Part shown: piece by piece, positions 1 through 52,901 of the stretch
Position numbering within the stretch: position 1 is the first letter of the stretch
How the letters are laid out: each line of letters opens with the position of its first letter
DNA from: Caldifarciminota bacterium
GTDB lineage: Bacteria; Hydrothermota; Tepidihabitantia; SM23-42; JAOAFX01
Length of the DNA: 52,901 nt
Direction: 5' to 3'
Assembly: GCA_026416055.1 (NCBI GenBank)
Contig: JAOAFX010000002.1
Location: 1 to 52,901 of the forward strand
The notes under the pieces: model-generated
The model's database searches: none
Told to the model about the DNA's origin: nothing
The model's input: the letters and a program-made list of their open reading frames with translations, nothing else
Made by a program: the position numbers and the translations under genes

Positions 1-629
1 ACTATCCGTGCGAGCTTTGATTCCTTCTGGCCTATAGAAACATATATACAGATGACATTCTCTTCTTTCTGATTTATGATTGTATCTATGACAATTGCCG
101 TCTTGCCGGTCTGACGGTCACCGATGATCAATTCCCGCTGACCCCTGCCTATTGGTATCATACTATCGATAGCCTTGATTCCGGTTTGTAAAGGTGTATT
201 TACCGGCTCGCGAAGAATTACCCGCGGCGCAATCTTCTCAACCGGATAATAGGTTGTTGGTTTGACCGGCCCCTTACCATCGAGTGGTTCACAGAGTGGA
301 TTTATCACCCGGCCAATGAGCCCTTCACCGACCCCCACTTCAAGGATTCTTCCTGTACCTTTAACAATGTCGCCTTCTTTAACCCTTTCATAATCTCCGA
401 GCACAATCGCTCCAATCCGGTCTTCGAGAAGGTTCAATGCCACACCATAAATACCATTGGGAAATTCAAGCATCTCCGAGGCAAAACAATCATGGAGTCC
501 GCTGATCTGAGCAACACCATCACCAACCTCAACAACGGTGCCTACCCTTTCTATTTTTACTTTTTTTTCAAATTCTAATAAATCTTTTTTTAGTTCCCTG
601 AGTAGTTTAGTTTTTATATCCTGACTCAT
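1..629 (-). CDS. atpA: F-type ATP synthase subunit alpha, N-terminal part (runs off window edge)
   Basis: Reverse-strand translation from ATG at 629 gives [45 protein letters not shown]...[15 protein letters not shown], typical AtpA with P-loop GDRQTGKT; directly downstream of atpH. Confidence 0.95.
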
Positions 630-636
630 AGATTTG

Positions 637-1188
637 CTATCCTTGTTTTATATTTTTCAATAAATCCTCTATCCTTGATTTCAAACTGGCATCGATCATC
701 ATATCTCCACTCTTTATCACCATACCGCCAATGACATCGGGATCGATTATATTTTTTATATGCACGGGCTTTTTCAGTTTTTGAGAGAAACTTTTACTTA
801 AACGTTCTTTTTCTTCATTGTTCAACGGCACCGCAGTCCTTACCTCTATCTCCATAACACCCGATTCTATCTGTGCCCTTTGATAACTTCTTAGGATTTC
901 ATTAAGACTGGAAAGGGCATTACAGCGTAATAGAATAAAAACGAAATCGTAGGTCTGGGGGCTGATGTAGTCTTTAAAAATTTCTTTCAGGGTCTTTTGC
1001 TTCTCCGAAAAAGGAATTCTCGGATTTTCAAGGTATCCACGCAATTTGAGTGAGGAACGAAAAGAAGAATTGACGACTTCCAATTCAGAAAGTAGCTTTT
1101 CCATATTTTCACTCCGGGATGCGATGTCATATTCTGGTTTACTTCCTGCTTCTTCAGGCAGGATATCCGCGCGCTGACGCTTTTTCAA
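637..1188 (-). CDS. atpH: F-type ATP synthase subunit delta
   Basis: Position between atpF and atpA; C-terminal [25 protein letters not shown] typical of the delta subunit. True start probably internal because the ORF overlaps atpF. Confidence 0.9.
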
Positions 1189-1687
1189 GTTCCTTCTCCA
1201 CTTCCTTTATTGCCTCTCCAATCAGTTCGCGCTGTGATTTTTCATCAAGTTTCTTCTTTATCAACTCTGCACTTAATGCTACAACCATTTCACCGACTTC
1301 TTTTTTGATTTCGTTCATTATGTTCTGTTTTTCCGCAGTTATCTCCTGCATCGTTTTTTCAACAATCTTTCTTGCCTCTTCATTCGCAAGGGCAATTATC
1401 TTTTTCTTTTCCTCATCACCAAGCTTCGTTGCCTGTTCAATTATGCGGTGGGCTTCCTTCTTTGCTTCTTCAATCAGCTGACGATGTTTTTCCTCTGCTT
1501 CAGCTGCTTGCTTTTTCAGGGTCTCGGCAGTCTTTATTCCCTCTTCTATCTTGCTGGAACGGTCTCTAAATAGTTTCAGAATTGGCTTGTAGAGGAATCT
1601 ATTCAATATCCAGAGAAGAATGAGGAAATTTATGATCTGGGCACCAAGTAGCCACGGGTTTATACCGAGCTTGTTCAGGGCTTCCAT
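1154..1687 (-). CDS. atpF: F-type ATP synthase subunit b
   Basis: One N-terminal TM segment followed by a long charged coiled coil; operon position. Confidence 0.92.
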   Translation of the reverse strand: MEALNKLGINPWLLGAQIINFLILLWILNRFLYKPILKLFRDRSSKIEEGIKTAETLKKQAAEAEEKHRQLIEEAKKEAHRIIEQATKLGDEEKKKIIALANEEARKIVEKTMQEITAEKQNIMNEIKKEVGEMVVALSAELIKKKLDEKSQRELIGEAIKEVEKELEKASARGYPA

Positions 1688-1689
1688 GA

Positions 1690-1932
<243 letters not shown>

Positions 1933-1976
1933 TCATTTTTCTTACTCTCCCATTTTGAATAGAAGAGTAAAAAGTT

Positions 1977-2783
1977 TCAATGTTCTTCTTCGGTAGTTGC
2001 AATCTTTATAAAGAACAATGTCAAGAATGAAAAAATTATCGCCTGGATTACACCAACAAAAATCTCGAGTGCCAGAAATGGGGCAGGAATCAAAATCGGA
2101 AGTAAAACGAGCATCACAGTTAGAAGAACCTCACCTGCAAAGATATTTCCGAAAAGACGGAAGGAAAACGAAATTATCTTAGCAATTTCAGCTATCAGCT
2201 CCAGTATCCCCACGAAGAACATTATAGGATTTTTCAGTTTAATAAATCGCTTCAAAAAACCTTTAAATCCCAGTGCCTGTATGCTGTAAATCTGTGTGAA
2301 GATAACCGAAATCAACGCAAGGGCAAGGGTCGTGTTCAGGTCTGCAGATGCACCACGCAATAACGGAATGAACTCTTTATGCCCTTTTTGCTCTTGATGA
2401 TGCGATTCTCCACCACTTTCTTTGTGTTCTATCTGCTCGATGTGGACTGGCTTTTCCCGGTAAAATCCAATAGTCCCCACGCCCGGAAGCAATCCAAACC
2501 AGTTGATTGAAAGGACAAAAAGAAATATCGTGACGATGAGAGGGAAAAATTTCTTACCTTTTTCCTCACTACCGAAAACATCACAGATGAGGTTATAGAA
2601 ATATTCCAGGATATATTCCACGACATTCTGAATGCCACGGGGTATGATATTCCTTTTTACCAGGAAGATAACGAGGATGAAAAATAAGATTACAAGATAT
2701 GTAACGAGCAGGGAATTGGTTACCGGAAAAGAACCGATTCTGAATAGTTCTTCTGCAGCGATCGATATATGAAGACCTTTCAT
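1977..2783 (-). CDS. atpB: F-type ATP synthase subunit a
   Basis: [16 protein letters not shown] motif with the essential Arg; operon position. Confidence 0.95.
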
Positions 2784-2791
2784 AGAAAAAA

Positions 2792-2819
2792 ATTATATCT
2801 ATATTTCCAAAAAAATCAA
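2792..2819 (-). promoter_or_regulatory. Sigma70-type promoter of atp operon
   Basis: -35 TTGATT (2814-2819), 16-bp spacer, -10 TATAAT (2792-2797), 8 nt before ATG. Confidence 0.7.
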
Positions 2820-2825
2820 GACATA

Positions 2826-2853
2826 TTGACACCGGGTAAAATTTCTTTATAAT
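2826..2853 (+). promoter_or_regulatory. Sigma70-type promoter of rpmB
   Basis: -35 TTGACA (2826-2831), 16-bp spacer, -10 TATAAT (2848-2853), then SD GAAAGGAG. Confidence 0.85.
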
Positions 2854-2873
2854 TGCATTATGAAAGGAGCAAA

Positions 2874-3062
2874 ATGGCAAAAAAATGCGCAATCTGCGGA
2901 AAAATGGCACAGGTCGGCTCTCGAATAAGCCATGCCCATAATGTATCAAAGAGAAGATTTAATGTAAATCTCCAGAGTGTAAGGATAAAAATAGATGGCA
3001 GAATAAAAAGGGTGCGTGTGTGCACCGGCTGTTTGAGTGCTGGAAAGGTAGTGAAGGCATAA
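2874..3062 (+). CDS. rpmB: 50S ribosomal protein L28 (zinc-ribbon type)
   Basis: MAKKCAICGKMAQVGSRISHAHNVSKRRFNVNLQSVR..., CxxC pairs; start trimmed to the ATG after GAAAGGAGC. Confidence 0.95.
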   Translation: MAKKCAICGKMAQVGSRISHAHNVSKRRFNVNLQSVRIKIDGRIKRVRVCTGCLSAGKVVKA

Positions 3063-3079
3063 AACTTTAAATATGGCTT

Positions 3080-3823
3080 ATGGTCATTGCCTTCACCCTT
3101 ATCAGTGTATTTTTGGTGAGCCTTATTTCATTCATCGGTGTTCTTTTTATTGCAATAAAATCAAGTAATTTATCCCGAATCATTTTGTTATTGGTCAGTT
3201 TTGCCGCTGGTTCACTATTTGGAGACGCATTCATTCACCTCCTGCCCGAAGCATTTGAACATTTTGAAAATACCTTCCTCGTTTCAATTCTTGTCATCAC
3301 AGGTATTTTCATCTTTTTTATACTGGAAAAATTTGTGCGCTGGCGCCATTGTCACATACCAACCTCTCCTGAGCATCCCCACCCCATGGTCACGATGAAT
3401 CTGATTGGTGATTTAATCCACAATTTAATTGATGGTATGATTATCGGTGCGAGCTATTCGGTAAGCATACCAATCGGTATTGCTACGACATTTGCAGTTA
3501 TCATGCATGAAATACCTCAGGAGATTGGTGATTTTGGCGTCTTCGTTCATGGCGGTCTGAGTGTAAGAAAGGCACTTATTTTAAATTTCCTATCCGCTCT
3601 CACTGCAATTTTAGGAGGGATAATTTCACTCATCCTCGGACCTGCAGTAAAAAATTATGCCCTTACCCTTCTTCCCCTCACCGCAGGGGGTTTCATCTAT
3701 ATCGCGGGTTCAGACCTGATTCCGGAATTAAAAGGTTGTGAAACTGCCTTCAATTCCTTAACCCAGTTGATTGCAATGGCGTGTGGTTCGGTGGTTATGG
3801 CACTTTTGTTATTTCTTGACTAA
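3080..3823 (+). CDS. ZIP-family metal transporter
   Basis: Multi-TM protein with GDLIHNLIDGMIIGASY and HEIPQEIGDFGV, the ZIP TM4/TM5 signatures. Confidence 0.93.
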   Translation: MVIAFTLISVFLVSLISFIGVLFIAIKSSNLSRIILLLVSFAAGSLFGDAFIHLLPEAFEHFENTFLVSILVITGIFIFFILEKFVRWRHCHIPTSPEHPHPMVTMNLIGDLIHNLIDGMIIGASYSVSIPIGIATTFAVIMHEIPQEIGDFGVFVHGGLSVRKALILNFLSALTAILGGIISLILGPAVKNYALTLLPLTAGGFIYIAGSDLIPELKGCETAFNSLTQLIAMACGSVVMALLLFLD

Positions 3824-3829
3824 ACCGGT

Positions 3830-4768
3830 TTGAATTCAAAAGTAAAAACCAATATCCTCGATTACTTCTTTCTCCTGAGACCATTTATCTTAATCCCGGT
3901 AATTAACTTTTTTCTGATCGGAAATTATATCGCAGGGGGCAGTGGTTTCGAATACAGAGTCCTTTCTGGATTGTTGCTCTACACATTGATGATGGGTGGA
4001 GTTTATATCCTTAACCAGATTACTGATATTGAAACGGACCGTCTGAATAAAAAATTATTTCTTCTCTCTGAAAATTACCTCCCCATGAAGCATGCATATA
4101 TCGAGATGTTTTTGATATGGGGGACAGTGTTATTCTTCTCTTATCGATTCGGATACCAATTTTTTATCATCATAATCATATCATTGATCCTCGGAATACT
4201 ATATTCACTCCCACCTTTTAAATTAAAAGGTAAACCCATTCTTGATACATTGAGCAACGGCTTTGGTTATGGAATACTGAATTTTAGTGCTGGATGGTTG
4301 ATGCAAAGAGCCCTGGAATGGGGGGTATTCTTGAGATTTTTACCTTATTTCTTCAGCATAAGTGCAATCTTCATCAATACGACAATAGTAGATATGGAAG
4401 GAGATAAAAAGGCTGGAGCGATTACAACCTCGGTCTTTCTGGGTGCAAAATTTTCTTATGTTATATCATCTCTATTAATTCTCATTGGACTGGTTTTTTC
4501 CATATTTTATGAAGATTACATCTGTCTCATCTCATCTGCCCTTAGCCTACCAATTTTTTTGTATACAACTTTTTATTTCCTGAAAAAGAAAGAAATAAAC
4601 CGCAAAATTACCATTCTTTCCTTCAGGCTCCCTGGATTGATATTTACTTTCATCACCTGCATTCTTTACCCGTGGTTTCTTCCGATCTTTTTATTTCTTA
4701 TTCTGGTGATGAGAATATACTATAAAAAAAGGTTCAATATTGATTATCCTTCTTTAAGCCAGGGATAA
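3830..4768 (+). CDS. UbiA-family prenyltransferase
   Basis: NQITDIETD (NxxxDxxxD) motif and multiple TM segments; TTG start. Confidence 0.85.
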   Translation: MNSKVKTNILDYFFLLRPFILIPVINFFLIGNYIAGGSGFEYRVLSGLLLYTLMMGGVYILNQITDIETDRLNKKLFLLSENYLPMKHAYIEMFLIWGTVLFFSYRFGYQFFIIIIISLILGILYSLPPFKLKGKPILDTLSNGFGYGILNFSAGWLMQRALEWGVFLRFLPYFFSISAIFINTTIVDMEGDKKAGAITTSVFLGAKFSYVISSLLILIGLVFSIFYEDYICLISSALSLPIFLYTTFYFLKKKEINRKITILSFRLPGLIFTFITCILYPWFLPIFLFLILVMRIYYKKRFNIDYPSLSQG

Positions 4769-4797
4769 AAAAGGGCTGGAAAATTCCAGCCCTTTTT
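4767..4797. terminator. Bidirectional intrinsic terminator between UbiA (+) and HU (-)
   Basis: AAAAAGGGCTGG-AAAATT-CCAGCCCTTTTT perfect hairpin with A/T tracts. Confidence 0.9.
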
Positions 4798-4815
4798 ATG
4801 ACAAAAGCGATTAAC

Positions 4816-5088
4816 TTATTTCACTGCGGCCTTCAGCTCACGACCGGCTTTGAATTTGGGAACACGCTTTGCAGGAACCTTGATCATCTCCCCGGTCTTG
4901 GGATTTTTTGCAGTGCGTGCTTTTCTCTTTGCTACCATAAATGTTCCGAATCCAACGAGGGTTATTCTGTCACCTTTTTTGAGTGCAGCAGTAACTGCCT
5001 CTACAAAAGCATCAAGGGCAATACCTGCTGCCTTTTTACTTATTTTTGCCTTTTTGGCAATGGACTCAACAAGTTGTGCTTTAGTCAT
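4816..5088 (-). CDS. hup: HU-family DNA-binding protein
   Basis: [28 protein letters not shown]...GFGTF...[29 protein letters not shown]. Confidence 0.97.
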
Positions 5089-5116
5089 ATTTGAAACCTC
5101 CTGTTTTTGATGATAG

Positions 5117-5144
5117 ATTATACATATATTTCAGAGTTTGTCAA
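5117..5144 (-). promoter_or_regulatory. HU promoter
   Basis: -35 TTGACA (5139-5144), 16-bp spacer, -10 TATAAT (5117-5122); SD AGGAGG upstream of ATG. Confidence 0.85.
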
Positions 5145-5269
5145 GTGCTGATTTTCTTTTCTCAGACAAGAATCAAAAAAGAATTGAAAAAATTTTTGTT
5201 ATTGAAAATCGGTTTAATCCTTTCAGAACGTATTCTGGAAATTTTGAAAATTTTTGTTAGAAATCAATC

Positions 5270-5297
5270 TTGACTTCAGCCATTTTTTTGGTATAAT
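5270..5297 (+). promoter_or_regulatory. Promoter of oxidoreductase operon
   Basis: -35 TTGACT (5270-5275), 16-bp spacer, -10 TATAAT (5292-5297); about 135-nt 5' UTR. Confidence 0.8.
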
Positions 5298-5440
5298 ACT
5301 TATAATATTTAATCGTTATGATATTATAAGGACTTAAGTTAGGAAGAGGTGTAAGGGAGTTATTTTTTCTAAAATTGCTGATTCAAGAAATAAATTTCTG
5401 AAGAACAGGATAAAAATCTATAAATGATTAAGGAGGTTTG

Positions 5441-5650
5441 ATGCCGGAAGTCAAAATCTTAGAAGAAGTTTGTAAGGGATGTGGACTTTGTTGCGATAAT
5501 GTATGCCCCGTGGGCATCTTAAGGCTTGCCCCCGACCGTATCAATTCAAGCGGTTATCATCCTGCGGAAATCACCGACATGTCAAAATGTATCGGTTGTG
5601 GCTATTGCTATATGACATGTCCAGAACCGGCAATTGAGGTTTATAAATAA
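5441..5650 (+). CDS. 2-oxoacid:ferredoxin oxidoreductase, ferredoxin-like delta subunit
   Basis: Two Cys clusters (CKGCGLCCDNVCP, CIGCGYCYMTCP); first gene of operon; ATG after AGGAGG. Confidence 0.9.
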   Translation: MPEVKILEEVCKGCGLCCDNVCPVGILRLAPDRINSSGYHPAEITDMSKCIGCGYCYMTCPEPAIEVYK

Positions 5651-5659
5651 GGGGATAAA

Positions 5660-6724
5660 ATGGCAGAAAAAGAATTGATGTACGGGAATCACGCACTTGT
5701 GGAAGGTGTTATCCATGCGGGGTGCAGATTCTTTGCTGGATACCCTATTACACCCCAGAATGAAAGCCCGGAATATATGTCCATAAGAATGAATGAAGTG
5801 GGCGGAGTTTTCTTACAGACTGAGAGTGAGATTGCCGCGATAAACATGCTCTTTGGAGCTGCTGCTGCTGGTGCCAGGGCAATGACATCATCGAGTTCTC
5901 CGGGAATAAGTTTGATGCAGGAAGGACTTTCTTATATCGCTGGTGCTGATGTTCCAGTCCTTGTAGTAAATATAGCCAGGGGAGGTCCAGGATTGGGGAA
6001 TATTGCTCCTGCCCAGTCTGATTATTTCCAGGCAGTGAAGAGCGGTGGCCATGGAGACTACCATACCATCGTCCTTGCACCAAACTCAGTCCAGGAAATG
6101 TTTGAATTCCCAAGGCTTGCCTTCGAACTTGCGGAAAAATATCGCAATCCAGCCTTGATCCTTGCCGATGGCCTCCTTGGACAGATGATGGAACCCGTGG
6201 AAATAAAAGGCGAGCCGATAGATCCCAAAACTTTGCCAGAACAGGATTGGTGGCTCACTGGATGTAAGGGCAGGGAAAAGCGGGTCATCCGTTCATACGA
6301 TTTAAGACCGGGCAAACTTGAAGAATGGAACTGGCGGAGATGGGAGAAGTACCAGAAGATTTTAAAAAATGAACAGCGCTATGAAGATATAAAGATTGAT
6401 GATGCCGATATACTCATAGTGGCGTATGGAACTTCGGCGCGGGTCGCTGAGGCAGGATTAAGGATTGCAAGGCAAAAAGGATTAAAAGTTGGGTTATTGA
6501 GGCCCATAACCCTCTGGCCCTTTCCTTCTGATATCCTCAGTGAACTGTCAAAAAGGATTGAAGACATCCTGGTTGTAGAGATGAGCCTCGGTCAGATGAT
6601 TGAGGATGTTAAATTGGTGGTAGAAGGAAGGTCAAAAATTCATTTCATAGGCCATCCTGGTGGTGGACTGCCCAATGCTCAGGAGATTTACAATAAAATT
6701 CTTGAGATAAGGAGCAAAAAATGA
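5660..6724 (+). CDS. 2-oxoacid:ferredoxin oxidoreductase alpha subunit (KorA/VorB-like)
   Basis: GYPITPQNESPEYM and SSPGISLMQEGLSYIAGADVP motifs. Confidence 0.93.
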   Translation: MAEKELMYGNHALVEGVIHAGCRFFAGYPITPQNESPEYMSIRMNEVGGVFLQTESEIAAINMLFGAAAAGARAMTSSSSPGISLMQEGLSYIAGADVPVLVVNIARGGPGLGNIAPAQSDYFQAVKSGGHGDYHTIVLAPNSVQEMFEFPRLAFELAEKYRNPALILADGLLGQMMEPVEIKGEPIDPKTLPEQDWWLTGCKGREKRVIRSYDLRPGKLEEWNWRRWEKYQKILKNEQRYEDIKIDDADILIVAYGTSARVAEAGLRIARQKGLKVGLLRPITLWPFPSDILSELSKRIEDILVVEMSLGQMIEDVKLVVEGRSKIHFIGHPGGGLPNAQEIYNKILEIRSKK

Positions 6725-7470
6725 AATTGCTTTTTGGAAGGCCGGCCGGACTCACCGACATCAATCAACGCTATTGCCCTGGATGCGGTCATGGGATTGT
6801 GCACCGTCTCATTGGTGAATTGCTCGTGGAAATGAATATCCGGGAAAAGACAATCGGTGTAGCACCGGTCGGTTGTTCAGTCTTTGCGGATGAATATTTT
6901 AATTGTGATATGATTCAGGTTCCCCATGGCCGGGCACCTGCAGTCGCTACAGGTATAAAAAGAACGAGGCCCGATTGTATGGTATTCACATACCAGGGTG
7001 ATGGTGACCTGGCTGCAATCGGCACCGCTGAAATGATCCATGTTGCAGCGAGGAACGAAAATATCACGATAATCTTTATCAATAATGCGATATACGGTAT
7101 GACCGGTGGTCAGCTTGCGCCGACAACACTGCCTGGTATGAGGTCAACGACCTCGGTCAAAGGCAGGGATGTAGTAACCCAGGGTTATCCAATAAAGGTC
7201 TGCGAACTTTTGAATGCCCTCGACGGTCCCTACTACCTCGAGCGGGTCGCAGTCGATATTCCGAGGAATATCATCAAAACCAAAAAGGCAATCAAGACGG
7301 CATTCCAGTATCAACTCGATAATAAGGGTTTTTCATTGATTGAAATACTTTCCATGTGTCCTACAGGCTGGGGTGTTACACCTGTCCAGGCAAAAAAATG
7401 GATTGCTGAAGTAATGGCAAATTATTACCCGCTCGGAGAATTGCGCAATCGGGCAAAGGAGGCAAAATGA
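6721..7470 (+). CDS. 2-oxoacid:ferredoxin oxidoreductase beta subunit (TPP-binding)
   Basis: YCPGCGHGIVH; TPP motif GDGDLAAIGTAEMIHVAARNENITIIFINNAIYGMTGGQ. Confidence 0.95.
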   Translation: MKLLFGRPAGLTDINQRYCPGCGHGIVHRLIGELLVEMNIREKTIGVAPVGCSVFADEYFNCDMIQVPHGRAPAVATGIKRTRPDCMVFTYQGDGDLAAIGTAEMIHVAARNENITIIFINNAIYGMTGGQLAPTTLPGMRSTTSVKGRDVVTQGYPIKVCELLNALDGPYYLERVAVDIPRNIIKTKKAIKTAFQYQLDNKGFSLIEILSMCPTGWGVTPVQAKKWIAEVMANYYPLGELRNRAKEAK

Positions 7471-8000
7471 CGAAAGAATTCATCATCGCTGGATTTGGTG
7501 GTCAGGGTATTGTATCATCAGGTATAATCCTTGCCTATGCAGGTCTTTTTGAAAATTTGAATGTAACATTCTTCCCTTCTTATGGTGCCGAAATGCGCGG
7601 GGGAACTGCTAATTGCCAGGTTGTAGTATCTGATGAGAAGATTGCTTCTCCAGTCGTGGTCAATCCAGATATAGTGATAATAATGAATGAGCCATCACTA
7701 TTAAAATTTGAGCCGGTGGTAAAACCGGGTGGAATGCTTTTTTTCAACCAGACATTGATTAAATCAAAGCCGGCGCGAAAAGATGTTGAAATAATTCCTA
7801 TAGAAGCGAATAAGATTGCAGAGGAACTGGGGCAGGGAAGGATTGCCAATATGGTAATGCTTGGTGCCATGGTCAAGAAGACAAAAATGGTAAGTATTGA
7901 ATCAATGAAAAAAGCACAACGCAAGAGGTTTGAACGTGCCAGTGAAGAACAGCTTGCCCTCAATGACCGGGCATTAGAAAGAGGCTACGCATTGTTTTAA
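7467..8000 (+). CDS. 2-oxoacid:ferredoxin oxidoreductase gamma subunit
   Basis: GFGGQGIVSSGIILAYA...PSYGAEMRGGTANCQVVVSD. Confidence 0.95.
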   Translation: MTKEFIIAGFGGQGIVSSGIILAYAGLFENLNVTFFPSYGAEMRGGTANCQVVVSDEKIASPVVVNPDIVIIMNEPSLLKFEPVVKPGGMLFFNQTLIKSKPARKDVEIIPIEANKIAEELGQGRIANMVMLGAMVKKTKMVSIESMKKAQRKRFERASEEQLALNDRALERGYALF

Positions 8001-8070
8001 ATAGGCTTTTAAAATTATTTATTTTGAAAAAGAGTAAAAAGATCTGTTTTTGTTTTTGAACTGGTAGGCG

Positions 8071-10488
8071 ATGCTCAATCAAATATTACCTCTTGTAAAG
8101 AGACCCATCCGTTATACTGGTGGCGAATTCAATCTCACGATCAAATCCTGTCCCCAGAACTACGTTGGAATTGTCTTTCCAGAAGTTTATGAAATCGGAA
8201 TGTCAAATCTCGGAATAAAGGTCATTTATCATATTTTTAATCAATCGCCTAACATTCAATGTGAAAGAATTTTTGCACCCTGGCCTGATTTTGGCGAAAA
8301 ATTGAAAGAGAATAACATCCCACTATATGGTCTGGAAACAAAAAAACCCATAAATGAGTTTGACTTACTGGGCTTCTCACTCCAGAGTGAATTGAATTAT
8401 ACAAATGTTCTTTACATCCTTGAGATTGCCCAGATTCCTTATAAAGCCACAGATCGTGATGAAAGACATCCAATATTGATTGCCGGTGGACCCTGCACAT
8501 TAAATCCGACGCCGATGAGTCCAGTATTCGATGCATTTGTTATTGGCGATGGTGAAGATGTAGTCCGGGAAATCGCCGGAATCATCACAAATATACCAAA
8601 AGTAAAAAAACTGCAGCGGCTTGAAGAGATCGCAAAGATAGAAGGGGTATGGGTTCCCATGATTCATAAGAAAGAAAAGACGATAAAAAAAAGAGCAGTT
8701 AAAGAACTTTCAGAAGACACGATTCCATCACCAGCGATTCTTCCAATATGTGAGGTCACCCATGACCGGCTCGCACTTGAGGTGATGAGGGGCTGCACTT
8801 ATGGATGTCGATTTTGCCAGGCAGGATATGTAAACCGGCCGCTGCGGATAAGGCCAGAATCTGTGATACTGAAATCAATAGATAAAGGTATAAGGGAAAC
8901 AGGCTGGGAAGAAGTCTCTCTTTTATCTTTCTCAATCCTTGACTATCCAGGTCTGTCCGGCCTTATTAGAAAATTAAATAACCTTTTAAAGAAAAAAAAT
9001 GTGAGTGTCTCTCTGCCGGCGATGCGTGGTGAACTCTTCACCGAAGAAATGGCATTTTTGCTTAAAGAGATAAAAAAGACTGGTTTGACCTTTGCGCCTG
9101 AATCCGGTTCCGGCCGATTAAGAAAGAAGATCAATAAGCAATTTTCTGAAGAAAATCTTGCAAGGGCAATAAGGATTGCCTATGAACAGGGGTGGCGTCA
9201 GGTAAAACTTTACTTCATGGTCGGTTTGCCGTTTGAACAGGATGAAGATGTTGAGGAGATAAAAAGACTGGTAGATGAGGTATTGCGATTGTATCCAAAG
9301 GGCGCAATAAAACTTTCTTTATCCGCCTTTGTTCCCAAACCACACACACCTTTTGAATCGATGCCTTTTCTTTCTATTGAAGAATTGTACCACAGGATCG
9401 GTATTGTCCGAAAAATTAAGAAAAACAGGGTGGACTTAAGATATCAGGCACCAGAAGTATCATTCATCGAAGCCCTGCTTTCCAGGGCTGATGAGAAAAT
9501 ATTTGAGGTGATTGAAGAAGTTTATCGCAATGGTGCAAGATTTGAAGAATGGCGTGAATATTTTGACTTTGGTAGATGGCAGAAGGCGTTTGAAAAGACT
9601 GGAATTAATCCCTGGGACTATCTTGGTGCAGGAAATTCTTCTCGTCCCTGGGATTTTATTGATATCGGGCTAAAAAAAGATTTTTTAAAAAGTGAATATG
9701 AAAAGGCTGAGAAAGGAGAGAGCACACCAAATTGTTATTATGAAAGTTGTAGTAATTGTGGTGCCTGCAATGGAAATATGCCGAAATTCAAAAGTAGTGA
9801 AGAAACATACCTCAATTATGGCAGATATCCAAAGCGAATTACAAAACCTATCGTCTATCGGATAAAATATTCAATCGGTGAAGAATTTCGTTATGCCTCA
9901 CACCTTGATGTAACAAGGGCAATTTATCGAGCATTGAGACGGACTGATTTACCTCTGAGTTATACATCAGGATTCTCACCCATTCCCAGAGTTTCCTTTG
10001 GTCCACCCAAGAGTGTGGGGCAGATTTCAAAATCAGATTATTTCGATTTTTATCTCGATGGCGAGTACTTTGGTAATATTTCCCGGGAATTGAACTCACG
10101 CTTCCCGCCGAGTATAAGAATTCTCGATGTGCGGGCGATTCCATCCACAACCCCATCATTATCAAGCTCTATCAACTTAATTTATTACGAGGTTCCAATA
10201 CCTGAAAATGAAATCCGCAAGCCCATTGAAACCCTTAAAGATCAGCCGGTATATATAAGTTCCAAAGGACGTGTAAAGAATATATCTGAGTCAATAGAAT
10301 CCATCACCTTTAAGGAAAACAATCTTGTCTGTGGACTGTATTACGGGGAGAAATATATCAACATATATGAACTTCTCGCCTACCTTACAGAATTGTCAGT
10401 CGAGCAGGCGAAGAAGTACATGGTAACACGGACTTTAATGTTTATAAAGAAAGATGGATTGCTTTATTCACCGATGGAGGTAAAGTGA
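8071..10488 (+). CDS. B12-binding-like radical SAM protein fused to a DUF2344-type domain
   Basis: MRGCTYGCRFCQAGYVNRP radical SAM motif; C-terminal YRIKYSIGEEFRYASHLDVTRAIYRALRR domain; adjacent to rng, a common neighbourhood. Confidence 0.88.
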   Translation: MLNQILPLVKRPIRYTGGEFNLTIKSCPQNYVGIVFPEVYEIGMSNLGIKVIYHIFNQSPNIQCERIFAPWPDFGEKLKENNIPLYGLETKKPINEFDLLGFSLQSELNYTNVLYILEIAQIPYKATDRDERHPILIAGGPCTLNPTPMSPVFDAFVIGDGEDVVREIAGIITNIPKVKKLQRLEEIAKIEGVWVPMIHKKEKTIKKRAVKELSEDTIPSPAILPICEVTHDRLALEVMRGCTYGCRFCQAGYVNRPLRIRPESVILKSIDKGIRETGWEEVSLLSFSILDYPGLSGLIRKLNNLLKKKNVSVSLPAMRGELFTEEMAFLLKEIKKTGLTFAPESGSGRLRKKINKQFSEENLARAIRIAYEQGWRQVKLYFMVGLPFEQDEDVEEIKRLVDEVLRLYPKGAIKLSLSAFVPKPHTPFESMPFLSIEELYHRIGIVRKIKKNRVDLRYQAPEVSFIEALLSRADEKIFEVIEEVYRNGARFEEWREYFDFGRWQKAFEKTGINPWDYLGAGNSSRPWDFIDIGLKKDFLKSEYEKAEKGESTPNCYYESCSNCGACNGNMPKFKSSEETYLNYGRYPKRITKPIVYRIKYSIGEEFRYASHLDVTRAIYRALRRTDLPLSYTSGFSPIPRVSFGPPKSVGQISKSDYFDFYLDGEYFGNISRELNSRFPPSIRILDVRAIPSTTPSLSSSINLIYYEVPIPENEIRKPIETLKDQPVYISSKGRVKNISESIESITFKENNLVCGLYYGEKYINIYELLAYLTELSVEQAKKYMVTRTLMFIKKDGLLYSPMEVK

Positions 10489-11966
10489 TAAAAAAAGATA
10501 TCTTTGTCAGCGTGGCAACGACTGAGACAAGGATTGCGGTGCTGGAAAATGACACTTTGATTGAATTCCATGTTGACCGACCAGATCAGATAAGTCTGGT
10601 TGGAAATATTTATAAGGCAAGGGTGCTCAATCTCATGACCGGACTGAAGGCGGCATTCGTTGACATAGGAATGGAAAAAAATGGATTCCTGCCGCTGGAT
10701 GAAATTCCATTTAAGGAATTTTCTGAAATGTTTGAGAACGAAGATATTGAAATTGAAGAGGAATTCAAGACCGAGGGTGTGAAATTAAAAGAAAATCAAG
10801 AGATAATAATACAGATTACAAAAGATTCCTACGGTGTAAAAGGACCAAGGGTCACATCATACATTTCCATTCCTGGAAGATATGTGGTTTTGCTCCTCAA
10901 TGCAAAAAATATCGGTGTCTCACGAAAGATTCACCACCGTCATGAACGAGAACAACTGGCACGCCTTGCCCGTGAGATAAGACCGCCGGGAATGGGATTG
11001 ATCATCCGCACTGCTGCAGCCACAGCCCGTCCTGAAGAGATTCAAAGAGAAGTTCAGTACTTAAAATCAATGTGGGAAAAAAGTTTAAAACTGGCAGAAA
11101 CCGAGCCTGCACCCTGTCTCATCTATGCAGAACCCAGCCCCCTGATAAAGATCGTACGCGACCTTTTCAATCAGGAGGTAAGGAATCTATATGTTGATGA
11201 TGAAACCAGATATCGTGAAATAATTGATTACCTGAACAATGTCTCACCCCGTATGCGATCCCGTGTGAAATTATACAGAGATCCCGAACCCCTCTTTTTT
11301 AAATTTGGAATTGAAGAGCAATTAAAGACCATCTTCGAACGCAAAGTCTGGCTTCCGAGTGGTGGATACATCGTTCTTGACCACACTGAGGCATTCCTTG
11401 CAATAGATGTAAATACTGGTAAATCATCAAAGGAAAGGCAGGCGGAAAAACTTGCTCTTTCGACAAATCTTGAGGCAATCCGGGAGATAGCGCGTCAGCT
11501 GCGCCTGCGTGATATCGGTGGGCTGGTCGTCGTTGATTTGATTGACATGGAAAAGAAAGAAAATATAGATAGAGTTGTCCGTGAGTTTAAATCCTTAATT
11601 CGTAATGACCGTGCACGTTATAAGATTGGTGAAGTTAGTGAATTTGGCCTATTCCAGTTCACCCGTGAGCGTTCGCGTACCAGTCTGACCTATTCATTAA
11701 GCGAGGTATGCCCTGTCTGTAAAGGCCGTGGCCGGGTGATATCAAAGATGAGTGTCATCAGTGATATTGAACGCTGGTTTTTCAATAATGCCCGCTCGAT
11801 AAAAAACAAAATTGTAGAATTACAGGTTTCTCCACGCATTGCCGATTTCCTTACAACCCGTGGCTCAGATATCCTGGCAAAATTCTCCAAAGATTCCAAT
11901 CTCATATTGAAAATAAAACCCGATTACACAATGGCAGAAGATGATTTCAAGGTCTCGGTGGTATGA
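10485..11966 (+). CDS. rng: Ribonuclease E/G family protein
   Basis: S1-like N-terminus; VDVNTGKSS and GGLVVVDLIDM catalytic motifs; CPVCKGRGRV. Confidence 0.95.
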   Translation: MIKKDIFVSVATTETRIAVLENDTLIEFHVDRPDQISLVGNIYKARVLNLMTGLKAAFVDIGMEKNGFLPLDEIPFKEFSEMFENEDIEIEEEFKTEGVKLKENQEIIIQITKDSYGVKGPRVTSYISIPGRYVVLLLNAKNIGVSRKIHHRHEREQLARLAREIRPPGMGLIIRTAAATARPEEIQREVQYLKSMWEKSLKLAETEPAPCLIYAEPSPLIKIVRDLFNQEVRNLYVDDETRYREIIDYLNNVSPRMRSRVKLYRDPEPLFFKFGIEEQLKTIFERKVWLPSGGYIVLDHTEAFLAIDVNTGKSSKERQAEKLALSTNLEAIREIARQLRLRDIGGLVVVDLIDMEKKENIDRVVREFKSLIRNDRARYKIGEVSEFGLFQFTRERSRTSLTYSLSEVCPVCKGRGRVISKMSVISDIERWFFNNARSIKNKIVELQVSPRIADFLTTRGSDILAKFSKDSNLILKIKPDYTMAEDDFKVSVV

Positions 11967-13867
11967 AGAAATTTAACTTTTATACAGAAGTTCCAGAATG
12001 GGTCTGGAATGAATTGCAAAAACTTTCCCGGCTCTGTCGTGGCGATATTTTAAAGATGACGACGATTGCAGGTTCAGGACATCCCGGCGGCTCAATGTCT
12101 TCAATCGATATATATCTCACCGTCCTGTACTTTGCAAATATCTCCCCTGAGAATTACGATAAACCAGAAAGGGACCGGATGGTGGTCAGCCATGGTCACA
12201 CCTCACCCGGTCTGTATTCAGCCCTGGCAAGGCTCGGATTCTTTGATCTAAAAGATCTGCTGGTAGGCTTCAGGAAGGTTGACAGCCCGTTTGAAGGCCA
12301 TATTGAAAGGCATGTGCCTGGTGTAGAGTGGACTACAGGTAATCTCGGGCAGGGGCTTTCAGCAGGATGTGGATTTGCTCTTGCTGCTCGCTTGAAAAAT
12401 TTAAATTATCAAACCTTTGTCATCATGAGCGATGCCGAGCAGGCAAAAGGACAGGTCGGTGAGGCAAGGCGTTTTGCAAAAAAGTTTAATCTAAATGATA
12501 TCACAGTGCTGATTGATTATAACCATTTCCAGATTTCGGGTCGGGTGGAAGAGATAATGCCTGTGAATATCAAAGAGAATTATCTAGCTGATGGCTGGAA
12601 AGTCCTTGAAATTTCTGGACATGATCACAGGGCAATTTTTGAAGCGATAAAGCTTGCCATTTCTGATAAAACGAGTCCCTATGCAATAATATGTGAAACG
12701 ACGATTGGCAAGGGTGTATCATTCATGGAGAATAATGCCAGATTCCATGGACAGTCACTTACCCGGGAGGAATGCAATCGTGCCTTAAAGGAGCTTGGTC
12801 TTGAAGATGATATTGATGAAATATTAAAAAACGCCAGCAAGACGATAAAATCATACCGGAGAAAAGAAATACCGCAGGTGATGATTAATACTGGAAGACC
12901 GAAGCTGTATAAAGAAACGATTGACCCGAGAGTTGTATTTGGCGATGTGCTCGAAGAAATTGCAAAATTAAATCGACCAAATACGATTGCGGTATTCGAT
13001 TGTGACCTCACTGAATCGGTGAAGACAAATAAATTTGCAAAAATCTGCCCTCAAAACTTCTTTGAGGCAGGTGTCAGTGAACATACGACTGCAACCATCG
13101 CGGGTGCCCTATCAATAAATGGCATCCTGACTATCTGGGGCGATTTTGGTGTCTTTGGTATTGATGAAGTCTATAATCAGCTCCGTCTCAATGATATAAA
13201 TAACACAAATTTGAAAATCTTTGCTACCCATCTCGGTTATAATGTAGGTCCTGATGGTAAAACACATCACTGTATTGATTATCTTGGTTTATTGAGAAAT
13301 CTCTTCGGCTTTAGAGTGGTAATTCCCGCAGATCCGAACCAGACCGACCATATCGTCCGTTATGTCCTGAAACAATCCGGCAACTGGGTAATTGGTGTGG
13401 GAAGAACAAAATTACCTGTGATAAAGGATGAAGGTGGTAGAATCTTTTTCGATGAAAATTATCAATTTGAATACGGGAAGGTCGATTTGTTAAGAAACGG
13501 AACAGATGCCGCCATCTTCACAATGGGTCCAATGGTCTTTCGGGCAATTGCAGCACATGAAGAATTAAAAAAATCAGGTATAAAGATCAAAATTTACAAT
13601 GTATCTTCACCATTCGCAATTGATAAAAAGATTATAGAAGAGGCTGCGAAGACCGGGTTTGTAATCACCTATGAAGACCACATCGTCCATTCAGGAATTG
13701 GTAGTATCATTGCCCAGATAATTGCTGGGGAAAAAATAACCACAAATTTTGTAAAAATGGGGATTGAACAATATGGAGGTTCAGACGAGCCAGATGCATT
13801 ATACAAAAAATATTCTCTTGATACATTGAACTTGGTTCAGATAGTGAAAAAATTTTTAAAAAAGTAG
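11963..13867 (+). CDS. tkt: Transketolase (full-length, single chain)
   Basis: SGHPGGSMSS, TGNLGQGLSAGCGFALAARL, DYNHFQISG, C-terminal pyrimidine-binding and transketolase-C domains. Confidence 0.92.
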   Translation: MKKFNFYTEVPEWVWNELQKLSRLCRGDILKMTTIAGSGHPGGSMSSIDIYLTVLYFANISPENYDKPERDRMVVSHGHTSPGLYSALARLGFFDLKDLLVGFRKVDSPFEGHIERHVPGVEWTTGNLGQGLSAGCGFALAARLKNLNYQTFVIMSDAEQAKGQVGEARRFAKKFNLNDITVLIDYNHFQISGRVEEIMPVNIKENYLADGWKVLEISGHDHRAIFEAIKLAISDKTSPYAIICETTIGKGVSFMENNARFHGQSLTREECNRALKELGLEDDIDEILKNASKTIKSYRRKEIPQVMINTGRPKLYKETIDPRVVFGDVLEEIAKLNRPNTIAVFDCDLTESVKTNKFAKICPQNFFEAGVSEHTTATIAGALSINGILTIWGDFGVFGIDEVYNQLRLNDINNTNLKIFATHLGYNVGPDGKTHHCIDYLGLLRNLFGFRVVIPADPNQTDHIVRYVLKQSGNWVIGVGRTKLPVIKDEGGRIFFDENYQFEYGKVDLLRNGTDAAIFTMGPMVFRAIAAHEELKKSGIKIKIYNVSSPFAIDKKIIEEAAKTGFVITYEDHIVHSGIGSIIAQIIAGEKITTNFVKMGIEQYGGSDEPDALYKKYSLDTLNLVQIVKKFLKK

Positions 13868-13868
13868 A

Positions 13869-14828
13869 TTAGTAAATCTTACTAATCCTACCTGCGAATA
13901 ATCGCAGAGAATTCAAAATTGCATCAATCTTCAATCGGGCGGTTCTTGAAGACTCAAATGCACCGCTATCAGTACAAAAGTGGCAATGGCGGCTTAAATT
14001 TTTTAAAATTTGATATTCACTGCGGTTTAATACTTCAGCGAGATTTTCCTTATAAACATTACCGATGACTCTGCCTGTAATACAATTCTTCAAAAAGCCA
14101 GCATTATCAATTGTGATCGAAATATCATGGGCACGGCAGGAATAATAAAAATTCCCGCTCATCGCCGAAGTTAGATATCTTTTTGAATTACCAACCGGGT
14201 ACCCCATTTCCTTCATTCTCAAAATTCGCCTGAATGCATCTCTTGCGGTTTCTTTGCTTATAAGCATTTTGCCTGAAGGGTACTCAAAGAAGATTACGGC
14301 ATTATATTGCCGGGCGAGGTCAATAGTTTTCAAGCATTCCGGATAAGAGAAATCAGATACAACTGTATTTATCATAATTCTTTTACATCTTTGATGACCG
14401 ATGCCATCGATTATTCTCTGATACAATCCATCAATACCCCTTATTTCATCAAGCTTCTTTCCCGGCGCATCAATTGAGACGATTAAGAAGTCAAGATAAT
14501 CGGTTACTGCTACTTTTTCACTCAGTAAATAGCCATTGGTGATGAGCCCGGTTTTAAAACCAAGCTTTTTAATCTCTTTAACAATTTCGAGGATATCTTC
14601 CCTGAGAAGAGGTTCACCTCCCCAGAGGGTTGTAGCATAAAAACCAAGATTACGTGCCTGCCGGTAAAAATTTATTATTCCGGTAAAACCACCATCGGGC
14701 ATGGTATTGCGCCATTTACATGTCAAACAGCGACAATTACACCTGCCGGTGATGAGATGGGAAATAAAGAATGGTTTTCTTGCCAGCGCCCGGGACAATG
14801 CATGTATGAAAACCGGAAAATTTTTCAT
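13869..14828 (-). CDS. Radical SAM protein with SPASM-like C-terminal Cys cluster
   Basis: ITGRCNCRCLTCKW (CxxxCxxC), TLWGGEPLLREDI, C-terminal CITGRVIGNVYKENL...CHFC. Confidence 0.88.
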   Translation of the reverse strand: MKNFPVFIHALSRALARKPFFISHLITGRCNCRCLTCKWRNTMPDGGFTGIINFYRQARNLGFYATTLWGGEPLLREDILEIVKEIKKLGFKTGLITNGYLLSEKVAVTDYLDFLIVSIDAPGKKLDEIRGIDGLYQRIIDGIGHQRCKRIMINTVVSDFSYPECLKTIDLARQYNAVIFFEYPSGKMLISKETARDAFRRILRMKEMGYPVGNSKRYLTSAMSGNFYYSCRAHDISITIDNAGFLKNCITGRVIGNVYKENLAEVLNRSEYQILKNLSRHCHFCTDSGAFESSRTARLKIDAILNSLRLFAGRISKIY

Positions 14829-14835
14829 CTTACTT

Positions 14836-14863
14836 ATTTTACCATTAAGACATAAAGTGTCAA
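14836..14863 (-). promoter_or_regulatory. Promoter of radical SAM gene
   Basis: -35 TTGACA (14858-14863), 16-bp spacer, -10 TAAAAT (14836-14841), 7 nt before ATG. Confidence 0.7.
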
Positions 14864-15314
14864 GCGAGTAATTTCCTGACTTCTCTCCAATTTTTAAGTT
14901 TAATTGTTTTTTGTTTTTTTCAGCAGGAGCGACTTCCCGGTCCCAATAATATTTATGCCCAATTAATCAGAGCAACTTCCAAACCGATAATACCCTCAAT
15001 CCCCTTTTTTAATGGAGGGAAGTATGAAATAATAGTTCATTAAACTAAAAATGTCCAGCCAATATTCTTTTTTATCCTTCAATACCTATACACCAAAAAA
15101 TTAATGATAATCTTGATTTTTCAATTCATAAAAAGCGGGAAGGAGTCAGAGTAATTTCAATGAGGTGCTAAAAAATCCAAAGGTGTTTCATCTGATTGTA
15201 AAACTGGCAGAAATCACATTAAATATAATTTTGATGAAGATAAAATAAAGGATAGTGCCTTCTCTCAAAAAACCAGAACCATTGCGATGAACAGTTAGAC
15301 AATCAGATTTAATC

Positions 15315-15340
15315 ATTTGACAATTAGACAATTGTCAAAT
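15315..15340. repeat. Perfect inverted repeat ATTTGACAATT-AGAC-AATTGTCAAAT
   Basis: 11-bp perfect stem read directly from sequence. Confidence 0.9.
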
Positions 15341-15468
15341 CGTAAAATGGAAAAGCAATATACTTAAAAGTGGGGGAATTTATGTAATTATTACCGACCT
15401 GAGTCTAATCAAATTTTCTTCACATCAATGCATCTATTCTATCTTCTCAGATTTTGAAGCAAATAAAT

Positions 15469-16617
15469 TTACAAGCCTTGATATGCATGATACACAAATG
15501 ACCCTGGATAAAACCGCGAGGTCACCTTTACTTTAGTCGGACTGATATATTCGTATTGGGTGCTTGACTTTAGTTCATTGTTTTTGTCATATTCTTCTAC
15601 AATAATCAACCGATTCTGCTCATCGTATCCAAAAACTTCTGTGGTTCGGATACCAGATTCAGCATGGTTTATGATTATGACTCTGCTTATCCTCCCGCGC
15701 TCATCATATTGATAATCATGTTCTTTAAACAGCACACAGTTCTCAAAATAGATTTTATTGTCCTGACCCATGGGTTTTCTAATTCGGTCCCGGAAATCAA
15801 AATATTTGACTATTCTATTATTTCCATCTATCTCGTATTTACCAATCCTTTTAACAGTCATCTTTTGTATGTCTATATACCTCATAGTTACTCGCTTATT
15901 ATCCGGCTCATAAATCCATTCCGTAAAAGAATTTACAACCACTCCACCCCAGGGTGTCCCGGAATAGTATTCATGCTTTATCAAAAGTCCATCCGGATTA
16001 AATTCGTATCTTTTACCCCAGTTAATAATACCATCAATATCCACCTCAGCCATCTCAATAAGTTTATATCCTTCTCTATAAAATAAATGCTCATCACCCA
16101 AGTTGTCATAAACAGAAAATGAATAAGGATTCAGAATATATAGATCTAATGGTGATAAAGGTATCTTTCTAAAAATCTTTATCATCCCATTGGTTTTGAA
16201 AATCAAGGTATTATCAGAAATTTTATTGCTGGCTATTGTTTTTTGGACATCGGTGATTTCTATTATATTTTCTTCTTCCAGAAATGGTAATATTACACTC
16301 TTTTCTGTTTCTGTCTCCTCTCTGTTAAATGAAACATCGAAATTTATTTCAGAAGTTAGATATCCACGGCCATCATAAACTTTCACCTTGAGCAGGTCTC
16401 CATCTTTGCCATAGTACACCCTTACGCACCCTTTTCCTCTGGTTTCTTCTTTATTCAAACACCTGCCCAGAAATTTTATGAAATAATACCTTATGAAATC
16501 TTCTTTTGTTTTGATATCCTTTAGACCACCAGAGAGTGCTTGAAGCCAGAGATTACTCAGTTCATCTGGATTATTTATAAATTCAAAGGTTTCAATCTTC
16601 GCAAATTCTTTCCGCAC
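15469..16617 (-). CDS. Hypothetical protein with YD/RHS-like short repeats
   Basis: Long ORF with GTG start, SD GGGAGG and a consensus promoter; repeats such as YDERGRISRVIIINH and YDEQNRLIIVEEYDKNNEL. Confidence 0.75.
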   Translation of the reverse strand: MRKEFAKIETFEFINNPDELSNLWLQALSGGLKDIKTKEDFIRYYFIKFLGRCLNKEETRGKGCVRVYYGKDGDLLKVKVYDGRGYLTSEINFDVSFNREETETEKSVILPFLEEENIIEITDVQKTIASNKISDNTLIFKTNGMIKIFRKIPLSPLDLYILNPYSFSVYDNLGDEHLFYREGYKLIEMAEVDIDGIINWGKRYEFNPDGLLIKHEYYSGTPWGGVVVNSFTEWIYEPDNKRVTMRYIDIQKMTVKRIGKYEIDGNNRIVKYFDFRDRIRKPMGQDNKIYFENCVLFKEHDYQYDERGRISRVIIINHAESGIRTTEVFGYDEQNRLIIVEEYDKNNELKSSTQYEYISPTKVKVTSRFYPGSFVYHAYQGL

Positions 16618-16634
16618 AAGACCTCCCTTTTTAC

Positions 16635-16662
16635 ATTATAGCAAAAAAATGTTGTCCGTCAA
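16635..16662 (-). promoter_or_regulatory. Promoter of hypothetical gene
   Basis: -35 TTGACG (16657-16662), 16-bp spacer, -10 TATAAT (16635-16640). Confidence 0.8.
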
Positions 16663-17062
16663 GGTTCTACTTGCTAAACCAGGCAAATGTCTGGAACCAG
16701 TTTGTGTTCCTGATTGTGCGTATTCTAATTCAGCCACAATGCATTCCAATTCTAATTGAGTGCATTAGCTTGCCAATGCAATAAAAAAAGCAGTTTTTTC
16801 ATCATTTAACAATTTTCAAAACGTAAAATGGAAATTTGCTGTAAAATATTATTTTTATATTCAATCAATTGACGAAATACCGCAGTAACCGGTCGGAGTA
16901 CTGAAAGAAGAATGGGTAGGAAATTATTAAAAATAGCAATCGGATAACAGGCGAAAAATCCCGAAAGTGAAATAAAATCAAATATTGACACTTTTCAAAG
17001 AAGATTCAACTCCAAAATATGCTATTTATGATGGTATGCCATTATCAAAAGCGATAAAACCA

Positions 17063-17189
17063 TTCGTCCAGATGAAGATTGAGTATAAAAACTTATGAAA
17101 TTTCGAAATATTTTGATTATTTAAAATTGTTAATATTAAAAAAACCTTCATCCAACTGAAGTCTGACGCTAAAAACTTACGAAATTTCA
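17063..17189. repeat. Two ungapped 43-nt imperfect direct repeats (17063-17105 and 17147-17189)
   Basis: TTCGTCCAGATGAAGATTGAGTATAAAAACTTATGAAATTTCG vs TTCATCCAACTGAAGTCTGACGCTAAAAACTTACGAAATTTCA, about 77% identical. Confidence 0.8.
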
Positions 17190-17207
17190 TAAGAAAGTCA
17201 TTTTTGA

Positions 17208-17228
17208 ACCCTGAAACAAGTTCAGGGT
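17208..17228. repeat. Palindromic element ACCCTGAAACAAGTTCAGGGT
   Basis: 8-bp stem, 5-nt loop; translates as HPELVSG on the reverse strand. Confidence 0.85.
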
Positions 17229-17271
17229 GGACAAAAAATAGGGGTATTGAGTAAAAATTGCATTTACCCCC

Positions 17272-17299
17272 TTGACAGGGTGAAAAATCCGTATATATT
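17272..17299 (+). promoter_or_regulatory. Promoter upstream of GxxExxY gene
   Basis: -35 TTGACA (17272-17277), 16-bp spacer, -10 TATATT (17294-17299). Confidence 0.7.
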
Positions 17300-17339
17300 A
17301 AGGGCAGAAACATGGGGCTTTTTTATTTTTTTGACAAAG

Positions 17340-17355
17340 TTCCGAAATTTCGGAA
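17340..17355. promoter_or_regulatory. Perfect palindrome TTCCGAAATTTCGGAA, candidate operator
   Basis: 16-nt perfect dyad between promoter and ORF. Confidence 0.5.
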
Positions 17356-17432
17356 ATTTTTATTTTTAAGGATGTGAAGGCTGGAAAGAATAAGGGTTAA
17401 AAATGCACCTTAAGAGGTGAAGGGAGGTAAAT

Positions 17433-17849
17433 ATGAAACCCTTAACCTTAAAAGAAGAGGTTAAAAGGATGGCAAAGGAAATATATGCCACCTTAGGTGC
17501 AGGATATGAGGAAGGGATATATCACCGCGCATTTGAGGTTGAATTAAGATTAAAAGGTATAAATTATGAAAGCGAAAAACCGGTTGAGGTAGTTTATAAG
17601 GGTCATAGCCTCGGGGTTCTTTTTGCTGATCTTTATGTCTGGCAGGGTAATGAAAAAGTACTTATTGAACTGAAAGCAGGCAAGGAACCTATAGGGGGTA
17701 AATATCAGAAAAAGCCAAATTCGGTAAAAGAAGTAGCCCAGGTAAGTAATTATTATAAACTACTGGAACTACCTGAAGAAACAGGGATATTGCTTATAAA
17801 TTTTCCTTTTCCAGGGACATCGGAAGCCGAAATAGTTGAAGTGAGATGA
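17433..17849 (+). CDS. GxxExxY family protein (PD-(D/E)xK-like fold)
   Basis: GAGYEEGIYHRAFEVEL; FADLYVWQGNEKVLIELKA catalytic-like motif; GILLINFPFPG. Confidence 0.9.
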   Translation: MKPLTLKEEVKRMAKEIYATLGAGYEEGIYHRAFEVELRLKGINYESEKPVEVVYKGHSLGVLFADLYVWQGNEKVLIELKAGKEPIGGKYQKKPNSVKEVAQVSNYYKLLELPEETGILLINFPFPGTSEAEIVEVR

Positions 17850-17903
17850 TTCTGAACTAAATAATTTTATGCTTTTTCAGCATAATGATTTAAAGGAGGT
17901 TTT

Positions 17904-19370
17904 ATGAAACCTGAAGATTTAAATAAAAAATACATGGAGTGTGCCTATCGGCTCTATCAGTTATTTGAGATGAAAAAGGATATGATGCGCAGGTATCCAG
18001 CTGAAATTGAGGAAATTTTTTATGGAAAAACGAGTATATTGAATAAAAAGGAACTTAATAAAATAGATACTGCGATAAAATCTGTGAGAAAGGCTTTATT
18101 GCGTATTGCCAGACATGCAGGGCAAATGGGTGTCGACATACCTGTAGAGAAAATAGTTAAAAAATATGAATTAGGTTCAGAAGAAAGGGATATTCTTCTG
18201 GCTATGTTTTTTAAGGAACTTGAAATGGGTAGGTTTGAGATCACAGGTCGGGAATTATTGATATTTCTCGGTTATGAGCCTTTTCAGTTTATTGAAAAGA
18301 GCAAGATCTTAGAGGGATTATTAAAGAAAAATATTATTGAGTGTGAGTTTACACATCCGTTTGAAGGTCTTCTCCTCAAGGCTGAATTTGCCCTCGCTTT
18401 GAATATATTTAAAGATATTACAGGAAAAGAGATTATCGAAACTGATACCGAAGTTTCTCACCTGCACAGAGGATTCACAAAGTTTATACCCGGAGAGTAC
18501 AGAAATAAAAAGAGAAAAGAAAGCAAATTTTTGAATGTCTATGAACCAGTTCTGACATTTGAAAACCTTGTGCTTGAACCTGAAAAATTAAAGGCAATTG
18601 AAAGGGCAGTCTTTCAGGCAAAGAATCTGAATCAAATTTTTGAAGAATGGGGGTTGAATCAAACAATAAAATATGGCAAAGGAACGGTTATGCTATTTTA
18701 TGGTCCACCAGGGACAGGCAAGACTGCAACGAGCGAAGCGATTGCCCATAGACTCGGTAAGAAAATCGGGATGGTAAATTATGAGAATGTTCTCGGTTGC
18801 TGGGTTGGTGAATCTGAAAAGAATCTTGTTCTGGCATTTGAAGAAGCAAAAAGGGAAGACTGCGTTTTAGTGTTTGATGAGGCAGATGCTTTATTTGCTA
18901 AAAGGTTTTATGAGACCTACAGCACAGACCGGATGCACAATTATATGACAAATATACTGATGAAAGAGCTGGAGAGGTTTGATGGTGTGGTGATTTTGAC
19001 CACGAATCGCGAGGTCGTCATAGATGAGGCATTTGACCGCAGGATAATATTGAAATTAAAATTTGAAATGCCTTCACCTGAGGAAAGGGCAAAAATATGG
19101 CGGAAGCTGATTCCGGAGAAAGTGCCCCTTGCCAGTGATGTTGATTTTGAAAGGCTGGGAAGATATTATGAGTTGAGTGGTGGCGAGATAAAGAATGCAA
19201 TATTGAATGCGGTTATGGAATGTGCTTACCAGGGTGAGAGATATTTGAAGATGGAGTTACTTGAAGAATTTGCACAGAAGGAAACAGAGAAATTAAAAGG
19301 CAGGAATGGCAAATCGGTAGGGTTTAATGTAGGAACTACATTGTGTCGCCGGGTAGATTTAAGCGGATGA
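17904..19370 (+). CDS. AAA+ ATPase with a helical N-terminal domain
   Basis: Walker A GPPGTGKT, Walker B CVLVFDEADAL, sensor TTNR, Arg finger region FDRR. Confidence 0.93.
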   Translation: MKPEDLNKKYMECAYRLYQLFEMKKDMMRRYPAEIEEIFYGKTSILNKKELNKIDTAIKSVRKALLRIARHAGQMGVDIPVEKIVKKYELGSEERDILLAMFFKELEMGRFEITGRELLIFLGYEPFQFIEKSKILEGLLKKNIIECEFTHPFEGLLLKAEFALALNIFKDITGKEIIETDTEVSHLHRGFTKFIPGEYRNKKRKESKFLNVYEPVLTFENLVLEPEKLKAIERAVFQAKNLNQIFEEWGLNQTIKYGKGTVMLFYGPPGTGKTATSEAIAHRLGKKIGMVNYENVLGCWVGESEKNLVLAFEEAKREDCVLVFDEADALFAKRFYETYSTDRMHNYMTNILMKELERFDGVVILTTNREVVIDEAFDRRIILKLKFEMPSPEERAKIWRKLIPEKVPLASDVDFERLGRYYELSGGEIKNAILNAVMECAYQGERYLKMELLEEFAQKETEKLKGRNGKSVGFNVGTTLCRRVDLSG

Positions 19371-19415
19371 AAACTAATGCAAATGGATACAGCAATACTA
19401 TCTGATGATGTTAAT

Positions 19416-19436
19416 GGGCGGGGCTTTGCCCCGCCC
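19416..19436. terminator. GC-rich hairpin between convergent AAA ATPase and pfkA
   Basis: GGGCGGGGC-TTT-GCCCCGCCC; no strong U tract, so may be a repeat element instead. Confidence 0.5.
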
Positions 19437-19442
19437 GTGTAA

Positions 19443-20414
19443 TTATCCAGATAAAATTTTAATCATTTTGTAAATATGATCTTCTACAGGCTTTTTTATT
19501 GAGTAAGTCTCTTCAAATGGAGTATATACAATCTTACCTTCAATCTCACCAACCATCACACCAAATCTATTATTTTCAAAAGACTCAACTGCATAATACC
19601 CCAATTTTGATGCAAGAATCCGGTCGTTTGCCGTGGGTGCTCCACCCCGCTGGATATAACCCAGGACCGCAACCCGATAATCTTCACCGGTCAATTTTTT
19701 GACCTTTCTCGCAATAGTTAATGCATTCCCTGCCTCATCTCCTTCGGCAACAATGATTATATTTGACTTTTTGCCTTTTTTAATATTGTTCTGTATTGTT
19801 TGAGCAATCTCTTCAATATCGGTAGGGGTCTCAGGAATGATTACATCTTCAGCACCACCAGCAAGTCCGACTGCAAGACTTATAAATCCAGCATGTCTAC
19901 CCATTACTTCAATAAAGAATACCCGCTCAAGTGAAGATGCAGTATCCCTGATGCGGTCAACTGCCTCAAGGGCACTATTTATTGCTGTATCAAAACCTAT
20001 GGTGAAATCAGTCCCGTAGAGGTCATTATCGATCGTGCCGGGTAACCCGATAAGATTTACACCAAACTTTTCAGAAAATTCCTTTGCCCCGCGCATCGTT
20101 CCGTCACCGCCGATTACAATTACACAATCTAATTTATTCTTATCAATCACCTTTTTCGCCCTGTGCATCCCTCTTTCAGTCTCAAACTCATCACACCGTG
20201 CGGTACCCAGGATCGTACCACCGCGCTGGATGATATTGGCGACAGAATGGTGGTCTAATTTTACGATATCATTATTAATCAATCCCTTATAGCCATGCTT
20301 TATCCCCAGGACTTCATACCCTTTGTAAAGGGCGGTTCTGACAATCGCCCTGATTGCTGCATTCATTCCCGGAGCATCACCTCCGCTCGTCAGAATGCCG
20401 ATTCTTTTTTTCAT
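19443..20414 (-). CDS. pfkA: 6-phosphofructokinase
   Basis: GILTSGGDAPGMNAAIRAIVR, GGDGTMRGA, GLPGTIDND, EVMGRHAGFISL. Confidence 0.97.
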   Translation of the reverse strand: MKKRIGILTSGGDAPGMNAAIRAIVRTALYKGYEVLGIKHGYKGLINNDIVKLDHHSVANIIQRGGTILGTARCDEFETERGMHRAKKVIDKNKLDCVIVIGGDGTMRGAKEFSEKFGVNLIGLPGTIDNDLYGTDFTIGFDTAINSALEAVDRIRDTASSLERVFFIEVMGRHAGFISLAVGLAGGAEDVIIPETPTDIEEIAQTIQNNIKKGKKSNIIIVAEGDEAGNALTIARKVKKLTGEDYRVAVLGYIQRGGAPTANDRILASKLGYYAVESFENNRFGVMVGEIEGKIVYTPFEETYSIKKPVEDHIYKMIKILSG

Positions 20415-20419
20415 GATAG

Positions 20420-20447
20420 ATTATAACCGTATAAAGTATAAAGTCAA
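20420..20447 (-). promoter_or_regulatory. pfkA promoter
   Basis: -35 TTGACT (20442-20447), 16-bp spacer, -10 TATAAT (20420-20425), 5 nt before ATG. Confidence 0.8.
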
Positions 20448-20593
20448 TAAACAATCTTCTCTGGATTTGACTCCTTTCTACATTTTATTAACCCCAAAAA
20501 TACAAAAACAAAGCCTTGGCAATTCTGAAAGGAACTTCAGGACAGGGCAATGCACTCCAGAAAGAAAATAGTCCAGAGTGTTTCGCCCCAGAA

Positions 20594-20849
20594 TAGCAAG
20601 GCAAACCTTGAGGTTGCTTAAGTCCTTGAACCCTGTTTTACAAATTTGCAATAACATTATCGCGACTAAAAGTCGCTCATACAGGTCTCGGAATTTGCAA
20701 AGCTAAAGCTTTGCCCTACATTTAATTTTGAATGTGTGAATAAAACTATAAAAACGTAGGGCAAACCTTCAGGTTTGCTCAATATCTTGCCCTGTATTGT
20801 CCCACAAATTTGCAATAATGTTATCGCGACTGGAAGTCGATCATACAGG
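20594..20849. repeat. Cluster of REP-like hairpins plus a 46-nt direct repeat
   Basis: Hairpins at 20601-20617, 20697-20714, 20761-20778; 46-nt direct repeats at 20640-20685 and 20804-20849 with 5 mismatches. Confidence 0.85.
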
Positions 20850-20898
20850 AAGGACCATTAGATTAAAAAATGTGGAAAGGACTCAGTCTCTGGATTTC

Positions 20899-20927
20899 TT
20901 GACTTTTTATGATTTGTTTGCTATAAT
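20899..20927 (+). promoter_or_regulatory. smpB promoter
   Basis: -35 TTGACT (20899-20904), 17-bp spacer, -10 TATAAT (20922-20927), 6 nt before ATG. Confidence 0.85.
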
Positions 20928-20933
20928 ACTTCA

Positions 20934-21383
20934 ATGAAGGTAGTGAGCACGAATCGCAAGGCAAATCATCTTTACGAAATTACTGACACCTATGAAGCGG
21001 GCATAGTTTTAAAAGGTAGTGAGGTTAAATCTTTACGCATGGGTGAGGTTTCCCTGAGTGATGCCTATGCCGAAGTTAAAAATGGTGAAGTTTTTTTATT
21101 TAATCTTCACATCAATCCTTACCGCTTCAGCACCATAGCCACACCCGACCCGAAGCGGAAGAGGAAATTGCTTTTAAAAAAAGAAGAGATTAAAAAGCTT
21201 TATGGAATTGTCACGCAGAAAGGCAATTTATTAATACCTTTAAAAATCTATTTCAATGACCGGGGGTTTGCCAAGGTCACAATCGGTGTTTGCAGGCGCA
21301 AACGCCTCTATGACAAAAAAGAGAAAATCCTGCGTGAAGAGGCAAAAAAGGATTTAAAAAGAATCAAAAGTATAAACCGATGA
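20934..21383 (+). CDS. smpB: SsrA-binding protein
   Basis: NRKANHLYEITDTYEAGIVLKGSEVKSLR; DPKRKRKLLLKKEEI. Confidence 0.97.
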   Translation: MKVVSTNRKANHLYEITDTYEAGIVLKGSEVKSLRMGEVSLSDAYAEVKNGEVFLFNLHINPYRFSTIATPDPKRKRKLLLKKEEIKKLYGIVTQKGNLLIPLKIYFNDRGFAKVTIGVCRRKRLYDKKEKILREEAKKDLKRIKSINR

Positions 21384-22726
21384 GTTTTTTATTCATTTTT
21401 ATTTTCAGTTACGTCCAAAAATACGAAGTCATATTTGAAAATAAGTCTTCTGTTATTCAAAGTGAAATGATTGAGGGACAGGATTATCTACCATTAAAGC
21501 CGATTGCCGAATTATGTGAAATAAATTATATATTTGATAAAGTCCATTTGCGCTGCATCCTTTCAACTAATGAACATAAAATCACTCTGATTTCTGATGT
21601 GAATATCTTAAAATATGATACTTCATACTTGAATATTCCTTTTCCACCCCGTATAGTTGAAGAAGAGATGTATTTCCCTGCCCTCATGATTGGAGGAATA
21701 CTGGGAACGAGGCTTGAGAGGCTCATTTTTTTAAAAAAGATAGAGGAAATTCCAATCATTGAAAAGATTGATTTGACCATTCGTGGTGATTCTACAGTTT
21801 TAAGATTCTTTTGGAAAACGCCTGTGGAATTTGATCTCCAGTTTACACCGCAGCAGGCTATTGTTGAGCTGGATGGAGAATACCGGGAAAAAGCGAAATT
21901 AAAACCGAAAGGGGCAATAAAATCATTAAATATCCAACCCTATCAGACTTATACCCGTATAGAATTGACCCTATCAGATATCAATGCCTGTATGGAAAGG
22001 GAGAGTGAGATAGTATTCTACAAGAAAATAGCAAAGAAAGTAGAATTGATAGTCCTTGACCCCGGTCATGGTGGTATAGACCCTGGTGCAGTGGGAAAAA
22101 ACGGACTTTATGAAAAGGATGCGAATCTTGATATAGCCAAAATATTAAAAAAATTTATTGAAGACTCCCTCAAAATACGAACAATGCTCACAAGGGATAG
22201 AGACCAGTATCTATCTTTAAAATCAAGGACGAATTTTGCAAATCGTAATGGAGCAGATATTTTTATAAGCATCCATTGTAATGCCTCACCGAGAAACAGA
22301 CAGGCAAGAGGCTTTGAGACCTACTTTCTTTCTGAAGCACGCACGAATGAAGAACGGGCTGTCGCTGCAATGGAGAATGCATCTTTAGTATTTGATGAAG
22401 AGATAAAGCCGTCGGGTGATATTAACTTTATACTTTATGACCTTGCCCAGAGTTTATTCCTCGAGGAGTCCAACAACCTCGCCGAAGCAATTCAAACAAA
22501 GGCTGAGGCATTACTGAACATCCCTGCCCGAGGAGTGAGCCAGGCAGACTTTTATGTCCTGCGCGGCGCCTTCATGCCTGCAGTACTGATTGAGTGTGCA
22601 TTCATTTCCAATCCTGAGGAAGAAAGACTTTTACGGGATAGGAAATTCAAAGAAACTATTGCCCACGCCATCTATTCCGGTCTGAAGGATTTCATAGCCC
22701 ATTATGAAAGGAGGCTTAACCATTGA
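21380..22726 (+). CDS. N-acetylmuramoyl-L-alanine amidase
   Basis: LDPGHGGIDPGAVGKNGLYEKDANLDIAK and FISIHCNASPRNRQARGFETYFL (Amidase_3). Confidence 0.95.
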   Translation: MSFLFIFIFSYVQKYEVIFENKSSVIQSEMIEGQDYLPLKPIAELCEINYIFDKVHLRCILSTNEHKITLISDVNILKYDTSYLNIPFPPRIVEEEMYFPALMIGGILGTRLERLIFLKKIEEIPIIEKIDLTIRGDSTVLRFFWKTPVEFDLQFTPQQAIVELDGEYREKAKLKPKGAIKSLNIQPYQTYTRIELTLSDINACMERESEIVFYKKIAKKVELIVLDPGHGGIDPGAVGKNGLYEKDANLDIAKILKKFIEDSLKIRTMLTRDRDQYLSLKSRTNFANRNGADIFISIHCNASPRNRQARGFETYFLSEARTNEERAVAAMENASLVFDEEIKPSGDINFILYDLAQSLFLEESNNLAEAIQTKAEALLNIPARGVSQADFYVLRGAFMPAVLIECAFISNPEEERLLRDRKFKETIAHAIYSGLKDFIAHYERRLNH

Positions 22727-23541
22727 ATAATTCACCGATTGGTGTTTTCGATTCAGGTATCGGTGGTCTTACAGTGGTAAAGGAAATAAGAAAGGTTCTA
22801 CCAGGAGAAGACATTATCTATCTCGGTGATACAGCCCGGCTCCCTTATGGTACCAAATCAACAGAATCAATAATACAATTTTCCCGTGAAAATACAAAAT
22901 TTCTTATTGACAGAGGTGTAAAATATATCGTCATCGCCTGTTATTCTTCAACCTCAGTAGCCCTCGAAATACTCCAGAAAGAGATTGAGATTCCTATTAT
23001 CGGGGTAATAAAACCGGGTGTGAAGAAAGCACTGGAGTTGACCAGGAATAAAAGGATAGGAGTCATTGGAACGACCCTTACCATTCACAGTGGTGCCTAT
23101 GAAAGGGCATTCCAGGAATTTTCCAGCGATGTGGAAGTAATCGGCCGCGCCTGTCCCCTGTTCGTTCCGCTTGTCGAAGAAGGATTTACTCAACACCGCG
23201 CAACGGAGTTGATTGCCCGTGAATATCTCGAGCCACTGCAAAAGGACAACATCGATACACTCCTTCTCGGCTGCACCCATTATCCATTGTTATTGAAAAT
23301 AATAAAAAAGATTATGGGTCCAATAAACTATGTGGACGCCTCAAAGGAACTGAGCAAAGAACTTGCCAAATCCCTTGCCGAGAAAAATCTACTCAACCCA
23401 TCGGGTAAAGGAAATATCACCGTATATCTCACTGACCTTTCGATAAATTTTAAGGAGATTGCAGAGAGATTTCTGGGAGCCCCATTAAAAAATTATTTCC
23501 GTGCTTCATTAAGTTCTAACAAGGAGAAAGGGGGCGTATGA
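22723..23541 (+). CDS. murI: Glutamate racemase
   Basis: IGVFDSGIGGLTVVKEI, IACYSSTSVA, LLLGCTHYPLL. Confidence 0.97.
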   Translation: MNNSPIGVFDSGIGGLTVVKEIRKVLPGEDIIYLGDTARLPYGTKSTESIIQFSRENTKFLIDRGVKYIVIACYSSTSVALEILQKEIEIPIIGVIKPGVKKALELTRNKRIGVIGTTLTIHSGAYERAFQEFSSDVEVIGRACPLFVPLVEEGFTQHRATELIAREYLEPLQKDNIDTLLLGCTHYPLLLKIIKKIMGPINYVDASKELSKELAKSLAEKNLLNPSGKGNITVYLTDLSINFKEIAERFLGAPLKNYFRASLSSNKEKGGV

Positions 23542-24254
23542 GACCGGACGGAAGAAAAAACGATGAATTGAGAAAAATAGATATCCAGATGGATTATCTT
23601 GAGTATCCAGCGGGTTCCTGTCTTTTCAAACTCGGAAAGACTGTTGTTTTATGTGCAGTAACTATTGAAAATCGGGTTCCGCCTTTTCTGGTGGGAAAGG
23701 GACAGGGCTGGCTTACAGCAGAATACTCTCTTCTGCCAGCATCGACCAAAGAAAGAACCCAGCGTGAGGCGAATACCGGTAAACTCACAGGCAGAACCCA
23801 GGAGATAAGGCGTTTCATTGGACGGGCATTGAGACCGGTCTTTGATCTCTCACTTGTTGGCGAGCGCACATTTATTATCGATTGTGATGTTCTCCAGGCT
23901 GATGGAGGAACGAGAACTGCTGCGGTAAATGGTGCATTTCTGGCATTGTACAGTGCGGTGAAAAAGATGTGGGTCAATAAAGAATTTACCCAATTTCCCA
24001 TCCTTGATTTCGTTGGTGCAATCAGTGCAGGTATAGTTCAGGGTGAGATAGTGCTCGATCTGTGTTATGATGAAGACTCAAATGCAGAAGTTGATATGAA
24101 TCTGGTAATGACCGGTCGTGAGAAGATAATTGAAATCGGTGCTACGGCAGAGAAAATTCCAATCACAAAATCTGAACTTGATCGATTACTGGAAGTAGCA
24201 AAAAATGGTATAAAGCAAATCATAGAACTGGAGAAGCGAATCATTTCAGGTTGA
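23538..24254 (+). CDS. rph: Ribonuclease PH
   Basis: RPDGRKNDELRKIDIQMDYLEYPAGS, CDVLQADGGTRTAAVNGAFLAL. Confidence 0.97.
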   Translation: MRPDGRKNDELRKIDIQMDYLEYPAGSCLFKLGKTVVLCAVTIENRVPPFLVGKGQGWLTAEYSLLPASTKERTQREANTGKLTGRTQEIRRFIGRALRPVFDLSLVGERTFIIDCDVLQADGGTRTAAVNGAFLALYSAVKKMWVNKEFTQFPILDFVGAISAGIVQGEIVLDLCYDEDSNAEVDMNLVMTGREKIIEIGATAEKIPITKSELDRLLEVAKNGIKQIIELEKRIISG

Positions 24255-24259
24255 TGTAG

Positions 24260-25240
24260 ATGCCCACAGTCCTGCGGGAATTCAGAAGAAAGGTTTCAGA
24301 AAAACAATGGGGAACCCGGCTTGATCAGTATCTATACATTTCCGGCATCGGTCTTTCAAGAAGCCTTATCCAGAAGCTCATAAAACAGAAAAAGGTGCTG
24401 GTGAATAATAAACCAGTGAAGTGCTCTTATCGGGTTAAAGAAGGGGATGAAGTCTATGCGGTATTTGAATTACAGACCTCGGCTGAAATAAAACCCGAGA
24501 ATATCCCCCTCGATATTGTTTATGAAGATGACGATATTATTGTGGTAAATAAACCAAAAGGGATAATTGTCCATCCAGCACGCGGGCATTTTGAACATAC
24601 CATGGTCAATGCCCTCCTTTATCATTGTGGCAGATTACCCACGTTGACCGATGAAATAAGACCAGGGGTTTTGCACCGGCTTGATAAAGACACAACCGGT
24701 CTTATAATCTTTGCCAAGACTGACGAAGCACTGAGTAAACTGGGGAAGGCGATTGCCCGCCGGGAAGTGCAGAAAAAGTACGATGTCCTTTGCTGGAATT
24801 TTCCAGGGATGAATGAAGGGACGATTGAAGCACCGATCGGCCGGAGTTCAGTTATAAGAACGAAGATGACCGTAACACCACTCTCAAGCAAAATGGCAAC
24901 GACTAAGTATGTAGTTGTTGAAAAATTTCCGATTGCAAGTTATCTCAAAGTCTGGTTGATAACCGGCAGGACTCACCAGATACGGGTGCATCTGAATTAT
25001 ATCGGTTGTCCGGTAATCGGAGACCGTGATTATGGAGGAAGGAATCCCGGTGTCATTAAAAATTCAGCATATCTCAACGATTTCCGTGAAATACTCAAAT
25101 TGCTTGACCGACAGGCATTGCATGCATCAGAATTGACTTTCAATCATCCCAGAACAAATAAACTACTACATTTTACATCACCCCTGCCCGACGATATGAA
25201 GAAAGTTCTCGATTATTTAAAAAGCCGGTTTTCCAGATAG
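24260..25240 (+). CDS. rluD: RluA/RluD-family 23S rRNA pseudouridine synthase with S4 domain
   Basis: S4 domain; GVLHRLDKDTTGLIIFAKT catalytic motif; GRTHQIRVHL. Confidence 0.93.
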   Translation: MPTVLREFRRKVSEKQWGTRLDQYLYISGIGLSRSLIQKLIKQKKVLVNNKPVKCSYRVKEGDEVYAVFELQTSAEIKPENIPLDIVYEDDDIIVVNKPKGIIVHPARGHFEHTMVNALLYHCGRLPTLTDEIRPGVLHRLDKDTTGLIIFAKTDEALSKLGKAIARREVQKKYDVLCWNFPGMNEGTIEAPIGRSSVIRTKMTVTPLSSKMATTKYVVVEKFPIASYLKVWLITGRTHQIRVHLNYIGCPVIGDRDYGGRNPGVIKNSAYLNDFREILKLLDRQALHASELTFNHPRTNKLLHFTSPLPDDMKKVLDYLKSRFSR

Positions 25241-25251
25241 AATGTTAAATT

Positions 25252-26520
25252 CTACTCAATATATTCAAGCCCGTCCATATAAGGTCTAAGCACTTCTGGT
25301 ATTTTAATCCTTCCATCCTGGGTTTGATAATTTTCCACGATGCCTATAAATGTTCGGGGTGTTGCAAGTCCTGAACCATTAATGGTATAGACATAATCGA
25401 CACCACCTGTAGATTTCCGATAGCGTATCATTGCCCTGCGCGCCTGGTATTGTTCATAACAGCTTACTGAAGAGACCTCAAGCCATTCACCCATACCAGG
25501 TGCATAGACCTCAATATCATAAGTCTTGGCTGATGCAAAGGTCATATCCCCTGTACACAGAAGCATGATACGATAAGGAAGTCCGAGGAGTTTCACCACT
25601 TCCTCAGCATCGTTTAAAAGTTTTTCAAACTCCTCATACCCTGTTTCTGGAGTCGTGTATTTTACCAGTTCAACTTTATTAAACTGATGGACACGGGTTA
25701 TACCCCTGACTTCTTTCCCATAGGAACCGGCTTCACGACGAAAACAGGGAGTATAGGCAACATAACATATCGGCAAATTTTTCTCCGGTATTATCTCCTC
25801 CCTGTGGATATTGGTCAGGGGAACCTCGGCTGTAGGAATGAGATAGAAATCATCATCCCGGCATTTGTACATCTCTTTTTCCAGACGAGGCAATTGTCCG
25901 GTACCAAAAAAACAATCAGGATTATTCAGAATAGGTGGAAAAATTTCTTTATATCCATGCTTTTTTGTATGTAAATCGAGAAAAAAATTTATTAGTGCCC
26001 TTTCTAATTTTGCACCGAGGCCCTTGTAGAGAATAAATCTTGAACCCGAAAGTTTTGGCGCCCTTTTTATATCAAGGATGTCAAGGGCTTCGCAGATTTC
26101 CCAGTGAGGTATGGGTTTAAACTCATACTCAGGTGGTTCACGCAAACCACGGATGAATTTATTATCTGCATTGGTCTTTCCAACAGGAACTGTGGCATGT
26201 GGAATATTGGGAAGTAATGCCATCAATTCATTAAATTTCTCTTCAACAATTTTTAATCTTTCCTCAAATTCTTTTATTTTATCACCAATTATGCGTGCCT
26301 TTTCCATCAATGTTGATGCATCTTTTTTTTCTTGTTTCAGCCGACCCACATCTTCTGATAGTTTATTTCTCTCTTTCCTGAGATTATCGATTTCAGTGAT
26401 GATATTTCGTCTTTTTCTATCTATTTCAAGCAATTCATCAAGGTCAAATTCTACACCACGGCTCAGGAGTGCCTGGCGTATAAGTTCAGGATTTTCCCTC
26501 AGCAACTTCAAATCAATCAT
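25252..26520 (-). CDS. serS: Seryl-tRNA synthetase
   Basis: MIDLKLLRENPELIRQAL; class II motifs CFRREAGSYGKEVRGITRVHQF. Confidence 0.98.
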   Translation of the reverse strand: MIDLKLLRENPELIRQALLSRGVEFDLDELLEIDRKRRNIITEIDNLRKERNKLSEDVGRLKQEKKDASTLMEKARIIGDKIKEFEERLKIVEEKFNELMALLPNIPHATVPVGKTNADNKFIRGLREPPEYEFKPIPHWEICEALDILDIKRAPKLSGSRFILYKGLGAKLERALINFFLDLHTKKHGYKEIFPPILNNPDCFFGTGQLPRLEKEMYKCRDDDFYLIPTAEVPLTNIHREEIIPEKNLPICYVAYTPCFRREAGSYGKEVRGITRVHQFNKVELVKYTTPETGYEEFEKLLNDAEEVVKLLGLPYRIMLLCTGDMTFASAKTYDIEVYAPGMGEWLEVSSVSCYEQYQARRAMIRYRKSTGGVDYVYTINGSGLATPRTFIGIVENYQTQDGRIKIPEVLRPYMDGLEYIE

Positions 26521-26526
26521 GTTATT

Positions 26527-26554
26527 AGTATATCCTAAACTTCGTAAAAGTCAA
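26527..26554 (-). promoter_or_regulatory. serS promoter
   Basis: -35 TTGACT (26549-26554), 16-bp spacer, -10 TATACT (26527-26532), 6 nt before ATG. Confidence 0.8.
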
Positions 26555-26620
26555 CGGAAATTCCAGATGTGTGAAGTTAAAATAAAGTGTAGACTGATTA
26601 AAGCATTTATTTTACACAAA

Positions 26621-27631
26621 TCATTCCCGTCCCATTATTTTAGCTATGGCTTTTAATTCTTGCATTAGGTTTGCAAATCCATCAAAGGTTAATGACTGAG
26701 GACCATCAGATAATGCCTGTTCTGGATTATTATGGACTTCAATCATTATACCATCAGCACCGGCTGCGATCGCTGCCCGTGCCAGTGGCAGAACCATCTC
26801 CCTCTTTCCTGAAGCATGGCTCGGGTCTGCAATCACCGGGAGATGGGAAATCTTTTTTAGTTCCGGAATACTGCTTATATCAAGGGTGAACCTCGTAAAA
26901 TCGCTGAATGTCCTGATGCCACGTTCACAAAGAATCACATTTGGATTACCTTCAGCGACTATGTATTCTGCAGCAAGAAGAAATTCCTTGATTGTCGATG
27001 CCATTCCCCTTTTTAGCAAGACTGGTTTTCTGCTCTGTCCTGCCCTTTTTAACAACGCATAATTCTGCATATTCCTTGCTCCAATCTGGATTATATCGAC
27101 GTATTCTTCAACCATGGAGAATATCTCGGTATCTGTAGCCTCCGAGACAACAGGAAGTCCTGTTTCTGCCCGTGCCTTTGCAAGAATTTTCAGCCCTTCT
27201 TCACCAAGTCCCTGGAATGAATAGGGTGATGTTCTGGGTTTGAATGCACCACCCCTGAGCAAATCTGCACCGAGTGATTTCACAGCCCTAGCAATTTCAA
27301 GCATCTGTTTCTCTGATTCTACTGCACAGGGTCCTGCGATTATTACTGTTCTTTTATCACCGATTACCACATTGCCAACATTTATCTTTGTATCATCGGG
27401 CTTCATCTCCCGGCTCACCAGTTTATAAGGCTGGGTCACATGGATGATGTTTATTACGCCTTCGAGATTTTCAATCCTTCTTGTATTAACCATTTCTTTG
27501 TTGCCGGTCACACCGATTGCCACCCTCTGTGCACCCTTGATGGGATGGGGTGTAAGCCCCATCTCTTTTATAACCGCACAGACTCTTCTTATCTGTTCTT
27601 CTGTAGCATCTTTATGCATTACTACAAGCAT
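26621..27631 (-). CDS. aroF: 3-deoxy-7-phosphoheptulonate (DAHP) synthase, type I with N-terminal regulatory-like domain
   Basis: IIAGPCAVESEKQMLEIA, GGAFKPRTSPYSFQG, DPSHASGKR. Confidence 0.97.
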   Translation of the reverse strand: MLVVMHKDATEEQIRRVCAVIKEMGLTPHPIKGAQRVAIGVTGNKEMVNTRRIENLEGVINIIHVTQPYKLVSREMKPDDTKINVGNVVIGDKRTVIIAGPCAVESEKQMLEIARAVKSLGADLLRGGAFKPRTSPYSFQGLGEEGLKILAKARAETGLPVVSEATDTEIFSMVEEYVDIIQIGARNMQNYALLKRAGQSRKPVLLKRGMASTIKEFLLAAEYIVAEGNPNVILCERGIRTFSDFTRFTLDISSIPELKKISHLPVIADPSHASGKREMVLPLARAAIAAGADGIMIEVHNNPEQALSDGPQSLTFDGFANLMQELKAIAKIMGRE

Positions 27632-27643
27632 ATACTCTCCTTT

Positions 27644-28432
27644 CTAAAGATGACCACTCACGCAACTTCTTATCGTTGCCTCTTTAAATTTTTTGAGGTA
27701 AAGATTTAAATCTTCCCGATTTTGGATAATCTCAATCAATCTGCTGCCAATTACTACACCATCAACAAACCTGCTCAATGCCTTTATCTGGTCGGTATCA
27801 GATATTCCAAAACCAACCACAACCGGCTTTTTCACAATCGATTTTACTTTTTTTACAAATGAAAAAAGGTCTGCGGGCAGTCTTTCTCTCGCGCCGGTTG
27901 TGCCAGTAACTGATACGCAGTATACAAATCCTTCTGATATTTCACCAATCATTTTTATTCTTTTCTCATCTGATGTCGGAGCAATCAGATAGATTAAATC
28001 AATGGCATATCTCTGTGCTGAATCCCTCAATATGCCGGATTCCTCAATGACAAGATCAGGGACGATAAGCCCTGATGTACCTGCTGCCTTCATTTTTTTA
28101 AAGAATTTCTCGACCCCAAATGCGATTATGGGATTGAGGTAGGACATAAAAATAATTGGCTTTCCAAGATTTAGTGGTTCTATCATTCCGAAAATCTTCG
28201 ATATGCTTATACCATTTTTTAGAGCACAATACGACGAATATTGAATCGTCCTGCCATCGGCGATCGGATCTGAAAAAGGAATTCCAATCTCAATCATATC
28301 TGCGTATCGGGCGAGGGTTCTGATATAATCGATTGATGATTCAATCCCTGGATAACCTGCGGTGATATAGGTGATGAGTGCTGACTCATTCCTTTCAGCA
28401 AGATTTTTAAATACCCCGGCAATCCTGCTCAT
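27644..28432 (-). CDS. trpA: Tryptophan synthase alpha subunit
   Basis: [39 protein letters not shown]. Confidence 0.97.
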
Positions 28433-29607
28433 TCTACACCTTCCATAATCCCCAAATCCTTGTCTCCCCTTCCTGAAAGGTTAATGATGCTAATATTATC
28501 ATCAGACATCTTCTTCGCCTCACAGATTCCGACATAGACCGCATGGGCACTCTCGAGCGCCGGAATTATACCCTCGGTCTCTGATAGAATTTTGAAGGCA
28601 TGGATAGCATCCCGGTCACGACAATGGGTATAATTTACCCGTTTGCTTGTCTTCAGGTATGCATGTTCAGGACCAACACCAGGATAATCAAGGCCGGGTG
28701 CAATGGAATGGGTCGGCATGATCTGTCCATCCTTATCCTGGAGTACAAAACTCATTGTGCCATGGAGCACACCAATCTTGCCCTTTGCCAGGGTTGCTGA
28801 GTGCTTGCCTGAATAAAGTCCCAGTCCACCAGCTTCAACCCCGAGCAATTTTACTTTTGTATCAAGGAATGGATAAAAAAATCCAATTGCATTACTGCCA
28901 CCACCGACACAGGCTATGAGAATATCAGGCATCCTTCCCGCTATCTCTTTTATCTGCTGTCTGGTTTCATGCCCGATTATAGATTGAAAATCCCTCACCA
29001 TAACCGGATAAGGATGTGGACCAACGACTGAGCCGAGGCAATAATAAGTAGTCCTGACATTCGTAACCCAGTCCCTTATCGCCTCATTTATCGCATCCTT
29101 CAGTGTTCTGCTACCTGAATCTACCACCCTCACCTCAGCACCAAGGAGTTTCATCTTGAGTATATTCACCCGCTGCCGTTCCATATCCTTTCTTCCCATG
29201 TATACCACGCATTCCAGACCGAGCACTGCACAGGCAGTCGCAGTTGCAACCCCGTGCTGTCCAGCACCGGTCTCGGCAATGATTCTTTTTTTACCCATTT
29301 TCTTTGCCAGAAGAACCTGACCGAGTGTATTATTTATCTTATGCGCACCGGTGTGGAGCAAATCTTCACGCTTGAGGAATATCCTTGCACCCTTAAATCT
29401 TTCCGAAAGATTACGGGCAAAATATAACGGTGTAGGTCTCCCTGCATAATTTTTCAAGTAGTAATCCAGTTCTTTTTTGAAATCCTTATCTTCCTTTAAA
29501 GTCCTGTAAGCATCCTCGAGCTCTTTCAAAGCCGGCATCAATGTCTCTGGAATGAATCTGCCTCCAAAGTTTCCAAAATAACCATTTTTATCAGGCAGAT
29601 GATACAT
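28429..29607 (-). CDS. trpB: Tryptophan synthase beta subunit
   Basis: [31 protein letters not shown]; start trimmed to the Met after AGGAG, inside the aroQ 3' end. Confidence 0.96.
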
Positions 29608-30040
29608 CCACATCTCCTGTTTGTAGAAAAAATTCGAGTGCCAGGATATATCCATACCAGGAAAGTCCGGTAATCTGTCCAATACATACCGGTGCAATCA
29701 AACTCTTGTGCCTGAATGTCTCGCGCGCATAGATATTGCTGATGTGGACCTCAATCGCTTTTATCTTCGTCGCCTCAATAGCATCCCGGATTGCTATCGA
29801 TGTGTGTGTATAAGCACCTGGATTTATCACCAGTCCATCATAACCTTCTGCCTTATGTATCATACCAACAATCTCACCTTCAGAATTTGACTGGTGGATA
29901 TCGATTTTTATACCTTTCTTTTCTGCGTATTCATTTATCCGGTGATTGATCTCTTCAAGAGAAAGATTTCCATAGATTTCATTTTTTCTCTTTCCCAGAA
30001 GATTCAAATTTGGACCATGGATTAATAAAATTTTCGGCAT
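29591..30040 (-). CDS. aroQ: 3-dehydroquinate dehydratase, type II
   Basis: [47 protein letters not shown]. Confidence 0.97.
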
Positions 30041-31572
30041 GAAACCTCCTTTACCCTTACCCTGCCGATTTTCTCAAATACCGGCATCCTGATAAATTTA
30101 CCTGAGGCTTTTTTATCCCGATGGATTAATTCTTTTATACTCCTTTTTATCTCTTCAGGAATATCGCACGGAAGGTTATACTTTTTCAGTAAATCTATGA
30201 TGATCTGTAAATCTTTTTTATTTCGGCTTAAAAGATTTATCTCTTCAACCATTCCCATTGCCACGGCTTCACCATGGGAAAATTTTTTATACCCGGTGAT
30301 GGTCTCAATTGTATGTCCAATGGTATGGCCGAAGTTTAAAACTTCACGAATACCTTTCTCTTCAGTCTCATCCCTTTTGATGATTGAACATTTAATTGCT
30401 ACACACCTCCGAACAATTTCAAAAAGAATCTTTATTTCCCGGTTCAAAAGTGCCTGCCTTTTATTTTGTAGTATTTCAAAGAGCTTCCGCGAGTTTATCA
30501 CACCATATTTAATCGCCTCAGCGATCCCGTTTAAAAACTCCCGCTCAGAAAGGGTTGTCAGTCTTTTAAGGTCGCACAGGACCATCTCGGGCTGGTAGAA
30601 TGTGCCGAGCATATTCTTGCCATAAACTGTATCGATACCGGTCTTTCCACCGATCGCAGCATCAATCTGGGCCAAGAGTGTTGTAGGGATATGGATAAGG
30701 CCGCATCCGCGCTTAAAGGTCGAGGCAACAAAACCAGCAATATCGTTTATAACCCCGCCGCCCAGAGAGATGATAAAATCACGGCGCTGGAAATCCGTGC
30801 GGAAAAGGTAATCGTATATCTTCCAGACCGTTTTGAAATTCTTATATCTCTCACCATCAGGAATGATAATATATTCAACCCGATTCAGATTTTTCTTTAA
30901 ATGCTCTGAAATACCATCGAGATAAAGTGCTCCAACGAGGGGGTTGGTGATTATCAAAACCCGTTTTTCCACAAGGGGAAGACGGTCTATGATATCAAAA
31001 CCGATTATCACTGGATATTCTTTTGTCCGGGTGGTGACCCTGATTGTTTCGCATTTTGCATAATCATCCAGTCTCTTCAGTTTTAGTCTATCTATAATCT
31101 CCAAGGCTAATATTGCAGGTTCTTTATCATCGGTGTCAAGCCTAAAATCTGCAAAATCATACATCCCTATTCTTTGCCTGTATAATCTCTCTATATCCGA
31201 AAGTTTCTTTATCAACGGTCTGTCTTCCCTGATTCCAATCCTTTTTTTCAAAATTTCCGGGCTTGCTGAGAGTTGTATAACCATTCCCATCCTTTTCAAA
31301 ATATGCCGGTTATCCGGATTGAGGACAATGCCTCCGCCTGTGGCGACGACCAGATTCTTCAAATCCTTAATCTGGTGGATAACATTTCTTTCCTGTTTCC
31401 GAAAGCAATCCTCGCCTTTCTTTGTAAATATCTCTTTCACCGGCATCTCTTCTGAAAGCTCAATCATTCTATCGGTGGATAAAAATCCCATATTCAATCT
31501 ACGGGCAAGTATCCTTCCCACGGTATCCTTGCCCGTACCCATAAATCCAATGAGAACGATATTATCAGGCAT
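30022..31572 (-). CDS. aroKB: Bifunctional shikimate kinase / 3-dehydroquinate synthase
   Basis: N-terminal GFMGTGKDTVGRILA kinase P-loop; C-terminal GGGVINDIAGFVASTFKRG and NFGHTIGHTIE. Confidence 0.95.
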   Translation of the reverse strand: MPDNIVLIGFMGTGKDTVGRILARRLNMGFLSTDRMIELSEEMPVKEIFTKKGEDCFRKQERNVIHQIKDLKNLVVATGGGIVLNPDNRHILKRMGMVIQLSASPEILKKRIGIREDRPLIKKLSDIERLYRQRIGMYDFADFRLDTDDKEPAILALEIIDRLKLKRLDDYAKCETIRVTTRTKEYPVIIGFDIIDRLPLVEKRVLIITNPLVGALYLDGISEHLKKNLNRVEYIIIPDGERYKNFKTVWKIYDYLFRTDFQRRDFIISLGGGVINDIAGFVASTFKRGCGLIHIPTTLLAQIDAAIGGKTGIDTVYGKNMLGTFYQPEMVLCDLKRLTTLSEREFLNGIAEAIKYGVINSRKLFEILQNKRQALLNREIKILFEIVRRCVAIKCSIIKRDETEEKGIREVLNFGHTIGHTIETITGYKKFSHGEAVAMGMVEEINLLSRNKKDLQIIIDLLKKYNLPCDIPEEIKRSIKELIHRDKKASGKFIRMPVFEKIGRVRVKEVSCRKFY

Positions 31573-32629
31573 TCTTTATCCTTTTTATGTACACCTGGTA
31601 ATTCTTTTTCATATCAGCAAGCGAATCACCGCCAAATTTTTCGCAAAATGCATCGGCAAGAACATAAGCAAGCATCGATTCACCAATAACCCCAATCGCT
31701 TCAATCACACAGACATCAGCCCTTAGCGCAGGTGCCAGAGTTTTCTGTTTGGTCTCGATGTTGACTGATTCGAGTGGTTTTTTGAGTGTCGGGATTGGCT
31801 TTGCATAAAGCCTTACGAAAATCCTCTCACCATTGCTTACACCACCTTCTATACCGCCGGCATTGTTCGTCATTCTATAAAATCCTTTCTTTTTACTAAA
31901 AAATATTGCATCATGAACTCTGGAACCGAATGACCGGGAACTCTTTATCGCTTCACCTATCTCAATCCCTTTCACTGATGGAATTGAAAGCATCGCCATA
32001 CCGATACGGGCGTCAAGCCTTTTATCATACTGTATATAACTTCCCAGCCCCGGACATACATTATCGGCATAGATTTCCACAACCCCGCCCAGTGTATCAC
32101 CTATCCTGCGGGCATATTTAACCATTCTATCCATACCAGTCCTGTCTGTAGCACGACCCACAGACAAAACCTTTGAACCGATTGATATCCCGAATTCCTT
32201 CAAAAACAATTTGAATACAGCACCTGATGCCACCCTTGCCACTGTCTCACGGGCTGAAGCCCGCTCTGCAACATCTTTCACATCAAAAAATCCAAACTTC
32301 AACATACCAGGAAGGTCAGCATGCCCGGGTCTGGGAACGAATATCTTTCCATTCCCTGTGTCTACAAGATACTCTTCTTTACGGTAATCAACATTCTTTA
32401 ACAGGAATGCTACCGGTGAGCCGATCGTTCTGCCCATGCGTACACCTGCAAGGAGTTCTGCATAATCACTTTCTAATCCCATACGCTCACCCCTTCCTTT
32501 ACCGGACTGGCGCCTTTTCAACTCATCATTTATGAAATTCAGATCTATCTTTAAACCTGCTGGTAATCCATCGATTATAACTGAAAATCCCTTACCATGT
32601 GATTCACCTGCAGTCAGGATTCTGATCAT
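31565..32629 (-). CDS. aroC: Chorismate synthase
   Basis: TAGESHGKGFSVIIDGLPAGL, ASARETVARVASGA, NNAGGIEGGVSNG. Confidence 0.97.
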   Translation of the reverse strand: MIRILTAGESHGKGFSVIIDGLPAGLKIDLNFINDELKRRQSGKGRGERMGLESDYAELLAGVRMGRTIGSPVAFLLKNVDYRKEEYLVDTGNGKIFVPRPGHADLPGMLKFGFFDVKDVAERASARETVARVASGAVFKLFLKEFGISIGSKVLSVGRATDRTGMDRMVKYARRIGDTLGGVVEIYADNVCPGLGSYIQYDKRLDARIGMAMLSIPSVKGIEIGEAIKSSRSFGSRVHDAIFFSKKKGFYRMTNNAGGIEGGVSNGERIFVRLYAKPIPTLKKPLESVNIETKQKTLAPALRADVCVIEAIGVIGESMLAYVLADAFCEKFGGDSLADMKKNYQVYIKRIKNA

Positions 32630-33402
32630 TTATACCTCCTTTTTATTACCTCCAGTACTATCTTTAATGGCAATCTCTTCTGAGTCCAGATACTGAATGA
32701 ATAAGCAGCTTGATAGACCAGCATCTCAGTTCCATCTATAATTTTAATATTCTTTCTGCGCATGAGAGGGAACTGATAATTTGTATCATAAAAAATGCTA
32801 TCCTTATTTAAATAAGGAATGATCCAGTACTGGGCATCGACCGATGTAGCATTTATTACTACATTCATCTTGTCTACTATTCTGGAGATTTCCGCGAAAT
32901 CAATGATCTCTGCATTATACTTTTTTTTGAAAAACTGCGTTTTTTCTTTAGTCCGATTGGCAACAAATAAGATTTCGGGATTTTGCCTCACAATTGCATA
33001 AATAATGGCACGGGCAACTCCACCCGCACCGATCAGAAGAATCTTTTTTCTTGCTAAATTCACCCTGTGCCTTCTAATGGATTTAATAAAACCTAAAACA
33101 TCGGTATTAAATCCAAATAATCGACGATCTTTTATTTTCACCGTGTTGACCGCACCAATATCTTTTGCCGGTTTGTTTATTCCATCAAGGTATTTCAGGA
33201 TTCTAACTTTATATGGATTGGTTACATTAAATCCACAAAAGCCTAACTTCTTGAGCGTCTCTATAACCAGTCCGAAATCTTCTTCAGGAACAGAGAGTGG
33301 AAAGTAACGGCCTTTTAGCCCCAGGACTTCAAATGCTTTATTGTGGATGAATGGTGAGAGTGTCTTCTTGAGTGGATAACCGATAACACCGGTCAGATAC
33401 AT
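32626..33402 (-). CDS. aroE: Shikimate dehydrogenase
   Basis: VIGYPLKKTLSPFIHN, GFNVTNPYK, LIGAGGVARAI. Confidence 0.96.
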   Translation of the reverse strand: MYLTGVIGYPLKKTLSPFIHNKAFEVLGLKGRYFPLSVPEEDFGLVIETLKKLGFCGFNVTNPYKVRILKYLDGINKPAKDIGAVNTVKIKDRRLFGFNTDVLGFIKSIRRHRVNLARKKILLIGAGGVARAIIYAIVRQNPEILFVANRTKEKTQFFKKKYNAEIIDFAEISRIVDKMNVVINATSVDAQYWIIPYLNKDSIFYDTNYQFPLMRRKNIKIIDGTEMLVYQAAYSFSIWTQKRLPLKIVLEVIKRRYK

Positions 33403-34022
33403 GCCCTTACCTCCTTTATGAATGCTTTTAATCTATCAGGATCTTTTTTACCCGGAAATTTTTCAACCCCGGAACAGACATCAACACCGTAAGGTTTCAC
33501 CAGTTTTATAGCCATCTTCACATTCTCTGGATTCAAACCACCACCGATGATTATTGTGCCCTTGATGCCCTTAATCATATTCCAGTCAAAGACCCGGCCG
33601 CTTCCCTCACCTGGGTCGAATAGATATGCAGGGACCGTGTATTCTTCCATGATTTCTGTTATCCTTTCAATTGTAGAATTCTCGTCAATCTTTATGCGCT
33701 TGATCAATCGCACTCTCTTTATCTGATTGCAATACGCTGGTGGCTCATTCCCATGGAGCTGTACAGCATCAATGCCACATATCTCAATTATTCTATTGAC
33801 TGTATCAAGTGGCGCATCCTTGAATACACCGACCGTAGTAATAAACGGTGGTAAGTGTTGAATAATATACCTCACCCTTTCAGGCTCTACCTTCCTCGGT
33901 GATGATGCAAAGATAAAACCAAGGGCATCAGCACCTGATTCTGAAGCAAGAAGGGCATCTTCAAGATTGGTTATACCACAGATCTTTATCTTAATATTCA
34001 TCTTCATCGAGATATTGGGCAC
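33393..34022 (-). CDS. trpF: Phosphoribosylanthranilate isomerase
   Basis: KICGITNLEDAL, LGFIFASSPR, VQLHGNE; start probably internal. Confidence 0.96.
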   Translation of the reverse strand: MPNISMKMNIKIKICGITNLEDALLASESGADALGFIFASSPRKVEPERVRYIIQHLPPFITTVGVFKDAPLDTVNRIIEICGIDAVQLHGNEPPAYCNQIKRVRLIKRIKIDENSTIERITEIMEEYTVPAYLFDPGEGSGRVFDWNMIKGIKGTIIIGGGLNPENVKMAIKLVKPYGVDVCSGVEKFPGKKDPDRLKAFIKEVRACI

Positions 34023-35085
34023 CTTTCTGAAAGAGTTTTATAAAATCATCTCTTGCACCGCCCTGGATGAGGTCTATCAGGTGATCGAGACTTTCTCTTA
34101 AATGGTGATACAGCCTGCAGCTGTAAGGGTTTAGGGACTGGATTTCAAAATATAATTCAGGATTTTCGTTTATCACACTCTTTGCCGTCTCCATCTGGGC
34201 GCTGAAGGTTGTGCTCGCCACCTTTGTCAATTCTTTAAAACTATAGCCACTATCCATAAGATTTTTGATGAAAAGAATGTTGATGAGGTGGGAAAGTCCG
34301 AGGATATAAGAAATTATACGGTCATGCTCTTCAAAAGAGAGATTTATAAGACTGACTGCGGTATCCTTGAAGAATCCCGAAATTTTTTCGTTCGCTTCAG
34401 GACATCCACAATCGCAGATGCAGATAACCTTGTCATTAAGGGTATGGCATGCAGGTCCGAACATCGGATGGATGCTTGTTATTTTCATTTTATTCTTTAT
34501 TGCTTCTTTTATTGCTTTAATCATATGGCTCTTCACGCTTGCAATGTCGGCAATAATCCCCCGATAATTTAATTCTGTAAGATTGAAAATAATCTCTGGA
34601 ACGGTTTGTAACGGTGTTGTTATGATCACGATTGATTTTTTGTCCAGTGAAGATTTGATATCACGGTAATATTTAAAACCTTTAATTCCTTCGGGTTTTA
34701 TATCCTGGATTGCAACCCGGTGTCCCTGATTCTGAAAGAAATATGCAAACCATTTCCCCATGGCACCGAGTCCACCGATGATAAGAATATCTTCTTTCTT
34801 GCCACCATATGCCGAATAATGGAGTCGCTCCTGCTGGAATCTTGAGTGTTCAATTATCCTGGTGATGAGCATCCTTGTAAAATTCACATCCAGCCCTCTT
34901 CTTCCTGCATGATTGATTGCATTTCCAATAACATCCTTTTCCACGCTCCAGTCCCGCAGTGGAATGCCGGCTTTCTTTTTCAGCCGGCCAATCTCTTTGC
35001 TGAGTTCAATCCTTTTTTTGATTAAATCCAGAATCTCGCAATCGATCTTTTTTATATTTTTTCTCAAATCATTCAGCCGATCCAT
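33991..35085 (-). CDS. tyrA: Bifunctional chorismate mutase / prephenate dehydrogenase (T-protein type)
   Basis: N-terminal chorismate mutase LRKNIKKIDCEILDLIKKRIELSKEIG; Rossmann IIGGLGAMGKWFAYFF; HPMFGPA. Confidence 0.93.
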   Translation of the reverse strand: MDRLNDLRKNIKKIDCEILDLIKKRIELSKEIGRLKKKAGIPLRDWSVEKDVIGNAINHAGRRGLDVNFTRMLITRIIEHSRFQQERLHYSAYGGKKEDILIIGGLGAMGKWFAYFFQNQGHRVAIQDIKPEGIKGFKYYRDIKSSLDKKSIVIITTPLQTVPEIIFNLTELNYRGIIADIASVKSHMIKAIKEAIKNKMKITSIHPMFGPACHTLNDKVICICDCGCPEANEKISGFFKDTAVSLINLSFEEHDRIISYILGLSHLINILFIKNLMDSGYSFKELTKVASTTFSAQMETAKSVINENPELYFEIQSLNPYSCRLYHHLRESLDHLIDLIQGGARDDFIKLFQKGAQYLDEDEY

Positions 35086-35852
35086 TTTAACTCCTGGATT
35101 TTTTTCTCAATGTCATCAGCCTTCAATATCGATGTTCCCACAAGTATTCCATCGAATCCGGCTTCGAGCAGTATCTTTACATCTAATCTATCCTTTATCC
35201 CGCTCTCACTTAAAGTGTAGTATTCTTTTGGGATGAATGGTTTCAAACTCAATGAGATTCTTATATCGACGGTAAAATCGTCAAGATTGCGATTGTTGAT
35301 ACCGATTATCCTGGTTGCGGTATTCAGGGCTTTAGCAACATCTTCGCGGTCATGGACTTCAACTATCGTCGCCATTCCCAGTTTGTGGGCAATGGCCACA
35401 AAACTTTTTAACTCTTCTCCATCCAGAATCCGCGCGATGAACAGGACTGCATCAGCACCATAAAGTCGGGATTCATAAAGCTGGTACTCATCTATGATAA
35501 AATCCTTGCACAATAATGGCAAATGTATCTTCTGTTTCAAAAGTGCTATATCTTCTAACCTTCCACCAAAAAATCTTCTGTTTGTTACTACTGAGACTGC
35601 ATCCACACCGGCAGTTTCATAGATTATTCCGATCTGGATCGGGTCAAAATCTTTTCTGATTATGCCGGTTGAAGGCGATGCTCTTTTGATTTCTGCAATC
35701 AATGCCATTTGATTCTTTTTAAAGATCTCCTCAAAATTTCGTGTTGATTCTACCTCACAATCGACCAGGTTTTTTAATGGTTTGCTTATCTTCTTTTCAG
35801 CCACCACTCTCTTGGTATCTTCAACTATCTCACCCAGTATATTCATCCACAA
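35073..35852 (-). CDS. trpC: Indole-3-glycerol phosphate synthase
   Basis: ALIAEIKRASPSTG, LLCKDFIIDEYQLYESRLYGADAVL, GINNRNLDDF, SESGI. Confidence 0.97.
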   Translation of the reverse strand: MWMNILGEIVEDTKRVVAEKKISKPLKNLVDCEVESTRNFEEIFKKNQMALIAEIKRASPSTGIIRKDFDPIQIGIIYETAGVDAVSVVTNRRFFGGRLEDIALLKQKIHLPLLCKDFIIDEYQLYESRLYGADAVLFIARILDGEELKSFVAIAHKLGMATIVEVHDREDVAKALNTATRIIGINNRNLDDFTVDIRISLSLKPFIPKEYYTLSESGIKDRLDVKILLEAGFDGILVGTSILKADDIEKKIQELKWIG

Positions 35853-36867
35853 ACCTCCTTAATTCATCAAGCTTATTCAATGCCGAGCCAGAATAGACCG
35901 ATTCCCGGGCAAGTTCCACTCCTTCCTTTATTGTCCTTGCCCTTCCTCCGATATATATTGCTGCACCTGCATTAAGCAGTGCAATATCGGTCTTTGGTCC
36001 TGGTATACCCTTTAAAACATTTAAAAAAGAATCGAGGTTATCCTTATTATCCTTGACCTTCAATTCTTCAATCCTGCATCTTTTTATACCAAAATCCTCA
36101 GGTGCAATCTCATAACTTGTAATATTTTGGTTTATAACCTCCAGTACACATGTTTCAGCCGTAGTCGTTATCTCATCAATTCCATCCTGACCATAAACAA
36201 CAAGGGCATGCCTGATTCCAAGACTCACAAGTGTTTTTGCTATTTTTTCCATAAACCCCTTTTTACACACACCGATGACCTGATATGCAACCCTCGCTGG
36301 ATTGCATAATGGCCCTAAAAGGTTAAATATCGTTCTGATTCCAATTTCTTTTCTCGGTTGTGCAACATTCTTCATTGCTGGATGAAATTTCGGTGCATAG
36401 AGGAAACCGATGCCAGTTTTTTCAATACATTCCCTCACCAGATGATTTTCCATCTCTGGTCTCAAATTGAGTGCGAAAAACAGGTCAGCACTTCCACAAT
36501 GGCTTGAGACCGAACGATTACCATGTTTTGCTACGAAACAACCCGCACCCGCAGCAATGAATGCAGCAGTCGTTGAAACATTAAATGTCTGCATACCATC
36601 ACCACCTGTGCCACAGGTATCGATCAATCGGTCTATTGCACAATCTATAGTAATCATTCTTTCCCTCATGGCATTACAGAATCCGATGAGCTCTTCGATC
36701 GTCTCACCTTTCATCCTCAGGGCTGTCAGAAAGGCACCGAGTTGAGCCGGGGTTCCATTTCCATCCATGATTTCACAGCAAATTTCATAAGCCTCTCTGA
36801 CATTCAATGATTTATTATCAACCACTTTCTTTAGTGCATCACAAATTTTTTTGCCCATTTCGCTCAT
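35830..36867 (-). CDS. trpD: Anthranilate phosphoribosyltransferase
   Basis: [46 protein letters not shown]. Confidence 0.97.
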
Positions 36868-37864
36868 TCTGCCTCCTCAGATTAAAACAGGAAAAACTTC
36901 CAGTATGGCAGGCAGAACCATTCTGTCGCACAAAGGCTAAGATTGCGTCCCGGTCACAATCTGCCCTCAATTTAATCAATTCCTGGAAATTTCCTGATGT
37001 CCTTCCCTTAAACCACAATTCCTTCCTGCTTCTTGAGAAATACCACATCCGTTCCGTTTCGAGTGTCTTTCTCAATGACTCTTTATTCGAATAGGCAAGC
37101 ATCAAAACCACACCACAGATATCCTGAACGATTGTAGGAATCAAGCCTTTTTCCCAGTTCAGCGATTCGACAAAGGCATCAATAAGGGAAATCTTTCCAG
37201 TATAGAGTGCCATGCCTAACTGGACATCAATCGCCATTGAAGAAAGGGTCTTAATCTCATCCAGGGTTGCTACACCACCGGCAACGGTGATCTTTTTATC
37301 GGTCTTTTTACGGATTTCCCTCACCATTTCCATATCAATCCCCTTCATCATCCCTTCTCTTTCTACAAATGTAAAAAGGTATTCTGAGGTATAGGATTCA
37401 AATTCTCTTATGACATCAATCAGTTGAATTCCGGTCTTCTTTCGCCAGCCGTTGGTTACTATCTCACCTTCATATGTATCGAGGGCGATGATTATTCTTT
37501 CCAGTCCTGCCGCTTCTTTTAGATGGGAAAGAAATTCGTGATTGACTTCTCCGCCTGCAAATGCCATTGAACCGATGATCACTTTACTGGCACCGAGCTG
37601 GAGCAATCTTTTCGCCTTATCAATCGTCCTTATGCCACCACCTACCCTGCAATCTGCAATCTTGAGTAATTGCTCAATAATTTCAATGTTATCGCCCCTT
37701 CCCAGCGCTGAGTCCAGGTCTATTACTGCAATTTCATTATACTTATTGAATTCCCTTGCCAGTGAGAAGGGGTCATCATATTCAAGAATTTTTTCCCGAC
37801 CCTGTTTTAATTGTACCACTTTTTTATTCATTAAATCGATTGAAGGTATCACCATCTCACGCAT
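36839..37864 (-). CDS. hisAI: HisA-HisI fusion: ProFAR isomerase plus phosphoribosyl-AMP cyclohydrolase
   Basis: His[15 protein letters not shown]...CRVGGGIRT...; C-terminal HisI domain [57 protein letters not shown]...CHTGSFSCF, one uninterrupted ORF. Confidence 0.94.
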
Positions 37865-38604
37865 ACCCCCATTTTTTTCAGATATTTCTTTATTCTTTCA
37901 ATAGTGAATTTTTTGTAATGTAGTACCGATGCAAGAAGGACAGCATCTGCCCTGCCGTGTTTTATTACCCTGTAAATCTGTTCTAAATTACCTGCGCCTC
38001 CGGAAGCGATCACCGGTATTCTTACAATTGAACTTACCCTCAGGTTCAACTCAATGTCATAACCGGTCTGGGTTCCATCCTTGTCTATAGAATTTAAAAG
38101 TATCTCACCCGCACCGAGTTTTTCACATTTCTTTGCCCAGTTTACTACATCCACACCCGAATCAAATCTTCCGCCGTGGGTAAAGCAATGCCAGGTATTT
38201 TTAACCCTTTTTGCGTCTATTGAAACCACGATGCACTGAGAGCCGAACAGGCTGGCACCTTCTTCTATTAGCCCGGGATTCTCAAGTGCGGCAGTACATA
38301 TTGCAACTTTATCTGCACCTGCGTTGAGTAAATTGCGCATATCCTCAATCGTTCTTATGCCGCCACCGACACAGAATGGTATGAATACATTCCGTGCAAC
38401 CTTCTCTACAATCCTTGCCATAGTTTTCCTTCCTTCTACTGATGCTGTAACATCAAGGAAGACCAATTCATCTGCTCCGCTATCATTGTAGTATTTAGCA
38501 AGTTCAACCGGGTCGCCAGCAATCTTCAAATCCCTAAATCGTATTCCTTTCACCACCCTTCCTTTATCAACATCAAGGCAGGGAATTATTCTAATCGTCA
38601 GCAT
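37849..38604 (-). CDS. hisF: Imidazole glycerol phosphate synthase cyclase subunit
   Basis: [23 protein letters not shown]-type barrel motifs, [13 protein letters not shown]. Confidence 0.97.
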
Positions 38605-39197
38605 CTCTCCACCCAGCTCTTTAACAGCTTCAACCCTTCCTTGCCACTCTTTTCTGGATGGAATTGTACACCATAGACATTCCCGCGATTGACGATCGAA
38701 GGATATTCAACCCCATATTCAGTAACCCCGACTACTAAACTTGTCTGTGGCGTATCTACATAGTAGCCATGGAGGAAATAGAAGTAAGTCAATTTTTTGC
38801 TACGGTCAATGATACCAGACTTTCTCAAAACCCTGACTCCATTCCAGCCAATCTGTGGAAATTTACAATCGCGAAATCTCTTTATCCGCCCTGAAAAGAT
38901 ACCGAATCCCTTTGCATTTTTTGATTCCTCGCTTGACTCAAATAACAATTGCATGCCCAGGCATATGCCCAGAAACGGTCGGTCTTCTTTTAGCCAGTCA
39001 TAAATTTTGCCAAAGAGGCCGGAGTGTATCAAACGCTTTACTGCAGAACCGAATGCGCCTACTCCAGGAAGTATAAGTCTGTCAACCAATCTAATATCTG
39101 ATGGCTTTTTGATAATGAGGCTCTTAAATCCAAGATGCTCAAGGGCATTCCTCACTGAATACAGATTTCCTGCTCCGTAATCAATTATTCCGATCAT
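38598..39197 (-). CDS. hisH: Imidazole glycerol phosphate synthase glutaminase subunit
   Basis: [40 protein letters not shown]. Confidence 0.97.
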
Positions 39198-39775
39198 AAA
39201 ATCCCCTTTGTGCTTGGAATAACATCAATTTTACCCTTCTGGCATGCCTCATTTAAAGCCCGGGCAAATGCCTTGAAGACTGCTTCAATCTTGTGATGGT
39301 CTGACCTGCCCGAAAGAAGTTTAATGTGGAGTGCACAGGGGCAACCGTTTACAAAGCCGGCAAAAAAATCTTCTATGGTATCTACTTCAAAATCTCCCAA
39401 TTTTTTACCCTTAAAGTTACCTGAAAATTTTAAAAAACTCCTTCCGCTAAGGTCGATTGCGACCAGAGCAAGGGCTTCATCCATTGGGTAGATAAAGAAT
39501 CCTGCACGCCTTATACCCTTTTTATCACCGAGTGCCTTGCTCAATGCAAGCCCAAGGCATAATCCGGTATCTTCAACGATATGGTGCTGGTCAACATGTA
39601 AGTCCCCTTTTATTTTTGCCGAAATATCGAATCCACTATGCCGGCATAATGTCTCCAGCATATGGATTAAAAAACCCATGGGTGCTGAAACATCACAATT
39701 TCCCTTGCCTTCGATCTTTAATTCAAGCATGATATCGCTCTCTTTCGTCTTCCTTCTTATCGTTGCTCTACGCAT
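39194..39775 (-). CDS. hisB: Imidazoleglycerol-phosphate dehydratase
   Basis: RRKTKESDI, FLIHMLETLCRHSGFDI, DLHVDQHHIVEDTGLCLG. Confidence 0.97.
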   Translation of the reverse strand: MRRATIRRKTKESDIMLELKIEGKGNCDVSAPMGFLIHMLETLCRHSGFDISAKIKGDLHVDQHHIVEDTGLCLGLALSKALGDKKGIRRAGFFIYPMDEALALVAIDLSGRSFLKFSGNFKGKKLGDFEVDTIEDFFAGFVNGCPCALHIKLLSGRSDHHKIEAVFKAFARALNEACQKGKIDVIPSTKGIL

Positions 39776-40820
39776 CGAGACCTCCGGTTATTCGGGCTAA
39801 CTCTTTTAAAAATATTTGATTCTCCAATGGTTTACCAATAGTAACCCTGAGCATATTATTCAGGTCAGGGTGATTGAATTTTCGCACAAGGATATCTTTT
39901 TCATAAAGTTTTTTGAAGATACATTCTGCAGAACCATCTTTCACTCCAAAAAGGATGAAATTGGCACGGGAAGGGATAGGAATGATTTTAGGTATGCTAT
40001 TGAGCTGCTCAAAGACACGCTCCCTTTCGCCAATTATCTTTTTCACAATTTCATTGACCAGTCTTTTTTTTCTGAGCAGGAAATTTGCCACATTTATCTG
40101 GAAAATTCCAACCGAAAACGGCAATTTCGCCTTTGAGATCTGCTTTGCTACATCAGGATGGCAGAGCATATAACCGAGCCTGACACCGGCAAGCCCGAAT
40201 GCCTTGGAAAATGTTCGTAAAATTAAGAGGTTTGGATATTTGAAAAGGAATCCCTGAGCGGTCTTGCCATGGAATTCATAATAAGCCTCATCTATGATTA
40301 CCATGGCTTTCTTCATCTGCAAGATTTTTTCTATCCCGGATAACTCAATAGCTGTTCCGGTTGGATTATTCGGAGTTGCAATATATACCGCCTTTGAACC
40401 CCTGACACATCTCAATAACCCTTCAACATCAAAAGAGAAGTCGTTCCTCAGTCGTACTTCTTTAACTTTTAATTGAAGAATCCGCGCAAGATAAGGATAG
40501 ATTGCAAAACCAGGCCTGACCACGGTGATACTGTCCCCTTTATCACAGGTTGCCAGCATGCTTGCGAGAATCAGTTCATTAGAACCATCACCGATGACAA
40601 TCCCTTCAGGAGGATGGCTGGTATAATCGGCCAGTGCCTTTTTTAATTCTTCAGGTACTTCAGGCGGATAACGATTCCATGGTATTTTCTTTAACTGTGC
40701 CAGTATTTCATTTTTATACGCCTCTGGTATATCATAGGGTGATTCATTCTGATTCAATTTTATCAGCGCCTTCTGTGGAACTTCGTAAGGTGGTAGTTCT
40801 ATTATCGCTTTTTTAATCAT
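39768..40820 (-). CDS. hisC: Histidinol-phosphate aminotransferase
   Basis: KLNQNESPYDIP, GDGSNELI, TPNNPTGT, DEAYYEF, LRTFSKAFGLAGVRLGY. Confidence 0.96.
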   Translation of the reverse strand: MIKKAIIELPPYEVPQKALIKLNQNESPYDIPEAYKNEILAQLKKIPWNRYPPEVPEELKKALADYTSHPPEGIVIGDGSNELILASMLATCDKGDSITVVRPGFAIYPYLARILQLKVKEVRLRNDFSFDVEGLLRCVRGSKAVYIATPNNPTGTAIELSGIEKILQMKKAMVIIDEAYYEFHGKTAQGFLFKYPNLLILRTFSKAFGLAGVRLGYMLCHPDVAKQISKAKLPFSVGIFQINVANFLLRKKRLVNEIVKKIIGERERVFEQLNSIPKIIPIPSRANFILFGVKDGSAECIFKKLYEKDILVRKFNHPDLNNMLRVTIGKPLENQIFLKELARITGGLDA

Positions 40821-41671
40821 ATCACGACCTTTCTGAATTCATACTCCAGGATATCAGTGGCACCGAGTTTCTTCAACCGGGGAATGAGTTTAACCACCTC
40901 ATTTTTTTTCACCGCAACCTTTACTGCAAAGCCTTTTTCACCATATAGAGGTGCGACCGTTGGTGCACGCATGCACGGTAGAATTTTTACGATTTGCTCA
41001 AATTTCTCTTTTGGCACATTCATCTCCAGCATCACCCTTTCTCGGGCATCAAGGACTGCCTGAAATAGCATCTTCAATTCTTCAATCTTGTCTTTCTTCC
41101 ATGGATTTCGTAGGGCATCCCTGCTCGCAATGAATCTGGTTGTGGAATCCATGATCACTTTATAGATTTTCAAATTATGCTCTTTTAAAGTCGTACCGGT
41201 TGCAGTATTATCGATAATCATATCGGCATCCTCGGGTGGAAAGACCTCGGTCGCACCATAGGTACGTAAGAATTTGTAATTGAATCCCTCTTTATTCAGA
41301 AATTCCTTTGTCAGCCTTTCATATTCCGATGCAACGATGATTTTCTTTCTGCGCAGGATTTTTATGTCTGTATTCTCAGGGATTGCAGAGACGATTCTGA
41401 CCGGGTCCAATTTTAAATCCATAACTTCAACAACATCGGCGTCGGATTCCACAATCCAGTCCCTGCCTGTGAATCCTGCATCATGCGAACCGATTTCAAT
41501 CAAATCTGGTATATTTTGAGGTCTCAACACTTTAACCTGAAGTTCTGGATCACTGACGAAAGGCCGGTATACCCGTTCATTCATCTTCATATAAATTCCC
41601 GCATCGAGGAATAATTTCATGATACTATCAAAGATACTTCCCTTAGGGATGACAAGGTTCAGTCTTTTCAA
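40817..41671 (-). CDS. hisG: ATP phosphoribosyltransferase (long form)
   Basis: LNLVIPKGSIFDSIMKLF, GFTGRDWIVE, DADMIIDNTATGTTL, C-terminal regulatory domain; TTG start after AAAGGAGG. Confidence 0.96.
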   Translation of the reverse strand: MKRLNLVIPKGSIFDSIMKLFLDAGIYMKMNERVYRPFVSDPELQVKVLRPQNIPDLIEIGSHDAGFTGRDWIVESDADVVEVMDLKLDPVRIVSAIPENTDIKILRRKKIIVASEYERLTKEFLNKEGFNYKFLRTYGATEVFPPEDADMIIDNTATGTTLKEHNLKIYKVIMDSTTRFIASRDALRNPWKKDKIEELKMLFQAVLDARERVMLEMNVPKEKFEQIVKILPCMRAPTVAPLYGEKGFAVKVAVKKNEVVKLIPRLKKLGATDILEYEFRKVVI

Positions 41672-41735
41672 TCAAACCTCCTTTTTTGTAACCTTTACCT
41701 TATTTTTAAAAAGCTATGGGGTTATTTTATGTGGT

Positions 41736-41801
41736 AAAAAGCATGGTGGCACTTCCGGGACCAAAAAGGATTTCTGACCCTTATTGGGCCCGGAAGTGCC
41801 A
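41736..41801 (-). terminator. Attenuator-type hairpin upstream of hisG
   Basis: TGGCACTTCCGGG-C-CCAATAAGG-gtcagaaat-CCTTTTTGG-T-CCCGGAAGTGCCA followed by CCATGCTTTTT; T tract is offset by several nt from the stem. Confidence 0.7.
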
Positions 41802-41918
41802 GTACCAGTAATGATTAAAGTGGAATGTGGTGTGGTTGTGGTTAAGACTTAAAAAAGGAATATATATTCGATTCAGACAGATGGCTTCGAGCGGTTTTTG
41901 CCTGAAAATCTTAACCAC
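41781..41918 (-). CDS. Composite His/Phe/Tyr/Trp leader peptide of the his-trp-aro operon
   Basis: GTG start 6 nt after the -10; reading frame VVKIFRQKPLEAICLNRIYIPFLSLNHNHTTFHFNHYWYWHFRAQ*, with His x5, Phe x3, Tyr x2, Trp x2 in 16 consecutive codons; stop inside the hairpin. Not in the supplied ORF track. Confidence 0.78.
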   Translation of the reverse strand: MVKIFRQKPLEAICLNRIYIPFLSLNHNHTTFHFNHYWYWHFRAQ

Positions 41919-41924
41919 GAGACA

Positions 41925-41952
41925 ATTATATTCAAAAATCTCTTTTTGTCAA
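41925..41952 (-). promoter_or_regulatory. Promoter of the his-trp-aro operon
   Basis: Perfect -35 TTGACA (41947-41952), 16-bp spacer, perfect -10 TATAAT (41925-41930). Confidence 0.9.
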
Positions 41953-41983
41953 TACCCCGATTTAAATCAAAGAGATTAAAATA

Positions 41984-43639
41984 TCAAATCAGCCCCAGGA
42001 CTTCATAAATCGCCACGGGCTGGCTGATGTTCTTCAATTTAACCGGCGGCAGAGTCCGGGCTTTGATATGTTCCTTCACTTGTTCATATGTACTATTTGT
42101 TATCAGAATCTGCCCCGGGTTTGCAATATCTTCAAGCCTGGAGGCGATGTTTACTGCTGAGGAAACGACTGTATACTCAAGCCTTTTTTCACTTCCAACA
42201 TTGCCCGCAATGACTTCACCGGTATTGATACCGATACCGATTTCAAACGAGGCTACATCTTGAATCTTCAATCTTTCCTGCCATCGTTTCTTCAATTCTT
42301 CAACCCTTCTTTTCATACCAAGGGCACATTTTATCGCCCTCAACGGATCATCAGCATGGGCAACCGGTGCACCAAAGATTGCCATCACACAATCACCGAT
42401 GTATTTATCAAGTGTTCCTTCATAAAAAAATACCTCTTCAGTCATACTACTCAAAAACTCATTCAAAATCTCCAGGGCGATTACGGTATCGATCTTCTCG
42501 GTAAGTGATGTGTAACCGCGAATATCACAGAAAAGAATTGTAGCAATACAATGTTCACCCCCGGGTTTAATCGCCCTCTCTTCGCAAATTATCTTTTTCA
42601 CCACTTCTGGTGAAAAAAATCTCTGAAGTCTCTCAGTAGTTCTTTCTTCTTTTTTTACCTTTTCATATAACTGGGCATTTTCGATCGCCACTGCAGACTG
42701 GCTGGCAAAGGACTCAATAAACTGGATATCATCCTCGGTGAACTTATAGAATCCAACAGGATTATCAAGATAAATCACACCGAGAACCTTTTTTTCTTTT
42801 GTTATCAGGGGTACACAGACCACTGAACCGATCGCATAAGTAATCACGCTCTCCTGTGTTTTGAATCTACCATCCTTTATTGCATCTTCGGTAGTTATGA
42901 TATTACGGGTATTGAATGCCTCACGTGCAATTGTTTGACTTATTCCAGATGATTTTTTAGGGTCAATCTCTCCACCCATGTTCCTTGCCACTTTTATCTT
43001 CAGTTCTCTGGTATCTTCATCACCCAGCATAATAAAGCCTCTCTTCGCCGGAATTATTCGCAAGGCAAGGTCCATAAGCAGATTCAAAAGGACATTGAGG
43101 TCAAAGACAAAGTTTATTACTTTACCCACTTCGCACAGCGTTGATGCAATCTCCCTTGCTCTTTCTGCCTCAGCGAGGCGCCGGCGGTAATCGCTAACAA
43201 GTTGTCTGATCTCTTCAGTTGTCTTGATTAGCCGTTCTTTTTTCTCGCCTCTGAAGATAGCAGATTTCAATTCATCAATTCTTTTTTCAATATCAATGAT
43301 GTCACCAAATTTTTTTACAACGGTTTTATGTTCTGGTACCGCACTCAGTTTTTTTTCATCAACGAATGTGATAAGAGTATTTCCGACCTGGATCTCATCA
43401 CCATAATTCAATTTTTTTTCAACTATACGCTCACCATTTACATATGTACCATAACGACTCTTCTGGTCGATTATTATATAATCGTTCCCCTTTTTGATTA
43501 CCTCGGCATGCCTGCGTGATACAAATATGTCATCGATGACAATATCATTGTCCTCAAGCCTGCCCAGTGTTAAAAATTCTTTTTCTAATTTGACGACCTG
43601 GGTCTCTTCGTTACTCCTGTGGATGAGAAAGGTTGCCAC
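41984..43639 (-). CDS. FHA-GAF-class III adenylate/guanylate cyclase
   Basis: FHA: LTLGRLEDNDIVIDDIFVSRRHAEV; GAF: IYLDNPVGFYKFTEDDIQFIESFASQSAVAIENAQLYE; cyclase: ILFCDIRGYTSLTEK...LDKYIGDCVMAIFGAP. Confidence 0.95.
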   Translation of the reverse strand: MATFLIHRSNEETQVVKLEKEFLTLGRLEDNDIVIDDIFVSRRHAEVIKKGNDYIIIDQKSRYGTYVNGERIVEKKLNYGDEIQVGNTLITFVDEKKLSAVPEHKTVVKKFGDIIDIEKRIDELKSAIFRGEKKERLIKTTEEIRQLVSDYRRRLAEAERAREIASTLCEVGKVINFVFDLNVLLNLLMDLALRIIPAKRGFIMLGDEDTRELKIKVARNMGGEIDPKKSSGISQTIAREAFNTRNIITTEDAIKDGRFKTQESVITYAIGSVVCVPLITKEKKVLGVIYLDNPVGFYKFTEDDIQFIESFASQSAVAIENAQLYEKVKKEERTTERLQRFFSPEVVKKIICEERAIKPGGEHCIATILFCDIRGYTSLTEKIDTVIALEILNEFLSSMTEEVFFYEGTLDKYIGDCVMAIFGAPVAHADDPLRAIKCALGMKRRVEELKKRWQERLKIQDVASFEIGIGINTGEVIAGNVGSEKRLEYTVVSSAVNIASRLEDIANPGQILITNSTYEQVKEHIKARTLPPVKLKNISQPVAIYEVLGLI

Positions 43640-44526
43640 TATCGCTGGATGATTACATCATCAAAGTTTACAGAGAATTTAGGCGGCGTTTCTCGATGAA
43701 GGATGAGTCCGAGTTTACCTTCATTAAAATCCGGATCATTTTTTTCAATCTTAAGTTCACCATTGAAATATATTTTGAACACATTACCAGAGGCCTCAAC
43801 ACCCAGTTCATACCATTGATCAGGAATTACAGGCACAGTGACAAAATCAAGGATATATGGAAAGCCATTTTTGAATTTTACAAATCCAATACCTTTTTTA
43901 TTTACCGTTGCAGTGTAATAATTCAAAGTATCCTTCATCCTCAGAATAAAGCCAGTTCGGGAAAGGGTGTCCACAGTTGATAAAAATTTGAAACTGGTAC
44001 TGGTAAAGAAATCGCTGATTGATTTATTAAAGAGCACAAAACCTTTCTGGTCATTGCAATTATACACATTGGGCTGTGATGGCGCTGTAGTATCACTGAC
44101 CACCTGCCAGTCGCCATAAATCCGCTTAAATCCAAAAGGCTCAGTGGTTCCCACTGGTTCTTCATCAAAAGTTAATTTCAGGGTGCTGAAATATAAATCC
44201 ACGGTGTCTGAGGCACCTGCAGGAAGGCTTTCCGGTGAATATTCGGCAGGAAGATAGTAATCAGTAAAGGCGACGATTTTATATACTCCCGGGTCTATTT
44301 CTTTAAATTCATACCATCCTTCAGAATTCGTCCTTGTTGCCTTATAGGTTTCATCACCAAGGGTCAACAATTTTACCTCGGCATCAGATATGGCACTATC
44401 TGGTGACATAACCCGGCCCACTAAATATGCCTTATCAGGATTTTCCGGGTCAAAGCGATTATCCCTTGGTGGTTTAAGACAGGCTACCATGATTACAAGC
44501 AAAATTAAGATTTCAAATCTTTTCAT
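43639..44526 (-). CDS. Putative lipoprotein with carboxypeptidase regulatory-like and LamG-like domains
   Basis: N-terminal MKRFEILILLVIMVACLKPPRDN lipobox; VGRVMSPDSAISDAEVKLLTLGDETYKATRTNSEGWYEFKEIDPGVYKI. Confidence 0.75.
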   Translation of the reverse strand: MKRFEILILLVIMVACLKPPRDNRFDPENPDKAYLVGRVMSPDSAISDAEVKLLTLGDETYKATRTNSEGWYEFKEIDPGVYKIVAFTDYYLPAEYSPESLPAGASDTVDLYFSTLKLTFDEEPVGTTEPFGFKRIYGDWQVVSDTTAPSQPNVYNCNDQKGFVLFNKSISDFFTSTSFKFLSTVDTLSRTGFILRMKDTLNYYTATVNKKGIGFVKFKNGFPYILDFVTVPVIPDQWYELGVEASGNVFKIYFNGELKIEKNDPDFNEGKLGLILHRETPPKFSVNFDDVIIQR

Positions 44527-44537
44527 TTTTCCCCCTT

Positions 44538-45392
44538 CTATTTTATCTTAAAATTGTATCCAAACTGGATGCCCTCATAATCGGGGATACAATAAAAATT
44601 TTTTTCTTCAAGCATTGAGGATTTTATTCCGGGTTTTGATGTCAGAACATCGTAGATATTATAGCCATACAATCCCAGATAACTGAGCCAGCATATTGCT
44701 GAAATATTATACCATAGCCGGTATTCATTATACGCCCGGTCCATCTCATCTTCATTACCGGGCTCGACATTTAGATAGTCCTCATGTCTTGCATTCTGGA
44801 TTGATGTGGCAAGCAGGGTCGTGGGAAAGAGAACCACAGCAGCAATAGCCATCTTCTTGCCTTTTGAACTCTCGCCTTTATACAACTGCCCCCAGCCTGG
44901 TAGACAACAGCTGCGCAGGAGCGCACCGGATATGCTCACGCTTTTGGACTGGACTGCAGGTTGAACCGGTTTTGGCGATGGTGGCGCAGGGGGTGAGACC
45001 ACAGGTACCATCTCGGCCTTTGCCTCTTCAAAGACCTTTATGATCTTGGGTGAAACCGTTGCCGGGTCTAATTCTAACTTCGGGTCAAGGCTCAATGCCT
45101 TTTTAAATTGCTCTTTAGCCTTTTCTTTATTACCAAATGCTACATAACTGAATGCAAGGTATTTATATGCCTCAACCTGTTCATTTTGATTTAGCTGTTT
45201 GAGATACTGGAGTGCAACCTCAAGTTGTTTGATGGCATTTTCATATTCACCATTATTGTAGTAAACCTTTGCACGGTCCAGCATCTTCAATAAAGAATCA
45301 CCGGTGACCTGCTGACCTGTACCAAGACTACAGAAAAAAGCCAGTAAAATAAATTTTTTTAACATATTCTCTCCTTTTTTAAATATTCTCAT
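44538..45392 (-). CDS. TPR-repeat protein with signal peptide
   Basis: Signal peptide; TPR-like AKVYYNNGEYENAIKQLEVALQYLKQ and FGNKEKAKEQFKKALSLDPK. Confidence 0.8.
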   Translation of the reverse strand: MRIFKKGENMLKKFILLAFFCSLGTGQQVTGDSLLKMLDRAKVYYNNGEYENAIKQLEVALQYLKQLNQNEQVEAYKYLAFSYVAFGNKEKAKEQFKKALSLDPKLELDPATVSPKIIKVFEEAKAEMVPVVSPPAPPSPKPVQPAVQSKSVSISGALLRSCCLPGWGQLYKGESSKGKKMAIAAVVLFPTTLLATSIQNARHEDYLNVEPGNEDEMDRAYNEYRLWYNISAICWLSYLGLYGYNIYDVLTSKPGIKSSMLEEKNFYCIPDYEGIQFGYNFKIK

Positions 45393-47311
45393 TTTCTCTG
45401 AAGTTCAATATCTCTTTTCAAAACCTGATTCGGTTTTATCAAGATCACTTCTTCATAAGGTTTGCACAGTGGATTTATCAATTTCAATGTATGCTGTCCG
45501 GCAGAAAGCCTGATGGGCTGGCCAATCGGTGTGGTCTCATAGAACTTGCCGTCTATATAAACATCAGCCCAGGGTTTGACAACGAGTTTTAAAAATCCTT
45601 CGTGGGGTTCAAGCCGGACATTTAACTCAACAGTCTCACCCGGCTTAAATTTGATGTTCCTCTGCCAGGTCTTAAAATTCGGATTTTCAAGGCGCACATT
45701 ATGAACACCCGAACTCAGCTCAATATTCTTTGCAATCGGTGTTGTCTCAACATAACTTCCATCAATATAAATCTTTGCCCATGGATCAACTTTAACTTTC
45801 AAGAAACTTGTCCCTTCAACAATAGTGGAGGGTTTTTTTGGTGGAGGTGGTTTAGCAACCTGTGGTGTATCTTTTTTTACAACTTCACTGATGAGTTCTA
45901 CGTTTATGTTTACGGTATCATTTCCCTTGATTTCAAAATTCTGAACATAGGATTTGTATCCTTCTTTTTTTAATTCAATCCGGTGCTCACCAGTCTTCAG
46001 ACCTTCAAAAACTGCAGGAGTGAATCTATCGGTTGAATCACCATCGAAGATTATACGGGCACCGGACGGAAAGGAGTTAACCACTACTGTGCCGGTGAGA
46101 TGGGTTGGAGAAAGACTTCCTGATTTAGTTGTAGATAGAAATCTGATAAGGGCAAAAAGTATTATTGCCAGCACGAATAAACCGGCAAATGCATGGGTTA
46201 TTGAAATAGAAAATTTTCTCACCCCTGCCTTTTCCACAGGTCTTTTCTCTTCAGGCATTCTCTCTTTCTTCTTTTTCAATTTTTCCAGATATTCCTTTGC
46301 TTTAATCTCATTCGGATCGATTAAAAGGACTTTCTCAAATTCTACAATCGCATCATCAATCTTTTCATAACCAAGGTTCATATAATATATACCACGCTCA
46401 TAATGGTATTGCTTCCTTTTCTGCAGTAGACTTTCCATCGCCTGCTCCGGTGCCTTCACAAATTCACCTATCTCCTTGCGGCCGGTCTCAATCCGGTTCC
46501 TGCGAGCCTTAATCGTGATATCTTCACCAACTTCTTCAATACTCTGATACCTTTTATCAGGGTCTTTTTCCAGCATCTTTTCAATGATGGTGCTTATATC
46601 TCTGGAAATGAGAGGATTGGCTTCAATCGGACTGGGTGGTGTTACAGTAAGGATTTCATGGATTACTGCAGAATAGTTTTCGCCTTTGAATGGCTTTTCG
46701 CCGGTGAGCATCTCATAAAACATAACTCCCAATGAGAATATATCTGAACGGTTATCCACCTTCTTTCCTGCAGCCTGTTCTGGCGACATATAAGCGGGTG
46801 TACCCACAATCGCACCGGTAACAGTGATTGATGTCAAATCCTGTGCCTGGGCAAGTCCAAAATCGGCAATCTTAACACTACCATCATAGCCGATGAGAAT
46901 ATTTGCTGGCTTCATATCCCGGTGCACAATACCTTTCTGGTGGGCATAACCCAATCCTTTTGCAATTTCCCGCACAATTGCGAGGGTAATCTCCTGGGGA
47001 ATAAACTTCACCTGGTTTAATAAGTCTTTGAGGCTCTTGCCATCCACATATTCCATCGCTATGAAATAGACCTCTTCTTCCTGCCCGAAGTCGATTATAT
47101 TTACAATGTTTTCATGCTGGAGATTGGCTGCTGCCTTTGCCTCCCTTTCAAAGCGGATGATAAAATCCTTATCCTGGGCAAGATGGCCATGGAGAATTTT
47201 CACCGCAACGACCCGGTCAAGGGTAACGTGAATTGCCTTATAGATTGCAGCCATCCCGCCGGTGGCTATCAGTTCTTTGATTTCAAAATTCCGGATGCGG
47301 CGATTGACCAT
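45389..47311 (-). CDS. Serine/threonine protein kinase with TM segment and PEGA-type repeats
   Basis: IVHRDMKPANILIGYDGSVKIADFGLAQ, GTPAYMSPEQA; C-terminal GSFPSGARIIFDGDSTDRFTPA-like PEGA repeats x3. Confidence 0.95.
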   Translation of the reverse strand: MVNRRIRNFEIKELIATGGMAAIYKAIHVTLDRVVAVKILHGHLAQDKDFIIRFEREAKAAANLQHENIVNIIDFGQEEEVYFIAMEYVDGKSLKDLLNQVKFIPQEITLAIVREIAKGLGYAHQKGIVHRDMKPANILIGYDGSVKIADFGLAQAQDLTSITVTGAIVGTPAYMSPEQAAGKKVDNRSDIFSLGVMFYEMLTGEKPFKGENYSAVIHEILTVTPPSPIEANPLISRDISTIIEKMLEKDPDKRYQSIEEVGEDITIKARRNRIETGRKEIGEFVKAPEQAMESLLQKRKQYHYERGIYYMNLGYEKIDDAIVEFEKVLLIDPNEIKAKEYLEKLKKKKERMPEEKRPVEKAGVRKFSISITHAFAGLFVLAIILFALIRFLSTTKSGSLSPTHLTGTVVVNSFPSGARIIFDGDSTDRFTPAVFEGLKTGEHRIELKKEGYKSYVQNFEIKGNDTVNINVELISEVVKKDTPQVAKPPPPKKPSTIVEGTSFLKVKVDPWAKIYIDGSYVETTPIAKNIELSSGVHNVRLENPNFKTWQRNIKFKPGETVELNVRLEPHEGFLKLVVKPWADVYIDGKFYETTPIGQPIRLSAGQHTLKLINPLCKPYEEVILIKPNQVLKRDIELQRK

Positions 47312-47322
47312 AAGAGCAAAAT

Positions 47323-47350
47323 ATTATATAGAAATAAAAAGTAGAGTCAA
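47323..47350 (-). promoter_or_regulatory. Kinase operon promoter
   Basis: -35 TTGACT (47345-47350), 16-bp spacer, -10 TATAAT (47323-47328), 11 nt before ATG. Confidence 0.75.
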
Positions 47351-47367
47351 GGCAAGATTTGAGATTC

Positions 47368-47395
47368 TTGACAAACAAAGGATTCTAAATATAAT
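47368..47395 (+). promoter_or_regulatory. Promoter of TPR gene
   Basis: -35 TTGACA (47368-47373), 16-bp spacer, -10 TATAAT (47390-47395), 8 nt before ATG. Confidence 0.85.
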
Positions 47396-47403
47396 TCATC
47401 ATC

Positions 47404-48108
47404 ATGGATCCAGCAACTGCAAGAATATATAGTGAGGCGCTACAGGCATACGAGAAAGGACAGGTCAGAGAGGCGATCGAGGGATTGAGAAAGGTCGTTT
47501 CTGCATATCCCAATTATCCTGATGTCCATAATGCATTGGGGCTTGCTTATTCCCTCGCCGGGAATTACAAATATGCGATTGAGAGTTTCAAGAAGGCGAT
47601 TGAATTGAATCCAGAGTATATTGAGGCTTATGTCAATATGGCGATAATCTACAATGAGCAATGCCAGTTTGACGAAGCGATAAAATCATTTGAAAAGGCA
47701 GCTGCGCTGGAGACAAAGGAAAAGGGATACTCTCCACAATTGAAGATAAAACTCGCCAATACCTATATGCAGCTCGGTGATACTTACTATGAATTGCAGG
47801 AATATAAAAAGGCACGGGATGAATATCTCAGGGCAATAGAAGTGAGCCCTGGGTTTCTCGATATAAAGTTGAAGCTCGCCCGAACATATAACCAGCTCGG
47901 CGATTATAAGGCAGCAGAGAAACTTCTTCAGGAGATATTGAGCCGGAATAAAAAATATCTCGAAGCAAGGGTCCTTTTAGGTCTATGTTATTATCAGCAG
48001 CGTAAACATGAAAACGCCCGAAAAGAATGGGAGGAAGTATTAAAAATCGATCCCACAAACATAAAGGCAAAGGCGTATCTAAATATGCTGAAGGAGAAAA
48101 GAGGATGA
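47404..48108 (+). CDS. TPR-repeat protein
   Basis: Multiple TPRs, e.g. PDVHNALGLAYSLAGNYKYAIESFKKAIELNPEYIEAYVNMAIIYNEQ. Confidence 0.92.
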   Translation: MDPATARIYSEALQAYEKGQVREAIEGLRKVVSAYPNYPDVHNALGLAYSLAGNYKYAIESFKKAIELNPEYIEAYVNMAIIYNEQCQFDEAIKSFEKAAALETKEKGYSPQLKIKLANTYMQLGDTYYELQEYKKARDEYLRAIEVSPGFLDIKLKLARTYNQLGDYKAAEKLLQEILSRNKKYLEARVLLGLCYYQQRKHENARKEWEEVLKIDPTNIKAKAYLNMLKEKRG

Positions 48109-48473
48109 TGAAAAAATTTAAAAAGTCGGAGTTGAAAGAATTCGAAAAAATCTTGCTTAAAGAAAGAGAGAAGATTCTAAAAGGTATAGATTATGCTACC
48201 GGTCAGATTGCCATAACCCAGACCGAGGCATCGGGAGACCTCTCGGCCTATGCCAATCACATGGCTGACCAGGGGTCAGAAACAGAAAAAAGAGAATTAT
48301 CTTCACTCAACATCTCCCGCCAGAGGGAAACCCTCTTTAGTATCGACCACGCATTGCGCAAGATTGCACATGGGCGTTATGGCATCTGTGAGAAGTGTGG
48401 TAAACTCATTGAGAAAAAAAGACTGAAAATAGTTCCTTATGCCCGATTCTGCATCAAGTGTACCGATAAGTAA
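48105..48473 (+). CDS. DksA/TraR-family zinc-finger protein
   Basis: ISRQRETLFSIDHALRKIAHGRYGICEKCGKLIEKKRLKIVPYARFCIKC; start trimmed to ATGATG overlapping the TPR stop. Confidence 0.92.
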   Translation: MMKKFKKSELKEFEKILLKEREKILKGIDYATGQIAITQTEASGDLSAYANHMADQGSETEKRELSSLNISRQRETLFSIDHALRKIAHGRYGICEKCGKLIEKKRLKIVPYARFCIKCTDK

Positions 48474-48933
48474 AAATCTTAAACAGTTTTTAATCCCGCT
48501 TTTCATTGCCCTATTTTTAGACCAGTGTTCAAAGATACTTATCACCAGTTACCTTAATATCTTTGATCCACCCCGTGAAGTCATAGGTTCGTATCTTCGA
48601 TTTAAACTTGCATACAATCCATATGGTGTCTTCAGTATTTCTTTTGGTCCACCATTTCTATATTATCTATTCCATTTACTCGGCATTGTGATATTTACTT
48701 ACATCGGACTTACCCAGAACTCAAAATACCGCACAATCCTCTTTGGCTTGATTGTTGGGGGTGCTATTGGTAATGTCATTGACCGGATAAGGTTAAAATA
48801 TGTAATCGACTTTATCGATATGGGTATTGGCAACCTGAGGTGGTTTACCTATAACCTTGCCGATGCCTTTGTGGTCGTCAGCGCGGTATTGTTAATCGCA
48901 AACGAATTATTTTCAAAAAAGAATACAAATTAA
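48439..48933 (+). CDS. lspA: Lipoprotein signal peptidase
   Basis: LDQCSKI, AYNPYGVFSI, GGAIGNVIDRIRLKYVIDFID, FNLADAF-like YNLADAFVV. Confidence 0.93.
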   Translation: MPDSASSVPISKNLKQFLIPLFIALFLDQCSKILITSYLNIFDPPREVIGSYLRFKLAYNPYGVFSISFGPPFLYYLFHLLGIVIFTYIGLTQNSKYRTILFGLIVGGAIGNVIDRIRLKYVIDFIDMGIGNLRWFTYNLADAFVVVSAVLLIANELFSKKNTN

Positions 48934-48937
48934 ACAA

Positions 48938-51361
48938 TTAGAATTTAACCCGATATCTATCCTTTAATTCAGCCTTTTTACCCTTATTCCAGCCCGAAAC
49001 CTTGCTGAAGTAACCGGTTACCCTGGTTATATGGTCTATCTTTTTACTTCCGCACCATGGACAAGAGTCTGCAAGTCCCCTTGAAGTCTTGAAACACGAA
49101 TTACAGGTTGTAAATTCCGGCGAAAAGGCTATCTGGGCATTGCGGGTGTGATTGAATGTTTTTACAACAAAATTAGCGATCGATTCCTTTGGTGGCTGTG
49201 ATTCGCCTAACCAGACATGGGTCAAAGCACCGGCTTCAATCATATCATGGAATTTACCTTCAATCTTCACACGTTCTATCGGGTCAATGGGAATACCTAT
49301 ATTTAGGTATGTAGAATTTGTATAGTATACAGAATTAGTCTTTACATCTCCTTTTACTACAGAGAGTGCATCATTGGGATAATGCTCAAGGTCAAGTCGT
49401 GCCATCCGATGGGCTGCAGATTCGGCTGGAGTCTGTTCCATAACAAACCGCATATTATACTGCTTTGACAATTCTTTCACCCGGTGATACATGTAGGCAA
49501 CCACTTTCAATCCAAATTTCAAACTATCAACATCTTCATGCATCTGCTTACCAGTGTGGTATTGAACGAGTTCATTCAAGCCAAGAAGTCCTATTAGATA
49601 TGTAGCACGATGGAGACGGAGATAAGGTTCACCATCCTGTTCCATGGTAAGGAGGGCAAGGGGCCCTTCATCCTTTAAATTTATCAATTTTTCAATAAAT
49701 GCCTTTTTCTGGATATGAGCCTTTACAGCATAATCGAGGAACTGATCAATTTTTTTGAACAATAACTCATCATCACCTTTAGCAAAATATGCAGCACGCG
49801 GCAGATTCAAAGTAACATTCTGCAATGCAGTGTAACGCATCTTCCATGGTGTACGGGCATCTTCTATATCATTCTTTTCAAGTTTAAATGAAAGCCTGCA
49901 ACATTCAGATATTTTCGCAGTTTCACCACGATCAAAGACATAGTAGGTATTACCGCGCTTGGCAGAGATTTCGGCAATGTGATTTAAAAAATCCTGCCAT
50001 CCCGGTGTCCGGAAGAAATCTTCTGTGATATGGACGAGTGGTTTGGGAAAGAAGAAAGGCCTGCCGGTCCCATCGCCATCAAGGTATATATCGAATAATG
50101 CCCAGGCAAATTTTTGTGCTTCGGGAAGATAATCAATATATTTCTTACCGGTGTATTCACCACCGGGTCCAATTGCATCGACATCTCTGAAATGTTTCGG
50201 AATTTCCCAGTAGATATTCAAATCAGAGAAGATTGCCTGTCCACCCCGTGCCACAGATTGCTGGGAATATTCAAATACCATCATCTGGGCAATCTGGTGA
50301 ATTTCTCTATCTGATAAACCGGTCAAAAAAGGAGCGAAGAATATATTTACCGCATCCCAGCCGATGGCTCCGGCAAAGTGCCCCTGGAGTGCGGCAGAAA
50401 ACTTTACCATATGGGCGAGTAATGTATCTGGATGTTTTGCAGGTTTTGCAATTGATAATGCATTAGGCAAATTCAAACCAAATTTTTTTACATATTCAAG
50501 GGATTGCCCTGAACAATAAGGACGGTCCCCAAATCCTAAATCATGGAGATGGATATCACCTCTAATATGTGCATCAGCAACCTCACGGCTGAAGACCTGA
50601 GAGAGCATATATTGTTTTTTTATCGTCTCGGCAAGTGTCATATTCGTCGCTTCGGGATTATGAGGGATATTGGCATTCTCACGGTTTGCATATAAAATTA
50701 TTTTTTCTGCATCATACAACGGAACACCGAGACGCATGTGGCGTAACCGGGCGTGTTCAAGCCCATGTTCAATCAGTTTCATGTTCACGATCTCTCTTAT
50801 CAATGCCGAAGAGAGCAGTTCCACATTTGAATTCAGTATCGTTTCTTCAGTTTCGCGGGCAATTTTCTCGGCAGTATCACGGTCAATATTTGTTTCATTT
50901 AATAGTGCATCAACAATTTTAGAACGATCCCAGGAGACAAAATCATCATCCGATGTCCGGACAAATAAGGCGTAGTCAGTCGTCTCCCTCTCCTCGGGTT
51001 TTTTTTCTAACAATTTCTTCTTTCTCAATATTTCACGCTGCTTCCTATAAAGGATAAAGGCCTTGGCGGTTCGGGCATTACCATTTTCAATGAGAATTTT
51101 TTCAACAGCATCTTGTATCTCTTCAACCGTTGGTGGTTTATCACCTTTAATAGTATAAAGAAACAAAACGACCTCATCGGCGAGGGCTTCAGCAAGTTTT
51201 CTGTTTTCACCACCTACAGCCCGTGCGGCTTTGAATATCGCATTGGCAATCTTTGATTTATCAAAAGGAACAATCTTCCCATCCCTTTTTATAACATATT
51301 GAAAAATTTTTTCCTTGGGAACCTCTTCTCCCATTCCAATTCTTAATGTTTTTTCTTCCAT
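48938..51361 (-). CDS. nrdD: Anaerobic (class III) ribonucleoside-triphosphate reductase
   Basis: ATP-cone N-terminus (KRDGKIVPFDKSKIANAI), C-terminal CNSC...CPWC zinc site and RVTGYFS glycyl-radical motif. Confidence 0.96.
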   Translation of the reverse strand: MEEKTLRIGMGEEVPKEKIFQYVIKRDGKIVPFDKSKIANAIFKAARAVGGENRKLAEALADEVVLFLYTIKGDKPPTVEEIQDAVEKILIENGNARTAKAFILYRKQREILRKKKLLEKKPEERETTDYALFVRTSDDDFVSWDRSKIVDALLNETNIDRDTAEKIARETEETILNSNVELLSSALIREIVNMKLIEHGLEHARLRHMRLGVPLYDAEKIILYANRENANIPHNPEATNMTLAETIKKQYMLSQVFSREVADAHIRGDIHLHDLGFGDRPYCSGQSLEYVKKFGLNLPNALSIAKPAKHPDTLLAHMVKFSAALQGHFAGAIGWDAVNIFFAPFLTGLSDREIHQIAQMMVFEYSQQSVARGGQAIFSDLNIYWEIPKHFRDVDAIGPGGEYTGKKYIDYLPEAQKFAWALFDIYLDGDGTGRPFFFPKPLVHITEDFFRTPGWQDFLNHIAEISAKRGNTYYVFDRGETAKISECCRLSFKLEKNDIEDARTPWKMRYTALQNVTLNLPRAAYFAKGDDELLFKKIDQFLDYAVKAHIQKKAFIEKLINLKDEGPLALLTMEQDGEPYLRLHRATYLIGLLGLNELVQYHTGKQMHEDVDSLKFGLKVVAYMYHRVKELSKQYNMRFVMEQTPAESAAHRMARLDLEHYPNDALSVVKGDVKTNSVYYTNSTYLNIGIPIDPIERVKIEGKFHDMIEAGALTHVWLGESQPPKESIANFVVKTFNHTRNAQIAFSPEFTTCNSCFKTSRGLADSCPWCGSKKIDHITRVTGYFSKVSGWNKGKKAELKDRYRVKF

Positions 51362-51816
51362 CTTCGCTCCTTTTTTAATTTTTGTAATTCTTTGGCAAAA
51401 TAGTCTATATTTTTAAATTTCTTATATACGGATGCGAAACGCACATAGGCAACTTCGTCTATTTTCAATAAGCGGTCTAAAACCATCTGACCAATTTCTG
51501 AAGACTTCACCTCCATTTTATAACGGTCTGAAAGAGAATCTTCTATTTCATTGACAATAGATTCAATCTTCTGGGCGGAAATAGGCCTTTTACGACAGGC
51601 AAGTGCAATTCCACCCAGCAGTTTTGATCGGTCATAAGGTTCCCTTGTGCCATCCCTTTTTATCACCACCAGCGGCATACGCTCGACAGTCTCATAGGTT
51701 GTGAACCTGAAATGGCATTTCAAACACTCACGCCTTCTTCTCGTTACAGAACCAGCCTGAGATGCCCTTGTTTCTAACACCTTATCCCGATTATACCCGC
51801 ACCTTGGACACTTCAT
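51343..51816 (-). CDS. nrdR: Transcriptional repressor NrdR
   Basis: MKCPRCGYNRDKVLETRASQAGSVTRRRRECLKCHFRFTTYE plus ATP cone. Confidence 0.97.
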   Translation of the reverse strand: MKCPRCGYNRDKVLETRASQAGSVTRRRRECLKCHFRFTTYETVERMPLVVIKRDGTREPYDRSKLLGGIALACRKRPISAQKIESIVNEIEDSLSDRYKMEVKSSEIGQMVLDRLLKIDEVAYVRFASVYKKFKNIDYFAKELQKLKKERRWKKKH

Positions 51817-51853
51817 TTACATCCTTTCCTGTATGGTTTCTCCGTTTTAAAAA

Positions 51854-51869
51854 ACACTATATATAGAGC
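51854..51869. promoter_or_regulatory. NrdR-box-like site ACACTATATATAGAGC
   Basis: Close match to the remembered NrdR consensus acaCwAtATaTwGtgt, located just downstream of the nrdR promoter. Confidence 0.6.
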
Positions 51870-51878
51870 AACATGCCC

Positions 51879-51906
51879 ATTATATCCATAATTTCAATTA
51901 TGTCAA
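51879..51906 (-). promoter_or_regulatory. nrdR-nrdD promoter
   Basis: -35 TTGACA (51901-51906), 16-bp spacer, -10 TATAAT (51879-51884). Confidence 0.85.
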
Positions 51907-51922
51907 GTGGAAAGTTAAAAGT

Positions 51923-52366
51923 TCAAATTTTTGATTTGAGAACTTTTACTAATTCATCCAGCTTCTCTTTAATTTCAATACTCATCTCTTCCCCGATTTC
52001 TCCCTTTTTATCAATAACGATACCAAAGATTTTTATCCTCTCTGGCAGTTTCAGATTTAATTGTCTTCCGAGTTCAATAGCACTGGCAAGATTGATACTG
52101 TGCAAATACGAAAAACTTTTCAAGCCCACAAAATCTTCTATTTTGAGTTGCAAAACACTTCCAGCAGGCGTATCAGAATCCAAAACGCTATCAATCACAA
52201 TTACTTCGTCATAACCTTCAATCGCTTCAAGAAAATCAATCCCGCTGAAGGCACCGGTCTTTAAATCAATATCCTGATAATTTTCTTTTAGTCTTTGGGC
52301 AACGATTATACCAAGTGCATCATTCCCACAGTATTCATTCCCGATGCCGATGATGAGTCTTTTCAT
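51923..52366 (-). CDS. NiFe hydrogenase maturation protease
   Basis: LIIGIGNEYCGNDALGIIVAQRL; next to a hydrogenase large subunit. Confidence 0.92.
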   Translation of the reverse strand: MKRLIIGIGNEYCGNDALGIIVAQRLKENYQDIDLKTGAFSGIDFLEAIEGYDEVIVIDSVLDSDTPAGSVLQLKIEDFVGLKSFSYLHSINLASAIELGRQLNLKLPERIKIFGIVIDKKGEIGEEMSIEIKEKLDELVKVLKSKI

Positions 52367-52372
52367 CTTTTA

Positions 52373-52400
52373 ATTCTACTCAATTATGCGATTGTGTCAA
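52373..52400 (-). promoter_or_regulatory. Promoter of maturation protease gene
   Basis: -35 TTGACA (52395-52400), 16-bp spacer, -10 TAGAAT (52373-52378), 6 nt before ATG. Confidence 0.75.
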
Positions 52401-52721
52401 TTGATTCTTCAGTGACCTATCAATTGTAGCTTCCATCTTCAGTTGGACGAAATTCAAATAAAGGGCAACAGGTTTGCAATTGTCTTTTCATGCAGAAAAG
52501 TCCCCTGGACTAATTTACAAAAATTATCAATGCAGGATGAAAAGATTATACCCCGCAGGTTCTGGTTCTTAGAAACGACCATATCGAACAAAGCATCAGC
52601 AAGCTAATGCATTCCAGAAATTTTCATAAGTTTACACTTTCAGTTAGCTTGAAAAAGATAGCCCTGCTTCATTCTCCGCAGCTAAGGACGTCTCGCCCAT
52701 GAGTTTATCTCAAAATTGAAG

Positions 52722-52739
52722 CCCCCCTTAAAAAGGGGG
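52722..52739. terminator. Hairpin CCCCCTTAAAAAGGGGG after hydrogenase gene
   Basis: Short C-run/G-run inverted repeat in the intergenic region; terminator or repeat. Confidence 0.4.
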
Positions 52740-52774
52740 ACAGAAAATGTAGTTATAAATTATTAACCAGTGGA

Positions 52775-52901
52775 TTAGTTTCTTATCGTCCTGATTATTT
52801 CACCCTTCGCACTGCGTATATTTATCTCAATCGGCACCTGACCGGGCAAATTATGGGTTGCACACGCAAAACAGGGATCATAGGCGCGGAATGCCATCTC
52901 A
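52775..52901 (-). CDS. NiFe hydrogenase large subunit, C-terminal end (runs off window edge)
   Basis: Reverse translation EMAFRAYDPCFACATHNLPGQVPIEINIRSAKGEIIRTIRN*, with DPCxxCxxH metal ligand motif and C-terminal extension. Confidence 0.93.
   Translation of the reverse strand, partial: EMAFRAYDPCFACATHNLPGQVPIEINIRSAKGEIIRTIRN

Follow-up and report, generated by a model that had tools for sequence, protein, structure and literature searches.

A leader peptide with His, Phe, Tyr and Trp codons ahead of two histidine and aromatic amino acid operons, and its putative role in ribosome-mediated attenuation

The window (the whole 52.9-kb stretch of DNA that was analyzed) carries an operon of his, trp and shared aro genes together with CM/tyrA and aroF, as named by NCBIfam, the first gene of which, hisG, begins at 41671 (-). 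Between a perfect promoter and hisG lies a previously unannotated leader ORF, read from GTG 41918 to TAA 41781 (-), which translates to VVKIFRQKPLEAICLNRIYIPFLSLNHNHTTFHFNHYWYWHFRAQ before the stop codon (Table 1). The original prediction had described this promoter, this ORF and a run of His and aromatic codons between the promoter and hisG, and these held exactly as described; a recount of codons 27–42, HNHTTFHFNHYWYWHF, confirmed five His, three Phe, two Tyr and two Trp (12/16). The same four residues account for 9.8% of the operon's own proteins (binomial P ~1e-9), and codons 27–42 were the richest 16-residue stretch for them in the six frames of the whole window. In 2000 shuffles of the leader, their count per 16 residues never exceeded nine. 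Beyond the original prediction, the analysis brought out a GTG predicted to be the first codon of the transcript, a buried start, a stop codon inside a hairpin arm and a second leader copy. Within the operon, a HisA-HisI fusion was also observed at 36839-37864 (-) as a single ORF of 341 aa without a HisE part, the counterpart of which in G126, a genome of another class, is a HisA-HisIE of 415 aa.

Table 1. Positions in the window of the leader, its predicted RNA elements and the neighboring genes.
Feature	Position	Strand	Support
Promoter TTGACA-16-TATAAT	41925..41952	-	12/12 consensus matches; retained in all aligned leaders
GTG start codon at predicted +1 (leaderless)	41916..41918	-	6 nt past -10 box in 10/10 aligned leaders; +1 without experimental mapping
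Leader ORF, 45 codons plus TAA	41781..41918	-	Open in all relatives, other frames closed; pS>>pN over last 20 codons
Arm A (partner of arm B), start codon buried in the pairing	41906..41918	-	Fold
Arm B	41838..41850	-	Fold, as arm A
His/Phe/Tyr/Trp codon run, codons 27–42	41793..41840	-	Translation and composition count
Core regulatory codons HYWYWHF, codons 36–42	41793..41813	-	Kept, with synonymous changes, in three species and in both leader copies of each; modelled stalls at 37–42 open hairpin
Hairpin C:D (attenuator hairpin), stop codon inside 5' arm	41747..41801	-	Folds; two double changes in G011; 95.5% paired cells
U5 tract, 7 nt past stem, possible terminator tail	41736..41740	-	In 5/9 leaders only
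Shine-Dalgarno of hisG, AGGAGG	41677..41682	-	Sequence; conserved
Presumed regulated operon hisG-C-B-H-F-A/I-trpD-trpC-CM/tyrA-trpF-aroE-aroC-aroK/B-aroQ-trpB-trpA-aroF	26621..41671	-	NCBIfam
serS, next after operon	25252-26520		NCBIfam

A search of 61 genomes with the leader DNA detected a second copy of the leader in each of three congeners, unlinked to the hisG copy. In all three, this copy heads aroF-pheA-aroA-trpE-trpG-hisD (gene names were assigned by NCBIfam for G000). An RNA model search of the three congeners found no third leader copy, the remaining matches there being the palindrome on the opposite strand. Between them, the two leader-headed operons carried the genes found for the His, Trp, Tyr, Phe and shikimate pathways, and the codons of the leader match exactly the amino acids made by these two operons. 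The claim that the hisG operon carries his, trp, tyrosine and shared shikimate genes, and that the leader has codons for all of these products, was thus upheld with a qualification for Phe, since the Phe codons are accounted for by pheA in the second operon and the shared chorismate-mutase step and not by the hisG operon alone.

Two congeneric genomes, with HisG proteins 84 and 80% identical, retained the promoter, the ORF, both stems and hisG, and HYWYWHF was kept in both leader copies of the three species. The leader frame was open from the start codon in 10/10 aligned leaders, each other frame containing one to five stops, and leader lengths varied by whole codons (45, 46, 38, and 56). Over the last 20 codons, pS/pN was 0.22/0.00, 0.32/0.06, and 0.32/0.06 among the hisG leaders and 0.51/0.10 for the pair G004-G005; over codons 5–24, the same four comparisons gave nearly equal values (0.73/0.65, 0.60/0.49, 0.68/0.56, and 0.39/0.32). 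Hence, selection preserves the regulatory end, whereas the spacer is free to drift within the frame. The contrast was weaker for leader copies compared between operons, with 0.24/0.23 for G002_aroF-G003_aroF. These values rest on few sites, and the hairpin described below also constrains the last codons; this calls for caution, but codons 35, 36, and 39, which show synonymous changes, sit upstream of the hairpin stem. Arg replaces His at codon 41 in both G002_aroF and G011, where only the boundary His codons are left, and the upstream His/Phe codons drift (YYFYKITNRFNF in G000_aroF). The leader is a translated frame under selection, a result inferred from sequence alone, translation not having been observed directly. 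The original prediction had proposed that His, Trp, Tyr and Phe codons would persist among relatives as the others drifted; this test was run and held, and neither relatives lacking the ORF nor frameshifts among relatives, either of which would have refuted the prediction, were encountered.

The leader region folds strongly (z -5.9). Nucleotides 1–13 of the leader pair with nucleotides 69–81, burying the start codon, and the arms of this stem, A and B (GTGGTTAAGA/TCTTAACCAC), are identical in the three hisG leaders, the aroF copies carrying changes. Downstream, hairpin C:D comprises 21 bp, with the HYWYWHF codons at and inside its 5' arm. The layout was shared by all leaders of the order: a start at the predicted +1, a stem, largely unpaired regulatory codons, and then the hairpin, in the 5' arm of which the last regulatory codons lie. 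The stop codon falls within the 5' half of the hairpin in the congeners and in G011, and the ORF spans the whole hairpin in G004/G005. Covariation in the hairpin came from G011, in which two pairs had changed from G-C to A-U, and 95.5% of the hairpin's cells were paired vs. 35–59% for a slid alignment; the covariation rests on only seven sequences, one row being divergent. Beyond the stop codon, sequence conservation continued into the loop of the hairpin. No Rfam match was obtained at the gathering score, nor anything relevant at E up to 10, and a T-box or other Rfam element was rejected on this lack of a covariance-model match. A weak match to the hairpin model (E 0.0056) was noted in another family of the phylum, at G072:C39:4364-4433 (-), locus L184.

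The start codon lies 6 nt from the -10 box in nine leaders of the order and in G126, and 8 nt from it in G087. With the usual distance from -10 to +1, the GTG is predicted to be the first codon of the transcript. The leader transcript would then be leaderless, with the start codon at the predicted +1 and without a Shine-Dalgarno, an inference from the 6-nt spacing, the 5' end not having been mapped. In ~88 kb of DNA of the genus, RTG after promoter-like sites peaked at spacing 6 (11 vs. ~2 elsewhere), 4/11 of these sites being the leaders themselves. The signature TTGACA-TATAAT-N6-RTG occurred 28–33 times per genome in the genus, a count that is only indicative, with the reversed pattern as its sole control. 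Leaderless initiation may be general in this lineage, as far as can be judged from sequence alone. One example of a perfect promoter followed 6 nt on by RTG is found in the window at 2826-2862 (+), ~30 such sites occurring per genome in the genus.

Leaders of this type were also found beyond the genus. In G011, which belongs to another family of the same order, the leader MLTNTRKPFSLTNILARPSGLGRINHFEHHYWYWRFRT (to the stop codon) lies ahead of a his operon; in G004, MLNFTAQNFLQSHIRLLVINTNNSAVPFVYFFNYFWHPGHCLGCH (to the stop codon) precedes hisG, with trpD-trpC-CM/tyrA-trpF-aroE, aroKB, and trpB downstream; and in G126, a his-trp-aro operon containing pheA is headed by a leader with RYYVYPYIFYYSWWH. 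The trp genes of G011 were only partly recovered, without IGPS, in a genome 86% complete. This MAG, with 7% contamination, carries two sets of hisG plus hisF/hisA, at G011:C65 and G011:C96 (L069, L070); the leader is present at the C65 copy only, and the C96 set may be a contaminant.

A congener of G004, G005 (99% complete), contained no hisG and no IGPS, and PF00977 gave one weak partial match only. Its leader heads CM/tyrA-aroE-aroC-aroKB-aroQ-aroF-pheA-aroA, and the only leader Trp codon is now GGG (FVYFFNYFWHPGH to FVYFFNFIGHPGH); the Phe and Tyr codons remain, as do the His codons in the hairpin, where they also take part in base pairing. The Trp codon has thus been lost in a relative that lost his and trp genes, one clear loss event and not a statistical trend. 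By eye, a stub resembling the start of hisG was seen in G005 after a Shine-Dalgarno, between the leader and CM/tyrA (L140, ~14062-14230 (-)).

A Phe/Tyr leader stands before aroF in G087-G090; it reads MGSVRFYFTRFYYYPLIERG in G087, where aroF is followed by aroA-aroE-aroC. These Phe/Tyr-rich leaders (L148 5474 (-); L116-L118, L120) seemed to be classical attenuators with competing stems; in the G087-type leader, a GC-rich stem, CCCCATCCCTTCTC ... GAGAAGAGGTGGGG, followed by a U-run, was recognized by eye, and the layout is more classical. Among hisG relatives elsewhere, many had ordinary His-run leaders (e.g., L013, L020, L027, L046) or none, and no composite leader was found. The aroF upstream regions of G016, G005, G126, G127, G131, G091, G011, and G108 were operon-internal or without a leader. 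The possibility that the HYWYW motif extends more widely across the phylum was rejected, the 12 other pattern matches being chance or unrelated proteins, and a candidate before hisC in G127 (9-nt spacing, FFYLHF) was too weak to count.

To model the effect of a stalled ribosome, the RNA under it, taken to extend 10 nt beyond the A-site codon, was removed and the rest was refolded. In G000_hisG, the hairpin remained intact with the A site at codons 27–36 (-41 to -38 kcal/mol); beyond codon 36, the values were -28 (Y37), -23 (W38), -18.5 (Y39), -11.7 (W40), and -10.3 kcal/mol (H41 and F42). Each of the other leaders of the order showed the collapse as well, at positions of its own. Since the hairpin collapses only for stalls at codons 37–42, the codons capable of occlusion are the conserved ones. 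The model thus predicts that RNA structure depends on ribosome position, and that the drifting upstream His/Phe codons could not act by occlusion. The footprint is an assumption, uncertain by ~3 nt, and His 36 may thus fall inside it. Hence, of the run of codons 27–42 to which the original prediction had pointed, only about the last seven (HYWYWHF) are positioned to act. By inspection, no conserved competing antiterminator pairing was found among the aligned leaders, and the mechanism is therefore probably not a classical 1:2/2:3/3:4 switch; the modelled occlusion also favors direct occlusion over an antiterminator switch.

The reading considered likely (probability ~0.72) is ribosome-mediated attenuation by direct occlusion of the hairpin, responding to four tRNAs, for which no expression, Ribo-seq or starvation data are available. 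In this view, transcription would start at the GTG and a ribosome would load straight onto the 5' end of the nascent RNA, passing arm A, a neutral spacer and then the His/Phe/Tyr/Trp codons. With the four aminoacyl-tRNAs plentiful, it would reach the UAA inside the hairpin and leave, C:D would form, and transcription would stop or drop before hisG. Undercharging of tRNA-His, -Tyr, -Trp or -Phe would make the ribosome stall on HYWYWHF with its footprint over the 5' arm of C:D, and the operon would be read through. Stem A:B may close behind the ribosome, hide the start codon and limit later rounds and, as has been argued for C. glutamicum ilvBNC (PMC11857589), may allow initiation on the nascent transcript only. 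The unlinked second copy would control its operon likewise. Stalling, termination at C:D, the four-tRNA response and the role of A:B are all inferred parts; the proposal that a ribosome-mediated attenuator integrates four tRNA-charging signals was therefore supported, with four-tRNA sensing remaining an inference. A possible objection is that an unstalled ribosome at the stop codon also covers the hairpin until release. A bolder reading, which could as readily fail as hold, joins a leaderless composite leader, four-tRNA sensing by occlusion of one hairpin without an antiterminator, a two-copy cross-pathway regulon and a codon set edited as pathways are lost.

The weak link of the attenuation reading is how transcription stops. 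The leaders of G004 and G005 and the three hisG copies had a U-tract (U4-6 at 5–9 nt from the stem), the three aroF copies and G011 (4/9 leaders) had none, and a standard terminator scan found no terminator at the leader. With a U-tract in only 5/9 leaders, the output step is unproven. The best-surviving rival, which is possible, keeps the composite ribosome-sensed leader and takes Rho-dependent or pause-assisted termination as the output: the stalled ribosome would keep Rho off a C-rich, G-poor stretch, and C:D would be a pause hairpin or spacer. The tnaC leader is a precedent for a stalled ribosome excluding Rho. This rival is supported by the leaders without a U-tract and the distance of the U-tract from the stem in the others, by the excess of C over G between hairpin and Shine-Dalgarno in 9/9 leaders, and by the presence of a Rho gene. 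Nevertheless, the excess of C over G may merely reflect an unstructured 5' region, and the Rho rival does not need the conservation and covariation of the hairpin or the match of the codons to the hairpin-opening positions.

A classical three-hairpin attenuator, with A:B as anti-antiterminator and B:C as antiterminator upon a stall at the first His codons, is unlikely. In its favor, A:B shields the start, as in C. glutamicum ilvBNC (PMC11857589), and CCACAACCA (B) could pair with UGGUAUUGG (C) in the hisG copies. However, G000_aroF lacks the B:C pairing and G002_aroF has only a poor version of it, drift is seen in the upstream His/Phe codons, as in YYFYKITNRFNF, and the inside of a terminator arm is a non-classical place for a stop codon. 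Finally, a structured non-coding element or dispersed palindromic repeat with an aromatic/His translation by chance would fit the strong folding and the conservation past the stop codon, but is very unlikely given the frame-specific pS>>pN, the lengths in multiples of three, the open frame, the codon set that tracks gene content and the lack of a relevant Rfam match; a repeat was rejected because each genome has only two copies, one ahead of each operon.

Attenuation by direct occlusion, as proposed here, can be set against known systems. The hisL, trpL, and pheL leaders of E. coli and Salmonella have codons for the product amino acid before a hairpin, and stalling leads to read-through. The general mechanism of leader-peptide attenuation has been described (PMC1183508). 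Unlike the present leader, hisL, trpL, and pheL serve one amino acid each, with a Shine-Dalgarno start, an alternative 2:3 antiterminator and a terminator with an adjacent U-run. The leader peptide IlvL of C. glutamicum ilvBNC combines Ile, Val, and Leu (PMC11857589); it resembles the present leader in bringing several amino acids into one leader, in the shielding of the start by a hairpin and in the start of transcription one nt from the start codon, comparable to the predicted leaderless start. Nevertheless, IlvL covers three amino acids of one branched pathway in a 15-codon ORF, with antiterminator and terminator downstream, whereas the present leader covers four amino acids of two pathways, with its stop codon inside the hairpin arm and no conserved antiterminator. 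Another multi-amino-acid leader is that of M. tuberculosis ilvB1, with LVVI (PMC13236596). Actinobacterial ilvB leaders (PMC1262725) are likewise short ORFs with Ile/Val/Leu runs overlapping a candidate terminator hairpin, but they are branched-chain only, have clear U-runs after the hairpins and belong to a different phylum. In Sinorhizobium meliloti, the trpL leader ORF is leaderless, the RNA beginning with its ATG, but it has 14 codons, Trp only, and a single operon (PMC7298713). The candidate leader ORF uORFC-13-1 before Acholeplasma aroF (PMC8632094) shares Phe codon(s) and a terminator, but is limited to Phe, has a ribosome-binding site and lacks any His/Trp/Tyr design. No His/Trp/Phe/Tyr composite leader was found in the 5.39 million open-access papers searched, and the earlier statement that no leader of this four-way composition was known thus held within them; most subscription papers lay outside the search, and absence is not proof. 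In Bacillus and in fungi, cross-pathway effects between the synthesis of histidine and that of the aromatic amino acids are known to arise through other mechanisms.

The usual view of a leader peptide is of a sensor for a single amino acid or a single pathway family. Here, the four-amino-acid leader is real, selected and reaches two operons; ribosome-mediated attenuation is already known, and its four-amino-acid version would be new, the output step being unproven. One 45-codon ORF appears to read the four amino acids of the histidine and aromatic pathways before both operons that make them, an apparent cis-acting, protein-free cross-pathway control in an uncultured lineage. Furthermore, the relatives form a natural series, from H/F/Y/W codons at four-product operons, through a relative stripped of his and trp genes whose Trp codon is gone, to a leader with Phe/Tyr codons ahead of aro genes; comparative genomics can therefore put to the test the idea that the codons of a leader follow gene content. 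The short HYWYWHF cassette can also serve as a compact system for testing multi-input attenuation that uses no antiterminator.
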